From Enterobacter sp. RHBSTW-00175 (GTDB taxonomy: Bacteria > Pseudomonadota > Gammaproteobacteria > Enterobacterales > Enterobacteriaceae), in contig NZ_CP055930.1 of assembly GCF_013927005.1 (NCBI RefSeq), positions 5,022,001 through 5,086,000 on the forward strand: a DNA stretch of 64,000 bases, given 5' to 3'. Of this stretch, positions 1 through 64,000 are shown piece after piece. The notes below the pieces were generated by a model, which worked only from the letters and a program-made list of their open reading frames with translations, did not search any database and was not told where the DNA came from. How positions within the stretch are numbered: position 1 is the stretch's first letter; every line of letters begins with the position of its first letter. The position numbers and the translations under genes were made by a program.

Positions 1-94
1 CGTTTTCCAGCGGCCTCGCGCCGCCGCGACCATCGAGCAGCCACGCAAAAACCGCGTCAGGAACGTTAACCTCAGACCCTTTAATGCTATCCAC
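1..94 (-). CDS. zntB: ZntB zinc transporter, N-terminal fragment
   Basis: This is the first 31 codons of a gene that runs off the left edge. Reading leftward from a GTG at 94 gives [18 protein letters not shown] and then [13 protein letters not shown], which matches the start of E. coli ZntB, a CorA-family inner-membrane transporter associated with zinc. The GTG start is supported by a GGAGG-type ribosome binding site about 7 bases upstream. Only the cytoplasmic N-terminus is visible; the membrane segments and GxN motif lie outside. Its neighbour in E. coli is dgcM, which is also close by here, so synteny supports the call. The gene is divergent from the diguanylate cyclase that follows. Confidence 0.88.
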
Positions 95-291
95 AGCACC
101 TCCACCTTTTTGACTCTTTGGTTGTCAGTCTAGCTTTCGCCTAACGTTAAGCAATAACTATGTCCAGCATCGCGCTGAATTAGCTCAGGAATTGCTCATT
201 ATCCTTCAGGTTTCAGTAGACAGGTACATGTAAATCGTTAGAGTTAATGAAATGCTGCCGTTTTGATCTAAATGTATCCCGGAGTGAGCTG

Positions 292-1419
292 GTGACAACA
301 AAAAAGACCTGTGCTGCATTCGATGTACGCCTGGCTGAAATGCGTGCAATTGCGATCAAAACCAGCATGACCTGGTTCCTGTGGGTGAACATTTTATTCT
401 CGTTGTTCCTGCTGGGACGGCGCTATTTTTCTACTTTCGATACCTTAACTACGCCCCTGAATCCAGCCGGATTGCTGGAAACCATGATGGTTATTGATCT
501 TACGCTTTCAGCAGGGGTCCTTTTTATCCTGAGAATGGCGCCACTGCAGAACGCGTCCTGGCTTCGAAATCTGGCAAAAGGCGTCGTCGTCGGGATAAGC
601 CTCTGTTGGTCGGTCTGTTTTTACGTTCTGATTGCCAGCGGAGATATGCGTTTAATATTTCCGTTTGCTGCCCTGCTGCTTTTTACTGCGCTTATTTCGC
701 TCTATTTCGACCCGAAAGTGTTATTGAGCTTTATCGCGCCAGTGTGGCTTACCATCCTGGTCACCAGCCTTTTTCATCCCTCCAGCCTTACCGTGCTGAA
801 CGCGCTGTTGTGGATACTGCTGGCAGGGATGATTGAATCCGGCCGCCGGATCCTCAACAGCTGGTTTATCCTCGCACTACGCCGCGAGCAGGAAAATGCG
901 GATCTCATTCAACAGCTGGGGCAGCTTGCCAGCAAAGACCCCTTAACCGGTATCGCAAACCGCCGCACATTTGAAACACGCATGGATCAGGAAATTATCG
1001 GCCACCAGCGTGACGGCACCGAATTCGGGCTGATTATGCTCGATGTCGATCATTTCAAGCTTTACAACGACTATTACGGTCACCAGGGCGGTGACCGCTG
1101 CCTGATGATGATTGCCCGCGTACTTGAAAGCGCCACGCAGGATAGCCACGGCGTTGTCGGGCGTTTTGGCGGCGAGGAGTTTATAGTGCTATTGCCCGAT
1201 CCCGGCCAGTTGCAGAGCACAGCGGCGGCGATAGCCAATACGCTGCAATCTCAGGCACAAGCCCATGCCCTTTCCCCGGTCAGCTCACTTGTTACAGTAA
1301 GCCAGGGGTTAGCGACATGGAAAGTTGGGCAAACGGCCCAGTCGGTAATTGCAAGGGCTGACAAGGCGCTTTACAGCGCTAAGCAGCAGGGACGAAATCG
1401 CTGGGTGTTGGCGCAATAA
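292..1419 (+). CDS. membrane-anchored diguanylate cyclase (GGEEF)
   Basis: The protein has about six hydrophobic segments in residues 26-181, followed by a C-terminal GGDEF domain (about 205-375). The catalytic signature is intact as GGEEF at 293-297, with DPLTGIANRR before it and the DVDHF metal site at 251-255. I would therefore expect it to make cyclic-di-GMP at the inner membrane. No RxxD product-inhibition site is present before the GGEEF. I chose the GTG at 292 because a GGAGTGA ribosome binding site lies just upstream; an in-frame ATG at 247 would add 15 residues but has a weak site. The sensor part matches no family I can name. The gene converges on the chemoreceptor and shares a terminator with it. 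Confidence 0.85.
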   Translation: MTTKKTCAAFDVRLAEMRAIAIKTSMTWFLWVNILFSLFLLGRRYFSTFDTLTTPLNPAGLLETMMVIDLTLSAGVLFILRMAPLQNASWLRNLAKGVVVGISLCWSVCFYVLIASGDMRLIFPFAALLLFTALISLYFDPKVLLSFIAPVWLTILVTSLFHPSSLTVLNALLWILLAGMIESGRRILNSWFILALRREQENADLIQQLGQLASKDPLTGIANRRTFETRMDQEIIGHQRDGTEFGLIMLDVDHFKLYNDYYGHQGGDRCLMMIARVLESATQDSHGVVGRFGGEEFIVLLPDPGQLQSTAAAIANTLQSQAQAHALSPVSSLVTVSQGLATWKVGQTAQSVIARADKALYSAKQQGRNRWVLAQ

Positions 1420-1449
1420 AAAAAGAGCCTGGGATCCAGGCTCTTTTTT
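1419..1449. terminator. bidirectional terminator between cyclase and chemoreceptor genes
   Basis: A perfect 14-bp stem with A and T tracts on both flanks (core GAGCCTGG/CCAGGCTC, 3-base loop) starts at the stop codon of the cyclase gene and ends 5 bases before the stop of the convergent chemoreceptor gene. It can therefore serve both. Confidence 0.9.
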
Positions 1450-1453
1450 ACGG

Positions 1454-2608
1454 TTAGAGGGAGTGCTTAGCATGCGGTGCAAACATCGGGGAATGGTGAG
1501 GTTGCGGCGAGTACAGGGGTTTCTGGAATCCCTCTTCGAGCCTGAAATTTCGTGTCCGGGCCTGTAATTCAATGACCTGATTTTTCAGCACATCTGATGA
1601 ACCACTCAGCTCCTCCACCATCGCAACGTTACTCTGGGTAACTTGTTCAAGCTCAGAAAGTGCCAGCGTAATTTGCGAGATCCCTTTCTCCTGCTCTGAT
1701 GTTGATGAAGAGATATCGTCCATCAGTCTGCTCACCTGGCCCGAACCCGCCACAATTTCGTGCATGTTTTTTTCAGCTTGTGCAACCACGGTAACGCCCT
1801 CCGTGACGTTAGAGCTTGTCTCGTCGATCAGGGATTTTATGTTTTTCGCCGCTTCTGCACTGCGATGCGCCAGATTTCTGACCTCACCGGCCACCACGGC
1901 AAAACCTTTACCGTGTTCACCTGCGCGTGCCGCTTCAACGGCTGCATTCAGAGCCAGGATATTGGTCTGGAACGCAATACCGTCAATCAGCGTGATAATC
2001 TCTTTCATTTGTTGCGCGCATTCGGTGATGGATTGCATGTTGTGGGCAACCTGCCCCATCAGCTCTCCGCCCTTACGCGCCTGCAACGTTGCGGCATTAG
2101 CCTGCTCACTGGCTAAACGGGTGTTATCGGCGTTGTTTTTCGTGCTTGCGGCCATCTGTTCCATACTGGCTGCAGTTTGCACCAGCGAGGCTGACTGCTG
2201 TTCTGTTTTCACAGAAAGTTGTGCGCTGCGCTCTGAAAGCTGCCCGGACAACGTCATAGCCGATTCGGACGATGCCCTAATTTCCCGCACCAGCGTTGCG
2301 ATGTTGCTCGACAATGTATTAATACCCGGGATCAGACGCCCGGCACAGTTATTGCCAAACTCGGGGATAGAGATGGCAAGATTGCCTGACATCACTTCTT
2401 CAATACTTTTTTTCACCGTGTTGATGGGCGTCACAAGATATTTTGTCATGTAGGCCCAAAGTAAAAACAATGCAAGTAAATTAACAATAATTACAGAAAC
2501 AAAAAGAGTAGTGTTATGAGATAACAACGCAATCAAACCATCAATTAACAAAAAGGCGCTCACCAGAAAATAGATAATAAAAGTTCTGACACTAATATTT
2601 TTTAGCAT
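1454..2608 (-). CDS. methyl-accepting chemotaxis protein without periplasmic sensor domain
   Basis: A 384-residue chemoreceptor that should signal to CheA/CheW. Two membrane helices (about 9-29 and 35-54) are separated by only about six polar residues, so there is no periplasmic ligand-binding domain. A HAMP-like region follows (about 54-105), then a cytoplasmic four-helix signalling domain. The highly conserved hairpin tip is at about 210-255 (IAFQTNILALNAAVEAARAG, then GKGFAVVAGEVRNLA). The C-terminus ends in HAKHSL and lacks the NWETF-type pentapeptide that tethers CheR and CheB. The input may be membrane state, energy level or another protein. It lies between c-di-GMP genes, so a motility and biofilm role is plausible but inferred. 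Confidence 0.87.
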   Translation of the reverse strand: MLKNISVRTFIIYFLVSAFLLIDGLIALLSHNTTLFVSVIIVNLLALFLLWAYMTKYLVTPINTVKKSIEEVMSGNLAISIPEFGNNCAGRLIPGINTLSSNIATLVREIRASSESAMTLSGQLSERSAQLSVKTEQQSASLVQTAASMEQMAASTKNNADNTRLASEQANAATLQARKGGELMGQVAHNMQSITECAQQMKEIITLIDGIAFQTNILALNAAVEAARAGEHGKGFAVVAGEVRNLAHRSAEAAKNIKSLIDETSSNVTEGVTVVAQAEKNMHEIVAGSGQVSRLMDDISSSTSEQEKGISQITLALSELEQVTQSNVAMVEELSGSSDVLKNQVIELQARTRNFRLEEGFQKPLYSPQPHHSPMFAPHAKHSL

Positions 2609-3062
2609 GTTTTTTTCCCACTATTTGATATTTTTGTCGGCATTAAAATATATAGCATTGCCTCAGCACTTTTTCATCACTATCCCCCAACTCCTTTTGT
2701 TTTGCATCTTGCGGTCAGTAATTTCACTTAAGTTGATATAAAAACCCATATTATGATAAATGTTATGAACTTCATCCCGAAACACTGGTTTTTATGACAC
2801 TAAAGCGATAGCATCTTTTTTTGTGAACTAATATGATCGCACTCGTATTTTAAGGAACAGTATTGCTCTACTGCATCAGTGTTTAGCGAAACTTAACTAA
2901 ATAATAAAAGAATATATTCTGTTCTTTGATATGAGTGAAAAAAGCAATGCCCCTGGTCTTTTTTCGCGATTAATAACTAATATTGTTTGAACGAGTTCGC
3001 AGCTAGCTGATGCAGGGCGTCCGCAGGCGACCTCAGTAACCTTTTTGGCTTGGGATTGCATA
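2609..3062. other. AT-rich divergent intergenic region
   Basis: These 454 bases separate the chemoreceptor and the MHYT gene, which are transcribed apart, so both promoters should lie here. The DNA is markedly AT-rich compared with the flanking genes, as often seen in regions bound by H-NS. I found no convincing gene; a 19-codon frame at 2931-2990 lacks a ribosome binding site. No -35/-10 pair stands out enough to assign. Confidence 0.5.
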
Positions 3063-5192
3063 ATGCTCAATGTATCTTGGGACCCAGTGTTAATTGCCAT
3101 CTCTTTTCTGGTGGCGTTTATCGCCTCATTTGTTGCACTGGACAGCGCGGGTAAAATCCCCCTTTCCAGCCGAAAAGCCGCGTTATTCTGGCGGATTGCC
3201 GGAGGCGTAACGCTGGGTATCGGGGTCTGGTCAATGCATTTCATTGGCATGTTGTCGATGGAAATGCCGATGACCATGAGCTATGACCTGTGGCTCACAC
3301 TCGCCTCAATGGGCGCTGCCGTCCTGGCTTCTACCGTAGCCATTTATATTGCCGTCACCGCTAAAACCCTTTCCCCTTTCCGGTTGATCCTTGCCACGCT
3401 CATCCTGAGCGCAGGCGTGGCTTCCATGCACTATATCGGCATGGCTGCATTGATGCTTGAAGACGGAATTATCTGGGATCATCGTATTGTGCTGTTGTCG
3501 GTGGTGATTGCCGTTATCGCCTCAGGTGTTGCCCTGTGGTTAGCATTCCACCTGCGGGAAAATCGCAAAGGTATCTTTATTAATCGCGTAATGGCCGCGC
3601 TGGTGATGGCTGTCGCTATTTGTGCCATGCACTACACCGGGATGAGTGCCGCCCATATTCATGAAATGGAACAGACCCGGTCAGGCGGGGTCAGCGAGCT
3701 GGGGCTGTCGATTTGGGTGTCGGTCACGACCCTGTGCCTGCTTGGTCTGATGCTTATTATCTCCCTGGTGGATTCCCACTGGCGTACAACGCGGCTGACG
3801 GACAATCTGCGCCAGCTTAACCGCCAGCTAGAGTTGCAGGCGCGTTTTGATACCCTCACCGGGCTTGCTAACCGGCATCAGATGGATATTCGGTTACAGG
3901 ATTGTTTGCGCAGTTCATTACTGAACAAGAAGCAATTTGCGCTGATTTTCTTCGATGTCGACCACTTCAGGCGGGTGAATGACACCTGGGGACATCAGGT
4001 TGGTGATGAACTGCTGATTAACGTTGCCCAGCGTATTACGGCCAGGCTGACCCGCGAAATGACGCTGGCGAGGCTGGGTGGCGATTCGTTTATGTTGCTG
4101 GTCCCGGAATGCGATGACGATAAATTAAACACCCTGCTATCGACGCTGGTTGAAGATATGCGCCGTCGCCAGCCCATCTGCGGACACGCGCTGAGTACCA
4201 CACTCAGCGTAGGTGTCAGTCTCTATCCTCAACACGGTGAAACATTGCATGAGCTCAAGCTCAAGGCTGATGCCGCCATGCAGTACGTCAAGCAAGAAGG
4301 ACGCAATGACTGGGCAGTCTACCGCCGTGAGATGTCCACCACCGCGCCAGCAGAGCCGGGTTTCTTGCAGGAGCTGACCCAGGCTCTCGAACGCGATCAG
4401 TTTGAACTTTGGTATCAGCCGACCTATATCGCCGAAGAAAATACCATCCACGGTTTTGAGGCGCTTATTCGCTGGCGCCACCCGGAACAAGGTGTTTTAC
4501 TGCCGAATGTGTTTTTACCTTCTCTTGAGCAAACCGGCTTAATTATCCCGGTGGGAAACTGGGCAATTGAAGCAGCGTGCCGTCAGCTCAATTTCTGGAC
4601 AGAACAAGGCTTCAGTCAGTGGACGTTATCCTTTAACTTGTCGCCAATCCAGTTTGAACAACAGGATATATTCCATGTTATTTCGTCCATGCTGGAAAAA
4701 TACAATCTGGCACCGTCCAGATTGATTCTTGAGGTGACCGAAAGCACCGCGCTCAAAAATCTCGATCGCAGTATTGAGTTACTCACCGCCTTTAACCATG
4801 CCGGAATAACGGTTTCTATCGATGACTTTGGCACAGGCTATTCAAACCTGCTGATGCTCAGCGTGCTTCCTGCGAAAGAACTTAAAATCGATAAAAGTTT
4901 TGTGAGCTCAATGCTGGAAAATGAGAAAAGCCGGAAACTGGTGGAAACCATCATAAATATCGCGCGCACGATGGAGATGAATGTCGTGGCGGAAGGAATT
5001 GAAACAGAAGAACAACAGGCAGCGCTTACCGATTTAGGCTGTGATTTCCTTCAGGGTTTTCTTTTCTCTCGCCCGTTACCTGCGGAACAAGTCCCCTGGT
5101 TGTTGTTACAAAAAAAATCCGCCAAACAGATTATACCAATCGGTAAAATTCATACGGAATCCCCATTTGTTTCACAAAAAAATCATGCCTGA
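3063..5192 (+). CDS. MHYT-GGDEF-EAL cyclic-di-GMP phosphodiesterase
   Basis: A 709-residue membrane protein. The N-terminal MHYT sensor has about seven helices and its three typical motifs: MHFIGM (58-63), MHYIGM (122-127) and MHYTGM (189-194). This domain is thought to bind a metal and sense a diatomic gas or redox state. A GGDEF domain follows (about 255-420) whose signature is GGDSF (339-343), with Ser for the key Glu, so cyclase activity is doubtful. The C-terminal EAL domain looks intact: EAL at 466-468, EVTES at 557, DDFGTG at 587-592, KID at 608 and EGIET at 644. I infer a c-di-GMP-degrading enzyme with the GGDEF part possibly regulatory. The ATG at 3063 has GGGA upstream; a TTG at 3045 is possible. 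Confidence 0.88.
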   Translation: MLNVSWDPVLIAISFLVAFIASFVALDSAGKIPLSSRKAALFWRIAGGVTLGIGVWSMHFIGMLSMEMPMTMSYDLWLTLASMGAAVLASTVAIYIAVTAKTLSPFRLILATLILSAGVASMHYIGMAALMLEDGIIWDHRIVLLSVVIAVIASGVALWLAFHLRENRKGIFINRVMAALVMAVAICAMHYTGMSAAHIHEMEQTRSGGVSELGLSIWVSVTTLCLLGLMLIISLVDSHWRTTRLTDNLRQLNRQLELQARFDTLTGLANRHQMDIRLQDCLRSSLLNKKQFALIFFDVDHFRRVNDTWGHQVGDELLINVAQRITARLTREMTLARLGGDSFMLLVPECDDDKLNTLLSTLVEDMRRRQPICGHALSTTLSVGVSLYPQHGETLHELKLKADAAMQYVKQEGRNDWAVYRREMSTTAPAEPGFLQELTQALERDQFELWYQPTYIAEENTIHGFEALIRWRHPEQGVLLPNVFLPSLEQTGLIIPVGNWAIEAACRQLNFWTEQGFSQWTLSFNLSPIQFEQQDIFHVISSMLEKYNLAPSRLILEVTESTALKNLDRSIELLTAFNHAGITVSIDDFGTGYSNLLMLSVLPAKELKIDKSFVSSMLENEKSRKLVETIINIARTMEMNVVAEGIETEEQQAALTDLGCDFLQGFLFSRPLPAEQVPWLLLQKKSAKQIIPIGKIHTESPFVSQKNHA

Positions 5193-5284
5193 TGTGGTGA
5201 AGTAGAGTATGTTTCAAAGGAGCCCACGCGAGTCAATTCCGTCGTGATCGTCAGGCACACTGTGTCGATGGATAGGAATTCCCT

Positions 5285-6517
5285 ATGTCGCTAAATTGCT
5301 TCGATGCACTGAATTACATAAAAACGCCAGTGTGGCTGATTTCCCCCGTCTCAGAACAAATTATATTTGCAAACGCCGCAGCTACCGATGTCATGCGGAC
5401 TAAAACAGTCAATGAAATGCGTACGGGGGTCTACTCCGCTAATGCGCAATCCGCACTTTCAATGTATGTTCCGGACCTCAAAACCGACCAGGAAATAATC
5501 GAAATCTGGACGGTCTGGCGTAATGAGCAAGAATCAACATTAATCTGCCGCCTGTCACTCATCCAGTGTGAGCCTTACGGTGATGTCATCATTTTTGAGG
5601 GGCTCGCCCAGCAAACCACAGCGGGCCTTAAAGCCAGTCGCTCGGCAACCTATCAACGAAAAAAACAGGGTTTTTACGCACGATTTTTCCTGACGAACAG
5701 CGCGCCAATGCTGCTTATCGACCCGGCGCGGGATGGTCAAATTGTGGATGCGAACCTGGCCGCATTGAATTTTTACGGTTATCAGCACGATGAATTGTGC
5801 AGCAAACATACCTGGGAAATTAATACCCTCGGTCGTGACATCATGCCGGTAATGACAGAGATAGCGAGCCTGCCTGGTGGGCATAAACCGCTTAACTTTG
5901 TCCACCGACTCGCCGATGGCTCAACCCGGCATGTGCAGACATATGCCGGGCCAATTGAAATTTACGGCGATAAGCTGATGCTGTGCATCATTCACGATAT
6001 TACGGAGCAAAAGCGGTTAGAACAGGAACTGGAACATGCGGCACTGCGAGATTCCATGACAGGCCTGCTTAATCGTCGTCAGTTTTACATTATCACCGAA
6101 CAAACAAACCCTTCTCACCTGCCCGCTCAGGAGCAGTTCAGCCTGTTGCTGGTGGATACCGACCATTTTAAAAATATCAACGATGTTTTTGGCCACCTCA
6201 AAGGTGATGAAGTCCTGATCTCGCTCTCCCGTACGCTGGAGGCCTGTAGCCGTAAAGACGACTTTGTTTTTCGCTGGGGGGGTGAGGAGTTTGTGATTTT
6301 GCTACCCAGAACCTCGCTTGATGCCGCCATGCAGGTCGCCGAAACGATCCGCGCCGCCGTTGCGCACATTACCATCCCGGGGCTTCCGCGCTTCACGGTC
6401 AGTATCGGCGTCGCGCGCCATAATCCGGGAGAGAGTATCGACGACCTGTTTAAACGTGTCGATGATGCGCTGTACCGCGCCAAGAACAATGGGCGCAATA
6501 AGGTGCTGGCTGCGTGA
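5285..6517 (+). CDS. dgcM: diguanylate cyclase DgcM
   Basis: The 410-residue length and sequence match E. coli DgcM (YdaM), especially from residue 114 (LKASRSATYQRKKQGFYARF) onward. DgcM is a cytoplasmic PAS-GGDEF cyclase. In E. coli it makes c-di-GMP locally and binds MlrA and PdeR to turn on csgD, and so curli fibres. An N-terminal PAS-like region (1-110), a second PAS (about 130-245) and a GGDEF domain are visible. The active motif is GGEEF at 332-336, and RKDD at 323-326 fits the RxxD inhibitory site. Its E. coli partner PdeR corresponds to the RpfR protein at 29.3 kb. The first 110 residues are the most diverged from E. coli. Confidence 0.93.
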   Translation: MSLNCFDALNYIKTPVWLISPVSEQIIFANAAATDVMRTKTVNEMRTGVYSANAQSALSMYVPDLKTDQEIIEIWTVWRNEQESTLICRLSLIQCEPYGDVIIFEGLAQQTTAGLKASRSATYQRKKQGFYARFFLTNSAPMLLIDPARDGQIVDANLAALNFYGYQHDELCSKHTWEINTLGRDIMPVMTEIASLPGGHKPLNFVHRLADGSTRHVQTYAGPIEIYGDKLMLCIIHDITEQKRLEQELEHAALRDSMTGLLNRRQFYIITEQTNPSHLPAQEQFSLLLVDTDHFKNINDVFGHLKGDEVLISLSRTLEACSRKDDFVFRWGGEEFVILLPRTSLDAAMQVAETIRAAVAHITIPGLPRFTVSIGVARHNPGESIDDLFKRVDDALYRAKNNGRNKVLAA

Positions 6518-6592
6518 AACTGGAGTATTTATTCAAGCCTCGCTACAATGCCCGCCTCGAAGAAACAGACTTCAGGTGGGTAGTATCCAGCA

Positions 6593-6733
6593 ATGGGAAA
6601 GACAGAATTAATACTCATCTTAATTATTTTAAGCCTTATTATTTTTGGCTATTGGTTTATCTTCAGCGGTGAGATTTGGCAGCTTGTAGAATATCTTGAA
6701 AACAGTGTGTACCCGTCCATTGAAGCCCCGTAA
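6593..6733 (+). CDS. small single-pass membrane peptide, 46 aa
   Basis: A short frame encodes MGKTELILILIILSLIIFGY and continues to a polar tail ending in YPSIEAP. There is one strongly hydrophobic helix (about 5-24) followed by an amphipathic acidic segment. A possible AGGTGGG ribosome binding site lies about 12 bases upstream, longer than ideal. A strong terminator follows at 6862. It begins 75 bases after dgcM on the same strand, so co-transcription is possible. I do not recognise the family, and the function is unknown. Its composition and position suggest a real small membrane protein, but conservation would need checking. Confidence 0.5.
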   Translation: MGKTELILILIILSLIIFGYWFIFSGEIWQLVEYLENSVYPSIEAP

Positions 6734-6861
6734 CGCATGTTTAATGCTTTGTTTCACCTACCGAATTTGTCAGCTACACGCAAACATAACTGACGCGTAA
6801 TATACGCGCTGTTAGCCACCGTGATGGCGGATAACGAATCAATAAATCATTTGCTTATTTC

Positions 6862-6887
6862 GCCCGTTCTCTGACGGGCTTTTTTTA
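6862..6887 (+). terminator. intrinsic terminator after the dgcM region
   Basis: The stem GCCCGT/ACGGGC with loop TCTCTG is followed by a run of seven T and then more T-rich sequence. It would end transcripts from dgcM and the 46-residue peptide gene, just before the convergent mppA. Confidence 0.85.
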
Positions 6888-6938
6888 TTTTTTTGATGAG
6901 CGGAACAGTAATTTAGGTTATGTCCCGCCCGACATTAA

Positions 6939-8555
6939 TTAATGTTTCTCGATATACATCGTACGGCTGTAAGCAACATCTTCCGGGTTATTAACAGGAT
7001 AGCCCTTGACCCACGGTTTAATCAGACGGCCATTGGTGTACTGGTAAATCGGCGCAATAGGGGCTTTTTCGGCGAGGATCTTCTCGGCTTTATTGTAATC
7101 CGCATTACGCGCTTTCTCGGTTGTCTCAAGCGTCGCCTGATTGATTATCTTATCGTACGCCGGATCGTTAAACCGTGAGATATTGCCGCTGTGTGTAGAG
7201 GTCAGTAGCGACAGGAAAGTGGACGGCTCATTGTAGTCCCCAACCCAGGACGCGCGGATCACGTCGAAATTCCCGGTATTACGGCTATCAATGTAGGTCT
7301 TCCACTCCTGGTTTTGCAGTTTGACGTCAACACCCAGATTTTTCTTCCACATCGACGCCACGGCGATCGCTATCTTCTGATGGTTCTCTGAGGTGTTGTA
7401 CAGCAGATTCAGGGTCAGAGGGCGCTGGGGGCCATAACCTGCCGCCTGCAACAACATCTTCGCCTGCGCATTCAGCTCCTGCTGCGACATCTGTTCAAAC
7501 ACGGACGCTTCCGGGGTAAAGCCGGCGGTCACGTCAGGTGTAAAGTGCCAGGCCGGTTTCTCACCCGTGCCTAACACTTTTTCTGCCATGATTCGGCGAT
7601 CGATGGTCATACTCAGCGCCAGACGCACGCGTGCATCTGCGGTTGGCCCTTTTTGGGTATTAAAGGCGTAATAGTAGGTCCCGAGCTGAGGTGGGGTGTA
7701 AACCTGTCCCGGAATATCTTTCAGCAGTTTCTGGTACATGTTTTTCGGGAAAGATTCAGTGATATCGATATCACCTGCCAGGTAGCGCTTGGTCGCGGAA
7801 GACTCCTGATTAATGGGCACAAAGGTGACTTTTTTCAGTACCGTTTTGGCGCTATCCCAGTAGTGCGTATTAGGTTCGACAACCAGCTTTTCATTCACCA
7901 CGCGGTCTTTCAGGACGTAGGCACCGTTACCCACCAGGGCACCCGGGCGAGTCCACTCTTTCCCGCTTTCAACATTTGCTTTTTGCACCGGATAAAACGC
8001 AAAGCTCGCCGTCAGGCTGGCAAACCACGACAGCGGTTTATCCAGCTGTACGCGCAGGGTTTTATCATCGACGGCCGTTACGCCAAGCGTATCGGGTGCC
8101 GCTTTACCATCAATAATGGCCTGGGCATTGTTAATGCCCGCCAGGGCCGCAAACCAGGCGAAAGGCGATGTGGTTTTCGGATCAACCAGACGCTGCCAGC
8201 TATAAACAAAATCCTGTGCGGTAACGGGGGAGCCATCCGACCATTTTGCATTATCGCGCAAGCTGAACGTCCAGACGCGGTTGTCGTTACTCTGCCAGCG
8301 CGTCGCGACACCCGGCGCTAACTCCCCTTTTTCATTTTGATTGACCAGCCCCTCAAAGAGATCGCGAATTACCTGGATTTCGGGCAAACCCACGGCTTTT
8401 GCGGGATCAAGCGAGGCAGGTTCATCTTTTATATGACGTACAAGTTCCTGCTTTTGTGCCAGAACGGTTCCCTTTGGGATGTCAGCAGCATAAGAAAGTG
8501 AAGAAAGTCCGCACAGCCAAAGTGCAGAACAAAGCAGCGAAACAGGATGCTTCAT
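6939..8555 (-). CDS. mppA: MppA murein tripeptide-binding protein
   Basis: A 538-residue periplasmic solute-binding protein of the peptide/oligopeptide family (SBP_bac_5). In E. coli, MppA captures the murein tripeptide L-Ala-D-Glu-meso-Dap and passes it to the OppBCDF permease for cell-wall recycling. A signal peptide is visible (1-23, ending SLSYA) before ADIPKGTVL. The family core is present: DEPASLDPAKAVGLPE, then the YSWQRLVDPKTTSPFAWF segment. Length matches E. coli MppA (537). It is divergent from mpaA, another murein-peptide gene, across 181 bases, so shared regulation is likely. In E. coli, ycjY and pgrR lie between the two; they are absent here. Confidence 0.95.
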   Translation of the reverse strand: MKHPVSLLCSALWLCGLSSLSYAADIPKGTVLAQKQELVRHIKDEPASLDPAKAVGLPEIQVIRDLFEGLVNQNEKGELAPGVATRWQSNDNRVWTFSLRDNAKWSDGSPVTAQDFVYSWQRLVDPKTTSPFAWFAALAGINNAQAIIDGKAAPDTLGVTAVDDKTLRVQLDKPLSWFASLTASFAFYPVQKANVESGKEWTRPGALVGNGAYVLKDRVVNEKLVVEPNTHYWDSAKTVLKKVTFVPINQESSATKRYLAGDIDITESFPKNMYQKLLKDIPGQVYTPPQLGTYYYAFNTQKGPTADARVRLALSMTIDRRIMAEKVLGTGEKPAWHFTPDVTAGFTPEASVFEQMSQQELNAQAKMLLQAAGYGPQRPLTLNLLYNTSENHQKIAIAVASMWKKNLGVDVKLQNQEWKTYIDSRNTGNFDVIRASWVGDYNEPSTFLSLLTSTHSGNISRFNDPAYDKIINQATLETTEKARNADYNKAEKILAEKAPIAPIYQYTNGRLIKPWVKGYPVNNPEDVAYSRTMYIEKH

Positions 8556-8736
8556 GAGATCCCCTTAAGATGTCAGGTAACACAGATGCGTAATTATTTG
8601 TTTCGAAACGGAGAAATGCAAATACCTTAAATCGGAAAGTTGATATCTGGCAATTTTCCACAGCGACGGAAACTATTTGATTAACCGCGAGTTTTGCACA
8701 ACACTGCCAGTAGAGACTTCTTCATCAGGATTTCCT

Positions 8737-9450
8737 ATGTCACTCACCCGACCAAGAACGGAACGTGGCGCTTTCCCGCCAGGAACCGAACACTATGGCC
8801 ATTCATTTTTAGGCGCGCCGTTAATCTGGTTTCCCGCCCCGGAGGCTGACCGCAATAGCGGGTTAATCATCGCAGGCACGCATGGTGACGAGAACTCCTC
8901 GATTGTGACGTTGTCCTGTGCGCTACGTACCCTGGCACCTGAATTACGCCGCCATCACGTCATTTTGACCGTTAACCCGGATGGTTGTCAGCTTGGGCTT
9001 CGGGCAAATGCGCGAGGCATCGACTTAAATCGTAATTTCCCGGCGGCTAACTGGCGCGCGGGAGAAACGGTGTATCGCTGGAACAGCTCCGCAGAAGAGC
9101 GCGACGTGGTGTTACTGACGGGAGAAAAGCCGGGTTCAGAGCCGGAAACACACGCCCTGTGTCAATTGATCCATCGATTACATCCGGCCTGGGTCGTTTC
9201 GTTTCACGATCCGCTTGCCTGCATCGAAGATCCCCGCCACACCGCGCTTGGGCAGTGGCTGGCCGATGCCTTTGCCCTTCCGCTGGTCACGAGCGTGGGT
9301 TATGAGACGCCCGGCTCGTTTGGGAGCTGGTGTGCCGATCTGGGGTTACACTGCATCACTGCAGAATTCCCCCCAATCTCATCCGACGAAGCGAGCGAAA
9401 AGTACCTCAAAGCGATGGTCGGTCTTCTCCGCTGGCAGCCTCAGAGATGA
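8737..9450 (+). CDS. mpaA: MpaA murein peptide amidase A
   Basis: A 237-residue zinc metallopeptidase of the M14 family. In E. coli MpaA cleaves the gamma-D-Glu-Dap bond of murein tripeptide in the cytoplasm, releasing L-Ala-D-Glu for YcjG. Zinc ligands H49 and E52 lie in GTHGDENSS, H157 in SFHDPL, and the catalytic E210 in ITAEFPP. I chose the ATG at 8737 because AGGA precedes it and the protein then begins MSLTRPRTERGAFPPGTEHY like E. coli MpaA; an upstream in-frame start would add 20 unsupported residues. Its end overlaps the convergent ycjG by 10 bases, and mppA is divergent, so three steps of one recycling pathway are packed together. Confidence 0.95.
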   Translation: MSLTRPRTERGAFPPGTEHYGHSFLGAPLIWFPAPEADRNSGLIIAGTHGDENSSIVTLSCALRTLAPELRRHHVILTVNPDGCQLGLRANARGIDLNRNFPAANWRAGETVYRWNSSAEERDVVLLTGEKPGSEPETHALCQLIHRLHPAWVVSFHDPLACIEDPRHTALGQWLADAFALPLVTSVGYETPGSFGSWCADLGLHCITAEFPPISSDEASEKYLKAMVGLLRWQPQR

Positions 9451-10406
9451 AGCGTGCCGGTGGTGAAATGCAGGGCTGGCGAGACGTCCACCGCCAGCCA
9501 TGTCGGGCCATCCAGATCGGCAAAACTCACCTGTTGAACCAAAGGTAACGCGGCACTAATTGCACGTGATGTGCACAGCATACAGCCCAGCATCAACGAG
9601 AACCCTTGCGCACGCGCCTCTTTCGCCAGAGCCAGCGCTTCGGTCAGCCCACCCGTCTTATCGAGTTTAACATTCACCATCTCATAGCGGCCTTTTAAGC
9701 CTGCGAGGCTTTCGCGCGTATGGCAGCTTTCATCGGCACATACGGGCAGCGGATGGATAAAGTTTTCCAGCACGGCGTCGTCCTTTGCCGGAAGCGGTTG
9801 TTCCAGCATGGCCACACCCAGATCTGCCAGCAGCTGACAGCGGGCTGCCAGCCCTTCGCTATGCCAGGATTCGTTCGCATCGACAATCAGCGTGGCGTCC
9901 GGCACGGCAGCGCGAATTGCAACCATTCGCTCGCTGATTAGCCGGTCATCAAGCTTCACCTTTAATAAGGTTGCCCCGGAGGCGAACAGTGCTTTTGCGC
10001 TGGCAGCCATCTGTTCTGGCTCACCAATCACTACCGTTTGCGCCGTAACAACTGATGCCGGTAACGTGATATCCAGAAGCGATGGCAAAGAGCGGTGCTG
10101 TTGCGCAGCCTCCAGATTCCAGAGTGCACAATCAATCGCGTTACGCGCAGCCCCCGCCGCCAGATGCTGTTGCAATGCCGCTCGGGTTAGTCCTTTTTGC
10201 AGCTCAGGAACCAGCGCCATCACCTGAGCCATCACAGATGCAAGGCTCTCTCCATAACGCGGATACGGGGTACATTCCCCCACGCCTTTCACCCCGTCTT
10301 CTTCTATTTCAACCACCACAACGCAGGCTTCGCTGCGACTGCCACGTGAAATGACAAATGGGGAATGCAATGGCCAGGCTTCTTCATAGACTTTCACGCT
10401 TCTCAT
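9441..10406 (-). CDS. ycjG: L-Ala-D/L-Glu epimerase
   Basis: A 321-residue enolase-superfamily enzyme that interconverts L-Ala-D-Glu and L-Ala-L-Glu, allowing murein dipeptide to be used as a nutrient. The catalytic lysine of the KxK motif is K151 (KVKLD), metal ligands are D176, E202 and D225, and the second lysine is K247 (NVKLDK); these match the known E. coli residues. The start MRSVKVYEEAW at 10406 agrees with E. coli; a longer frame would add 23 residues without support. The gene converges on mpaA with a 10-base overlap and is divergent from tpx. Confidence 0.94.
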   Translation of the reverse strand: MRSVKVYEEAWPLHSPFVISRGSRSEACVVVVEIEEDGVKGVGECTPYPRYGESLASVMAQVMALVPELQKGLTRAALQQHLAAGAARNAIDCALWNLEAAQQHRSLPSLLDITLPASVVTAQTVVIGEPEQMAASAKALFASGATLLKVKLDDRLISERMVAIRAAVPDATLIVDANESWHSEGLAARCQLLADLGVAMLEQPLPAKDDAVLENFIHPLPVCADESCHTRESLAGLKGRYEMVNVKLDKTGGLTEALALAKEARAQGFSLMLGCMLCTSRAISAALPLVQQVSFADLDGPTWLAVDVSPALHFTTGTLHL

Positions 10407-10514
10407 TGACTGTCTCCTTTCGGCCCGGTGAGGCGCTAAATTTGGTTTGCCGTGCTGTCCGCAGTTGGCATACACTAGCCCTGACGTTAACTATATGTAA
10501 ACAGGAAGATATCT

Positions 10515-11021
10515 ATGTCACAACTCGTTCATTTCCAGGGCAACCCGGTTGCTGTTGCAGGTTCCATTCCGCAGGCTGGTAGCAAAGCACAGGCATTCAC
10601 TCTGGTGGCTAAAGATCTGTCTGACGTCACGCTGGCCCAGTTTGCTGGCAAACGTAAAGTCCTGAACATTTTCCCAAGCATTGATACCGGTGTTTGTGCC
10701 GCGTCTGTGCGCAAATTCAACCAACTGGCAACCGAAATGGACAACACCGTTGTGCTGTGCATTTCTGCGGACCTGCCGTTTGCCCAGTCTCGCTTCTGCG
10801 GTGCAGAAGGCCTGAGCAACGTGATCACCCTTTCAACCCTGCGTAGCCCGGACTTCCTCGAGAAATACGGCGTGGGTATTTCTGAAGGCGCTCTGAAAGG
10901 CCTGGCAGCACGCGCGGTGCTGGTTATCGATGAGAATGACAACATCGTCTTCAGCGAACTGGTTAACGAAATCACCACCGAACCAGATTACACCGCTGCG
11001 CTTGATGTGCTGAAAGCATAA
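10515..11021 (+). CDS. tpx: Tpx thiol peroxidase
   Basis: A 168-residue atypical 2-Cys peroxiredoxin that reduces peroxides using thioredoxin, in the periplasm or cytoplasm according to different reports. The peroxidatic C61 lies in [15 protein letters not shown] and the resolving C95 in QSRFCGAEG, both at E. coli positions. An AGGAAGA ribosome binding site precedes the ATG. A good terminator follows at 11055. In E. coli tpx is next to tyrR; here a DUF4432 gene lies between them. Confidence 0.97.
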
Positions 11022-11054
11022 TAAGTACTGAGCATTCTATACAATTATTTATCA

Positions 11055-11077
11055 ACCTCGCCACAGCGGGGTTTTTT
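11055..11077 (+). terminator. tpx intrinsic terminator
   Basis: A 7-bp stem ACCTCGC/GCGGGGT with a CACA loop runs directly into six T residues, 34 bases after the tpx stop codon. Confidence 0.88.
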
Positions 11078-11208
11078 ATTAATCAAAAGCTGAATCGTTA
11101 AAGCAATAATAGTCATAAATCACATTAATGATGCAATAAAAAATGTAATGCGCAACATTAACGTGATATTTAGCACATTATAATCGTTAAAAATCCCTAT
11201 TTTTGTCC

Positions 11209-11228
11209 CAAGTGAAGCACATCACATT
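11209..11228 (+). promoter_or_regulatory. candidate CRP (or FNR-like) binding site
   Basis: AGTGA, six bases, then TCACA matches nine of ten bases of the CRP consensus TGTGA-N6-TCACA. Its centre is about 78 bases before the ATG of the DUF4432 gene, suitable for an activating site. The surroundings are AT-rich, and -10-like sequences occur downstream around 11245-11270. This is a visual match only. Confidence 0.5.
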
Positions 11229-11296
11229 TCCCTTTTTCCCTAAACATTAAATTTTCTTGTGAAAGACAATAATCGTTTCAGCAAAAAGGATAAAAT

Positions 11297-12505
11297 ATGA
11301 AGATTAAATTCGCTTTCACGCTCCTTGCGGTACTGATTTCTGGCAATGCAGTGGCTAAAACCTGGGTGCTGACAAACGCTGAAAGCAGCGTAGAAAAAGG
11401 AAACTGGAAGATTTCCAGTGATGAGCTGAACGTTAAGATTCACCCGTTCAGCATTGAGCAAAAGGTCTTGCACGGTGGTAAACAGGAAGGCAGTAAAATC
11501 ATCGTTATTAGCAGCAAAGATGGCCTGACCATAACCCTGAGCCCGACGCGCGGAATGAACCTTCTGCACGTTGAAGGATTTGGCACCCGACTGGGGTGGA
11601 ATTCTCCCGTCAAAGAAGTTGTGAACCCGGCTTATATTAATCTGGAAAGTCGAAACGGTCTTGGCTGGCTGGATGGTTTCAACGAGATGATGGTGCGCTG
11701 CGGCTACGAGTGGACAGGACACCCGGTCACTGCGGACGGGCAAATTTACACCCTTCACGGCAAGGCCGGTAATACCCCTGTATCGCAGGTAGAAGTCGAG
11801 GTCGCAGACACCGCCCCTTATGAAATCCGCGTTCGGGGTTTAATCAAAGAGAGCACGTTTAAAAAAGCGGATCTGCAAACCATGACCGAACTGCGCTACG
11901 TTCCTGGAACCAACCAGTTCAGCCTGCACGATGTGCTGACAAACCATGCAGATTACCCTCATGATTACCAGATAATCTATCACAGCAACTTCGGAACGCC
12001 GATCCTCGAAGAAGGCGCTCGTTTCCTTGCGCCGGCGGTGAGCGTTAGCCCGTTCAATGACTACGCCAAAGCAGGCGTTAACGACTGGCAAACCTATGCC
12101 GGGCCGACAAAAGGCTTTGATGAGATGGTCTTTAACATCAAACCGCTTGCGGACAATAACCATGAAACGCTCGCGGCAGTAGTCAATAAAGCCGGAGATA
12201 AAGGCGCGTCAATCCAGTTTGATACCCGCCAGCTGCCCGTGCTGACATTATGGAAAAATACCGACACGCTGAAGCAGGGGTATGTCACGGGTATTGAGCC
12301 AGGTACAAGCTACGCCTACCCCGTCACGATTGAACGCGAGCAGAAGCGCGTTAAGCAGCTACAGCCTGGTGCCAGCGCGCAGTTTGACCTGACGTATACC
12401 CTGCTTCACAGCCCGCAGCAGGTAAAAGACGTCGAAAGCAGGATTGCGTCGATTCAGGGAGAGACAAAAACAGAAATCGTGACCACGCCTCTGGCGAAGG
12501 AATAA
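11297..12505 (+). CDS. exported DUF4432 family (aldose-epimerase-like) protein
   Basis: A 402-residue protein with a clear signal peptide (1-20, ending GNAVA) and mature start KTWVLTNAESS. The rest resembles the DUF4432 family, whose members share the galactose-mutarotase fold: SPTRGMNLLHVEG (about 76-88), LDGFNEMMVRCGYEW (about 122-136) and a LHGKAGN motif. Family members are thought to act on sugars, but the substrate is unknown; periplasmic location is inferred. It interrupts the E. coli tpx-tyrR junction. A CRP-like site upstream would fit carbon-source control. AAAAAGGA before the ATG is a good ribosome binding site. It shares a terminator with convergent tyrR. Confidence 0.8.
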   Translation: MKIKFAFTLLAVLISGNAVAKTWVLTNAESSVEKGNWKISSDELNVKIHPFSIEQKVLHGGKQEGSKIIVISSKDGLTITLSPTRGMNLLHVEGFGTRLGWNSPVKEVVNPAYINLESRNGLGWLDGFNEMMVRCGYEWTGHPVTADGQIYTLHGKAGNTPVSQVEVEVADTAPYEIRVRGLIKESTFKKADLQTMTELRYVPGTNQFSLHDVLTNHADYPHDYQIIYHSNFGTPILEEGARFLAPAVSVSPFNDYAKAGVNDWQTYAGPTKGFDEMVFNIKPLADNNHETLAAVVNKAGDKGASIQFDTRQLPVLTLWKNTDTLKQGYVTGIEPGTSYAYPVTIEREQKRVKQLQPGASAQFDLTYTLLHSPQQVKDVESRIASIQGETKTEIVTTPLAKE

Positions 12506-12515
12506 GCATAAAGTA

Positions 12516-12575
12516 AAAAAGCCTCTTTATGGACTGACCCCCACAAAGTTGGACAGTCCATTACAGAGGCTTTTT
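12516..12575. terminator. long bidirectional hairpin with IS-end-like loop
   Basis: An outer stem AAAAAGCCTCT/AGAGGCTTTTT and an inner stem TGGACTG/CAGTCCA enclose a 17-base loop, between the convergent DUF4432 and tyrR genes. A and T tracts on both sides allow termination in both directions. The inner segment (12530-12556) resembles the ends of IS150-type IS3-family elements (ACTGACCCC followed by AAAGTTGGACA). No transposase remnant is nearby. Confidence 0.75.
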
Positions 12576-12576
12576 G

Positions 12577-14118
12577 TTATTCGTCACCCTTCTTATGATT
12601 CAAACCGTACTCACGGAGCTTATTCGCAATCGCGGTGTGCGAGACGCCAAGACGTTTCGCCAGTTTACGTGTACTCGGGTAACTGCGATAAAGCTGCGTC
12701 AGCACCGAACGCTCGAAACGGCTGGTAATATCATCCAGAGAGCCTTCCATCGCCTCTTCACCTACCGACACCGTCCCGGCATCATAATCCGGTAATAAGA
12801 TATCCTGTGGACGCAGCTCGTATCCTTCAAGCTGAGTCAGCGCGCGATAAACGGCGTTCTTAAGCTGGCGAATGTTACCCGGCCAGCCGTAACGCGTGAG
12901 CACTGTCCCCAGGTCGGCGGACAGTTTCGGGCGCGGAACACCTTGTTCGTCGGCGAAGCGTGCCACAAACAGCTCGGTCAGCGGCATAATATCCTGAGGA
13001 CAATCCCGCAGCGGCGGAATATTGAGAGTCAGCACGTTCAGGCGATAGTAGAGATCCTCGCGGAATACCCCTTTCTGCACCAGCTCCACCAGGTTTTTCT
13101 GCGTGGCGCAAATCACGCGCACATCCACATGGACTTCATGATCTTCCCCTACGCGACGGAAGGTTCCGTCATTGAGGAAACGCAGCAGTTTAGCCTGCAT
13201 CCGTGGCGACATTTCGCCGATCTCATCCAGCAGAACCGAGCCGCCATTTGCCTGCTCGAAGAAACCTTTTTTACCTTCAGGCGCATGGCCGAAAAGCTCG
13301 CTCTCAACCGCATCTTCAGGAATTGAGGCGCAGTTCAGTGCCAGATATGGTTTTGCTGCCCGCGGGCTGGACAGATGCACGGCATGAGCCAGCAGGTCTT
13401 TCCCGGTTCCGGTATCCCCGGTGATCAGCAGCGGCGCCGTCAGATTCGCAAGCTTGCGCGCCTGATCGACCACATGGCGCATTTTCGGGCTGACAGCGAT
13501 TATCTGGCTAAACGCGCCAACATCCTGACTTGAGAGATTTTGCAGCTGACGGCCCATCCGTACGGTAGAACGCAGCATGATCACCGCCCCGGTCAGCACG
13601 CGGGCATCGTTTTCCCCTTTCAGGTACACGGGGGTGATTTCCATCAGGAAATTCTGCCCGTTGATCACCACGTGTTCGCTGTGGGTGTTTTGCGGGTTGC
13701 TTTCCAGCCAGCGCTGGAAGTTGAAGCCGGGGATAAGCTGCGTTGCATGATGAGTGCTCAGCTTCTCCTGGCCCTGTGCAAACAACTGACAGCTGGCCTG
13801 GTTTACACGTTCGACCTTACTTTTCAGATCCAGGGATAAGAATGGCTCTGGCATCGCTTCAAGCAAGGCGCTCAGCGCCAGGTGTTCACGCTCTGATGGC
13901 ATCCACGGAATGGTTCGGACATCCGTAACGCCAGCGATACGGCGGATCTCAGCCATAAGACTACTGAATGTATTGAATTCAATTTCGGCAAAGTTGAGGT
14001 AAATTCGCCCGATAGGATCGATCTCAATGCCACGCAGATCAATACTACGTAAAACAAGCAGATCGAGTAATTCGCGGGTCAGACCGAGTCGGTCTTCACA
14101 AAAGACTTCCAGACGCAT
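12577..14118 (-). CDS. tyrR: TyrR aromatic amino acid regulator
   Basis: A 513-residue DNA-binding regulator of aromatic amino acid synthesis and transport. Domains in order are an N-terminal ACT domain (about 1-75), PAS (about 80-190), an AAA+ module with Walker A GDTGTGKD (234-241) and Walker B VLLDEIGE, and a C-terminal helix-turn-helix (about 480-505, RKLAKRLGVSHTAIANKLRE). The GAFTGA loop of sigma54 activators is replaced by HAPEGKKG, as in E. coli TyrR, which works with sigma70. Length equals the E. coli protein. A TyrR-box-like site 69 bases upstream suggests autoregulation. Confidence 0.97.
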   Translation of the reverse strand: MRLEVFCEDRLGLTRELLDLLVLRSIDLRGIEIDPIGRIYLNFAEIEFNTFSSLMAEIRRIAGVTDVRTIPWMPSEREHLALSALLEAMPEPFLSLDLKSKVERVNQASCQLFAQGQEKLSTHHATQLIPGFNFQRWLESNPQNTHSEHVVINGQNFLMEITPVYLKGENDARVLTGAVIMLRSTVRMGRQLQNLSSQDVGAFSQIIAVSPKMRHVVDQARKLANLTAPLLITGDTGTGKDLLAHAVHLSSPRAAKPYLALNCASIPEDAVESELFGHAPEGKKGFFEQANGGSVLLDEIGEMSPRMQAKLLRFLNDGTFRRVGEDHEVHVDVRVICATQKNLVELVQKGVFREDLYYRLNVLTLNIPPLRDCPQDIMPLTELFVARFADEQGVPRPKLSADLGTVLTRYGWPGNIRQLKNAVYRALTQLEGYELRPQDILLPDYDAGTVSVGEEAMEGSLDDITSRFERSVLTQLYRSYPSTRKLAKRLGVSHTAIANKLREYGLNHKKGDE

Positions 14119-14186
14119 GGGAAATTCACCGTTTAAGCCAATAACATTAAAATAATATGTCAGAAAGCGGTGATCGGGAAGATGGC

Positions 14187-14204
14187 TGTCAACAAATATT
14201 GACA
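14187..14204 (-). promoter_or_regulatory. candidate TyrR box upstream of tyrR
   Basis: TGTCAACAAATATTGACA is an imperfect-consensus TyrR box (TGTAAA-N6-TTTACA): both half sites differ at one symmetric position, and the palindrome extends to GGCTGTCAA/TTGACAGCC. It lies 69 bases before the tyrR start, in the gap after ycjF. E. coli tyrR is autorepressed, so this is a natural operator. It could also act as a hairpin at the end of ycjF, but no T tract follows on the minus strand. Confidence 0.6.
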
Positions 14205-14238
14205 GCCTGTTGGTTAATTAGCCGATGATGTGAGCCAA

Positions 14239-15285
14239 TTACGCTTTTTTGCTCAGCGTATCTTTAAGCTGGCCAATTAACTCGCGGCGGAAATCACCCA
14301 ACCGGGGTTTGTCGCCGTCTATCCACGGCAGCGGACGGCAAATTTCCATCGCTTTGATCCCCAGACGTGCCGTCAGTAAACCGGCCCCCAGACCCTGCGC
14401 GGCTCGTGCCGACAAGCGCGCGGCCAGATCCTGAGACATCCAGTCCATACCGACTTCCCGCACCAGTTCGCTGGCACCGGCAAAGGCAATATTCAGCAAG
14501 ACCAGGCGGAATAAACGCAGGCGGCTGTAATACCCTAGCTCAATGCCATACAGCGTGGCGATACGGTTAATCAGGCGCAAATTGCGCCACGCAATAAACG
14601 CCATGTCCACCAGCGCCAGCGGGCTGACGGCAATCATCAGTGTGGATTCCGCGGCCGACCGGCTGATTTCCCGACGGGCCTGCGCATCCAGTACCGGTTG
14701 CACCATATGGGAATAGAGTGCGACCACTTCCCGATCGTTTTGGGTTTCATGGATAGCGGCGTACCAGCGCTGGAGCGCCGGATGTGACTGATCGATACCC
14801 GCCTGGCTTGCCAGTTTTTCACAAAATGCACGCCCTTTACCGGTGGCGTGGCTGTGCAGCAGATCCCGTGCCTCATCGCGCTCATGTGCGCGCTGGCGTA
14901 AGCGCCACAGACGACGCCACTCTGTGACCAGCGAGCCGACGCCCGCACCGATGATCAGCGCTCCCGCAGCGCAGCCGCCCATCGCCACCCAGTCCTGGGT
15001 TTGCCAGGCATTTACAGCCCACTGGACACCCTGCCCAAGCACGCTGACACCAAACAGTGCCAGCCCGGCGGTCACCATTTTGCGCCACAGGCTACGTTTA
15101 GGGCGCAGCGCGGATTCAACGACTGCTTCTGCTTGCCCTTCATCAGCAAGCGGCTCTTCCGACAGCACAGGCGCAAAATTATCGGCCTGAGTCCCGCTGA
15201 ATGTTTGCGCGGTCCTGAATGCGTCGAGCGGCTCTTTCTCAAGCTGGCCCGTAAAATCAATGCGCGGTTTTAACGGTTCCGTCAT
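14239..15285 (-). CDS. ycjF: YcjF inner-membrane protein (UPF0283)
   Basis: A 348-residue protein matching E. coli YcjF (353). The N-terminus is polar and proline- and acid-rich, followed by two membrane helices (about 67-90 and 98-120), a charged helical region, and a hydrophobic stretch around 210-270. Function is not established; it is co-transcribed with ycjX, and E. coli data place the pair in the heat-shock and stress response. Its ATG overlaps the ycjX stop codon by four bases, so translation is probably coupled. Confidence 0.93.
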
Positions 15286-16679
15286 CGCAATTTATCTCCA
15301 ATCAAAAATTCCAGCGCCGCATCAAGACGAATATGCGGTAATGGCTGGTCAACGTTCATTGCCTGCGGGCGAAACGCTTCAAACTGGAATCCCTGGTTTT
15401 GCCAGAACGCCTGCCCGGGCAGACGCGCAGGCACTTCGCCGGGATAGACCGTCAGCGGCTCGCCATCGCTTAAGCGGTTGCCGCGCAGCGCCGGGATCTT
15501 CTCGCCATTCACGTCAATTAATCCACTCTGGGTCGCCTGAACCGACGCAAGCCCCAGGCAGTCCATGCTAATTCCTTCAAACGCTGCGTTTTGCCACGCA
15601 TCCTGTACCAGTTGCTGCAACAACGAGACCATATTGGCGTGCTGGTCGACAGTGACATGATCGGCCTTGGTGGCGGCAAACAGCAGCTTGTCGATAACCG
15701 GTGAAAACAGCCGACGAAACAGCGTGCGTTGTCCGTAATGGAAACTTTGCATCAGCTGCGTCAGCGCCAGGCGCATATCATTAAATGCTTGCGGCCCGCT
15801 GTTGAGCGGCTGAAGACAATCCACCAGCACAATCTGGCGGTCGAAACGTAAAAAGTGATTTTTATAAAAACCTTTCACCACTTTTTCGCAGTAGTAGCTG
15901 TAACGTTCGCGCAGCATCCCGGCATTGGTGTGTTTATCGGCCTGCGCCAGTTTCGACTCCCCGCTTGCGTCGACATCCGGCCATGGGAAAAACTGCAACG
16001 CCGGCGCACCCGCCAGATCGCCCGGCAGGACAAAACGCCCTGGCTGAATAAAATGCAGCCCTTCCTGCTTACATTGGTGCAGATAGTCGGTCCAGGCTTC
16101 AGCAATTACCGCCAGGCGGTTTTCATCCGCAGGCGCCAGTGGATCGAGCCCTTCGCAAAGCTGCCGCCATTTTGCCGACCATTCCGCGCGGTGACCCTGT
16201 AACAAACCGGTCATTTGCCGTGACCAGCTCAGATAATCCTGGGCCAGCATGGGTAAATCCAGCAGCCACTCGCCCGGATAATCCACAATTTCGAGATACA
16301 GAGTGGAGGTATCCTTAAAGTGGCGCATCAGGGAATCATTCGAACGAAAACGCAGCGCGAGACGAATTTCACTGACCCCGCGCGTGGGCGTCGGCCAGGC
16401 GGGAGGGTCGCCGTACAGCTGCGCCAGCCCCTCGTCGTAGGTAAAACGCGGGATGCCAAAATCTCGCTGCGGAACACGCTTCACGCCAAGCAACCGCTCT
16501 TCCCGTACCGCACTGAGCAGCGGTAGCCGTGCACCCGCGTGCAGGTTAAGCAGTTGGTTTACCATCGCCGTGATAAAAGCCGTCTTGCCGCTGCGGCTGA
16601 GTCCTGTCACAGCAAGTCGCAAATGGCGATCGACGCCACGGTTCACCAGTGAGTTGAGTTCGTTTTTAAGTCGCTTCAT
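15282..16679 (-). CDS. ycjX: YcjX, predicted P-loop NTPase (DUF463)
   Basis: A 465-residue protein with a phosphate-binding loop GLSRSGKT at 26-33, an EIVDYPGEW segment that fits a Walker B/switch region, and AATKADHV, which resembles a GTPase base-recognition NKxD motif. The family is a conserved P-loop NTPase of unknown role; in E. coli it belongs to the sigma32 heat-shock regulon. It follows pspD directly, with a terminator and a possible sigma32 promoter between. In E. coli, pspE and the ycjM-W sugar cluster separate psp from ycjX; here they do not. Confidence 0.93.
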
Positions 16680-16723
16680 CGCCGTCCTTTTTGCCTGAAG
16701 GCGTTTATATTCTTAAAAATATG

Positions 16724-16731
16724 ACATGGGG
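16724..16731 (-). promoter_or_regulatory. candidate sigma32 -10 element for ycjX
   Basis: On the minus strand CCCCATGT matches the sigma32 -10 consensus (CCCCATnT) about 45 bases before the ycjX start. The expected CTTGAA-like -35 is poor (GTTTTAT about 14 bases upstream), so the call rests on the -10 and on known heat-shock control of ycjX in E. coli. Confidence 0.45.
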
Positions 16732-16760
16732 ACAAAATGAAAGGAATAAAACCTTAGAGC

Positions 16761-16786
16761 AAAACGACACGCCAGTCAGCGTGCCG
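16761..16786 (-). terminator. psp operon terminator
   Basis: On the minus strand CGGCACGC/GCGTGTCG (one G-T pair, 6-base loop) is followed by TTTT, just after the pspD stop codon. Confidence 0.6.
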
Positions 16787-16794
16787 TCTGGAGA

Positions 16795-17013
16795 TTATTT
16801 CAGTTTTCCTGAGAGCCGCCCGGCTAATTTTCTCAGCAACGGCTCCAGCGCCACGGCCAGTAACATTTTGACCGGCCTGCGGGCCACGGATTTCACCGCC
16901 CAGCCAGCCACACCTGCCGGGCCGTAACGTAAGGCAGTAAACAAAACCAGCTTCCCTGCTAACTTCAGGCCGGGTTTCACCTTTTGCCCCGCCTGTTGCC
17001 AGGAGTGATTCAT
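16795..17013 (-). CDS. pspD: PspD phage shock protein D
   Basis: A 72-residue protein beginning [15 protein letters not shown] and containing [20 protein letters not shown], closely matching E. coli PspD (73). It is a peripheral inner-membrane component of the envelope-stress Psp response with no defined activity. It is the last psp gene, 12 bases after pspC. pspE, which follows in E. coli, is missing. Confidence 0.93.
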
Positions 17014-17025
17014 TCGTATTCTCTC

Positions 17026-17385
17026 TTAAAGCTGACGAAAACGGCTTCGCAACGTAAAGGTATCAGACGTGACATAGCGCTCCATCTCGCGCAAGCGCGT
17101 CTCACCGGCGGCCAACTGGGCATCCACCGCATTGAGCAAATCGTTGGTGGTTGGCGCATTTTCGCTCGCCAGTTCACCTTCCGGCATCGGGTCGAGCACA
17201 AACGATAAAATGATGTACGCCACCAGCGTAATAAACGCCAGGCCAAAGAAAATCGACAGTACCGTTACCACACGCACCAGTTTCACTGGTACATCGAGAT
17301 AATGAGCCAGCCCGGCACATACACCGCGAACCATGCCCTGCTGGGGGATTCGCCACAATTTTTTATTCAGGTTCAGCCCGGACAT
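17026..17385 (-). CDS. pspC: PspC phage shock protein C
   Basis: A 119-residue inner-membrane protein. The PspC domain is at 8-68 (KLWRIPQQGMVRGVCAGLAH), with a membrane helix at about 41-63, and a C-terminal leucine- and charge-rich part (about 80-119). With PspB it senses secretin mislocalisation or membrane stress and releases PspF from PspA. Its start codon overlaps the end of pspB by one base, so the pair is translationally coupled. Confidence 0.96.
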   Translation of the reverse strand: MSGLNLNKKLWRIPQQGMVRGVCAGLAHYLDVPVKLVRVVTVLSIFFGLAFITLVAYIILSFVLDPMPEGELASENAPTTNDLLNAVDAQLAAGETRLREMERYVTSDTFTLRSRFRQL

Positions 17386-17609
17386 TAACGATCCCTCCAG
17401 TTTGGATGTTCCGCATCGAGGATCGCTTCCAGCGCCTGAATGCGTTCGCCCATTTTGTTTGCGTCTGCCGAAAGCTGCACCAGACGCTGTTGTTCACTCT
17501 GGGAAAGCTCACCACGAGAAGAACGGTTGCTGTAGTGCAGCCATAACCAAATCGGCAGAACGAACAGCACGAAAATAGTCAGGGGAATGGCCAGAAAAAG
17601 CGCGCTCAT
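17385..17609 (-). CDS. pspB: PspB phage shock protein B
   Basis: A 74-residue protein: one N-terminal membrane helix (about 3-24, ALFLAIPLTIFVLFVLPIWL) and a cytoplasmic coiled region (about 34-66). It works with PspC as the membrane sensor of the Psp system. I start it at 17609, giving MSALFLAI and matching the E. coli length; an extension of 16 residues is in frame but runs into the pspA-pspB spacer. GGAGT precedes this ATG. Confidence 0.96.
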   Translation of the reverse strand: MSALFLAIPLTIFVLFVLPIWLWLHYSNRSSRGELSQSEQQRLVQLSADANKMGERIQALEAILDAEHPNWRDR

Positions 17610-17663
17610 AGGTACTCCTTTTTTTATGATGCGTGGCGGCACACTCATGTGCCGCACAATTTA

Positions 17664-18353
<690 letters not shown>

Positions 18354-18383
18354 TTATCGGGCAATGCCCTGCTGAACAGATAA

Positions 18384-18400
18384 TACAAATCCCATGCCAA
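18384..18400 (-). promoter_or_regulatory. sigma54 promoter of pspA
   Basis: On the minus strand TTGGCAT...TTGTA has the -24 GG and -12 spacing of a sigma54 promoter and is nearly the same as the E. coli pspA promoter, which also has TTGTA at -12. The remaining gap up to pspF (about 18405-18498) should hold the PspF enhancer sites and, by analogy, an IHF site; I cannot delimit them. Confidence 0.8.
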
Positions 18401-18498
18401 CTTTTTATCTTGTTGATTTAACTGATTCTGTTTGATTTTAAACCAACAACACTCTACTCTCACCTGGTGAATATCGCTAACGAGTGGTGAATTTAACT

Positions 18499-19476
18499 AT
18501 GGCCGAATTTAAAGATAACCTCCTTGGTGAAGCAAACAGCTTTCTTGAGGTCCTGGAGCAGGTATCGCGCCTGGCACCACTCAATAAACCGGTGCTCATC
18601 ATTGGGGAGCGCGGAACGGGTAAAGAGCTTATCGCCAACCGATTACATTTTTTATCCGGACGCTGGGATGGCCCTTTTATCTCCCTGAACTGCGCAGCGC
18701 TGAATGAAAACCTGCTGGATTCAGAGCTGTTCGGCCACGAAGCCGGGGCATTTACCGGCGCACAAAAGCGCCACCCCGGCCGTTTTGAGCGTGCGGATGG
18801 TGGCACACTGTTTCTGGATGAGCTGGCAACCGCGCCAATGCTGGTACAGGAAAAACTGCTGCGCGTTATTGAATATGGTGAGCTGGAGCGTGTTGGCGGG
18901 AGCCAGCCATTACAGGTCAACGTGCGTCTGGTCTGTGCCACCAATGCTGACCTGCCGCAGATGGTTGCGCAGGACAAATTCCGCGCCGACCTGCTGGACA
19001 GGCTGGCGTTTGATGTTGTGCAATTGCCGCCACTGCGTGAGCGCCAAAGCGACATCATGTTGTTGGCTGAACAATTCGCCATACAGATGTGTCGTGAACT
19101 TGGGTTGCCACTGTTCCCCGGTTTTAGCGATTACGCCCGGGAAACGCTGCTGGGATACCACTGGCCGGGGAATATCCGTGAGCTGAAAAACGTGGTGGAA
19201 CGGTCTGTTTATCGCCATGGAAGCAGTGAAATGGAGCTGGATAACATTATTCTCGATCCTTTCCAGCGCGCGGAACCGGCACACATAACGCCTGCCATCA
19301 GCAACAATTCACCGACGCTGCCGCTGGATCTGCGTCAGTTCCAGCATCATCAGGAACAACAGTTGCTGGAACAGAGCCTGAAACAGGCAAAATATAACCA
19401 GAAACGAGCGGCTGAACTGCTGGGTCTGACCTACCATCAATTAAGGGCATTGCTCAAAAAGCATCAAATGCGCTGA
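18499..19476 (+). CDS. pspF: PspF sigma54-dependent activator
   Basis: A 325-residue enhancer-binding protein that activates the psp promoter and has no N-terminal receiver domain, being controlled instead by PspA binding. AAA+ features are Walker A GERGTGKE (36-43), the sigma54-contacting GAFTGA loop (83-88) and Walker B GGTLFLDELA. The C-terminal Fis-type helix-turn-helix is NQKRAAELLGLTYHQLRALL. I use the ATG at 18499, giving MAEFKDNLLGE and the E. coli length; a GTG/ATG five codons upstream is possible. Divergent from pspA and followed by sapA after 88 bases. Confidence 0.97.
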   Translation: MAEFKDNLLGEANSFLEVLEQVSRLAPLNKPVLIIGERGTGKELIANRLHFLSGRWDGPFISLNCAALNENLLDSELFGHEAGAFTGAQKRHPGRFERADGGTLFLDELATAPMLVQEKLLRVIEYGELERVGGSQPLQVNVRLVCATNADLPQMVAQDKFRADLLDRLAFDVVQLPPLRERQSDIMLLAEQFAIQMCRELGLPLFPGFSDYARETLLGYHWPGNIRELKNVVERSVYRHGSSEMELDNIILDPFQRAEPAHITPAISNNSPTLPLDLRQFQHHQEQQLLEQSLKQAKYNQKRAAELLGLTYHQLRALLKKHQMR

Positions 19477-19564
19477 CAATATCAGCACTTACCCGCAGAC
19501 ATTTTTACGAAGCAGGCGTAAGTGCGATACACTTTGCAGATCGAACCTAAAAACCTTAAAAATT

Positions 19565-21205
19565 ATGCGTCTGGTTTTATCGTCCCTGTTTGCGCTCGGC
19601 CTGTTCAGCAATACGGTCTTTGCTGCGCCTGAGCGTGCTACGCTCCCTGATATTCGCGATAGCGGCTTTGTCTATTGTGTCAGCGGGCAAGTTGACACCT
19701 TTAACCCTCAAAAAGCGGGCAGCGGCCTGATTGTCGACACCCTTGCCGCACAGCTTTACGACCGCCTGCTGGATGTCGACCCTTATACTTACCGCCTGGT
19801 GCCGGAACTGGCCGAAAGCTGGGAAGTGCTTGATAACGGCGCGACCTACCGCTTCCATCTGCGCGACGATGTCTCTTTCCAGCGCACGCCCTGGTTTACG
19901 CCAACACGCAAACTGAACGCGGATGATGTGGTCTTTACCTTCCAGCGCATCTTTAACCGCAATCATCCGTGGCATAACGTTAATGGCGGGAGCTTCCCCT
20001 ATTTCGACAGTTTGCAGTTTGCCGATACCGTCAAAAGCGTACGTAAGCTCGACAACAGAACGGTTGAATTTAGCCTGGCGCGCCCGGATGCCTCTTTCTT
20101 ATGGCACCTGGCAACCCACTATGCCTCAGTGATGTCGGCAGAATACGCGGCGAAACTCACCAGTCAGGATCGTCAGGAGCTGCTCGACAGGCAGCCCGTC
20201 GGTACAGGGCCATTCCAGATGGCGGAGTATCGTTCGGGTCAGTACATTCGCCTGCAACGCCACGAACACTTCTGGCGCGGCACACCGCTGATGCCTCAGG
20301 TGGTGGTGGACCTCGGCTCCGGCGGTACGGGCCGACTCTCTAAACTGCTTACCGGCGAATGCGACGTGCTCGCCTGGCCTGCCGCCAGCCAGTTAACCAT
20401 TCTGCGTGACGACCCGCGTTTGCGTTTAACACTGCGTCCGGGCATGAATATCGCCTATCTGGCCTTTAATACGGATAAACCACCGCTCAATAACCCGGCC
20501 GTGCGTCATGCGCTGGCCTTAGCGATTAACAACCAGCGCCTGATGCAGTCGATTTACTACGGTACAGCAGAGACTGCGGCTTCTATTTTACCGCGAGCTT
20601 CCTGGGCCTATGACGGTGAAGCTAAAATTACGGAATACAATCCGGCAAAATCGCGTGAGCAGCTAAAAGCTCTGGGGGTAGAAAACCTGACGCTCCAGCT
20701 CTGGGTGCCAACCAGTTCACAGGCATGGAACCCAAGCCCGCTGAAAACCGCTGAACTGCTCCAGGCCGATATGGCTCAGGTGGGCGTCAAAGTAGTGATC
20801 GTGCCGGTCGAGGGGCGTTTCCAGGAGGCGCGACTGATGGACATGAACCATGATTTAACGCTGGCAGGCTGGGCGACCGACAGTAATGACCCGGACAGCT
20901 TCTTCCGCCCGCTCCTGAGCTGTGCGGCGATCAACTCGCAAACCAACTATGCCCACTGGTGTAACCGCGAATTTGATGCCGTGCTGCAAAAAGCCCTCGC
21001 GTCACAACAACTGGCCTCCCGTATCGACGCCTACGATGAAGCGCAAAACATTCTGGCGAATGAACTTCCCGTGTTGCCGCTCGCCTCGTCCCTGCGCCTT
21101 CAGGCTTATCGCTATGACATCAAAGGGCTGGTGCTGAGTCCGTTTGGTAACGCCTCCTTCGCGGGCGTCTCGCGTGAAAAAGAACAAGAGGTGAAAAAAC
21201 CGTGA
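19565..21205 (+). CDS. sapA: SapA periplasmic peptide-binding protein
   Basis: A 546-residue SBP_bac_5 solute-binding protein with a signal peptide (1-20, ending NTVFA). In Salmonella and Haemophilus, SapA binds antimicrobial peptides and delivers them to SapBCDF for import and destruction; in E. coli the same permease has been linked to putrescine export and potassium uptake. Motifs include [20 protein letters not shown] near residues 42-61 and [18 protein letters not shown]. First gene of a tight five-gene operon; its end overlaps sapB by four bases. Confidence 0.95.
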
Positions 21206-22167
21206 TTATTTTTACCTTGCGTCGCCTGTTACTGTTGCTGGTAACCCTCTTCTTCCTGACCTTTGTGGGCTTCAGCCTGAGTTATTTCACGCCGCACGCG
21301 CCGCTTCAGGGTTCCTCACTGTGGGATGCCTGGTCGTTCTGGTTTAACGGCGTGCTGCACTGGGACTTTGGTGTATCCAGCATCAACGGGCAGTTGATCT
21401 CCGAACAGCTGAAAGAGGTTTTCCCGGCCACCATGGAGCTGTGTATTCTGGCCTTCGGATTTGCCCTGCTGGTCGGTATTCCGGTGGGGATGCTGGCGGG
21501 GATTTATCGCAATAAATGGCAGGACAAATTTATCAGCGCCCTCGCCCTGCTTGGCTTCTCGATCCCTATTTTCTGGCTGGCGCTGCTGCTGACCCTGTTC
21601 TTTTCGCTGACTCTGGGCTGGCTGCCGGTGTCGGGTCGTTTCGACCTGCTCTATACGGTAAAAACGGTGACCGGGTTCGCGATTATTGACGCCTGGCTTT
21701 CAGATTCGGTCTGGCGCCATGAAATGATCATCAGTGCTCTGCGCCATATGGTGCTGCCGGTGTTGACGCTGGCCGTTGCACCCACAACCGAAGTGATCCG
21801 CCTTATGCGTATCAGCACTATCGACGTGTTTGATCAAAACTACGTTAAAGCGGCGGCCACTCGCGGGCTGTCTCGTCTGACGATCCTGCGCCGTCACGTA
21901 CTGCATAACGCCCTGCCGCCGGTCATCCCGCGTCTTGGGCTGCAATTTTCGACCATGCTGACCCTGGCGATGATCACTGAGATGGTCTTTAGCTGGCCAG
22001 GACTTGGCCGCTGGCTGATTAACGCCATTCGTCAGCAAGACTATGCGGCTATTTCCGCAGGCGTCATGGTGATTGGCTCGCTGGTCATCATCGTTAACGT
22101 TATTTCCGATATTTTGGGTGCAATGGCTAACCCACTGAAGCATAAGGAATGGTATGCCTTACGATAA
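21202..22167 (+). CDS. sapB: SapB permease
   Basis: A 321-residue DppB/OppB-type ABC permease with about six membrane helices. The EAA-type loop that contacts the ATPase is visible as [20 protein letters not shown] (about 214-233). It forms the channel with SapC. It starts with GTG-ATT (21202), overlapping the sapA stop, and overlaps sapC by 14 bases, a sign of strong translational coupling. Confidence 0.95.
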
Positions 22168-23044
22168 CGTATACAGCGAAAAGCGCACACCCGGTGTGCT
22201 GCGTACCGTGTGGCGTAAATTCTATGGTGACACCACAGCTATGATTGGCCTGTATGGCTGTGGCGCACTGGTGTTGTTGTGCATTTTTGGTTCGTGGTTT
22301 GCGCCTTATGGAATCGACCAGCAGTTTCTCGGTTATCAGCTTTTACCGCCTTCCTGGTCGCGTTATGGTGAAGTGTCCTTCTTTTTAGGCACTGACGATC
22401 TGGGCCGCGATGTATTAAGCCGCCTGCTGAGCGGCGCAGCACCAACGGTGGGTGGTGCGTTTGTGGTTACGCTGGCTGCAACCATTTGCGGCCTGGCGCT
22501 GGGGATTTTTGCCGGTTCAACCCACGGCTTGCGCTCCGCCGTGATGAATCACATTCTGGATACGCTGCTCTCTATTCCTTCCCTGCTGCTGGCCATTATC
22601 GTCGTGGCCTTTGCTGGCCCGCATCTGACTCATGCCATGTTCGCCGTCTGGCTGGCTATCCTTCCGCGTCTGGTACGTTCGGTCTATAGCATGGTGCATG
22701 ACGAGCTGGAAAAAGAGTATGTGGTAGCCGCGCGTCTGGATGGTGCAACCACATTCAATATCTTGTGGTTTGCCGTGCTGCCAAATATTGCGTCCGGGCT
22801 GGTCACGGAGATCACCCGCGCCCTGTCGATGGCAATTCTCGATATCGCCGCGCTGGGCTTCCTCGATCTTGGCGCTCAGCTTCCGTCACCCGAATGGGGA
22901 GCAATGCTGGGCGACGCGCTGGAACTTATCTACGTCGCCCCCTGGACCGTGATGTTACCCGGGGCCGCGATTATGGTCAGTGTGTTACTGGTCAACCTGC
23001 TTGGGGATGGTATTCGCCGGGCAATTAATGCGGGAGTGCAATAA
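22154..23044 (+). CDS. sapC: SapC permease
   Basis: A 296-residue DppC/OppC-type permease with about six helices and an ATPase-contact loop [20 protein letters not shown] (about 194-213). It pairs with SapB. The N-terminus [11 protein letters not shown] is coded within the end of sapB. The stop overlaps the sapD start by one base (TAATG). Confidence 0.95.
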
Positions 23045-24036
23045 TGCCGTTACTCGATATCCGCAACCTGACGATTGAATTCAAGACCGGTGAAGGTTGG
23101 GTAAAAGCCGTTGACCGCATCAGCATCACGCTTGCGGAAGGTGAAATCCGGGGGCTGGTGGGTGAATCCGGTTCCGGTAAAAGCCTGATTGCGAAGGCCA
23201 TCTGTGGTGTTGCGAAAGACAACTGGCGCGTTACCGCTGACCGTATGCGTTTTGATGATATTGACCTGCTACGTCTTTCTCCGCGTGAACGCCGCAAGCT
23301 GGTGGGACATAACGTGTCGATGATTTTTCAGGAGCCACAATCCTGTCTTGATCCCTCCGAGCGTGTGGGTAAACAGCTGATGCAAAATATCCCCGGCTGG
23401 ACGTACAAGGGCCGCTGGTGGCAACGCGTTGGCTGGCGCAAGCGCCGTGCCATCGAACTGCTGCACAGGGTCGGCATCAAAGATCACAAAGATGCGATGC
23501 GCAGTTTCCCTTACGAACTGACCGACGGCGAATGCCAGAAAGTGATGATTGCCATCGCCCTGGCGAACCAGCCGCGTCTGCTGATTGCCGATGAACCCAC
23601 AAACGCGATGGAACCCACCACCCAGGCACAGATTTTCCGCCTGCTGACGCGTCTTAATCAGAACAACAACACCACCATTTTGCTGATCAGCCATGACCTG
23701 CAAATGCTGAGCAAATGGGCCGATAAGATTGATGTGATGTACTGTGGTCAGACGGTAGAAACGGCCATCAGCGAAGAGCTGGTGAACACCCCGCATCATC
23801 CTTATACCCAGGCACTGATCCGCGCTATTCCTGATTTTGGCAGCGCCATGCCGCACAAAAGCCGACTGAATACCCTGCCTGGGGCAATTCCGTTGCTGGA
23901 ATCACTGCCCATCGGCTGTCGTCTTGGCCCGCGCTGCCCTTATGCCCAGCGTAAATGTATTGAGACGCCACGGTTATCAGGGGCCAAAAACCATCTTTAT
24001 GCCTGTCATTTCCCGTTGAACATGGAGAGAGAGTGA
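23044..24036 (+). CDS. sapD: SapD ATP-binding protein
   Basis: A 330-residue ABC ATPase: Walker A GESGSGKS (40-47), Q-loop near [12 protein letters not shown], Walker [11 protein letters not shown] and a switch histidine in LLISHDL. The ABC signature is LTDGECQ rather than LSGGQ; E. coli SapD has the similar LTEGE. The C-terminal oligopeptide-transporter extension with cysteines ([16 protein letters not shown]) is present. Energises SapBC. In E. coli SapD also influences Trk potassium uptake. Confidence 0.95.
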
Positions 24037-24037
24037 A

Positions 24038-24844
24038 ATGGTCGAAACTTTGCTGGAAGTTCGCAACCTGAGTAAGACCTTTCGCTACCGGACAGGGTTA
24101 TTTCATCGCCAGACCGTCGAAGCGGTTAAACCCCTGAGCTTTACGCTGCGCGAAAAACAGACGCTGGCCATTATCGGCGAGAACGGCTCCGGAAAATCCA
24201 CGCTCGCGAAAATGCTCGCCGGAATGGTTGAGCCCACTGCAGGGGAAGTGCTGATTGACGATCATCCGCTGGAATTTGGTGATTACTCGTTTCGCAGCCA
24301 GCGCATCCGTATGATTTTTCAGGATCCGTCCACATCCCTCAACCCGCGCCAGCGCATTTCGCAAATTCTGGACTTCCCGCTGAGATTAAACACGGAACTG
24401 GAGCCGGAAGAGCGCCGCAAGCGGATTATCGAAACCCTGCGCATGGTCGGCCTGCTGCCTGACCACGAGAGTTATTATCCGCATATGCTTGCTCCGGGGC
24501 AGAAGCAGCGTCTGGGTCTGGCGCGCGCGTTAATTTTACGCCCGAAAGTGATTATCGCCGACGAAGCGCTGGCTTCGCTGGATATGTCGATGCGTTCGCA
24601 GTTAATTAACCTGATGCTGGAATTGCAGGAAAAACAGGGTATCTCTTATATCTATGTAACCCAGCATCTTGGCATGATGAAGCACATTAGCGATCAGGTG
24701 CTTGTGATGCATCAGGGCGAAGTGGTTGAACGCGGAAGTACTGCAGATGTGATGGCCTCCCCGCTTCATGAGCTGACGAAAAGACTGATTGCCGGGCATT
24801 TTGGTGAAGCCTTAACCGCCGATGCATGGCGAAAAGACCGTTAA
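24038..24844 (+). CDS. sapF: SapF ATP-binding protein
   Basis: A 268-residue ABC ATPase, second energising subunit of the Sap transporter. Walker A is GENGSGKS (about 47-54), Walker B VIIADEALASLD, and the signature region reads MLAPGQKQRLGLARAL, a variant of LSGGQ shared with known SapF. It lacks the C-terminal extension of SapD. Begins one base after the sapD stop codon. ycjD, which follows in some relatives, is absent, and fabI comes next after about 125 bases. Confidence 0.95.
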   Translation: MVETLLEVRNLSKTFRYRTGLFHRQTVEAVKPLSFTLREKQTLAIIGENGSGKSTLAKMLAGMVEPTAGEVLIDDHPLEFGDYSFRSQRIRMIFQDPSTSLNPRQRISQILDFPLRLNTELEPEERRKRIIETLRMVGLLPDHESYYPHMLAPGQKQRLGLARALILRPKVIIADEALASLDMSMRSQLINLMLELQEKQGISYIYVTQHLGMMKHISDQVLVMHQGEVVERGSTADVMASPLHELTKRLIAGHFGEALTADAWRKDR

Positions 24845-24968
24845 CCGCGCGTCAAAAGAGTGGTCGGATTAACTAAGCACGCGACACGTGATATTATCGC
24901 CGCGTTTTAACGACGATTGTCCCAAGAAGATGACGATCGCCACAACAATGAATATAAGGATTAAAGCT

Positions 24969-25757
24969 ATGGGTTTTCTTTCCGGTAAGCGCATTCTGGT
25001 GACCGGCGTTGCCAGCAAACTGTCCATCGCATACGGCATCGCACAGGCTATGCATCGCGAAGGCGCTGAGCTGGCGTTCACCTACCAGAACGACAAGCTG
25101 AAAGGCCGTGTTGAAGAGTTTGCCGCGCAGCTGGGTTCCAGCATTGTTCTGGAATGTGACGTTGCACAAGATGAAAGCATCGATGGCATGTTCGCTGAAC
25201 TGGCAAAAACGTGGGAAAAATTCGACGGTTTCGTTCACTCCATCGGCTTCGCGCCTGGCGACCAGCTGGACGGTGACTACGTGAACGCGGTAACCCGTGA
25301 AGGCTTCAAAATCGCTCACGACATCAGCTCTTACAGCTTCGTGGCGATGGCTAAATCTTGCCGCACCATGCTGAACCCGGGCGCTGCACTGCTGACCCTG
25401 TCCTATCTGGGCGCAGAGCGTGCAATCCCTAACTACAACGTTATGGGTCTGGCTAAAGCATCCCTGGAAGCAAACGTGCGCTACATGGCGAACGCGATGG
25501 GTCCAGAAGGTGTGCGTGTTAACGGTATCTCTGCTGGCCCAATCCGCACCCTGGCGGCGTCTGGCATCAAAGACTTCCGTAAAATGCTGGCACACTGCGA
25601 AGCGGTAACCCCGATTCGCCGTACCGTTACCATTGAAGATGTGGGTAACTCCGCAGCATTCCTGTGCTCTGACCTTTCCGCGGGTATCTCCGGCGAAGTG
25701 GTTCACGTTGATGGCGGCTTCAACATCGCTGCAATGAACGAGCTGGAAATCAAATAA
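24969..25757 (+). CDS. fabI: FabI enoyl-ACP reductase
   Basis: A 262-residue NADH-dependent enoyl-acyl carrier protein reductase, the last step of each fatty-acid elongation cycle and the target of triclosan. Short-chain dehydrogenase features: the nucleotide-binding start [20 protein letters not shown], catalytic Y146, Y156 and K163 ([10 protein letters not shown]). The triclosan-contact residues G93 and M159 are wild type, so no target-based resistance is expected. Length and start [10 protein letters not shown] match E. coli exactly; longer in-frame starts are not supported. AAGGATTAAAGCT precedes the ATG. It could supply acyl-ACP precursors for the RpfF signal made nearby, as for any fatty-acid product. 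Confidence 0.98.
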
Positions 25758-25764
25758 GTTGTCA

Positions 25765-25793
25765 CTCTCTTCCCGCCCGGGAAGAGAGTTTTT
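25765..25793 (+). terminator. fabI intrinsic terminator
   Basis: A perfect 10-bp stem CTCTCTTCCC/GGGAAGAGAG with a GCCC loop is followed by TTTTT, eight bases after the fabI stop. Confidence 0.93.
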
Positions 25794-25912
25794 CCTCTCC
25801 TGCAAGACCTTTCGTTATTCCGTTCTGCTATTTATTATCACCTAACAATATTTTTCCCCTCATCCGCCTTACGCCAGGATATTGATCGCCATTTTGAGAT
25901 CAAGGAACGCCC

Positions 25913-26917
25913 ATGGAACAACGCCGTTTTTCTGGCAAAGGCCACTGGTATCATGAAACCCAGTCAAATCATTCGCAGACGGATGTTCTGCCTCTGGTAC
26001 CCGAAGCCGCTTACGTTGACGATCGTTTTTTGCTCGATTTAGCCCTTCCCGAAGAGATTGTCACCGGATGCGAAAGCTGGCTTGCCCCTGCCAGAGCGCT
26101 CTGTCACCAGTTGTTTCCGCTCAACGTCGCCGTAAGCCGTCTGCGGACACTCAGCGCGTACGACAGGCTGAGCACTGCATTGACCGTTGCTCAGGCGTGC
26201 GGCGTTCAACGGCTCTGTAACCACTACGCTGCCCTGCTCGCCCCGCTTCCCGGCCCGGATTCCTCACGAGAAAGCAATCGCCGCCTTGCCCAAATTACCC
26301 AATATGCCCGCCAGCTTGCCAGCTCTCCTGACGTTATCGACGATAAAGCGCAGCAACAACTCGATGAAGTCGGTCTGACAACCTACGACATTGTGCTGAT
26401 CAACCAGATAATCGGCTTTACTGGATTCCAGGCACGCGTGGTGGCGGCGTTTCAGGCCTTACTGGGGCATCCTGTGCGCTGGCTGCCGGGGCATCATATC
26501 CAGCCTCATGCGCTAATCAGTGGCACGAACAGGCTTCCGGGCGAATGGGAGTGCAACCTGCCCGTTGTCGAATTGCGCTATGCCAGTGCCCAGCAGCTTG
26601 AACTGCTCGCCCGCTGGCAGGCGCAACCTGAACTTCAGGCGCTGACGCCCGTTCTGTGTCATGAGCCGGCCCTGCTTGCCCTGACCGGGGAGATCCTGAC
26701 CGGCGGTATTCATTCGTCTGTCGATGATGCATCCTCTGCGGCACTGGCTAGTGCAACTGTGCTGCTAAACTGCTCCCCAGACCGGTTCAGCGCCGCACAG
26801 TTTACCCCTCTGACCCAAAGTGGCCTGAGCGAAGTTCAGGCAATTAATCTTCTTACCTGGAGTGCATTTAACGGCTGGCTTGACCGTCTTGGCATCGCCT
26901 TCGGTAAAGGGGAATAA
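25913..26917 (+). CDS. yciW: YciW, carboxymuconolactone-decarboxylase-like protein
   Basis: A 334-residue protein in the position of E. coli yciW. It carries two AhpD/CMD-like helical regions, one around DRLSTALTVAQACGVQRLCN (about 83-102) and another from about 175 (INQIIGFTGFQARVVAAFQA). E. coli YciW is a CysB-regulated putative peroxidase or oxidoreductase linked to cysteine metabolism; its reaction is unproven. The canonical CxxC of AhpD is not seen. A TCAAGGA site precedes the ATG. It is shorter than the E. coli annotation, perhaps only at the N-terminus. Confidence 0.85.
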   Translation: MEQRRFSGKGHWYHETQSNHSQTDVLPLVPEAAYVDDRFLLDLALPEEIVTGCESWLAPARALCHQLFPLNVAVSRLRTLSAYDRLSTALTVAQACGVQRLCNHYAALLAPLPGPDSSRESNRRLAQITQYARQLASSPDVIDDKAQQQLDEVGLTTYDIVLINQIIGFTGFQARVVAAFQALLGHPVRWLPGHHIQPHALISGTNRLPGEWECNLPVVELRYASAQQLELLARWQAQPELQALTPVLCHEPALLALTGEILTGGIHSSVDDASSAALASATVLLNCSPDRFSAAQFTPLTQSGLSEVQAINLLTWSAFNGWLDRLGIAFGKGE

Positions 26918-27005
26918 CCATACTAATTACCTAAAGAGCGCTTGCTGTAGCAGTGAGAATCGCGTAAAACTGTCAGCCGCTCAATGGCTACGAAAATAGA
27001 ACATT

Positions 27006-28940
27006 ATGTTTCAGGACAACCCGCTGCTAGCGCAGCTAAAACAGCAACTGCATTCCCAGACGCCGCGTGCAGAAGGGGTCGTAAAAGCCACGGAAAAGGG
27101 CTTTGGCTTCCTTGAAGTCGATGCGCAGAAAAGCTACTTCATTCCGCCTCCGCAGATGAAAAAAGTGATGCACGGCGATCGCGTCACTGCCGTCATTCAC
27201 ACCGAGAAAGAACGTGAGTCCGCCGAGCCGGAAGAACTGATCGAACCTTTCCTGACCCGTTTCGTGGGTAAGGTACATAAAAAAGACGACCGTCTGTCTA
27301 TCGTTCCGGATCATCCCCTGCTGAAAGATGCCATTCCGTGCCGCGCTGCGCGTGGTGTTGAGCATGATTTTAAAGAAGGTGACTGGGCCGTTGCTGAAAT
27401 GCGCCGTCATCCTCTGAAAGGCGATCGCGGTTTCTATGCGGAACTGACCCAGTTCATTACCTTTGGCGACGATCATTTCGTCCCATGGTGGGTGACGCTG
27501 GCACGCCATAATCTTGAAAAAGAAGCGCCAGATGGCGTAGCAACCGAAATGCAGGACGAAGGTCTGGCACGTCGTGACCTGACTGCTCTGGATTTTGTCA
27601 CTATCGACAGTGCCAGCACTGAAGATATGGATGATGCCCTGTTTGCTGAAGAGTCAGCTGACGGCAAAATGCATCTGACCGTAGCGATTGCCGATCCAAC
27701 GGCATGGATCGTTGAAGGCAGTAAGCTGGACGATGCTGCGAAAATTCGCGCATTCACCAACTACCTGCCGGGCTTCAACATCCCGATGCTGCCACGCGAA
27801 CTGTCCGACGATCTCTGCTCGCTGCGTGCAAACGAAATCCGTCCTGTTCTCGCCTGCCGCATGATCATTGCTGCTGACGGGACCATTGAAGACGATATCG
27901 AATTCTTTGCCGCCACCATCGAGTCTAAAGCCAAACTGGCCTATGACGACGTTTCTGACTGGCTGGAAAATTCCGGCAGCTGGAAACCAGAAAGCGAGGC
28001 TATTGCCGCGCAGATCCGTCTGCTGCATCGCATCTGCCTGAGCCGTAGCGAATGGCGTACCACTCACGCGCTGGTATTTAAAGACCGTCCTGATTACCGC
28101 TTTGTTCTCGGTGAAAAAGGCGAAGTGCTGAATATCGTCGCAGAGCCGCGTCGCATCGCGAATCGCATTGTTGAAGAAGCCATGATTTCCGCCAATATTT
28201 GTGCCGCGCGCGTGCTGCGCGACAAATTAGGTTTTGGCATTTACAACGTGCATACCGGTTTTGATCCGGCAAACACCGAAGCGCTGGCTGCCCTGCTGAA
28301 AAACCATGATGTTCACGTTGATCCAGAAGAAGTGCTGACGCTGAACGGCTTCTGCAAACTGCGCCGCGAGCTGGATGCACAACCATCCGGTTTCCTGGAC
28401 AGCCGCATTCGTCGCTTCCAGTCCTTCGCTGAAATCAGCACTGAGCCAGGGCCGCACTTTGGTCTGGGCCTTGAAGCCTACGCAACCTGGACTTCTCCAA
28501 TCCGTAAGTATGGCGATATGGTTAACCATCGCCTGCTGAAAGCGATTATCAAAGGCGAGTCCATTGCGCGTCCGCAGGACGATACCACGGTACAGATGGC
28601 GGAACGTCGCCGCCTGAACCGCATGGCTGAGCGCGATGTCGGTGACTGGCTGTATGCGCGTTTCCTGAACGACAAAGCAGGTACTGACACCCGTTTCCCG
28701 GCAGAGATCATCGATATCAGCCGTGGTGGGATGCGTGTACGTCTGGTTGATAATGGCGCGGTTGCCTTTATCCCTGCGCCATTCCTGCACGCTGTTCGTG
28801 ATGAACTGGTTTGTAGCCAGGAAAACGGTACCGTGCAAATCAAAGGCGAAACGGTTTATAAAGTCACAGACGTGATTGACGTAACCATCGCTGAAGTTCG
28901 CATGGAAACCCGTAGCATTATCGCGCGCCCTGCTGCCTGA
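27006..28940 (+). CDS. rnb: RNase II
   Basis: A 644-residue processive 3'-5' exoribonuclease that degrades single-stranded RNA, the same length as E. coli RNase II. Two N-terminal cold-shock domains (about 1-175) precede the RNB catalytic domain with the acidic cluster [10 protein letters not shown] (about 201-210) and a second conserved block [20 protein letters not shown]; a C-terminal S1 domain (about 560-644) follows. Next gene is rpfR on the same strand, but a hairpin and a 325-base gap separate them. Confidence 0.98.
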
Positions 28941-29265
28941 TAACTTATTAAAATGTCGGTCATTTCCTTTTTGGAAAGGCCGACATATCTTCAACCCGTC
29001 TTATTTCGCCAAATCATCATTTTTTCTTATTATTTTCCTCTTCTGCCCGCCAAAACTTGCCAGAATTATCTACATTAAAAGAGAGCCGTCATATCCGGTT
29101 ACGTGAATTTTTATACCGCACGTATCCTTTTTGACGCGACTCGTTTTAATATAATAAAACTGGGAAAAAACAATAAGTTCACTTCGGTTTTGCCGCTGTC
29201 TCACTACGGAAAAGTCGACTGCAATTGAATAATGTTTGCGCTAATGAGCAGCCGCAGGAGAAAAC
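28941..29265. other. intergenic region rnb-rpfR with 3' hairpin
   Basis: A hairpin at 28953-28986 (outer stem ATGTCGG/CCGACAT, inner TTTCC/GGAAA) follows rnb and may protect or end its mRNA, though there is no strong T tract. The rest is AT-rich and should contain the rpfR promoter; I see no convincing promoter or gene. AGGAG lies just before the rpfR start. Confidence 0.55.
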
Positions 29266-31257
29266 ATGATGGATGATCTGGAGCAGAATTTGCTGTTTCG
29301 TTACATGGGTACGCACAGCCCCTGGTGGCGACTGACAGCCGATAGCAATGCTCTGCATCTGGCCACCAGCGAAAGTGCCGATGTTATTCAGGTCGTTGCG
29401 CTGAGTGATGAGCAGGCCGATCTCATTCGTCAACTTACCGTTATTACCTCCAGCATTACGATGACGTTGCCACTGTATGGTGTTGATGTCCCTGTTCATT
29501 TGGTCGGCCGTAAAATCAATAAAAAAGAGTGGGCTGGCACAGCATCGGCCTGGAACGATACCCCTTCTGTTGCCCGCGACCTGCTCCAGGGACTCTCATT
29601 TGCAGAGCAGGTTGTCTCCGAAGCCAACTCCGTGATTGTCATCCTCGATCAAAACGGGAACATTCAGCGTTTCAACCGTCTTAGCGAAGAGTATACCGGT
29701 CTGAAAGAACAGGAAGTAATCGGCCAGAACGTCTTTAAGCTGTTCATGAGCCGCAGTGAAGCGGCCGCGTCCAAACGCAACATTACCGGTTTTTTTCGTA
29801 ACGGCAGTTCCTATGAAGTCGAGCGCTGGATCAAAACGCGCAAGGGACAAAGATTGTTTCTGTTCCGAAACAAATTTGTTCACAGCGGCAGCGGTAAGAA
29901 TGAAATTTACCTTATCTGTTCAGGAACCGATATCACCGAGGAACGCCGCGCCCAAGAGCGCCTGCGCGTGCTGGCGAATACCGATACCATCACTGGGTTG
30001 CCTAACCGGAATGCTATCCACGAACTGATATCCGACGCCATAGAGGCGCGCGGAGAAACCCAGGTCGGCGTGGTGTATCTCGACCTGGATAACTTCAAAA
30101 AGGTAAATGATGCCTACGGGCATATGTTCGGCGATCAGTTATTACAGGCGGTTGCCCTGGCGATCCTGAGTTGTCTGGATGATGGGCAAATCCTCGCCCG
30201 TCTCGGTGGCGATGAGTTTATCGTGCTGGCAACGGACACTTCGCAAGGTACGCTGGAGGCGATGGCCTCGCGGATCCTCACCCGCTTACGCCAGCCATTC
30301 CGCATCGGACTGATTGAGATTTATACCGGCTGCTCGCTCGGTATCGCCCTTGCGCCTCAGCACGGCATCGATCGCGAAAGCGTCATTCGTAACGCAGATA
30401 CAGCAATGTATACCGCCAAAGAGAGCGGCCGCGGTAAGTTCTGCGTCTTCTCGCCAGAGATGAACCAGCGCGTTTTCGAGTACCTTTGGCTTGATACCAA
30501 CCTGCGTAAAGCGCTGGATAACGATCAGTTGCTAATTCACTATCAGCCAAAAATGACCTGGCGTGGCGAAATCAGAAGCCTGGAAGCGCTGGTACGCTGG
30601 CAGTCACCGGAGCGCGGCCTTATCCCGCCGCTGGAGTTTATCTCCTATGCCGAAGAGTCGGGGCTGATTGTGCCGCTTGGCCGCTGGGTTATGCTCGATG
30701 TGGTACGCCAGGTTGCCAAATGGCGCGATAAGGGCATTAATCTGCGCGTCGCAGTTAACGTCTCGGCGCGTCAGCTTGCCGATCAGACCATTTTCAGCGA
30801 TTTAAAACAGGCGCTGAAGGATTTAAACTTTGAATACTGCCCTATCGATGTGGAATTAACCGAAAGCTGCCTGATTGAAAACGAAGAACTGGCGCTTTCG
30901 GTTATCCAGCAGTTCAGCCAACTCGGGGCGCAAATCCACCTGGATGACTTTGGTACGGGGTACTCGTCACTTTCGCAGTTAGCGCGTTTCCCAATCGATG
31001 CGATTAAGCTCGATCAGTCATTCGTTCGGGATATTCATAAGCAGTCGATTTCACAATCGCTGGTGCGTGCGATCGTTGCGGTGGCACAGGCGCTGAATTT
31101 ACAAGTTATTGCCGAAGGTGTAGAGAGCGCAAAAGAAGACGCCTTTCTGACTAAGAACGGCGTCAATGAACGGCAGGGATACCTGTTTGCTAAGCCTATG
31201 CCCGCTGCCGCATTCGAGCGATGGCTAAAGCGTTATCAGGCGCGAAAAATGCGTTAA
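29266..31257 (+). CDS. rpfR: RpfR/PdeR-type DSF receptor, PAS-GGDEF-EAL
   Basis: A 663-residue cytoplasmic protein at the E. coli pdeR (yciR/gmr) position. Order of domains: an N-terminal region (1-95) that in RpfR proteins contacts RpfF, PAS (about 110-225) that binds the fatty-acid signal, GGDEF (about 235-400; intact GGDEF at 314-318) and EAL (about 410-655; EAL at 440-442, DDFGTG later). In Cronobacter and Burkholderia, signal binding raises phosphodiesterase activity and lowers c-di-GMP. In E. coli PdeR, which lacks RpfF, the protein restrains DgcM and csgD. Presence of rpfF immediately downstream favours the RpfR name. ATG at 29266 or 29269 are both possible after AGGAG. Confidence 0.9.
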
Positions 31258-32123
31258 CTGGCTTTGCGTAAACCCGCAGCGTGGTGGCGGTCCTGCAGCA
31301 TAACCAGACGCTCCATATAGGCAATATCTTTGGGTTCGAGGCAAAACGCAGCGTCGACCCAATCTTCAGTAATGTCCATCAACTCGCTACGCGGAAGTTG
31401 CAGCACGCGTGTACGGGCGCGCAGCATTGCCCTTACCCCGTTCATCTTCGGCTGTAATGTGTCGATAAACGTACGTACCGCCATATAGCTTTGTCCTGGC
31501 TCGAAAAGGACATCCACTAACCCGTGCTGTTCGTACCACTCCGCAGTATGAGACTCCCCTTTGTAGATAAGTTCCTCCGCCAGTTTCATACCTGAACGAC
31601 GGGCAACCAGCGAATACCCCCCCATACCCGGGAACAAGTTGAAGGCAATTTCAGGAAATCCTAAACGTGCATCGCGCTGGCCAAGAACAAAATGGTGCGC
31701 CAGGGCCGCCTCAAATCCACCACCTAAGGCGCTGCCTTCAACCATCGCCAGTGTAATAGCGCCAGTATCAAAACCGCGTGATGCGGCGTGTACGCAATCG
31801 ACACAAGCTCGGGCATAGGCACGTAATGCCTCGCGACGCCCGTTCTGTATGCAATCGACAAAGAACTTCAAATCGCCCCCCGTGTTGTACATATCAGGAA
31901 CAAGCGAGCCGGTGACCCAGAAGTCGACAACAAAACCAGACTGCCGCACCAGCCAGGACAAGTTCATGATCTCCTCAATCAACGCGTGGTTGAAGCAAGG
32001 TCGTGGCTGGGACTTCAACATCATCCAGACGGTGTGGCGTTCCTCCTCATAATACGCAGCGAGTTGGGTAAAACGTTCAGCATCAGTGAACAGTGTGCAA
32101 GTAGCTTGATTGATAACTGTCAT
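31254..32123 (-). CDS. rpfF: RpfF diffusible signal factor synthase
   Basis: A 289-residue crotonase-superfamily enzyme. RpfF dehydrates 3-hydroxyacyl-ACP and releases a cis-2-unsaturated fatty acid (DSF/BDSF) used as a cell-to-cell signal. Both catalytic glutamates of the family are present, E138 in GGGFEAAL and E158 in [15 protein letters not shown], 20 residues apart as in Xanthomonas RpfF (E141/E161). E. coli K-12 lacks this gene; Cronobacter and Enterobacter carry it next to rpfR. Its stop codon shares TTAA with that of the convergent rpfR. A plain enoyl-CoA hydratase is less likely given the context and the FPGMGG motif. Confidence 0.9.
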
Positions 32124-32316
32124 AGTCTAATTCCTCATATAAAAAAGCGCCTTGCGCGCAGAATTAGCCTAATCCACACATTCAACTCACTGCATGAGGA
32201 GGGATAAATTTATCACTTTCATTTATGTAATTTCCTTATTGCATTTTTTCCCTTCTCTTTTGATCCTATTTTCTGCATCATTGAAAATATTAACTTTTCG
32301 CTCCAGGGGTGAAATT

Positions 32317-32499
32317 ATGTCCAACATTGATGCACTGACCGTGGCACAACGTATTGATACCGTGCTGGATATCCTGGTTGCGGGCGATTATCACTCTGCT
32401 ATCCGTAATCTTGAGATCTTAAAATCCGAATTGCTGGCTCAGAATGGCGCCGACACCGCACCAGAAAGCGCGCAACCTAAAGCCCCGTGGGAAGTGTAA
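32317..32499 (+). CDS. yciZ: YciZ small protein (UPF0509)
   Basis: A 60-residue protein containing [20 protein letters not shown] and ending KAPWEV, matching E. coli YciZ (57). Function unknown; probably a soluble helical protein. I start it at 32317 after AGGGGTGA; a longer frame adds an implausible hydrophobic leader. It is divergent from rpfF and 44 bases upstream of yciT on the same strand, so they may be co-transcribed. Confidence 0.9.
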
Positions 32500-32543
32500 C
32501 CACCACGTTTCCGACCTCGTTCAGTTTTTTTTAAATGGATGCT

Positions 32544-33296
32544 ATGAATTCCCGACAACAACTCATTTTACAGATGGTCATCGATCAGGGACGCGTGAGC
32601 GTGGTCGACCTCGCTAAAACCACCGGCGTATCTGAAGTCACAATCCGTCAGGATCTTAATCTGCTGGAAAAACAGAGTTACCTGCGTCGTGCGCACGGGT
32701 ATGCCGTTCCTCTTGATAGCGAAGACGTCGAAACGCGCATGATGAACAACTATGCGCTGAAGCGTGAACTCGCGGAGTTTGCCGCTTCTCTGGTGAATAA
32801 TGGTGAGACGGTGTTTATCGAGAACGGCAGCAGCAATGCGCTACTGGCGCGTACGCTTGCCGAACAGAAAGACATCACAATCATCACCGTCAGTAGTTAT
32901 ATCGCTCATCTGCTTAAAGAAACCCGCTGCGAAGTGATTCTGCTCGGGGGTATTTATCAGAAAAAAAGCGAGAGTATGGTTGGGCCTCTAACCCGGCAAT
33001 ATGTTCAGCAAGTGCACTTCAGTAAAGCCTTTATCGGGATCGACGGCTGGCAGGCAGAGACAGGTTTTACCGGCCGGGACATGATGCGTTCAGATGTGGT
33101 TAACGCGGTACTTGAAAAAGAGTGTGAAGCCATTGTTCTCACCGACAGTTCAAAATTTGGCGCGGTTCACCCTTATATGATGGGGCCGATTTCCCGTTTC
33201 AGTCGCGTAATTACCGATGATAGGTTAAGTAACGAACATCGCCAGCAACTCGAACATACTGGCCTGACGGTCGATATTGTCAAAAACCCCGCATAA
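32544..33296 (+). CDS. yciT: YciT DeoR-family regulator
   Basis: A 250-residue DeoR-family repressor: N-terminal helix-turn-helix (about 1-55, [20 protein letters not shown]) and a sugar-phosphate-binding-like domain (about 75-235) with [12 protein letters not shown] and FIGIDGW. It matches E. coli YciT (249), reported to affect osmotic-stress genes. Start MNSRQQ at 32544 agrees with E. coli; an ATG three codons upstream is also possible. osmB follows on the same strand. Confidence 0.93.
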
Positions 33297-33306
33297 TATC
33301 TTTTCT

Positions 33307-33325
33307 GCGCCCGGCTCCCGGGCGC
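33307..33325 (+). terminator. hairpin after yciT
   Basis: GCGCCCGG/CCGGGCGC with a CTC loop lies 10 bases after the yciT stop. It is strong in GC but not followed by a T run, so it may be a weak or Rho-assisted end. Confidence 0.4.
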
Positions 33326-33489
33326 CGTCAATTTCATCTCTGAGAGAATTCCTGGACTCCCTTTAAGACTTTTTACCTGTTTAACCAGCGTTAAAATCGT
33401 AAAATTAATATTAGCGATATAACAGGAAGTGACTATCACCTGCGTGATTACGTAACGCCTGCGCGACCAGCTTTCACGGGAAACGGAAT

Positions 33490-33516
33490 TTAAGTATGCC
33501 AATGGTCTATACTTAA
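33490..33516 (+). promoter_or_regulatory. osmB stress promoter within an inverted repeat
   Basis: CTATACT at 33507-33513 is a perfect sigmaS-type -10 sequence. It is embedded in an 8-bp inverted repeat TTAAGTAT/ATACTTAA (33490-33497 and 33509-33516). The osmB ATG is 44 bases after the repeat. E. coli osmB has a sigmaS promoter and an Rcs-controlled one; the repeat may be an operator. Confidence 0.65.
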
Positions 33517-33559
33517 AGTGTATTTCTTTCCGTGAATCGATAATTCAGGAGAAAGTATT

Positions 33560-33778
33560 ATGTCTTTAACCAGCAAAAAATTAACCGCAGCTGTTCTGGC
33601 TGTTGCTCTGGCAATGTCCCTGAGCGCATGTTCCAACTGGTCGAAACGCGACCGTAACACTGCCATTGGTGCCGGTGCCGGTGCAATCGGTGGTGCGGTC
33701 TTAACTGACGGTAGTACGCTGGGTACGTTAGGTGGTGCTGCTGTTGGCGGTATTATCGGTCACCAGGTGGGCAAATAA
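33560..33778 (+). CDS. osmB: OsmB osmotically inducible lipoprotein
   Basis: A 72-residue lipoprotein: signal peptide with lipobox LSAC, acylated C24, then a glycine-rich zipper (GAGAGAIGGAVL, LGGAAVGGIIG). E. coli OsmB is an outer-membrane lipoprotein induced by osmotic stress and stationary phase. A GGAGAA ribosome binding site precedes the ATG. A bidirectional terminator separates it from the convergent yciH. Confidence 0.96.
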   Translation: MSLTSKKLTAAVLAVALAMSLSACSNWSKRDRNTAIGAGAGAIGGAVLTDGSTLGTLGGAAVGGIIGHQVGK

Positions 33779-33852
33779 TCTCCATAACGGCAGCCACCGA
33801 TATAAAGATAATTTTGAATATATTTCAGGTCTGACTTACGCACGTAAAAATA

Positions 33853-33876
33853 GAGCCACGGTATTTACCGTGGCTC
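33853..33876. terminator. bidirectional terminator osmB/yciH
   Basis: A 10-bp stem GAGCCACGGT/ACCGTGGCTC with an ATTT loop, with A-rich sequence on the left and T-rich on the right, lies between the convergent genes. Confidence 0.88.
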
Positions 33877-33883
33877 ACTTATT

Positions 33884-34210
33884 TTAACCGCCCGCCAGTT
33901 TTACTTTCATACCTTTGGCTTCGAGCAGTGATTTAATTAAATCTCGTTTGTCGCCCTGAATTTCAATAATACCGTCTTTCACAGCGCCGCCACATCCGCA
34001 TTTCTTTTTAAGCTCAGCTGCAAGTTTCGCCAGTTCAGCATCGTCTGCATCAATACCGGTAATCAGGCAAACACCTTTACCCTTTCTGCCACTGGTCTGA
34101 CGCTGGATGCGCACTACACCGTCGCCTTTCGGGCGCTCTGCCGCAGCTTTGGGTTCATCGATGCGGCCGGTTTCAGTGGAGTACACCAGGCGGCTGTTAG
34201 AATCGCTCAT
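33884..34210 (-). CDS. yciH: YciH, SUI1/eIF1-family protein
   Basis: A 108-residue protein with the SUI1 domain (about 30-105): GKGVCLITGID, LKKKCGCGGAVKDG and IQGDKRDLI. YciH is a bacterial homologue of eIF1 and may affect start-codon fidelity in stressed cells; its role is not settled. The start overlaps the pyrF stop by one base, so the two are coupled. Confidence 0.95.
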   Translation of the reverse strand: MSDSNSRLVYSTETGRIDEPKAAAERPKGDGVVRIQRQTSGRKGKGVCLITGIDADDAELAKLAAELKKKCGCGGAVKDGIIEIQGDKRDLIKSLLEAKGMKVKLAGG

Positions 34211-34947
34211 TACGCGCCCTTCTTCAGTGAGGCATTGATGGCCTTCAGCGTTTGAGCCGGGTTAGCCGATTGCGTTATCGGGCGACCGATAACCATATAG
34301 TCAACACCCGCCGCCAGCGCCTGCTCAGGCGTCATGATGCGGCGCTGATCGCCCACGTCACTTCCTGCCGGACGAATACCCGGTGTGACAAGCTTGAACG
34401 CCTGACCCAGTTCAGATTTGAAGCGTACAGCTTCCTGCGCGGAACAGACCACCCCGTCCAGACCACAGTTTTGTGTCAGGCGCGCAAGACGTTCAGCATG
34501 CTCAGCAGGTGACAACGTCACGCCAAGATCGCGCAGGTCACTTTCGTCCATGCTGGTCAGAACCGTTACGGCAATCAGTAATGGCGCGTCTTTGCCAAAA
34601 GGTACAAGCGCTTCACGCGCGGCAGTCATCATACGCGCCCCGCCCGATGCATGGACGTTTACCATCCATACACCCAGTTCGGCAGCCGCGGCAACCGCAT
34701 GTGCCGTGGTGTTGGGGATATCGTGAAATTTCAGGTCGAGGAAGATTTCAAAGCCCCGCTGTTGGAGGTCACGCACGATTTGTGGCCCAAACAGCGTGAA
34801 CATTTCTTTGCCGACTTTCAGGCGGCAGTCACGCGGATCAATGCCATCGACGAAGGCAAGTGCAGCATCGCGGTTATTGTAATCGAGAGCAACAACAACA
34901 GGAGAATCAGTAACTACGCGGGAAGCGGAGGAAGTAACAGACGTCAT
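34210..34947 (-). CDS. pyrF: PyrF orotidine 5'-phosphate decarboxylase
   Basis: A 245-residue enzyme converting OMP to UMP, the last step of de novo pyrimidine synthesis. The catalytic DxKxxD signature is [10 protein letters not shown] (about 71-80), with [10 protein letters not shown] at the N-terminus and [15 protein letters not shown] for the phosphate. Lies between lapB and yciH on the same strand, as in E. coli. Confidence 0.98.
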
Positions 34948-35133
34948 GACCAGCCCTTTTTCGTCTATGGGCGCACAGCGGCGCGGAACAGATAAACGGC
35001 CAGCATTCTACCTGCCGGCGCCACAAATGAACAGAATCGATTTCTTTTCCTGCCAGGCTAATGACTGCACGGTGCTGACAATATATAAAACACACATTAG
35101 TATGTTGTAACTAAAATAATGCGTTTTAAAAAA

Positions 35134-36303
35134 TTACTGCCCGTCAAGGCCGCGAATAGGCTTAATCGTGGACCACGCACGGCACGAAGGACAGTGCCAG
35201 TAAAGCGTATAAGCGGTGAAACCGCATTTCTGGCAGCGATAGCGCGGCTTACTGCGCACCTGTTCACCCACCATGTCGCGCAGCACCATCAGGCTCTCTT
35301 TAGCGCGCCCTTCTTCCGCATCATTCAGGTGATAGTCCATCAGCTTATGGAAGACCCGCATTGTTGGATGGCGCTGAAGCTGACGGGTGATATACACCTG
35401 CGCCGTGTCACTGCCTTCGTGCTGTTCAACAACGTCAGACAGCATCAGCTCGGCGGTAGCTCCGGTGTTTTCCTCGACACAGCGACGCAGGAAGGTGACC
35501 CACTCATCTTGTTTATTCAACTGCTGGTAGCAGGTTTGCAGCATTTCCAGCGTTTCGCTAACCAGCTCTTTATCCTGATCAATCACCCGCAGCAGGCATT
35601 CAACCGCTTTGGCAAACTCACCGTTTGCCATAAAGACGCGACCCATCATGATGGAAATACGCGCACTGTTACGGTCAGCCGCGGCACCTTTTTTCAGCAA
35701 TGTCATGGCTTTATCCATGTCATCGCTACCCATCTGTTGCAATGCGAGTTCACAGTAGAAATGGGCTATCTCAACGCGCTGTTTGTCTTTACCCAGCTTC
35801 ACCAGACGTTCAGCAGTATCAATGGCCTTCTGCCAGTCGCTTGTCGCCTGGTAGATCTGTAACAGCTGCTGCAACGCGCTGATTCGAAAATCGGTTTCAT
35901 CGACCAGTTGCGTAAACATGTCTTCGGCACGGTCGTACAGACCGGCGGCCATGTAGTCACGGCCCAGTTGCTGAACCGCGAGTAAGCGCTGATCGTAGGT
36001 CAGCGAAGCGCTTTCCATGAGGGTCTGGTGAATGCGGATCGCGCGGTCAACTTCGCCTCGCGAGCGGAACAGGTTTCCGAGGGTAAGATGGGCTTCAACG
36101 GTACCGGTGTCCTCTTTAAGCATATCGAGGAACAGGTCTACCGCTTTATCCTGTTGGTTGCTCAGCAGGAAGTTCACCCCCGCAACATAGTCACGGGAGA
36201 GTCGGTTTGCTTCATCCTGCTTTGTTTGTTGCGCACTTCTGCGGCCCATATACCAGCCATAGGCTGCGGCTACAGGCAAAAGCAGAAACAACAACTCCAG
36301 CAT
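35134..36303 (-). CDS. lapB: LapB LPS assembly regulator
   Basis: A 389-residue inner-membrane-anchored adaptor (YciM). It presents LpxC to the protease FtsH and so limits lipopolysaccharide synthesis; it is essential or nearly so in E. coli. An N-terminal helix (about 1-20), a series of TPR repeats (about 35-330) and a rubredoxin-like zinc domain are visible, with C357, C360, C371 and C374 at the E. coli positions. Its start lies six bases after the lapA stop. Confidence 0.97.
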   Translation of the reverse strand: MLELLFLLLPVAAAYGWYMGRRSAQQTKQDEANRLSRDYVAGVNFLLSNQQDKAVDLFLDMLKEDTGTVEAHLTLGNLFRSRGEVDRAIRIHQTLMESASLTYDQRLLAVQQLGRDYMAAGLYDRAEDMFTQLVDETDFRISALQQLLQIYQATSDWQKAIDTAERLVKLGKDKQRVEIAHFYCELALQQMGSDDMDKAMTLLKKGAAADRNSARISIMMGRVFMANGEFAKAVECLLRVIDQDKELVSETLEMLQTCYQQLNKQDEWVTFLRRCVEENTGATAELMLSDVVEQHEGSDTAQVYITRQLQRHPTMRVFHKLMDYHLNDAEEGRAKESLMVLRDMVGEQVRSKPRYRCQKCGFTAYTLYWHCPSCRAWSTIKPIRGLDGQ

Positions 36304-36309
36304 ATTCGA

Positions 36310-36618
36310 TTATTCCTTGGCTACCGGCACACCAGAACGCTCTGGAATGTCAGCCGCGGGCGCAATTTGAAGTTCAAGGCGTTTGATTTTACGTTCAGCG
36401 CGCGCAAGAGAAACACGAACTTTAAGCCAGAACAGACCGCAAACCAGCCAGCCGATGATAAATCCCGCAGCGAACAACACCGCGAGCAGGCTTGATACCC
36501 GGTACTCACCTTGTGCCAGCAGATAGTTAAACGTCACCTGTTGGTCGTTCTGCGCACCCAATGTGACTGAAATGACAAAAATCGCCAATACCAGTAAGAA
36601 AATGAGTAAATATTTCAC
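36310..36618 (-). CDS. lapA: LapA LPS assembly protein A
   Basis: A 102-residue inner-membrane protein (YciS) with two helices (about 1-21 and 41-64) and a basic cytoplasmic tail containing VRVSLARAERKIKRLE. It works with LapB in LPS assembly. I start it at a GTG at 36618, preceded by GGGAAG, giving VKYLLIFLLVLA and exactly the E. coli length; an ATG eight codons upstream is the alternative. Confidence 0.93.
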   Translation of the reverse strand: MKYLLIFLLVLAIFVISVTLGAQNDQQVTFNYLLAQGEYRVSSLLAVLFAAGFIIGWLVCGLFWLKVRVSLARAERKIKRLELQIAPAADIPERSGVPVAKE

Positions 36619-36766
36619 ATTACTTCCCGTTATGTGGTTCAAGCGAATAAAGTGTGTTCAACTTACCGCAATCAGCCTTATAAACTATCATTTTAGTGAC
36701 GGGCGCGATACGGAAAAAGTAACGCGCCAGCATGGGATTTATGGGCTAAATGCAGAATATCAACCG

Positions 36767-37534
36767 TCAGACCCCGCTTTGCTCTCTTTCCGCGATTTCT
36801 TTCTTCTCTTCCGGTGGCGGCGTCAGCGGCCCACACACTCTCTGGGCAAGCCAGGTGGCGAAGGTCACCAGCACCCAGGAGATAAGCGTGGCAACAATCA
36901 AATCACGTGGCCAGTGCATACCCAGCAGCAGACGGCTTCCCATCACAGCCGTTGCCCACACCAGCAACACAGCTATCGTCGCCGTCCGGCGACGTGGCCA
37001 GAGTAACCCCACACCAAGTAACGCCCAGCTGGCAGCAAACATCGTATGACCGGAAGGGAACGCGAAGCCAGCTCCTTTTTGCCAGTGCTTACGCAAAAAC
37101 TTGGGAATATCCTGTTGTTCCGAAAGTTGTTCTTTGACCAGCGCGCCACGGTCCTTACGCTTTAAATTGTAGAACTCATCCACCGGGATATGGTGCGTTT
37201 TTTCCAGCCAGACAACGAACGGGCGCGGCTCCTGCACATGGTCTTTCACCCAGGACTTCACCCCTTGCCCGACGACAATTGCCGCCGCAAGAATGGCAAA
37301 TAGCATTACTGCAGGGCGAAGACGAAAACGCAGGCACCACAGGAACCATGCACACAGCAGTACATGGGTAATGATCCCCCAGGGTTGAGAAACCGTTTCT
37401 GTTATCCAGTACAGAACTTTAAGCCAGGCAGTATGTTGTCCGGGCTGCCATGTCCAGCCGGAAATCCACACGGCCAGGGGCATGATAAGTAAGATGGCCG
37501 CACCTGCTGCCGTTCGTCGGGCAATTGAAAGCAT
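36767..37534 (-). CDS. pgpB: PgpB phosphatidylglycerophosphatase B
   Basis: A 255-residue integral membrane phosphatase of the PAP2 family that removes phosphate from phosphatidylglycerophosphate and undecaprenyl pyrophosphate. The three PAP2 motifs are present: KDHVQEPRP, PSGH and SRLLLGMHWPRD. About six membrane helices. The start MLSIARRTAAG at 37534 corresponds to the E. coli start MRSIARR and has AAGGAGA upstream; a longer frame adds 11 residues. Confidence 0.96.
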   Translation of the reverse strand: MLSIARRTAAGAAILLIMPLAVWISGWTWQPGQHTAWLKVLYWITETVSQPWGIITHVLLCAWFLWCLRFRLRPAVMLFAILAAAIVVGQGVKSWVKDHVQEPRPFVVWLEKTHHIPVDEFYNLKRKDRGALVKEQLSEQQDIPKFLRKHWQKGAGFAFPSGHTMFAASWALLGVGLLWPRRRTATIAVLLVWATAVMGSRLLLGMHWPRDLIVATLISWVLVTFATWLAQRVCGPLTPPPEEKKEIAEREQSGV

Positions 37535-37731
37535 GTCTTCTCCTTGTTCGCTAAGCGTCACAATCATAACTGAATTTAGCCCGGCAGGTGGATATGTCGG
37601 ATCGTGCGTTTAACGTTCGTATAGCATGGCGGCGATTAGGTGAAGTTGCTGAGCTTGTGGCAAAATGAACAGATACAGAAAGCCAAACAGGCGAAAGACA
37701 CGAAACGTGTCAGCATACTCTGGAGAATCAC

Positions 37732-38322
37732 ATGCAGCTTAAACGTGTGGCAGAAGCCAAACTGCCAACCCCATGGGGCGATTTCCTGATGGTGGGATTT
37801 GAAGAACTGGCAACCGGACAGGATCACGTCGCCTTAGTGTTTGGCGACATTTCAGGGCAGACGCCGGTGTTGTCTCGCGTCCATTCGGAGTGTCTGACTG
37901 GCGATGCCTTGTTCAGCCTGCGCTGCGACTGCGGTTTCCAGCTGGAAGCGGCCCTGACGCACATCGCGGAGGAAGGTCGCGGGGTTCTGCTCTATCACCG
38001 CCAGGAAGGTCGTAATATCGGTCTGTTGAATAAAATCCGTGCTTACGCCCTTCAGGATCAGGGTTACGATACGGTCGAAGCTAACCATCAACTCGGTTTT
38101 GCCGCCGATGAGCGTGATTTCACCCTGTGTGCAGATATGTTCAAGCTGCTGGGTGTGGATGCAGTGCGTCTGCTGACGAACAACCCGCGTAAAGTTGAGA
38201 TCCTGACGGAAGCCGGCATCAATATTGTTGAACGTGTACCGCTGATTGTGGGGCGTAATCCGAAAAATGCCCACTATCTCGACACCAAAGCCGCGAAAAT
38301 GGGCCATCTGTTAAGCGAATAA
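37732..38322 (+). CDS. ribA: RibA GTP cyclohydrolase II
   Basis: A 196-residue enzyme catalysing the first step of riboflavin synthesis from GTP. Zinc-binding C54, C65 and C67 (HSEC, LRCDCG) are at E. coli positions, as is the [20 protein letters not shown] substrate loop. GGAGAATCAC precedes the ATG. It converges with acnA. Confidence 0.98.
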
Positions 38323-38331
38323 TTGCTGTAA

Positions 38332-38357
38332 GCCCGGCGCGATAATTCGCGCCGGGC
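38332..38357. terminator. hairpin between convergent ribA and acnA
   Basis: A perfect 11-bp GC-rich stem GCCCGGCGCGA/TCGCGCCGGGC with a TAAT loop. T tracts are weak on both sides, so its strength is uncertain. Confidence 0.6.
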
Positions 38358-38365
38358 ACGTTCAA

Positions 38366-41041
38366 TCAATCCAGCATCTTCCGAATCACATAATGCAGGA
38401 TGCCGTCATTCTGGTAATACGTCAGCTCTGTTGCGGTATCGATGCGACACCGGCAATCAAGCATTTCTGTTTTCCCGTCAGCACGAGTAAGCTTCACCGG
38501 CACAGTTTTACCCGGTTGCAGATTTTGCAATCCACTGATGTCTATCTGCTCCTCCCCGGTCAACCCCAGCGTTTTGCGCGTCATGCCCTGCGGGAACTCA
38601 AGTGGCAAAATCCCCATACCAATCAGATTCGAACGGTGAATACGTTCAAATGACTCGGCAATAACCACCCGTACACCCAGCAGACGCGGTCCTTTTGCCG
38701 CCCAGTCACGGCTTGAGCCGGAACCGTACTCTTTACCGGCGATAACCGCGAGTGGAACACCCGCCTGCTGATAACTGACCGCCGCATCATAAATCGATAC
38801 CACTTCCGTTCCTGGCAGATAGCGAGTCATGCCCCCTTCCACGCCCGGTACCATTTCATTGCGGATACGAATATTGGCAAACGTACCGCGCATCATGACC
38901 TCATGGTTACCACGACGCGAACCGTACGAGTTAAAGTCCCTGCGCTCCACACCACGTCCTTGCAGATAGCGCCCTGCAGGGCTGTCGGCTTTTATACTGC
39001 CTGCCGGAGAGATATGGTCTGTGGTAACGGAGTCGCCCAGCATTGCCAGCACGCGCGCCCCCTGGATATCTTTCAGCGGCGCAGGCTGAGCCTGCATCTC
39101 ATCAAAGAAAGGCGACAGGCGGATATAAGTCGAATCATCCTGCCAGGCGTAGGTGTCAGACCCCTCTACCGCAATGGCTTTCCACTCAGGCGTGCCTTCA
39201 AACACTTCCGAGTACTCTTTATGGAACATTTCGGTAGAAACCTGCTCAACCGCGCGCGCAATTTCCTGCGATGTCGGCCATATATCTTTGAGGTAAACCG
39301 GCTGGTTGTTCCTGTCCTGGCCAAGCGGGTCGGAAACCAGATTGATGTTCATGTTGCCGGCCAGCGCATAAGCCACAACCAACGGAGGTGATGCCAGCCA
39401 GTTAGTTTTCACCAGCGGGTGAATACGGCCTTCGAAATTGCGGTTACCGGACAAAACAGCCCCAACCGTCAGATCACCCTGTTTTATCGCCAGCTCAATA
39501 GGCTCAGGCAGGGGCCCTGAGTTCCCGATACAGGTGGTACATCCGTATCCCACAAGATTAAACCCAAGTTCGTCCAGATACGGTGTGAGCTTTGCCTTGG
39601 CCAGATAATCGGATACCACTTTCGACCCCGGAGCCAGCGACGCTTTCACCCACGGTTGCGGTTTTAACCCTAGCTCTACGGCTTTTTTCGCCAGCAGACC
39701 CGCGGCCATCAGCACGCTCGGGTTAGAGGTATTGGTACAGGAGGTAATTGCCGCAATGACAACTGCGCCTTCCGGCAACTGCCAGGTTTGCCCGTTCAGA
39801 ACATAATCTACCGGGCGATGATCTTTTTGCGCTGCGTTAAGCTCCAGCTCGTTACTGGCCGCAAACGCTTTTGGTACGTTTTGTAGCGCCACCCTATCCT
39901 GCGGACGTTTTGGCCCTGCCAGGCTTGCCTCTACGGAGCCCATATCAAGCTCCAGCGTGCTGGTAAAGACCGGCTCATCGCCCGGGTTGCGCCACATCCC
40001 CTGCGCTTTGGTGTAAGCCTCTACGAGCGCCACCTGCTCTTCTGTGCGCCCACTCAGGCGTAAATATTCCAGCGTGACATTATCAACCGGGAAAAAGCCG
40101 CAGGTTGCACCATACTCTGGCGACATATTGGCAATAGTGGCACGGTCGGCAAGCGGCAGTGAATCAAGGCCGTCACCGTAGAACTCAACAAATTTGCCGA
40201 CCACACCATGCTGGCGCAGCATCTGAGTGACTGTCAGCACCAGATCCGTGGCAGTAATACCCTCAGGGAGCTTGCCGTTGAGTTTAAAACCCACTACGTC
40301 GGGTATTAGCATTGAAACCGGCTGCCCGAGCATCGCGGCTTCAGCTTCAATCCCCCCAACACCCCAGCCCAGCACACCCAGGCCATTAATCATGGTGGTA
40401 TGCGAATCGGTGCCCACCAGCGTATCGGGGTATGCGATCCACTCTTTACCCTGTAACTCGCTCCAGACGGCTTTCCCCAGATACTCCAGGTTAACCTGGT
40501 GGCAAATGCCGGTGCCGGGTGGCACGACACTGAACCGACTGAAAGCTTGTTGTCCCCACTTCAGAAAGACATAGCGCTCGTGATTTCGCTCCATCTCCAG
40601 ACGCACGTTCTCATCGAACGCACCCTCGTCACCAAAGCGGTCGACAGTGACGGAGTGGTCAATAACCAGATCCACCGGGGATAGCGGGTTTACTTTCGCC
40701 GTATTTCCACCAAGACGTTTTACGGCTTCCCGCATGGCGGCTAAATCAACAACGGCAGGTACACCCGTGAAGTCCTGCATCAGCACCCTCGCAGGGCGAT
40801 AGGCAATTTCCCGGTCAGCGTGGGCATGTTTTAGCCAGCCTGCCAGTGCATGAATGTCATCCGCAGTGACAGAATCGTCATCCTGCCAGCGTAAGAGGTT
40901 TTCCAGTAAAACTTTCAGCGACTTGGGTAACCGCGAAATGTCCCCAAGGCTTTTGGCAGCCAGCGGCAAACTGTAGTAATACCAGGTTTTGTTTTCTGCC
41001 TGCAACGTGTCCTTACTGGCTTCGCGTAGGGTTAACGACAT
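38366..41041 (-). CDS. acnA: AcnA aconitate hydratase A
   Basis: An 891-residue [4Fe-4S] aconitase, the stress-stable isozyme of the TCA cycle, which as apo-protein binds mRNA. Cluster cysteines fall in [14 protein letters not shown] and [14 protein letters not shown], and the C-terminal swivel domain has [14 protein letters not shown]. Start [18 protein letters not shown] at 41041 follows AAGGAGG and matches E. coli; an upstream extension of 55 residues is not supported. Confidence 0.98.
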
Positions 41042-41090
41042 AAGCTCCTCCTTAATTACAGAGATACCCTGATAAATTCCAGGGCCGTAA

Positions 41091-41309
41091 TTAAAGATAA
41101 CACATGGTGGATGTAACGTTTTGATAACAACCCAAATTGATAAATTGTCGCGAGTGAAGAAGGCGGGTAAAAAACAAAAAACCCCGCCGTAGCGAGGTTT
41201 TATCAATCAGTAAAAAGGTTAGCCAGACAAGCTGACACCAGAAGAGAATCGACAACGAAAAAACGCCTATCCACGACCAGTATTTGAGAGTTCTCACGTT
41301 ATTCATCAT
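41091..41309 (-). CDS. small ymiC-like membrane ORF running through a terminator
   Basis: The frame begins [20 protein letters not shown] and has one hydrophobic helix (about 12-35). The first 30 residues resemble E. coli YmiC as I remember it (about 31 residues, same locus). The frame does not stop there: it continues through an intrinsic terminator (41176-41198) and ends at 41091 after a basic, low-quality tail. A transcript ended at the terminator would lack the stop codon. Either the natural stop was lost or the ORF is not translated in this form. Upstream lies yciX on the same strand, acnA downstream. Confidence 0.4.
41176..41198 (-). terminator. intrinsic terminator upstream of acnA
   Basis: On the minus strand ACCTCGC/GCGGGGT with a TACG loop is followed by a long T tract. 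It separates the ymiA-yciX-ymiC-like region from the acnA promoter region (41042-41175). Confidence 0.85.
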
Positions 41310-41444
41310 AGCAACACCAGACTTTATTAATTAGTGATCCTGAGTGAGTTCCTCAGTACTATATTGCTGATGTGTATTTATAAAAGAGTACAAAAGCGCA
41401 GAGACATTCTTCGGACTATTCGCGTAATAACGCTCAAAACCAAA

Positions 41445-41615
41445 TTATTGTTTTTTAGGTTCGTCTTCAGCGAAGATATCAATAAAGGCCTTCTGCTGGG
41501 GAGTGAGTTCCCATGAGGCTGGAACACTGGTAGCCGGCTCTTTACGCGCTTTGCGGCGACTGTCACGATGCTGACACATCTGTTTGACCGATTCTGTACG
41601 TACCGTCACTGTCAT
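41445..41615 (-). CDS. yciX: YciX small protein
   Basis: A 56-residue basic protein beginning MTVTVRTESVKQMCQHRDSR and ending DEPKKQ, matching E. coli YciX in size and place. Function unknown. Its start lies two bases after the ymiA stop codon, so the two small genes form one transcription unit. No membrane segment. Confidence 0.85.
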   Translation of the reverse strand: MTVTVRTESVKQMCQHRDSRRKARKEPATSVPASWELTPQQKAFIDIFAEDEPKKQ

Positions 41616-41617
41616 AG

Positions 41618-41758
41618 TTAACCCCAATATTTCCAGGCCAGGAGAGCAACCACCACCCAAAACAGGGCAGAGACAACAAAGACCGTCAGCCAGGCTTTGC
41701 GTTTAAGCGCAGGGTCCCTTTGCGGTTCTTCACTTCCTGACGGCATTGCTAACCTCAT
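41618..41758 (-). CDS. ymiA: YmiA small membrane protein
   Basis: A 46-residue protein starting MRLAMPSGSEEPQRDP with a C-terminal membrane helix (about 23-45, VFVVSALFWVVVALLAWKYW), matching E. coli YmiA. Function unknown. I use the ATG at 41758; frames further upstream are not supported by similarity. Confidence 0.88.
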   Translation of the reverse strand: MRLAMPSGSEEPQRDPALKRKAWLTVFVVSALFWVVVALLAWKYWG

Positions 41759-42096
41759 ACAATCGACATCGCTTATCATTTTGATACCAAACAATTGGTA
41801 CAAGTAATTATCAGTTGAGATAAATCCTAAAGAAACTTTAGCTGAAAAGCCAGTGAATTTACGCAGCGGCGCAGGTTAAATATTCAATCTTTTGACCAGA
41901 AATAAATAATTGAAAAGAATTATTTGCGCAGTCGGAATTTACTTTCTACATTTGTCGCAAATTCGCGACAGTAAAGCCTTATAAATAAAATGGGTTATGA
42001 CATTATATGTCAGCGAAGTGCAGATGATGATAATTCTGATTTAGGTTTAAGCGGATATATCGGTATCTTTCCGTAATGGAAAGATACCGGGAGTGA
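41759..42096. other. intergenic region cysB-ymiA
   Basis: These 338 bases are AT-rich. They hold a 12-bp hairpin just after cysB (42061-42089, CGGTATCTTTCC/GGAAAGATACCG) without a T tract, and presumably the ymiA promoter. No gene is seen. Confidence 0.5.
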
Positions 42097-43086
<990 letters not shown>

Positions 43087-43207
43087 TTAGCGCACGCGGT
43101 CAATCGTTTAAGACGATTTGATAATAAGAAACGGGTTAACTATAACCACTATATCATTTATAGCCTGACTGTATAGTACGGAACAAAAAATAATAACGAC
43201 GTAATAA

Positions 43208-43233
43208 AAAAGGGCCGGAAGACCGGCCCTTTT
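43208..43233 (-). terminator. topA intrinsic terminator
   Basis: An 11-bp stem (AAAAGGGCCGG/CCGGCCCTTTT on the plus strand, loop AAGA) with a T tract on the minus strand, 25 bases after the topA stop. Confidence 0.92.
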
Positions 43234-43258
43234 ACAGGTAAGTTACGGTAAGTGCAGA

Positions 43259-45856
43259 TTATTTTTTGCCTTCAGCCCATTTACCGTCAACAAAGAAGGC
43301 TGACCAGCCAGTCGCTTTACCTTCTTTCTCAGCGGCAACATACTGCTGTTTGGTTTTACGGCTAAAACGCACAACTGTCTTATTACCTTCGGGATCCTGC
43401 TGAGGCGCATCGGCCAGATAACGCAGTTTCTCCGGCAGGCGATCGCGGAAGCGATACAACTCTTCCACCAGTGGCGCACGGGTTTCACGCGATTTCGGGA
43501 AGGTATTCGCTGCAAGGAAGACCCCAGCGGCACCGTCACGCAGTACGAAGTAGGCGTCTGATTTCTCACACGGCAGCTCTGGCAGCGGAACCGGATCTTC
43601 CTTCGGCGGTGCAACTTCGCCGTTACGCAGGATCTTACGGGTGTTCTTACACTCGTCGTTGGTACAGGCCATGTACTTACCAAAACGCCCCATTCTCAGG
43701 TGCATTTCGGAGCCACATTTTTCACACTCAACGATTGGGCCGTCATAACCCTTAATGCGGAACTCGCCCTCTTCGATCTCATACCCATCACACGTTGGGT
43801 TATTACCGCAGACGTGCAGTTTACGTTTCGGATCGATCAGATAGCTGTCCATCGCGGTGCCACATTTCTTACAACGACGCTTCGCACGCAAGGCGTTTGT
43901 TTCAGCATCGTCGCCCTCAAGAATGTTGAGCACTTCGTTCTCTGGCACCAGGTTAATGGTCGTTTTGCAACGCTCTTTCGGTGAAAGCGCGTAGCCTGAA
44001 CAGCCCAGGAAGACGCCGGTCGTGGCAGTACGGATACCCATTTTACGACCACAGGTTGGGCAGTCGATACTGGTCAGCACCATCTGGTTCGGCAGCATTC
44101 CGCCTTCTTCTGGATCTTTCTCGGCTTTATCCAGTTGATGGGTAAAGTCGCTAAAGAAGCTGTCGAGTACCTTTTTCCACTCAGCCTGATGGCTGGCGAC
44201 CTGGTCAAGGCTGTCTTCCATCTGCGCGGTGAAATCGTAGTTCATCAGCTCGCGGAAGTTAGCTTCCAGGCGGTCAGTAACAATCTCACCCATCTTTTCT
44301 GCATAGAAACGACGGCTTTCAACGCGGACGTAACCACGATCCTGGATTGTCGAGATAATTGACGCATACGTTGATGGACGGCCAATTCCACGTTTTTCCA
44401 GCTCTTTAACCAGTGACGCTTCACTGAAACGCGCAGGCGGTTTGGTGAAGTGTTGCGCCGGTACCAGTTCGACCAGAGACAGTTCATCGCCCTTGTTCAC
44501 CGCAGGCAAGGTTCTGTCTTCATCGCCTTTACGCAGCGCAGGCATCACTTTCGTCCAGCCGTCAAAGCGCAGGATACGCCCACGCGCTTTCAGGCGGAAA
44601 TCACCTGCACCCACAGTCAGAGTGGTGGAGTCGTACTGGGCTGGCGTCATCTGGCACGCCACAAACTGACGCCAGATCAGCTGATACAGCTTCTGCGCAT
44701 CGGCTTCCATATCTTTCAGCGATTCAGCCAGTACGGACACGTCAGAAGGACGAATCGCTTCGTGCGCTTCCTGGGAGTTTTCCTTGCTGGCGTAATGATT
44801 TTGACCTTCCGGCAGATATTTTTTGCCGAAGTTGTCGCTGATATAACCACGCACCATGTTGACTGCATCCTGGCTCAGGTTGGTAGAGTCAGTACGCATA
44901 TAGGTGATGTAGCCCGCTTCATACAAGCGCTGCGCCATCATCATGGTTTTCTTCACGCCATAGCCCAGACGCGTGCTCGCCGCCTGTTGCAATGTAGACG
45001 TAATAAAAGGAGCACCAGGCTTACTGCTGGTCGGTTTATCTTCGCGCTCCAGAACCTGATAGCGTGCTTTTTCCAGCAACGCGACGGCAGCCATTGTCTG
45101 CTCGCGATTTTCAGGGCGGAACGGTTTGTCGTTGTGATGGCTTACCTGCAACGGCAGCGCATCACCGCCTGGTGTGGTGACGTTGGCGTCAACTTCCCAG
45201 AACTCTTCTGGTACAAACGCTTTGATTTCGCGCTCGCGTTCAACAACCAGACGCACTGCAACGGACTGAACGCGCCCTGCTGACATACCACGGGCAATCT
45301 TTTTCCACAGAAGCGGAGAAACCATATAGCCCACAACACGGTCCATAAAGCGGCGTGCTTGCTGAGCATTTACGCGGTCGATATTCAGCTCACCTGGCTT
45401 TTCAAACGCCTGGCGAATCGCATTTTTCGTAATTTCGTTAAACACTACACGGCTGTAGCGTTTTTCGTCGCCACCGATGACTTCCCGCAGGTGCCATGCA
45501 ATGGCTTCCCCTTCGCGGTCAAGGTCGGTTGCGAGATAGATGTGGTCGGCTTTTTCAGCAAGCTGCTTCAGCTCATTGACGACCTTTTCTTTCCCTGGCA
45601 GCACTTCATATTGTGCATCCCAGTTGTGCCACGGGTTAACACCCATGCGGTTGACAAGCGCGCTACGTTCATCCTTTTTAGGCTTTTTAGCCCCTTTGGT
45701 GGAGGTAGAGTCTGCGCTCTTTTTGCTGGCTGAGCCACTGGTCGGCAAATCGCGGATGTGACCAACGCTGGATTTAACCACGTAGTCATTACCCAGATAC
45801 TTATTGATCGTTTTGGCTTTTGCCGGGGACTCAACGATGACGAGAGCTTTACCCAT
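43259..45856 (-). CDS. topA: TopA DNA topoisomerase I
   Basis: An 865-residue type IA topoisomerase that removes negative supercoils. The N-terminal TOPRIM domain starts [20 protein letters not shown], the active-site tyrosine lies in [15 protein letters not shown] (about Y319), and three four-cysteine zinc motifs follow at the C-terminus ([34 protein letters not shown]). Start at 45856 gives the E. coli length; two extra codons upstream are possible. Confidence 0.98.
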
Positions 45857-46255
45857 ATTCACCTTTACCTAATTTAATTCTTCCAGGAATACGCCGCACG
45901 TTGATTTCCCTTCCGCTGACGACGAGCTCTTGATATTGAGACTGCGTCAGGGGATATCAACCCCTTTGTCTTACCCTGCGTCAGAAAGATGACGTCCAGG
46001 TGATTGAGTTATCGGGTATTTTTCTCAGATAGACGTTAATTCGTGACGAATTCCCGCTCGAATGTCAAGCAATTCTGTTGCCAGAATGACGAAAGCGCAC
46101 ACTGTACCTGATAAAATTCGTTACGCAACTTTATTAGCATGTAATAGCGATTCCCGCCAGCCACCGCAACCGTGCTTACCCCCTCAGATAACAGGGAAAA
46201 TTTGCCCCCAAAGCCCCTCCGGCGTAGACTATTGTCACTGTTTAAGGAGTGGATT
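45857..46255. other. divergent promoter region topA/yciN
   Basis: This 399-base gap should carry the multiple topA promoters (known in E. coli to respond to supercoiling and heat shock) and the yciN promoter. On the minus strand TTGACA occurs at 46069-46074 but no good -10 follows at the right distance. No gene is seen. Confidence 0.5.
46202..46230 (+). promoter_or_regulatory. candidate sigma70 promoter for yciN
   Basis: TTGCCC and TAGACT are separated by exactly 17 bases, and the yciN ATG is 26 bases after the -10. Each hexamer matches four of six consensus bases. Confidence 0.45.
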
Positions 46256-46507
46256 ATGCAGAATACAACCCAACCAATTGACCGAGCATCTCTGCTTATT
46301 GAAGCGAACAAGCTGATTCGCAACCATGAAGACACCCTCGCTGGCATCGAAGCGACCGGTGTAGAGCAACGAAATGGCGTACTGGTGTTCAGCGGCGAAT
46401 ATTTCCTTGATGAGCAAGGGTTACCCACCCCGAAAAGCACCGCGGTGTTTAACATGTTTAAATACCTGGCGCATACGCTTTCCGAGAAGTATCACCTGGT
46501 CGATTAA
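46256..46507 (+). CDS. yciN: YciN small protein
   Basis: An 83-residue soluble protein containing [20 protein letters not shown] and ending SEKYHLVD, the same length as E. coli YciN. Function unknown; the E. coli gene is often studied with toxin/antitoxin or stress screens but has no firm role. The ATG at 46256 follows AAGGAG. It converges with sohB through a shared terminator. Confidence 0.92.
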
Positions 46508-46510
46508 CGC

Positions 46511-46538
46511 AAAACGCGAGGCAGATGCCTCGCGTTTT
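46511..46538. terminator. bidirectional terminator yciN/sohB
   Basis: A 12-bp stem AAAACGCGAGGC/GCCTCGCGTTTT with an AGAT loop, four bases from each gene end. Confidence 0.9.
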
Positions 46539-46541
46539 CGT

Positions 46542-47588
46542 TTACAGCAGCGGTTTTTGTCCGCGTTGTAACCAGCGTAACAACAGGCGGTCTGCGCTCT
46601 CTGCGGCGCTGTTGGTAAACCGGTCGAGCAGTCGTTTACGCTGTGCGAAGCGCACGCCGACCAGCTCGCGGCCATTCATCAGCCCTAACAACAGATCGTC
46701 GCTGGTGCCGACATCATCCACCAGTCCTTTTTCCTGAGCCTGCGTACCGTACCAGTGCTCCCCGGTTGCAACCTGATCAATATCCAGGGTTGGGCGCATA
46801 CGCTGCACAAAGTCTTTAAAAAGATGATGGGTTTCATTAAGGTCTTCACGAAACTTCTGACGCCCCTCTTCGGTGTTTTCACCCAGCAGCGTTAGCGTGC
46901 GTTTGTACTGTCCGGCGGTATGCAGCTCAATGTCGATCTCTTTGTTTTTCAGGAAGCGGTTAAAATTCGGAATTTGCGCCACAACGCCAATGGAGCCAAT
47001 GATTGAAAACGGCGCAGCAACAATTTTGTCGGCCACACATGCCATCATGTAGCCACCGCTCGCAGCCACTTTATCCACGGCAACAGTTAACGGAATCTGT
47101 TTATCCCGCAGACGCTGGAGCTGAGACGCCGCCAGGCCGTAGCCATGCACAACGCCACCCGGGCTTTCAAGACGCAATACCACCTGGTCTTTTGGCTTCG
47201 CAACAGCAAGTACTGCCGTTACCTCTTCGCGTAAGGAAGACACTTCATGTGCATCCATACTGCCTTTAAAATCGAGAACATAGACACGTGGTTTAACATC
47301 ATCCTGCGGGAGATGTGATTTTGCTTTCGCTTTTGCCGCTTTAGCTTCCTGCTTGTGCTTTTTCTTTTGCACTTTTGCCCACTGTTTTTGCTGATGGCTA
47401 TCCAGCAACGCCAGAGACATCTCTTCTTGCATCTCCTTATACTGTTCGCTTAAGCGGGTGATCCGCAATTCGCCACGCTGACGTTTACGCTGGGTCAGGT
47501 TAACGAGTAATACCGCGATTACCGCAATGGCAATCACCACCGTCGCGATTTTGGCTAAAAACAACCCATATTCAGAAAGTAATTCCAC
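46542..47588 (-). CDS. sohB: SohB peptidase S49 family
   Basis: A 348-residue inner-membrane serine peptidase of the signal-peptide-peptidase (S49) family. One N-terminal helix (about 5-28), a basic coiled region with a KKKHKQEAKAAKAKAK run, then the catalytic domain with LRLESPGGVVHGYG and the Ser nucleophile in KVAASGGYMMACVAD. Multicopy sohB suppresses loss of HtrA in E. coli. I start at the GTG at 47588 with AAGG eight bases upstream; a GTG three codons earlier overlaps that site. Confidence 0.94.
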   Translation of the reverse strand: MELLSEYGLFLAKIATVVIAIAVIAVLLVNLTQRKRQRGELRITRLSEQYKEMQEEMSLALLDSHQQKQWAKVQKKKHKQEAKAAKAKAKSHLPQDDVKPRVYVLDFKGSMDAHEVSSLREEVTAVLAVAKPKDQVVLRLESPGGVVHGYGLAASQLQRLRDKQIPLTVAVDKVAASGGYMMACVADKIVAAPFSIIGSIGVVAQIPNFNRFLKNKEIDIELHTAGQYKRTLTLLGENTEEGRQKFREDLNETHHLFKDFVQRMRPTLDIDQVATGEHWYGTQAQEKGLVDDVGTSDDLLLGLMNGRELVGVRFAQRKRLLDRFTNSAAESADRLLLRWLQRGQKPLL

Positions 47589-47839
47589 GTGTTCCACCTT
47601 GATTTAACCACGATTCTTCCCCGCCAGTGTACAACAGCCATTGTCAGGCGTCTTGCTCGTGACAATACCTGTGCGAGCCGCCTTCAGGAATCTCCGTTAC
47701 TGGATGAAATATTTGCAAATTGTTAATTTCACAGAGAAGCGTCCTGTAGACTGATTGAATTCTCATGCTATTTCGGGCATAAAGCCGAAAAGTGATAAAA
47801 AGCAGGCGCTACCGACGTGCAGCGTCCAGAGGAGTCACC

Positions 47840-48601
47840 GTGCACTATCAACCACAAAAAGATTTACTACAAAACCGCATCATTCTTGTCACCGGTGCCA
47901 GCGACGGGATTGGTCGTGAAGCTGCGCTGACCTACTCCCGCTACGGGGCACACGTCATCCTGGTGGGTCGAAACGAAGACAAACTGCGCGGCGTGGCGCA
48001 AGAAATAGAAGACGAAGGCGGCGCGCCAGCCCCCTGGTATACGCTCGATTTACTGACCTGCACGCCTGATTCGTGCCAGGAGCTTGCACAGCGGATAGCA
48101 ACACACCACTCACGCCTCGACGGTGTGTTACACAACGCCGGGCTTCTCGGGGACGTTCGTCCCATGGATGAACAAAAGCCGGAGATCTGGCAGCAGGTGA
48201 TGCAGGTTAACGTCAACGGGACATTTTTCCTGACACAAGCATTGCTTCCTTTATTACTCAAGTCTGATTCAGGATCGCTGGTCTTCACATCCTCAAGTGT
48301 TGGCCGTCAGGGACGCGCGAACTGGGGAGCTTACGCGGTATCGAAATTCGCCACAGAAGGCATGATGCAGGTGCTGGCCGAGGAGTACCAAAGTCGCCAT
48401 CTGCGCGTAAATTGCATTAACCCGGGCGGAACACGCACCAAAATGCGCGCAAGCGCATTCCCGGGTGAAGATCCGCAAAAACTGAAAACACCGGCAGAAA
48501 TTATGCCGCTCTATCTTTGGCTCATGGGCGATGACAGCCGCCGTAAAACAGGTATGACGTTTGACGCACAGCCAGGCCGTAAACCGGGGATTTCGCAATG
48601 A
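47840..48601 (+). CDS. yciK: YciK short-chain dehydrogenase
   Basis: A 253-residue SDR-family oxidoreductase with the cofactor motif VTGASDGIG (about 18-26), NAG, and the catalytic S-Y-K set in FTSSSVGRQG and GAYAVSKFA. Substrate unknown. The GTG start at 47840 is preceded by AGAGGAG and gives VHYQPQKDLL, matching E. coli; an upstream frame adds 16 unsupported residues. Its stop overlaps the btuR start (ATGA). Confidence 0.93.
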   Translation: MHYQPQKDLLQNRIILVTGASDGIGREAALTYSRYGAHVILVGRNEDKLRGVAQEIEDEGGAPAPWYTLDLLTCTPDSCQELAQRIATHHSRLDGVLHNAGLLGDVRPMDEQKPEIWQQVMQVNVNGTFFLTQALLPLLLKSDSGSLVFTSSSVGRQGRANWGAYAVSKFATEGMMQVLAEEYQSRHLRVNCINPGGTRTKMRASAFPGEDPQKLKTPAEIMPLYLWLMGDDSRRKTGMTFDAQPGRKPGISQ

Positions 48602-49188
48602 GTGAAGAACGCCATCAGCAACGCCAGCAACGTCTGAAAGAACAGGTCGATGCACGTGTCGCCGCAGCCCAGGACGAGCGCGGGATTATTATTGTCTTCA
48701 CGGGCAACGGGAAAGGTAAAACCACCGCCGCGTTTGGTACGGCAACCCGTGCAGTGGGCCATGGTCAGAAAGTGGGTGTTATTCAGTTTATTAAAGGTGA
48801 ATGGCCTAACGGAGAGCGTAACCTGCTGGAGCCGCACGGCGTCGAATTTCAGGTTATGGCGACCGGGTTTACCTGGGACACGCAAAACCGTGAAACAGAT
48901 ACAGCCGCGTGTCTGGCCGTCTGGGAACACGCGAAAAGAATGCTGGCGGACCCCACGCTGAACATGGTGTTGCTGGATGAAATCACCTATATGGTGGCCT
49001 ACGACTACCTGCCACTGGATGCCGTACTGGCTGCATTACAGGCTCGCCCTGCGCACCAGACGGTGATTATAACGGGGCGCGGTTGCCATCGGGACATTCT
49101 GGAAATAGCCGATACCGTCAGCGAATTACGCCCGGTAAAACACGCTTTCGATGCAGGTATCAAAGCCCAGATCGGGATTGATTACTAA
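48598..49188 (+). CDS. btuR: BtuR cob(I)alamin adenosyltransferase
   Basis: A 196-residue CobO/CobA-type enzyme that adds the adenosyl group of ATP to corrinoids. The unusual P-loop GNGKGKTTAAFGTA is at about 37-50, with VLLDEITYMVAYDYLP as the Walker B region and the TGRGCHRDI motif near the C-terminus. Also called cobO. Coupled to yciK by a four-base overlap. Confidence 0.97.
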   Translation: MSEERHQQRQQRLKEQVDARVAAAQDERGIIIVFTGNGKGKTTAAFGTATRAVGHGQKVGVIQFIKGEWPNGERNLLEPHGVEFQVMATGFTWDTQNRETDTAACLAVWEHAKRMLADPTLNMVLLDEITYMVAYDYLPLDAVLAALQARPAHQTVIITGRGCHRDILEIADTVSELRPVKHAFDAGIKAQIGIDY

Positions 49189-49192
49189 GAAA

Positions 49193-49219
49193 AAAGCCCG
49201 GTTGATAAGACCGGGCTTT
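49193..49219. terminator. bidirectional terminator btuR/rluB
   Basis: A 10-bp stem AAAGCCCGGT/ACCGGGCTTT with a 7-base loop, between the convergent genes. Confidence 0.88.
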
Positions 49220-49224
49220 AGATG

Positions 49225-50100
49225 TTAACCGTTGTTATTACGGCTGCCAGAACGGCGATTATTGCTCACCTGGCTGTGACGTTTTACCGCACGGCGGATC
49301 TGGTTCGCCTTCATGCGACGACGATCTTTTTCAACCGCCACTTTAGAGGTGGTTTCCGGCGTCAGGCCGACCAGTTCACGCAGGTAGTTAGTCTGGGTTA
49401 AATCCAGCTCAGTATAACCACCACGCGGCAGACCTTTTGGCAGCAGGATGTCGCCATAACGTACGCGGATCAGGCGGCTCACCTGCACACCTACCGCTTC
49501 CCACAGACGACGAACCTCGCGGTTACGGCCTTCAGTCAGGGTGACGTTGTACCACTGGTTAATCCCTTCACCACCGGTAAATTTGATGGTCTTGAACGCC
49601 GCCGGGCCGTCTTCCAGTTGCACGCCACGCGACAGGTCGCGCAGTTTGTTCTCATCAACCTGGCCAAAAACACGCACCGCATATTCACGTTCAACTTCAC
49701 GGCTTGGGTGCATAAGGCGGTTTGCCAGTTCACCATCAGTGGTAAACAGCAGCAGACCGCAGGTGTTCACGTCCAGACGACCCACGGCAATCCAGCGAGC
49801 GCCGCGCAGCTTAGGCAGACGGTCAAACACTGTCGGGCGACCTTCCGGGTCATTACGGGTACACAGCTCACCTTCTGGCTTGTAATAGGCCAGCACGCGG
49901 CAGATCTGTTCAGCGGACTCTTTTACCGAGATAAGATGACCGTCAATACGGATCTTCAGTCCCGGTACGATTTCTACGCGGTCGCCCAGCGTGGAGACTT
50001 TACCGTCCACACTCACGCGACCGGCTTCAATAATGGCTTCGATTTCACGGCGTGAACCGTGGCCGGCGCGCGCCAGCACTTTCTGTAACTTCTCGCTCAT
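49225..50100 (-). CDS. rluB: RluB 23S rRNA pseudouridine synthase
   Basis: A 291-residue RsuA-family enzyme that makes pseudouridine 2605 in 23S rRNA. An S4 RNA-binding domain (about 3-60) is followed by the synthase domain with the catalytic aspartate in [14 protein letters not shown]. The C-terminal tail is very basic and Asn/Arg-rich ([19 protein letters not shown]), typical of the family. Confidence 0.97.
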
Positions 50101-50196
50101 TGAGCTTCCTCAGGTGTCGCCTTCACAGGCGTCGAATCAGGTCAAAACACGGCTGCGCCCCGTTTTGATGGCCGCGTAGTATAGCTGCTTACACCT

Positions 50197-50817
50197 TTAC
50201 AAGAAAGGTTTAACATCACCCACGCCTTCGCGAATCACTTCCGGCGCATCGTCAGTCAGATCAACAACAGTTGTCGGCTGCTGTCCGAGGTATCCGCCGT
50301 GAATCACCAGGTCAACCACCTTCTCCAGCCGATCCTTGATTTCATCCGGGTCGGACTCGGTAAATTCGCTGCCAGGCAGCATGAGTGACGTTGACAGCAT
50401 CGGCTCGCCGAGCGTCTCCAGCAACGACTGCGCAATCGGATTAGAAGGAACGCGCATCCCGATGGTTTTTCGTTTTTCCTGCAACAGACGGCGCGGAACC
50501 TCTTTTGTCCCTTTAAGGATAAAAGTGTAGTTACCCGGCGTGTTGTTTTTGATCAGACGAAACGCCACGTTATCAACATAAGCATAGGTGGACAGCTCAG
50601 AGAGATCGCGGCACATCAGCGTAAAATTATGGCCGTCTGGTAACTGGCGAATGCGGCAGATACGCTCCATCGCCCCTTTGTCTTCAATTTTGCAGCCAAG
50701 CGCGTAACCAGAATCGGTCGGGTAAACGATAACGCCCCCCTTGCGGACAATCTCCACAGCCTGATTAATCAGACGAGGTTGCGGGTTATCTGGATGAATA
50801 TAGAAAAACTGACTCAT
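50197..50817 (-). CDS. yciO: YciO, Sua5/YrdC-like protein
   Basis: A 206-residue protein of the Sua5/YciO/YrdC fold: PTDSGYALGCKIED near 34-47, TFILKGTKEVP and the R-V-P-S-N motif GMRVPSNPIAQ. YrdC relatives make threonylcarbamoyl-AMP for tRNA; YciO itself has no confirmed role in E. coli. Its ATG overlaps the rnm stop by four bases. Confidence 0.95.
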   Translation of the reverse strand: MSQFFYIHPDNPQPRLINQAVEIVRKGGVIVYPTDSGYALGCKIEDKGAMERICRIRQLPDGHNFTLMCRDLSELSTYAYVDNVAFRLIKNNTPGNYTFILKGTKEVPRRLLQEKRKTIGMRVPSNPIAQSLLETLGEPMLSTSLMLPGSEFTESDPDEIKDRLEKVVDLVIHGGYLGQQPTTVVDLTDDAPEVIREGVGDVKPFL

Positions 50818-51695
50818 ACTTCCCTCTCTTCAAGTTGCTTTGGCTGTTCCCAGAGCTGCCAGACAGGCTCTACGCCTGCGGGTAGCCAGAGCTTGCGACC
50901 CAGCTCTATCCACGCACAAGGCTGATGGAAATCAGAGCCCTGTGACGCAAGCAGCCCAAACTGGCGGGCATAGGTCGCGAGCTGCGAACGCTCGTTGGGT
51001 GCCTGCTGGCATTGTGCGACTTCCATCGCGTCTCCTCCGCGCTCGGCGAAGTGAGCCAACAGTCTTTTCAGCCATTTAGCAGAAAGATTATACCGCCCAG
51101 GATGGGCCAGCACTGCCTTGCCACCAGAATGATGAATCACATCAATAGCTTGTTCTATTGTACACCACTGTGGCGGAACGTAACCGGTTTTCCCACGCGC
51201 CAGGTATCTTTTAAACACGTCGGCCATGGTGGTGGCTTTACCGGCCTCAACCAGAAAACGGGCAAAATGACCGCGCGTAACGGCACCGCCGTTCGCCAGC
51301 TTCTGAGCCCCTTCCAGCGCCCCCGGGATATGCGCCTTTTCCAGGCGCTCGCCAATCATCTCTGCGCGCAGGTTACGGCGCGTTTTTTGTTCTTGCAAAA
51401 ATGCGCACATTGCAGGATGTTCTGTATCGATGTTCAGGCCAACGATATGAATCTCATGGTTTTCCCAGAGAGTTGAGATCTCCACACCTGCGACCAGGTT
51501 TAGCGGTAAACCGCTGCGGGCAATTTCGGCCCGCGCCGCAGGAATGGCGTCTGTTGTGTCGTGATCGGTTATCGCCAGCGTGCCAACGCGCATTTCAACG
51601 GCACGGTGGACGAGATCTTCGGGCGTCAGCAGGCCATCAGAAGCCTGAGTGTGGCTGTGTAAATCGTAAATTACGGCGTAGGTGTTGTCGCTCAA
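50814..51695 (-). CDS. rnm: Rnm (YciV) PHP-family 5'-3' exonuclease
   Basis: A 293-residue PHP-domain metallohydrolase (RNase AM / YciV) that trims 5' ends of RNA in E. coli, including rRNA. Metal-binding motifs are visible: DLHSHTQASDG (about 10-20), ITDHDTTD, and a late GSDFHQP. I choose a TTG start at 51695, which gives LSDNTYAVIYDLH and exactly the E. coli length with GGGA upstream; GTG at 51710 or ATG at 51707 would add four or five residues. Divergent from the trp operon. Confidence 0.93.
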   Translation of the reverse strand: MSDNTYAVIYDLHSHTQASDGLLTPEDLVHRAVEMRVGTLAITDHDTTDAIPAARAEIARSGLPLNLVAGVEISTLWENHEIHIVGLNIDTEHPAMCAFLQEQKTRRNLRAEMIGERLEKAHIPGALEGAQKLANGGAVTRGHFARFLVEAGKATTMADVFKRYLARGKTGYVPPQWCTIEQAIDVIHHSGGKAVLAHPGRYNLSAKWLKRLLAHFAERGGDAMEVAQCQQAPNERSQLATYARQFGLLASQGSDFHQPCAWIELGRKLWLPAGVEPVWQLWEQPKQLEEREV

Positions 51696-51771
51696 AGCAC
51701 ATCCCATCACAGGTTAATAACATCTTAGAGACCTATGATAACGGCTTGCCGCGAAATTCTGAAATCAAGGG

Positions 51772-51808
51772 TTGACAACACGCCATCGAACCAGTTAACT
51801 AGTACGCA
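51772..51808 (+). promoter_or_regulatory. trp promoter and TrpR operator
   Basis: TTGACA (51772-51777), 17 bases, and TTAACT (51795-51800) are the same hexamers as the E. coli trp promoter. The operator CGAACCAGTTAACTAGTACG overlaps the -10 and differs from the near-perfect E. coli palindrome at one base (C for T). Transcription is expected to start near A51808. Confidence 0.93.
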
Positions 51809-51834
51809 AGTTCACACGAGAAAGGTATCTGAAA

Positions 51835-51879
51835 ATGACAGCACATTTCACTCTGCATGGTTGGTGGCGCACTTCCTGA
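51835..51879 (+). CDS. trpL: trp operon leader peptide TrpL
   Basis: The 14-residue peptide MTAHFTLHGWWRTS has the tandem tryptophan codons and the GWWRTS end of E. coli TrpL ([14 protein letters not shown]). Ribosome stalling at the Trp codons controls the attenuator downstream. AAAGGTATCT lies upstream. Confidence 0.95.
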   Translation: MTAHFTLHGWWRTS

Positions 51880-51924
51880 TTATCGGGCAGTGTCACTCGT
51901 CTGCGAAATGCAAACAGATACCAG

Positions 51925-51950
51925 GCCCGCGCTAAAGCGGGCTTTTTTTT
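51925..51950 (+). terminator. trp attenuator terminator
   Basis: GCCCGC/GCGGGC with a six-base loop followed by eight T residues, 45 bases after the trpL stop and 26 bases before trpE. The upstream segment GGGCAGTGTCACTCG and following bases should form the competing antiterminator. Confidence 0.92.
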
Positions 51951-51975
51951 GAACAGCATAAATGAGAAGAACATC

Positions 51976-53538
51976 ATGCAAACAGCCAAACCACACCTCG
52001 AATTGCTGACCTGCGAGGCGGCCTATCGCCATAACCCTACCGCGCTGTTTCATCAGGTATGCGGTGCGCGTCCGGCCACCCTGCTGCTGGAATCAGCGGA
52101 TATCGACAGCAAAGACGACCTCAAGAGCCTGTTGCTGGTCGACAGCGCGCTGCGTATTACCGCATTAGGTGACACCGTCACGATTAAAGCCTTATCTGAC
52201 AACGGCGCATCCCTGCTGCCGCTGCTGGATGCCGCGCTGCCTGCCGGCATCGAAAATGAACATCACCCGGAGATGCGTGTGCTGCATTTCCCACCGGTCA
52301 GTCAGCTGCTGGATGAAGACGCCCGCCTGTGCTCTCTGTCCGTTTTCGATGCCTTCCGTCTGCTGCAAAATCTGGTTTCAGTACCTGAAGATGAACGTGA
52401 AGCCATGTTCTTTGGCGGGCTGTTTGCGTATGACCTGGTCGCGGGTTTTGAAGATTTACCGGAAACCGAACAAGGCAATCGCTGTCCGGACTACTGCTTC
52501 TATCTGGCCGAAACATTGCTGGTGATCGACCATCAGAAAAAATACACCCGCATCCAGGCAAGCCTGTTCACGCCGTCAGCATCTGAAAAGAAACGCCTTG
52601 ATCACCGCATCGCGCAACTTCAGCAGCAATTGACCGAAGAGCCACCCGTGCTGCCAGTTCAGCGCGTGGAAAAAATGCAATGCGATGTTAATCAGACTGA
52701 CGATCAGTACGGTGCCGTCGTTCGCCAGATGCAAAAAGCGATTCGTGTCGGTGAAATTTTCCAGGTTGTTCCGTCCCGTCGTTTCTCGCTGCCTTGCCCG
52801 TCGCCGCTGGCAGCCTACGATGTACTGAAAAAGAGCAACCCGAGCCCGTACATGTTCTTTATGCAGGACAATGATTTCACCCTGTTTGGTGCCTCCCCGG
52901 AAAGCTCCCTGAAGTACGATGCCACCAGCCGCCAGATTGAGATCTACCCGATTGCCGGGACGCGCCCACGTGGCCGCCGTGCCGATGGCTCGCTTGACCG
53001 CGATCTCGACAGCCGTATTGAGCTGGAAATGCGTACCGACCATAAAGAGCTGTCCGAACACCTGATGCTGGTTGACCTGGCGCGTAACGACCTGGCGCGA
53101 ATTTGTACCCCAGGCAGCCGCTACGTCGCAGACCTGACCAAAGTTGACCGTTATTCATTTGTGATGCACCTGGTGTCCCGCGTGGTCGGTGAACTGCGCA
53201 GCGACCTGGACGTGCTTCACGCCTACCGCGCCTGCATGAACATGGGCACCCTGAGCGGTGCGCCAAAAGTTCGTGCTATGCAGCTTATCGCCGAAGCCGA
53301 AGGCCGTCGTCGCGGTAGCTACGGCGGTGCGGTGGGTTACTTCACCGCTCACGGTGATCTCGATACCTGCATCGTTATCCGCTCTGCGTATGTGGAAGAT
53401 GGCATTGCCACCGTCCAGGCAGGCGCAGGTATCGTTCTGGATTCTGTTCCGCAGTCTGAAGCTGACGAAACTCGCAGTAAAGCTCGCGCGGTATTGCGCG
53501 CCATCGCTACCGCACACCATGCACAGGAGATTTTCTGA
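51976..53538 (+). CDS. trpE: TrpE anthranilate synthase component I
   Basis: A 520-residue chorismate-utilising enzyme that, with the TrpG domain of TrpD, makes anthranilate. The tryptophan feedback site LLES is at 37-40, and the catalytic C-terminal half includes [12 protein letters not shown] and GTRPRGRR. Start [14 protein letters not shown] matches E. coli and gives the same length; a longer frame overlaps the attenuator. The stop overlaps the trpD start (TGATG). Confidence 0.98.
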
Positions 53539-55133
53539 TGGCTGACATTCTGCTGCTCGATAATATCGACTCCTTTACTTACAACCTGGCAGATCAGCTG
53601 CGTGCGAATGGCCACAACGTCGTTATTTACCGTAACCATGTTCCGGCGCAGACCCTGATTGAGCGTCTGGGCACCATGCAAAACCCGGTGCTGATGCTCT
53701 CCCCTGGGCCTGGCGCACCAAGCGAAGCGGGCTGTATGCCAGAGCTGCTGACCCGGATGCGCGGCAAGCTGCCTATCATCGGCATCTGTCTTGGTCATCA
53801 GGCGATTGTTGAGGCTTACGGCGGCTACGTCGGCCAGGCCGGTGAAATTCTGCACGGTAAAGCTTCCAGCATTGAACATGACGGCCAGGCGATGTTTGCC
53901 GGGTTGCCAAACCCGCTGCCGGTTGCGCGTTATCACTCGCTGGTTGGCAGCAATATCCCGGCAGGGCTGACGATTAACGCCTCTTTTGAAGGCATGGTGA
54001 TGGCGGTGCGCCACGATGCCGATCGCGTCTGCGGTTTGCAGTTCCACCCTGAATCAATCCTGACCTCCAACGGTGCGCGTTTGCTGGAGCAAACCCTCGA
54101 CTGGGCGTTACAGAAACTGGAGCAAACCAATACGCTCCAGCCGATTCTGGAAAAACTGTACCAGGCGCAGACGCTGAGCCAGCAGGAAAGCCACCAGCTC
54201 TTCTCCGCCGTGGTTCGCGGTGAGCTGAAGCCTGAACAGCTGGCGGCCGCGCTTGTCAGCATGAAAGTCCGCGGCGAAAGCCCACAGGAGATCGCCGGTG
54301 CAGCAACCGCACTGCTGGAAAACGCCGCACCGTTCCCGCGCCCGGATTATCCGTTTGCCGATATCGTCGGCACCGGCGGTGACGGCAGCAACAGCATAAA
54401 TATCTCCACTGCCAGTGCATTTGTAGCGGCAGCATGTGGAATGAAAGTGGCGAAACACGGTAACCGCAGCGTATCCAGCCGCTCGGGGTCGTCTGATTTA
54501 CTGGCGGCCTTTGGCATCAACCTGGACATGAAAGCCGAACGCTCCCGTGAAGCGCTGGATGATTTGGGTGTCTGTTTCCTGTTTGCCCCGAAATACCACA
54601 CTGGTTTCCGCCATGCGATGCCAGTTCGCCAGCAGTTGAAAACCCGCACCCTGTTTAACGTGCTGGGTCCACTGATTAACCCGGCGCATCCGCCCCTGGC
54701 GCTGATTGGCGTTTACAGCCCGGAACTGGTACTGCCGATTGCCGAAACCTTGCGTATGTTGGGTTATCAGCGTGCCGCAGTCGTACACAGCGGCGGCATG
54801 GACGAAGTGTCTCTTCATGCACCAACGCTGGTTGCAGAGCTGCGCGAGGGAGAAATCCAGAGCTACCAGCTTGAAGCTGAAGACTTTGGATTAGTGCCCT
54901 ATCGTCAGGAAGCGCTGGCAGGCGGCACACCGGAAGAAAACCGTGACATTCTGACGCGCTTACTACAAGGTAAAGGTGAGTCCGCTCATGAGGCTGCCGT
55001 TGCCGCCAACGTTGCCATGCTGATGCGTTTACACGGTGAGGAAGACCTGAAGGTCAACGCACAAAAAGTTCTGGACGTACTGCGCTCTGGTGCAGCATAC
55101 GATCGCGTTACCGCACTTGCGGCGAGAGGGTAA
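53538..55133 (+). CDS. trpD: TrpGD anthranilate synthase II / phosphoribosyltransferase
   Basis: A 531-residue fusion. The N-terminal glutamine amidotransferase (1-195) has its catalytic cysteine C84 in GICLGHQ and supplies ammonia to TrpE. The C-terminal anthranilate phosphoribosyltransferase (about 200-531) has the [14 protein letters not shown] phosphoribosyl-binding motif. The fused form is typical of enterobacteria. Confidence 0.98.
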
Positions 55134-55136
55134 AGA

Positions 55137-56495
55137 ATGCAGACCGTTTTAGCGAAAATTGTTGCCGATAAGGCCATTTGGGTAGAAGCACGCAAACAGC
55201 AGCAGCCGCTTGCCAGTTTTCAGAATGATGTCGTACCAAGCAGCCGCCGTTTTTACGATGCCCTTCAGGGTGCGCGCACCGCGTTTATCCTGGAGTGCAA
55301 AAAAGCTTCTCCGTCAAAAGGCGTTATCCGTGATGATTTTGATCCTGCACGCATTGCAGGCGTCTACAAACATCATGCGTCAGCCATCTCCGTGCTGACG
55401 GATGAGAAATATTTCCAGGGCAGTTTTGATTTTCTGCCGATTGTCAGCGGCATCGCGCCGCAGCCGATCCTGTGCAAAGACTTTATTATCGACCCGTACC
55501 AAATCTGGCTGGCGCGGTTTTATCAGGCCGATGCCTGCCTGCTGATGCTCTCCGTGCTTGATGACGAACAGTATCGCCAGCTCTCTGCCGTGGCACACAG
55601 CCTGAACATGGGCGTACTGACCGAAGTGAGCAACGAAGAAGAGCTGGAACGCGCCATTGCGCTGGAAGCCAAAGTGGTTGGCATTAACAACCGCGACCTG
55701 CGTGACCTGTCCATTGACCTCAACCGCACGCGTCAGCTTGCGCCGCGCCTCGGCTCTGGTGTGACAGTTATCAGCGAATCCGGTATCAATAGTTATGCGC
55801 AGGTGCGCGAACTGAGCCATTTTGCCAACGGCTTCCTGATTGGCTCCGCCATGATGGCGTATGACGATCTCAACGCCGCCGTGCGCCGGGTACTGCTTGG
55901 GGAAAACAAAGTTTGTGGATTGACCCGTGAACAGGATGCGCAGGCAGCCTGCGAAGCCGGAGCGATTTACGGCGGGCTAATCTTCGTCGAAACCTCCCCT
56001 CGGGCCGTCACCGTCGAGCAGGCTCGTGCGATTATCGCGGCGGCGCCACTCAGCTACGTGGGCGTTTTCCGCAACGCGAATATTGCTGATGTAGCCGCTA
56101 AAGCCGAAACCTTATCGCTGAGCGCAGTCCAGCTGCACGGTAGCGAAGACCAGGCGTATATCGATGCCCTGCGGGAAGTTCTTGCGCCACAGGTGCAAAT
56201 CTGGAAAGCCCAGAGCGTAGGCGATGCTCTGCCAGCGCGTAATCTTAATCATGTTGATAAATACGTACTCGACAACGGCCAGGGCGGTACAGGCCAGCGT
56301 TTTGACTGGTCATTGCTGAATGGTGAAGTACTGGACAACGTGCTGCTGGCAGGCGGGCTGAGCCCGGATAACTGTGTAGAAGCGGCGAAAACCGGCTGTG
56401 CCGGCCTCGATTTCAATTCAGGCGTAGAGTCCCAACCGGGTATCAAAGATGCCAGCAAGCTGGCCTCGGTGTTTAAAACTCTGCGTGCATATTAA
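55137..56495 (+). CDS. trpC: TrpCF indole-3-glycerol-phosphate synthase / PRA isomerase
   Basis: A 452-residue fusion of two TIM barrels: IGP synthase (about 1-255; [24 protein letters not shown]) and phosphoribosylanthranilate isomerase (about 256-452; [24 protein letters not shown]). It catalyses the third and fourth steps after anthranilate. Starts three bases after the trpD stop. Confidence 0.98.
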
Positions 56496-56505
56496 GGAAG
56501 AGAAG

Positions 56506-57699
56506 ATGACGACATTACTAAACCCTTATTTTGGTGAGTTCGGTGGTATGTATGTACCGCAAATTCTGATGCCTGCGCTGCGCCAGCTGGAAGACGCGTT
56601 CGTCAGTGCGCAAAAGGATCCGGCATTTCAGGCTGAATTTACCGACCTGCTGAAAAACTACGCAGGCCGCCCGACGGCACTGACCAAGTGCCGTAACCTG
56701 ACCGAAGGCACAAAAACCACGCTGTACCTTAAGCGTGAAGATTTACTGCACGGTGGCGCGCATAAAACCAACCAGGTGTTGGGTCAGGCGTTACTCGCCA
56801 AGCGCATGGGCAAAACCGAAATCATCGCTGAAACCGGTGCGGGTCAACACGGTGTGGCGTCGGCACTTGCCAGCGCCCTGCTCGGCCTGAAATGCCGTAT
56901 TTACATGGGTGCGAAAGACGTTGAACGTCAGTCGCCGAACGTGTTCCGTATGCGTCTGATGGGTGCTGAAGTGATCCCTGTACACAGCGGCTCGGCCACG
57001 CTGAAAGATGCCTGTAACGAAGCGCTGCGCGACTGGTCTGGCAGCTATGACACCGCGCACTATATGCTGGGTACCGCGGCGGGTCCGCATCCGTTCCCGA
57101 CTATCGTACGTGAATTCCAGCGCATGATTGGCGAAGAGACCAAAGCTCAGATCCTCGACAAAGAGGGGCGCCTGCCTGATGCGGTGATCGCCTGCGTGGG
57201 CGGCGGTTCTAACGCCATTGGGATGTTTGCAGATTTCATCGACGACACCAGCGTAGGGTTGATTGGCGTTGAACCTGCTGGTCACGGTATCGAAACCGGT
57301 GAACACGGTGCACCGCTCAAGCATGGCCGCGTTGGGATCTACTTCGGTATGAAGTCCCCGATGATGCAAACGGATGAGGGCCAGATTGAAGAGTCTTACT
57401 CTATCTCTGCGGGCCTTGATTTCCCGTCCGTTGGGCCGCAGCACGCGTATCTGAACAGCATCGGTCGTGCGGATTATGTTTCTATCACCGATGACGAAGC
57501 GCTGGAAGCATTTAAAACGCTGTGTCGCCACGAAGGGATCATCCCGGCGCTGGAGTCCTCTCATGCGCTGGCACACGCGCTGAAAATGATGAAAGAAAAC
57601 CCGGAAAAAGAGCAGCTGTTGGTGGTTAACCTTTCCGGTCGCGGTGACAAAGATATCTTCACCGTTCACGATATTCTGAAAGCACGAGGGGAAATCTGA
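56506..57699 (+). CDS. trpB: TrpB tryptophan synthase beta
   Basis: A 397-residue pyridoxal-phosphate enzyme joining indole and serine to make tryptophan. PLP lysine K87 lies in HGGAHKTNQ, and the phosphate-binding GGGSNAIG is present. Start [10 protein letters not shown] matches E. coli in place and length; GGAAGAGAAG precedes it. The stop overlaps trpA by one base. Confidence 0.98.
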
Positions 57700-58508
57700 T
57701 GGAACGCTATGATAACGCATTTGCACAACTGAAAGCCCGCAAGGAAGGCGCGTTCGTTCCCTTCGTCACCCTTGGCGATCCTGGCCCGGAACAGTCACTG
57801 AAAATCATCGACACCCTGGTGGAAGCCGGTGCCGATGCGCTGGAACTGGGTATCCCGTTCTCAGACCCACTGGCGGATGGCCCAACCATTCAGAATGCCA
57901 CCCTGCGCGCCTTTGCTGCGGGCGTAACGCCAACCCAGTGCTTTGAGATGCTGGCCGCCATTCGTCAGAAACACCCGACAATCCCGATTGGCCTGCTGAT
58001 GTATGCCAACCTGGTGTTTAACCGCGGTATTGATGAGTTCTATGCCGAATGCGCGCGCGTGGGTGTTGATTCCGTACTGGTTGCAGATGTACCGATTGAA
58101 GAGTCTGCCCCGTTCCGCCAGGCAGCGATGCGTCATAACGTTGCGCCGATTTTCATCTGCCCGCCAAACGCCGATGACGAACTGCTGCGCCAGATTGCCT
58201 CTTATGGCCGTGGTTACACTTATCTGCTTTCCCGTGCAGGCGTAACCGGAGCCGAGAACAAGGCGGCGCTGCCGCTACATCATCTGGTGGAAAAACTGGC
58301 GCAATACAATGCAGCGCCTCCGCTGCAAGGCTTTGGTATCTCCTCACCAGAGCAGGTGACTGCGGCGATTGACGCCCAGGCTGCCGGGGCTATTTCAGGC
58401 TCCGCAATTGTGAAAATCATCGAGAAGAACGTTGATAAGCCAGAGCAGATGCTGGCCGAGCTGAAAGCCTTCGTGATTGCGATGAAAGCCGCTACACGTA
58501 AAGCGTAA
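57699..58508 (+). CDS. trpA: TrpA tryptophan synthase alpha
   Basis: A 269-residue TIM barrel that cleaves indole-3-glycerol phosphate to indole, channelled to TrpB. Catalytic E49 and D60 ([13 protein letters not shown]) are in place. One residue longer than E. coli. Last gene of the trp operon. Confidence 0.98.
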
Positions 58509-58516
58509 TCGGTGTC

Positions 58517-58543
58517 ACCCGTCTGGCCCACTGCCAGACGGGT
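58517..58543. terminator. trp operon terminator hairpin
   Basis: An 11-bp stem ACCCGTCTGGC/GCCAGACGGGT with a 5-base loop directly after trpA and six bases before the end of the convergent efflux gene. The T tract is short, as in the E. coli trp t site. Confidence 0.8.
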
Positions 58544-58548
58544 ATCCC

Positions 58549-58887
58549 TTAGTGGGCCACGCTTTTCGAAAAGAGATTAATGACCACCACCCCTCCGATA
58601 ATCATCAACATCCCCAGCATGGCCGGGAAATCCAGTTTTTGCCCCAGAAACAGCCAGCCAACCGCGCCGATCATGACGATACCCACCCCGGACCAGATAG
58701 CATATATAATCCCCGTAGGAATGCTTTTCATCGGGATAGTCAGGCACCAGAAAGCAATACAGTACCCCAGAATGGCCACCACGCTCGGTAACAGACGCGT
58801 AAAGCTGTCAGAGAGCTTGAGCGCCGTGGTGGCAATGACTTCCATCACAATGGCAATCGCCAGAAAAAGAACAGCCTGTTGGTTCAT
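58549..58887 (-). CDS. EmrE-type small multidrug efflux protein
   Basis: A 112-residue SMR-family proton antiporter with four membrane helices. The essential membrane glutamate is E16 (MEVIATTALK), and the signature IPTGIIYAIWSGVGIV, with its conserved Trp, puts it in the EmrE/Qac branch (toxic cations such as quaternary ammonium compounds) rather than the SugE/Gdx guanidinium branch. It resembles E. coli EmrE closely enough to be an orthologue or near paralogue, but the location next to trpA is not that of E. coli emrE. The ATG at 58887 gives family length; upstream frame is not supported. Convergent with trpA. Confidence 0.88.
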   Translation of the reverse strand: MNQQAVLFLAIAIVMEVIATTALKLSDSFTRLLPSVVAILGYCIAFWCLTIPMKSIPTGIIYAIWSGVGIVMIGAVGWLFLGQKLDFPAMLGMLMIIGGVVVINLFSKSVAH

Positions 58888-59108
58888 AGAGTCCTCAGTA
58901 AAAAGCCAGCAAACCCGACATTGTAAAGCGCTTTTATGACGGTTCAGAGAAGTCTTTGGGGGAGTATTAATCATGCCGGAATTCTGTTTCTGAATGGAGC
59001 AGGATTTTGGGTCAGGGTCACTTTTGCATTCAAGCTGTAATTGTGAGAAGCAGGAAGGCGAAAAACAGACGAAACTTCGACAGGGCTGTTTAGATTTATA
59101 AGGTAAGC

Positions 59109-59444
59109 ATGACACTTAAATACTATCTGGGTAACTTATGTTTGGGTTTGGTCGTATTCGGGATTATCGCCTTTGTCTGGCATGATGAACCTCAAACAAC
59201 CACAATGAGGACATTGATGGGACTGGGTTTGCTAAGTGGGTTGATTTTCCCCTTTGCAAAAAAAGCGATTGAGCGGATTGTCCTGAAATATTCAACACGC
59301 AAACAGTGGACTACAGGTTTCTATACTGAAACGCCGATGAAGAGCGGGTTGTATGCAGTCTACTTCATGCTGATTTTCGTCGTGGCCATACCAGTAGGCG
59401 TAATCTATCTGCTGTACCTTGCCGTATCAAAAAAGGCCACATGA
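59109..59444 (+). CDS. colicin E1-type immunity protein (orphan)
   Basis: A 111-residue protein with three membrane helices (about 6-24, 36-50, 80-104). The pattern MTLKYYLGNLCLGL, LIFPFAKKAIERIVLKY and MLIFVVAIPVGVIYLL follows that of the colicin E1 immunity protein (MSLRYYIKNILFGL..., CPYSKYAIEYIAF..., LVLAIPFGLLGLF...), which blocks pore-forming colicins in the inner membrane. No colicin or lysis gene is nearby, so it would be an orphan immunity gene. Divergent from the efflux gene over 221 bases. Similarity is by eye from memory, so moderate confidence. Confidence 0.68.
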   Translation: MTLKYYLGNLCLGLVVFGIIAFVWHDEPQTTTMRTLMGLGLLSGLIFPFAKKAIERIVLKYSTRKQWTTGFYTETPMKSGLYAVYFMLIFVVAIPVGVIYLLYLAVSKKAT

Positions 59445-59460
59445 CGCGGCCTTTGTGGTT
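59432..59460 (+). terminator. possible terminator overlapping the end of the immunity gene
   Basis: AAAGGCC/GGCCTTT with a 9-base loop spans the stop codon and is followed by GTGGTTTTTA. Weak but plausible. Confidence 0.45.
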
Positions 59461-59843
59461 TTTATTGGCCGCTAGTAATGTAATTCATTACATTGCCCGG
59501 CAACTTCTCATCAATGCCGTTTTGCAGTCGAAACATGTGGTCACTTCTGGCTTCCAGACCACCAACAGAACACCGATGTTCGTCACTGCGGGCTCTGATT
59601 CAGGAAGATGGCCGCCGGGAAACTACGTTAAGCCTGTTTCTTAATCAGGCATGACAGGCTGCTGTGAGTGAAGAGCAGACGTTAAGCCTCACAAATTCAT
59701 CGCTATACCAATAGCAGCGAGCTTCTGGATAAGTTTTACTTCATATATCGTCCTTTCAGCCAGAATCTTATAGGTTAAAAACTGTATTTAATCGAAATTT
59801 TATGTAAGCTATCGCACTCACGTACTAGCCAGGTGGATTGAAG
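59445..59843. other. non-coding stretch before the AroQ-like gene
   Basis: About 400 bases with no convincing gene. The only plus-strand frame of note (59441-59644) overlaps the terminator and has no similarity I can see. A short palindrome TGTAATTCATTACA lies at 59478-59491. The final 120 bases are AT-rich and should include the promoter of the AroQ-like gene. Confidence 0.45.
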
Positions 59844-60140
59844 ATGAATTTTTCCTCAATAGAAGATGTTAGACATCGAATCGATCAAATTGATCGAGAA
59901 CTGGTTAAGATGATCGCGCAACGCAGCGAATGTGTTAAAGCTGCGGCAGCTTTCAAAATTGACCACTCAGCCGTTCGCGCTCCAGACAGTGTGCAACAGG
60001 TAATCGACAAGGTATGTAAACAGGCAACTGAAGCAGGACTTCCCGAAGTGATTATCGAAAAAGTCTATCGGACAATGATCGGTGAGTTTATCGATTATGA
60101 ACTCGGGCAACACGACCAACTGCAACAGGAAAAACGCTGA
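59844..60140 (+). CDS. AroQ-fold chorismate mutase / isochorismate lyase-like protein
   Basis: A 98-residue all-helical protein of the AroQ (type II chorismate mutase, PchB-like) family: IEDVRHRIDQIDRELVKMIA, AAAFKIDHSAVRAPD and the C-terminal VIIEKVYRTMIGEFIDYE. Family active-site positions R12, R27 and K38 are kept, but the arginine usually found in the APER stretch is Ser49 (APDSV). It may be a mutase, a lyase or a binding protein. ATG at 59844; a TTG two codons earlier is in frame. The AraC gene begins four bases after its stop, so they form an operon. Chorismate is also the substrate of TrpE, but the link is inferred. Confidence 0.78.
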   Translation: MNFSSIEDVRHRIDQIDRELVKMIAQRSECVKAAAAFKIDHSAVRAPDSVQQVIDKVCKQATEAGLPEVIIEKVYRTMIGEFIDYELGQHDQLQQEKR

Positions 60141-60144
60141 CATC

Positions 60145-60954
60145 GTGCGCCAACATTCCATTCAGCTTTTCCCAATTACTGTAGCGGGTATTGAGGCGGT
60201 AAACACCAACAGCGATATCTCTTTTGGGCGGCATACTCACGACCAGTTCGGCATTGGTTTGATGGACAGCGGCGGGCAAAAATCCCTGAGTGGCCGTGGG
60301 TATGTCGAGTCGAATGCGGGTGACATCATCACGGTTAACCCGGGGGAAGTTCACGATGGGACACCTCTCTCCGGTCCGCGAGCCTGGCGGATGCTTTATT
60401 TTGATACTGAGCTCATCAATCGCTGCTTTAGCGATATTTCCGATGGGAAATTTTCTAGCGGCGAGTTTTCTCTGCCTGTATCGACGAATGCTGGCATAGC
60501 AGAAAATTTTAACCACTTATATCAATCCATTATCAGCGGTAGTGGCGATGTAGAAAGGTTGGCTGCGGATGAAGCGATGTTAGTCATGACCAAAGCATTG
60601 GCTCAAATGCCCAGACTTCAGATGAAAATGCCCTTAAAAGGAGTGTTGTACGCAAAGGAAAAAATGGATGACGCGCCGGGGAATGCCGTATCCCTTACTG
60701 AGCTGGCGGCGATTGCAGGACTCGGTCAGTTTACGTTTTTACGCGCTTTTGCGCATTATACTGGAATGACTCCTCACACCTATCTTTTGCAACGACGCCT
60801 GTCCTTGGTTCGAAAGCTTATTACCGGTGGAATGAGCCTTGTTGATGCAGCCATTGCCAGTGGATTTGCGGATCAAAGCCACATGACCCGCCTGTTTGTC
60901 CGCAGTTATGGCTATACGCCGGGCCTCTATGCGCGACAGATTTCAAGAACCTAG
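60145..60954 (+). CDS. AraC-family regulator
   Basis: A 269-residue regulator: N-terminal cupin-like sensor (about 10-120, FGRHTHDQFGIGLMDSG, NPGEVHDG) and a C-terminal AraC domain with two helix-turn-helices (about 175-265, SLTELAAIAGLGQFTFLRAF, then ASGFADQSHMTRLFVRSYG). Members with this layout often control a neighbouring LysE-type exporter, as here. The GTG at 60145 follows the AroQ-like gene; in-frame starts inside that gene (for example ATG at 60097) are possible. Inducer unknown. Confidence 0.85.
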   Translation: MRQHSIQLFPITVAGIEAVNTNSDISFGRHTHDQFGIGLMDSGGQKSLSGRGYVESNAGDIITVNPGEVHDGTPLSGPRAWRMLYFDTELINRCFSDISDGKFSSGEFSLPVSTNAGIAENFNHLYQSIISGSGDVERLAADEAMLVMTKALAQMPRLQMKMPLKGVLYAKEKMDDAPGNAVSLTELAAIAGLGQFTFLRAFAHYTGMTPHTYLLQRRLSLVRKLITGGMSLVDAAIASGFADQSHMTRLFVRSYGYTPGLYARQISRT

Positions 60955-61047
60955 CTGTCACTACCTCTGCAATTTTATTCAAGACATAAAAAACCTCTTA
61001 ATCAAATACTGAAGCGATTATTTTCAGCTTCCGATGAGGGGTAAACT

Positions 61048-61665
61048 TTGATTCTTTATAATGATTTTCTGGTGACATCTCTGCTAATCGTTATATCACC
61101 CGGTACGGGTGCCATCATTACGCTTTCTGCCGGTCTGAGGCAGGGAAAGCGTAGTGCGATAATTGCCGCTGCAGGATGTACCCTGGGGGTGTTGCCACAT
61201 ATGCTGGCTGCTATTACTGGCCTTGCCGCATTATTACATACCAGTCCGTTGCTATTTTCCCTTGTGAAATTTACCGGTGTGGCTTACCTGCTGTTTATGG
61301 CGTGGCAAACGCTACGGGATAAGACACTTTTATCTGCTGACTGCCTAGGGTCGGCGTTATCTCATCGCGCCCTGATACAGCAGGCTGTGGTTGCCAATAT
61401 TCTTAATCCTAAGCTTTCGCTATTTTTCCTGGCATTTCTTCCGCAGTTTATCGCCACCAGGGACGTACACCCCACACAGAGCATGTTGATTCTTTCTGCT
61501 ATTTTTGCGGCCATGACTTTTGTTGTATTTTCTCTGTATGGCATTTTTGCTTCGGCTGTTAGCCATCGTGTATTAGGAGATCACAGGATGATGACCGGCA
61601 TTCGTTGGAGTGTCGCGCTGGCCTTTACTGCAGTTGGGATTCGGCTGGCGATGGCCGTGCAATAG
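61048..61665 (+). CDS. LysE/RhtB-family exporter
   Basis: A 205-residue membrane protein with about six helices and the family motif SPGTGAIITLSAGLRQGKRS (about 18-37), plus NPKLSLFFLAFLPQF. The family exports amino acids and derivatives. The TTG start at 61048 is supported by GAGGGG about 9 bases upstream, and there is no in-frame ATG before the core motif. Likely controlled by the AraC gene 93 bases upstream; substrate unknown. Confidence 0.87.
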   Translation: MILYNDFLVTSLLIVISPGTGAIITLSAGLRQGKRSAIIAAAGCTLGVLPHMLAAITGLAALLHTSPLLFSLVKFTGVAYLLFMAWQTLRDKTLLSADCLGSALSHRALIQQAVVANILNPKLSLFFLAFLPQFIATRDVHPTQSMLILSAIFAAMTFVVFSLYGIFASAVSHRVLGDHRMMTGIRWSVALAFTAVGIRLAMAVQ

Positions 61666-61823
61666 CGAGATTCTTCTTGGATAGCACTTGAAAAAGGTGT
61701 GCTTATAAGGGTTATTGGATGTCCGATGTTGGCACGAAGCGGACTAGTTATACAAGCTGAAGGTCCGCTGCGAGCGAACAGTGGACGCTCATATAGTGCA
61801 AAACGGCAATGTTGCTTATGTCG

Positions 61824-62756
61824 TCAGAGCTGACTGCGAAGTGTTGACCATTTTGCAGGATGTCCGATGAATTCACGCAATGTGTCGAGAAATACCGTGA
61901 CTCTGGCAGGCGGATGACGTAACGCGCGTAGCGCATATATTCCTGTAGATACATGTGGTTGCGATGACATTTCCGGGAAGAGTTGTACCAGCGCGCCACT
62001 GTTAATGTCATCTCCCGCCACCCAGTCTGGCAGGAACGCGATCCCCAGCCCATCAACCGCAGCCTGACGCATCGCTTCAAAATCATCACAGCCAAAGATG
62101 GGCTGGCTAGTGTTTTCTCTGGCCGGATGGCCAATCACGCTCGACCAGCAAAGCAGATCAGCACCGTGCAGCTTATCGATTAAACGATGTGAGGCGATGT
62201 TATCCAGCGAGACGGGAATTCCCGCGTTTTCCAGGTATGCTGGGCTTGCGCACAGCACGCGTATTTGCGTTGCTATTTTGCTGGCAATCAACGTGCTGTC
62301 GGCCATATCACCAATACGGATGACAACATCAAGGCGTTCAGCGACAGGATCTGCCAGCCGTTCGGTCAGATCCAAATCGAAGCCCAGCGCCGGATACTGT
62401 CGGGAGAGTTTTGCCATCACCGGCAGCACATAGCGTTTACCAAATGTGGGATAACACGCCACTCTCAGCACACCGGTTACTTCGCCCTTCATCGACGCCA
62501 GTTCCTGCTGCGTATCTACCAGTGAATCGAGGATCTGTCTGGCGCGAATCAGCAGTATTTCCCCAGCATCGGTCAGGGTTAAATGCCGTGTAGATCGCAA
62601 AAAGAGCGGGGTATCCAGGTACGCTTCCAGCGCATCAATCTGCCGTCCTATCGAGGAGGGGGTGCGTCCGCGACGGCGACCAGCACCCGAAAAACTGCTT
62701 TCACGGGCGACATCGACAAAGACTCCAAGGAACTCGGCAAATTTCTCTGATTGCAT
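61824..62756 (-). CDS. LysR-family regulator
   Basis: A 310-residue LysR-type regulator of the group related to E. coli DmlR/AaeR. The helix-turn-helix (about 1-60) contains FSGAGRRRGRTPSSIGRQID, followed by a substrate-binding domain (about 90-300) with LRVACYPTFGKRYVLP. It is divergent from an aldehyde dehydrogenase gene, its probable target. I use the ATG at 62756 (MQSEKFAEFLGVF); a further ATG 13 codons upstream gives an atypical N-terminus. The DNA-binding region has an unusually Arg-rich GRRRGRTP where family members usually have AAxxLxxSPS. Confidence 0.85.
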   Translation of the reverse strand: MQSEKFAEFLGVFVDVARESSFSGAGRRRGRTPSSIGRQIDALEAYLDTPLFLRSTRHLTLTDAGEILLIRARQILDSLVDTQQELASMKGEVTGVLRVACYPTFGKRYVLPVMAKLSRQYPALGFDLDLTERLADPVAERLDVVIRIGDMADSTLIASKIATQIRVLCASPAYLENAGIPVSLDNIASHRLIDKLHGADLLCWSSVIGHPARENTSQPIFGCDDFEAMRQAAVDGLGIAFLPDWVAGDDINSGALVQLFPEMSSQPHVSTGIYALRALRHPPARVTVFLDTLREFIGHPAKWSTLRSQL

Positions 62757-62875
62757 CTGTGCATTTCTTGCATAGCTGTTGTGGTGAGAAGCCATCTTAT
62801 CAGTTATGTACGCTGAACTTAATATCCCCTCAGCCGAATGACATTACACAAACACACACACTGAGGATAACGACC

Positions 62876-64000
62876 ATGCAAAATCATCAATATGATCCCC
62901 TTTATCTTTTTATCGACGGTGACTGGATTGAAGCGGGTAATCGCGACACTGTCGCTGTGATTAACCCCGCAACCGAAGCCACTATCGGCCGCTTGCCGCT
63001 GGCGACCGCCGCCGACCTTGAACGTGCCCTGTCAGCCACCCGTTCTGGCTTTGACGTCTGGCGCCATACCGTGCCTGCTGAACGCGCCCTCATCATGAAG
63101 AATGCCGCTGCCCTGATGCGCGAACGCGCTGAACATATTGCCTCGTTGATGACGCTGGAAGAAGGGAAACCCCTGGCTGAAAGCCGCGACGAAGTACTGC
63201 GTGCAGCCGACTATTTTGAATGGTTTGCGGAGGAAGCCCGCCGCATTGATGGACGCGTTGTACCGTCAAATCGCCCCGGTGTACTGCAACTGGTCAAAAA
63301 AGAGCCCATCGGCCCGGTCGCCGCCTTCACTCCGTGGAATTTCCCGGCCATTACCCCGGCACGCAAATTATCAGCAGCACTGGCCGCAGGTTGTAGCGTG
63401 ATCCTGAAACCCGGTGAAGAGAGCCCGGCGACGGCGCTGGCGCTGGCACGTTGCCTGGATGATGCCGGTTTGCCTAAAGGCGTACTGCAAATTGTGTTTG
63501 GCGTGCCAGATCAGGTTTCCGCCACTCTTATCGCCTCACCGGTTATTCGCAAAGTGGCATTCACCGGTTCTGTACCGGTAGGTCGACTACTGTCTCAGCG
63601 TGCCGCCGCTGGTGTTAAACCGATTACCCTGGAACTGGGCGGCCATGGGCCGGTACTGGTCTTTGCAGATGCTGATATTGACGCGGCGGCGGCTGGCGGG
63701 GCGGCTAACCGGTTCCGGGGCACCGGCCAAATCTGTATATCTTCAACCCGCTTTCTGATTCAGCGTGGTGTTTACACGCAGTTTGTCGAACGCTTCGTGA
63801 GTGCGACGGAGCAACTCGTTATCGGCGATGGCATGGCGGAAAACACGCAGGTGGGGCCACTGGCGAATCTCCGCCAGCTGGAAAAAATGGAAGCGCTGAT
63901 TGCCGATGCTGTCGCGCAGGGCGCGAAAGTGCTCACTGGCGGGAAACGGCTCAACCGTCCGGGCTTTTTCTTTGAACCCACGGTGCTTGCCGATGTGCCG
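62876..64000 (+). CDS. succinate-semialdehyde-dehydrogenase-like aldehyde dehydrogenase, partial
   Basis: 375 codons are present and the frame runs off the right edge; the family is about 480-490 residues. It is an NAD(P)-dependent aldehyde dehydrogenase: PWNFP for cofactor binding, FTGSVPVG, the general-base E253 in LELGGHGP and the nucleophile C287 in GTGQICISSTR, 34 residues apart as usual. Sequence resembles GabD-type succinate-semialdehyde dehydrogenases, but the substrate cannot be set from motifs. GAGGATAACGACC precedes the ATG. Divergent from the LysR gene over 119 bases. Confidence 0.85.
   Translation, partial: MQNHQYDPLYLFIDGDWIEAGNRDTVAVINPATEATIGRLPLATAADLERALSATRSGFDVWRHTVPAERALIMKNAAALMRERAEHIASLMTLEEGKPLAESRDEVLRAADYFEWFAEEARRIDGRVVPSNRPGVLQLVKKEPIGPVAAFTPWNFPAITPARKLSAALAAGCSVILKPGEESPATALALARCLDDAGLPKGVLQIVFGVPDQVSATLIASPVIRKVAFTGSVPVGRLLSQRAAAGVKPITLELGGHGPVLVFADADIDAAAAGGAANRFRGTGQICISSTRFLIQRGVYTQFVERFVSATEQLVIGDGMAENTQVGPLANLRQLEKMEALIADAVAQGAKVLTGGKRLNRPGFFFEPTVLADVP

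Follow-up and report, generated by a model that had tools for sequence, protein, structure and literature searches.

The window, a stretch of 64,000 nucleotides from the chromosome of Enterobacter sp. RHBSTW-00175, very probably carries a complete RpfF/RpfR diffusible-signal-factor (DSF) quorum-sensing module. Genes rpfR and rpfF are convergent and their 3' ends overlap by four bases, a TTAA that provides both stop codons (Table 1). The gene order is that of E. coli K-12, namely fabI, yciW, rnb, rpfR/pdeR, yciZ and yciT (fabI and yciW were named by position), with rpfF placed between rpfR and yciZ. The earlier note had placed the pair in the E. coli pdeR locus, which had to be corrected as to the host. 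The host genome (G000; 5.57 Mb in 4 contigs) is that of an Enterobacter: E. soli ATCC BAA-2102 is the nearest named genome, with RpfF and RpfR each 99% identical, and none of 5,426 E. coli genomes (0/5426) had one place covering at least 80% of window positions 27000-34300. All E. coli matches to that region showed 80-90% identity, in a search that may hide the records nearest to the window's own. A scan found no sigma-70-like site in the rpfF-yciZ intergenic region (32124..32316); in the scan as a whole promoter-like sites numbered 2, against 3.7 in shuffles, and terminator-like sites 3, against 4.5, with no excess of either.

Table 1. Features of the rpfR/rpfF locus and of a likely partner gene, in window positions.
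Feature	Position	Strand	Basis or remark
rpfR / pdeR orthologue, FI-PAS-GGDEF-EAL, 663 aa	29266..31257	+	ORF, structure and profile matches
FI domain, residues 1-95, patch D26/S27/A29/G72	29266..29550	+	6dga/6dgn match, AlphaFold2 model
PAS domain, residues 115-224, DSF-contact S169, N172, Y183, R187, N202	29608..29937	+	6dgg/6dgj match; residue roles from PMC6361424
GGDEF domain, literal GGDEF at residue 314	29959..30441	+	
EAL domain, literal EAL at residue 440, DDFGTGYSS present	30499..31215	+	
TTAA common to both stops (rpfR on +, rpfF on -)	31254..31257		sequence
rpfF, DSF synthase of RpfR-partner type, 289 aa	31254..32123	-	ORF, PDB, profile, tree
rpfF catalytic-residue codons	E138 31710-31712; E158 31650-31652	-	
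Intergenic region, divergent rpfF / yciZ, presumed rpfF promoter	32124..32316		
DgcM orthologue (69% to the E. coli protein, which is a partner of PdeR there), likely partner here	5294..6514	+	G000:C1:5027294-5028514

The layout proposed for RpfR in the earlier note, an N-terminal RpfF-contact region followed by a PAS domain and intact GGDEF and EAL domains, was borne out. When the N-terminus was compared with structures of RpfF-RpfR complexes, as had been suggested there, residues 1-95 matched the FI structure 6dga/6dgn (E 3.9e-32), and residues 115-224 matched the PAS structure 6dgg/6dgj (E 2.1e-62); these are the domains crystallized with RpfF and BDSF. Pfam EAL, GGDEF and PAS scored over their cut-offs, the GGDEF and EAL motifs are literal, and the five residues reported to contact the acid, S169, N172, Y183, R187 and N202 in C. 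turicensis numbering (PMC6361424), are all present. RpfR also scored over the cut-off of NCBIfam PRK10060, the PdeR equivalog (1295.5 bits versus 782), and shares the synteny rnb-pdeR-yciZ-yciT.

Full-length RpfF found its best PDB matches in 6dgn/5fus, the RpfF of B. cenocepacia (413 bits), followed by 7zq7, matched over the whole length and named as of the crotonase/enoyl-CoA hydratase family (160.6 bits), by 3m6m, an RpfF that is presumably the Xanthomonas protein (153 bits), and then by a hydratase (51 bits). It carries E138 and E158, which we take to be the catalytic glutamates, as the earlier description of an RpfF-type crotonase had it, together with F44 and F88; all four residues are kept in 120/120 of the rpfF+ loci sampled below. 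F44 and F88 shift conformation in the RpfF-FI complex (PMC6361424). Among the 25 of 47 profile models listed, PRK08788 was the sole one over its cut-off (408 bits versus 177). RpfF stayed below the NCBIfam RpfF equivalog NF053515 (176.5 bits versus a cut-off of 550), which probably represents the Xanthomonas-type RpfF. Pfam assigns the protein to ECH_1 and ECH_2, and source names of its relatives are mostly 'crotonase/enoyl-CoA hydratase family protein', with one '2,3-dehydroadipyl-CoA hydratase', as would be expected of an ordinary enoyl-CoA hydratase adjoining pdeR by chance. That reading is extremely unlikely in view of the PDB scores, the co-occurrence and fixed convergent arrangement of rpfF with rpfR, the conservation of F44 and F88, the JGI name 'DSF synthase' for 3 among 120 RpfF relatives listed, and phylogeny. 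In a quick maximum-likelihood tree of 70 of the 71 rows given, the window RpfF, 36 other Enterobacterales RpfF (37 chosen in all from about 120) and two Burkholderia RpfF formed one group (SH-aLRT 100). Outside it fell 28 class-level RpfF-like rows and three crotonase paralogues from the host genome, with a program warning that long branches meet, paralogues among them. The phylogeny, named beforehand as a possible source of refutation, thus came out in favor of an RpfF.

The distribution of both genes was surveyed in 392 genomes of the family, from 154 genera. RpfF was found in 99 genomes and 32 genera (E <= 1e-60), and the FI-PAS part of RpfR in 143 genomes and 48 genera (E <= 1e-12). All 99 genomes with rpfF also had rpfR, and 44 had rpfR alone; in the window's genus, four of the five genomes drawn had rpfF. 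For locus comparisons, the rpfF+ sample consisted of 42 of the 99 genomes (the window's own not among them), 80 named loci and the window. Four rows were dropped: L059, with rpfF but no rpfR within its 12.9 kb; L123, a second rpfF-like ORF of one genome, whose 11 kb likewise lacks rpfR; L069, with a stop in rpfR; and L075, with a short rpfR. The 120 rpfF+ rows left hold near-duplicates, the reduced set comprising 62 rpfF+ and 37 rpfF- rows. The rpfF-less sample covered 37 of the 44 genomes (G028, G042, G045, G061, G094, G201 and G216 being left out as fragmentary or weak) and amounted to 38 rows with E. coli K-12 included. The two genes were convergent in 122/122 loci with both in reach and also in two Burkholderia loci. 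Across the 122 rpfF+ loci, near-duplicates included, the 3' ends overlap by 4 bases in 72, lie 0-100 bases apart in 37 and farther apart in 13. The distance from rpfR to yciZ is 75-246 bases in the 38 rpfF-less loci versus 1053-1391 in the 69 loci where rpfF overlaps rpfR.

The pair had been presented as a redefinition of PdeR, but the direction is probably the reverse: remains of rpfF in rpfF-less loci, the convergent arrangement and its recurrence in Burkholderia make the rpfF/rpfR pair look ancestral and PdeR without RpfF derived, with rpfF deleted repeatedly. In L085, an rpfF-less locus from the window's genus, rpfF codons 18-39 (E 2e-5) and 271-289 (E 1e-6) are still in place, and L108, also rpfF-less, keeps codons 272-289 (E 0.003). 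Searches with tblastn for remnants in the other 36 of the 38 rpfR-yciZ gaps gave nothing below E 1, and the gap of E. coli K-12 (L165) gave no RpfF match at E <= 10. E. coli ymiD, a gene that occupies this place and is convergent with pdeR, was considered as a remnant and rejected, no likeness to RpfF being visible by eye. On tree backbones that are weakly supported, the protein tree split the rpfF-less rows into 12 groups, on the premise that a lost rpfF never returns; parsimony gave 11 rpfF changes, including a backbone regain, and the figure from a DNA tree of 76 rows was 8. Such counts alone do not tell gain from loss, and the patchy distribution (32/154 genera), together with the parsimony reading in which rpfF is lost and then regained along the backbone, would also suit a horizontal acquisition of rpfF by the lineages that have it, in place of loss elsewhere. 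We consider this gain very improbable: rpfF holds the same convergent place beside rpfR in every locus with both genes, and ends of the gene are left in L085 and L108, even if 36/38 gaps have no remnant.

Under repeated loss, the receptors that have remained without a synthase can be compared with those that have one. At the five contact residues, SNYRN was found in 120/120 rpfF+ loci versus 16/38 rpfF-less loci, or 17/38 when position 183 is ignored. Phe occupies position 183 in both Burkholderia receptors, so Y183F appears to be tolerated. Changes among the 38 rpfF-less rows were S169A in 7, N172 in 11, Y183 in 2 and R187L in 3, with none at N202. In B. cenocepacia, mutations S168A, N171A, R186A and N201A each raised c-di-GMP (PMC6361424), and changes at S169, N172 and R187 are therefore expected to matter. 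PdeR of E. coli K-12, one of the three R187L rows, has Leu in place of Arg187, the carboxylate contact, as do six further E. coli genomes chosen among 30 listed, O157:H7 included; R187L also occurs in two relatives besides E. coli, and a third, under the same genus code, retains Arg. PdeR of K-12 has in addition Pro for Leu313, just before GGDEF, and the GGDEF of E. coli PdeR has been called degenerate (PMC5635695).

Parsimony placed 12 changes at the contact residues. Of these, 10 map to rpfF-less branches, including two at 183, where Phe at least is tolerated; the other 2, both at position 169, fall on the backbone and are ambiguous. By Fisher's test, which treats changes as independent, 10/12 contact changes versus 227/591 changes at other PAS positions on rpfF-less branches gave p 0.002, or p 1.3e-5 if 12/12 are counted as rpfF-less. 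Binomial tests on branch length ranged from p 0.008 (PAS lengths) to 1.5e-5 (EAL lengths). In a strict test on independent pairs, the association between rpfF and the pocket was not significant; the test was underpowered, with 2 supported pairs, and 5 on a second tree (median p 0.25), and the opposite direction was never seen among these pairs. Eleven GGDEF/EAL motif positions, chosen from recall, showed no change on a 99-row tree, and the EAL motif is literal in 119/120 rpfF+ rows (one reads ESL) and 38/38 rpfF-less rows.

The FI domain differs between the two classes of receptor at a patch of four residues. D-S-A-G (D26, S27, A29 and G72) is intact in 119/120 rpfF+ rows versus 2/38 rpfF-less rows, one of these two being a genome with an rpfF scar; it is present in both Burkholderia loci and reads SSVE in E. 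coli K-12. Eighteen FI positions are kept in at least 99% of rpfF+ rows, and ranking them in one rpfF-less clade (19 rows, E. coli included) selected A29, G72, S27 and D26. Among the remaining 11 rpfF-less clades, held out in a split that was made after the four positions had been seen in all rows, the patch was changed in 36/76 cells and 9/11 clades, and the remaining fourteen positions in 19/266 cells and 4/11 clades; the corresponding figures for rpfF+ rows were 1/480 and 2/1680 cells. Most of the held-out signal is borne by A29 (8/11 clades), with G72, S27 and D26 at 3/11 each and any of the fourteen at most 2/11. AlphaFold2 models of residues 1-105 (five models, pLDDT 46.0 to 84.3; best 84.3) showed an N-terminal helix and six strands, with a helix between strands 3 and 4, which is the published order (PMC6361424). 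In the model, G72 lies in the strand 4-5 loop, D26 and S27 belong to the turn joining strands 1 and 2, and A29 is the first residue of strand 2. The strand 4-5 loop is buried against RpfF (PMC6361424), and the modelled strand 1-2 turn would be at the same sheet edge; the text of PMC6361424 names none of the four residues. Judged by the altered contact residues and FI patch of PdeR, E. coli appears to keep no intact DSF receptor. The statement of the earlier note that only the receptor half survives in E. coli K-12 is thus too generous and is best abandoned, given R187L, L313P and the altered patch.

A general decay of FI after rpfF loss was considered and rejected, since codon omega stays far below 1 without rpfF. 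For FI, omega was 0.094 in rpfF+ versus 0.132 in rpfF- rows, a comparison limited by saturation (tree length 35.6 for rpfF- FI). The respective values were 0.029 and 0.048 for PAS, 0.043 and 0.056 for GGDEF (cut to 232-350), and 0.030 and 0.040 for EAL (cut to 412-560), so that omega was higher without rpfF in all four domains, by a third in the case of EAL. The rows analyzed, 35 rpfF+ and 37 rpfF-, had yciZ nearby, and kappa was set to 1. In loci with yciZ nearby, the FI-to-EAL branch ratio was 3.5 in rpfF+ versus 4.0 in rpfF- rows (5.0 on loss branches); it was 1.3 in other rpfF+ lineages, and the FI rate must therefore vary for other reasons too. Purifying selection on FI without RpfF suggests that the domain has a second role in E. 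coli and its relatives. Combined, these observations lead us to a tentative reading, to which we give slightly less than even probability, the more so as A29 dominates the held-out signal, in which loss of rpfF rewires the receptor: the FI docking patch, A29 above all, and the DSF contacts would change with EAL and GGDEF intact. E. coli PdeR would then be a descendant of RpfR made DSF-blind by Leu187, and FI, having survived under purifying selection, would serve another partner.

For the Enterobacter pair, homology to characterized systems (PMC6361424, PMC4698668) indicates how the module may work. RpfF would dehydrate 3-hydroxyacyl-ACP and cleave the thioester, releasing a cis-2-unsaturated fatty acid that is most likely cis-2-dodecenoic acid, and the FI domain of RpfR would dock on RpfF and restrain it. 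Acid in the PAS pocket of RpfR would activate the EAL phosphodiesterase and lower c-di-GMP. The proposal of the earlier note that making and sensing the acid are likely coupled to c-di-GMP turnover is supported by the genes, domains, key residues, family, arrangement and partner genes observed, from which we infer product, binding, regulation and output. The genome encodes orthologues of MlrA (80%), CsgD (88%) and DgcM (69%), the parts that PdeR acts on in E. coli, where its switch role is documented (PMC5635695). The curli switch in which E. coli PdeR is known to act may therefore be part of the output, and DSF may feed that switch here. The biofilm effects of the C. turicensis and B. cenocepacia systems are opposite in sign (PMC4698668), and the biofilm output in Enterobacter is thus not readable from them. 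The presence of MlrA, DgcM and CsgD and the documented role of PdeR (PMC5635695) would also suit a situation in which RpfF makes the signal and RpfR, hardly responding to it, acts mainly as a DgcM/MlrA trigger enzyme in the manner of E. coli PdeR. This is improbable, as the window's RpfR has all five DSF contacts and an unaltered FI patch, both conserved in rpfF+ loci (120/120 and 119/120), which is the expectation if the ligand matters, and a signal response and a trigger role can coexist.

The pair is real and the system is already known, the window adding one more Enterobacter. As had been recognized from the start, the family is not new: Enterobacter is listed among the genera with homologues of both RpfF and RpfR (PMC4698668), and E. 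cloacae among RpfR carriers (PMC6361424). Function of the pair has been published for C. turicensis and B. cenocepacia (PMC4698668, PMC6361424). C. turicensis RpfF/RpfR (PMC4698668), the organism of RpfR structures 6dga, 6dgg and 6dgj (PMC6361424), has the same domain layout and signal-contact residues; it belongs to another genus and is functional, whereas the Enterobacter pair is known here from sequence. B. cenocepacia RpfFBc and RpfRBc (5fus, 6dgn; PMC6361424) are 64 and 57% identical to the window's RpfF and RpfR, respectively, with a convergent arrangement and D-S-A-G present. The Burkholderia pocket reads SNFRN, with Phe at 183 where the window RpfR has Tyr, and homologues of the YciR partners are reported as absent from B. 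cenocepacia H111 (PMC9684580), whereas the window's genome has MlrA and DgcM. In the RpfF/RpfC/RpfG system of Xanthomonas the DSF synthase is also of the crotonase family (3m6m, 153 bits), but reception falls to a hybrid sensor kinase that works with an HD-GYP regulator (PMC4698668) instead of to a single PAS-GGDEF-EAL protein.

The comparison with E. coli PdeR (YciR/Gmr), trigger enzyme of the curli switch, may matter more than the pair itself. To our knowledge, this enzyme has no agreed input signal. E. coli has been described as having a conserved rpfR homologue without a DSF synthase, and Waldron et al. offered dodecanoic acid as a speculative regulator of Gmr/PdeR (PMC6361424). The sequences suggest, rather, that the fatty-acid pocket of E. 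coli PdeR was altered after loss of the synthase. Open-licence PMC literature yielded no report of R187L in E. coli PdeR or of FI-patch erosion, although the alignment in figure S2 of PMC6361424 may show residue 187. R187 in PAS and A29, D26, S27 and G72 in FI are named residues that bear on the lost sensing and on a new FI partner, and Enterobacter, which has MlrA, DgcM and CsgD in addition to RpfF, offers a natural setting for the question of whether DSF reaches curli. E. coli PdeR is the orthologue at the same place, rnb-pdeR-yciZ-yciT, and keeps the GGDEF and EAL motifs; it differs in having no rpfF, in R187L and L313P, and in an FI patch that reads SSVE, and it is 91.6% identical to the window RpfR in EAL but 49.5% in FI.

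A relative from the window's own genus, Enterobacter, carries a deletion scar of rpfF in the gap after rpfR, where both ends of the gene are kept and its middle is missing. The rpfF of another relative (L124, genome G387) is interrupted by an in-frame TGA, and in genome G324 the rpfF match is restricted to residues 132-282; these two cases may represent further losses of rpfF in progress. The receptor gene is interrupted in Siccibacter colletis strain 1383 (L069), with a stop in rpfR immediately ahead of the GGDEF motif.

The spacing of the two genes was found to vary, with rpfR-rpfF gaps of about 1.4-1.5 kb in several Buttiauxella loci. A gap of about 6.3 kb in locus L139 is occupied by a fimbria-like gene cluster, and in L138 rpfR and rpfF are separated by one gene resembling carboxymuconolactone decarboxylase and another for a LysR-type regulator (genes in both loci assigned by eye).

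Genome G264 has a second, full-length rpfF-like ORF that is not next to rpfR; it adjoins LacI-, PTS- and glucosidase-like genes (neighbours assigned by eye). Two plasmids of E. coli from human faeces carry a crotonase with 30% identity to the window's RpfF. Some 6 kb away from csgD, the window's genome contains another csgD-like match, a partial one with 82% across residues 1-87.

Coordinates of features in the window, its genome and relatives
Feature	Location	Strand	Basis
sRNA STnc180	window 41170-41384	-	Rfam match
trp operon leader	window 51856-51950	+	Rfam match
Partial csgD-like match (L173)	G000:C1:4069658-4069918		
Locus with rpfF deletion scar (L085)	G239:C1:2477433-2483800		
Partial rpfF match	G324:C1:1433982-1434434		
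Genes between rpfR and rpfF	L138:2817-4178		by eye
Second rpfF-like ORF	L123:4865-5734		
Plasmid crotonase	NZ_CP060058.1 and NZ_CP060062.1, 22295-23044		
ymiD, E. coli	L165:3648-3776		

In E. coli K-12, no similarity to RpfF was seen (by eye; tblastn of the rpfR-yciZ gap, E<=10) for ymiD, which is convergent with pdeR and overlaps its end at the position expected for rpfF.
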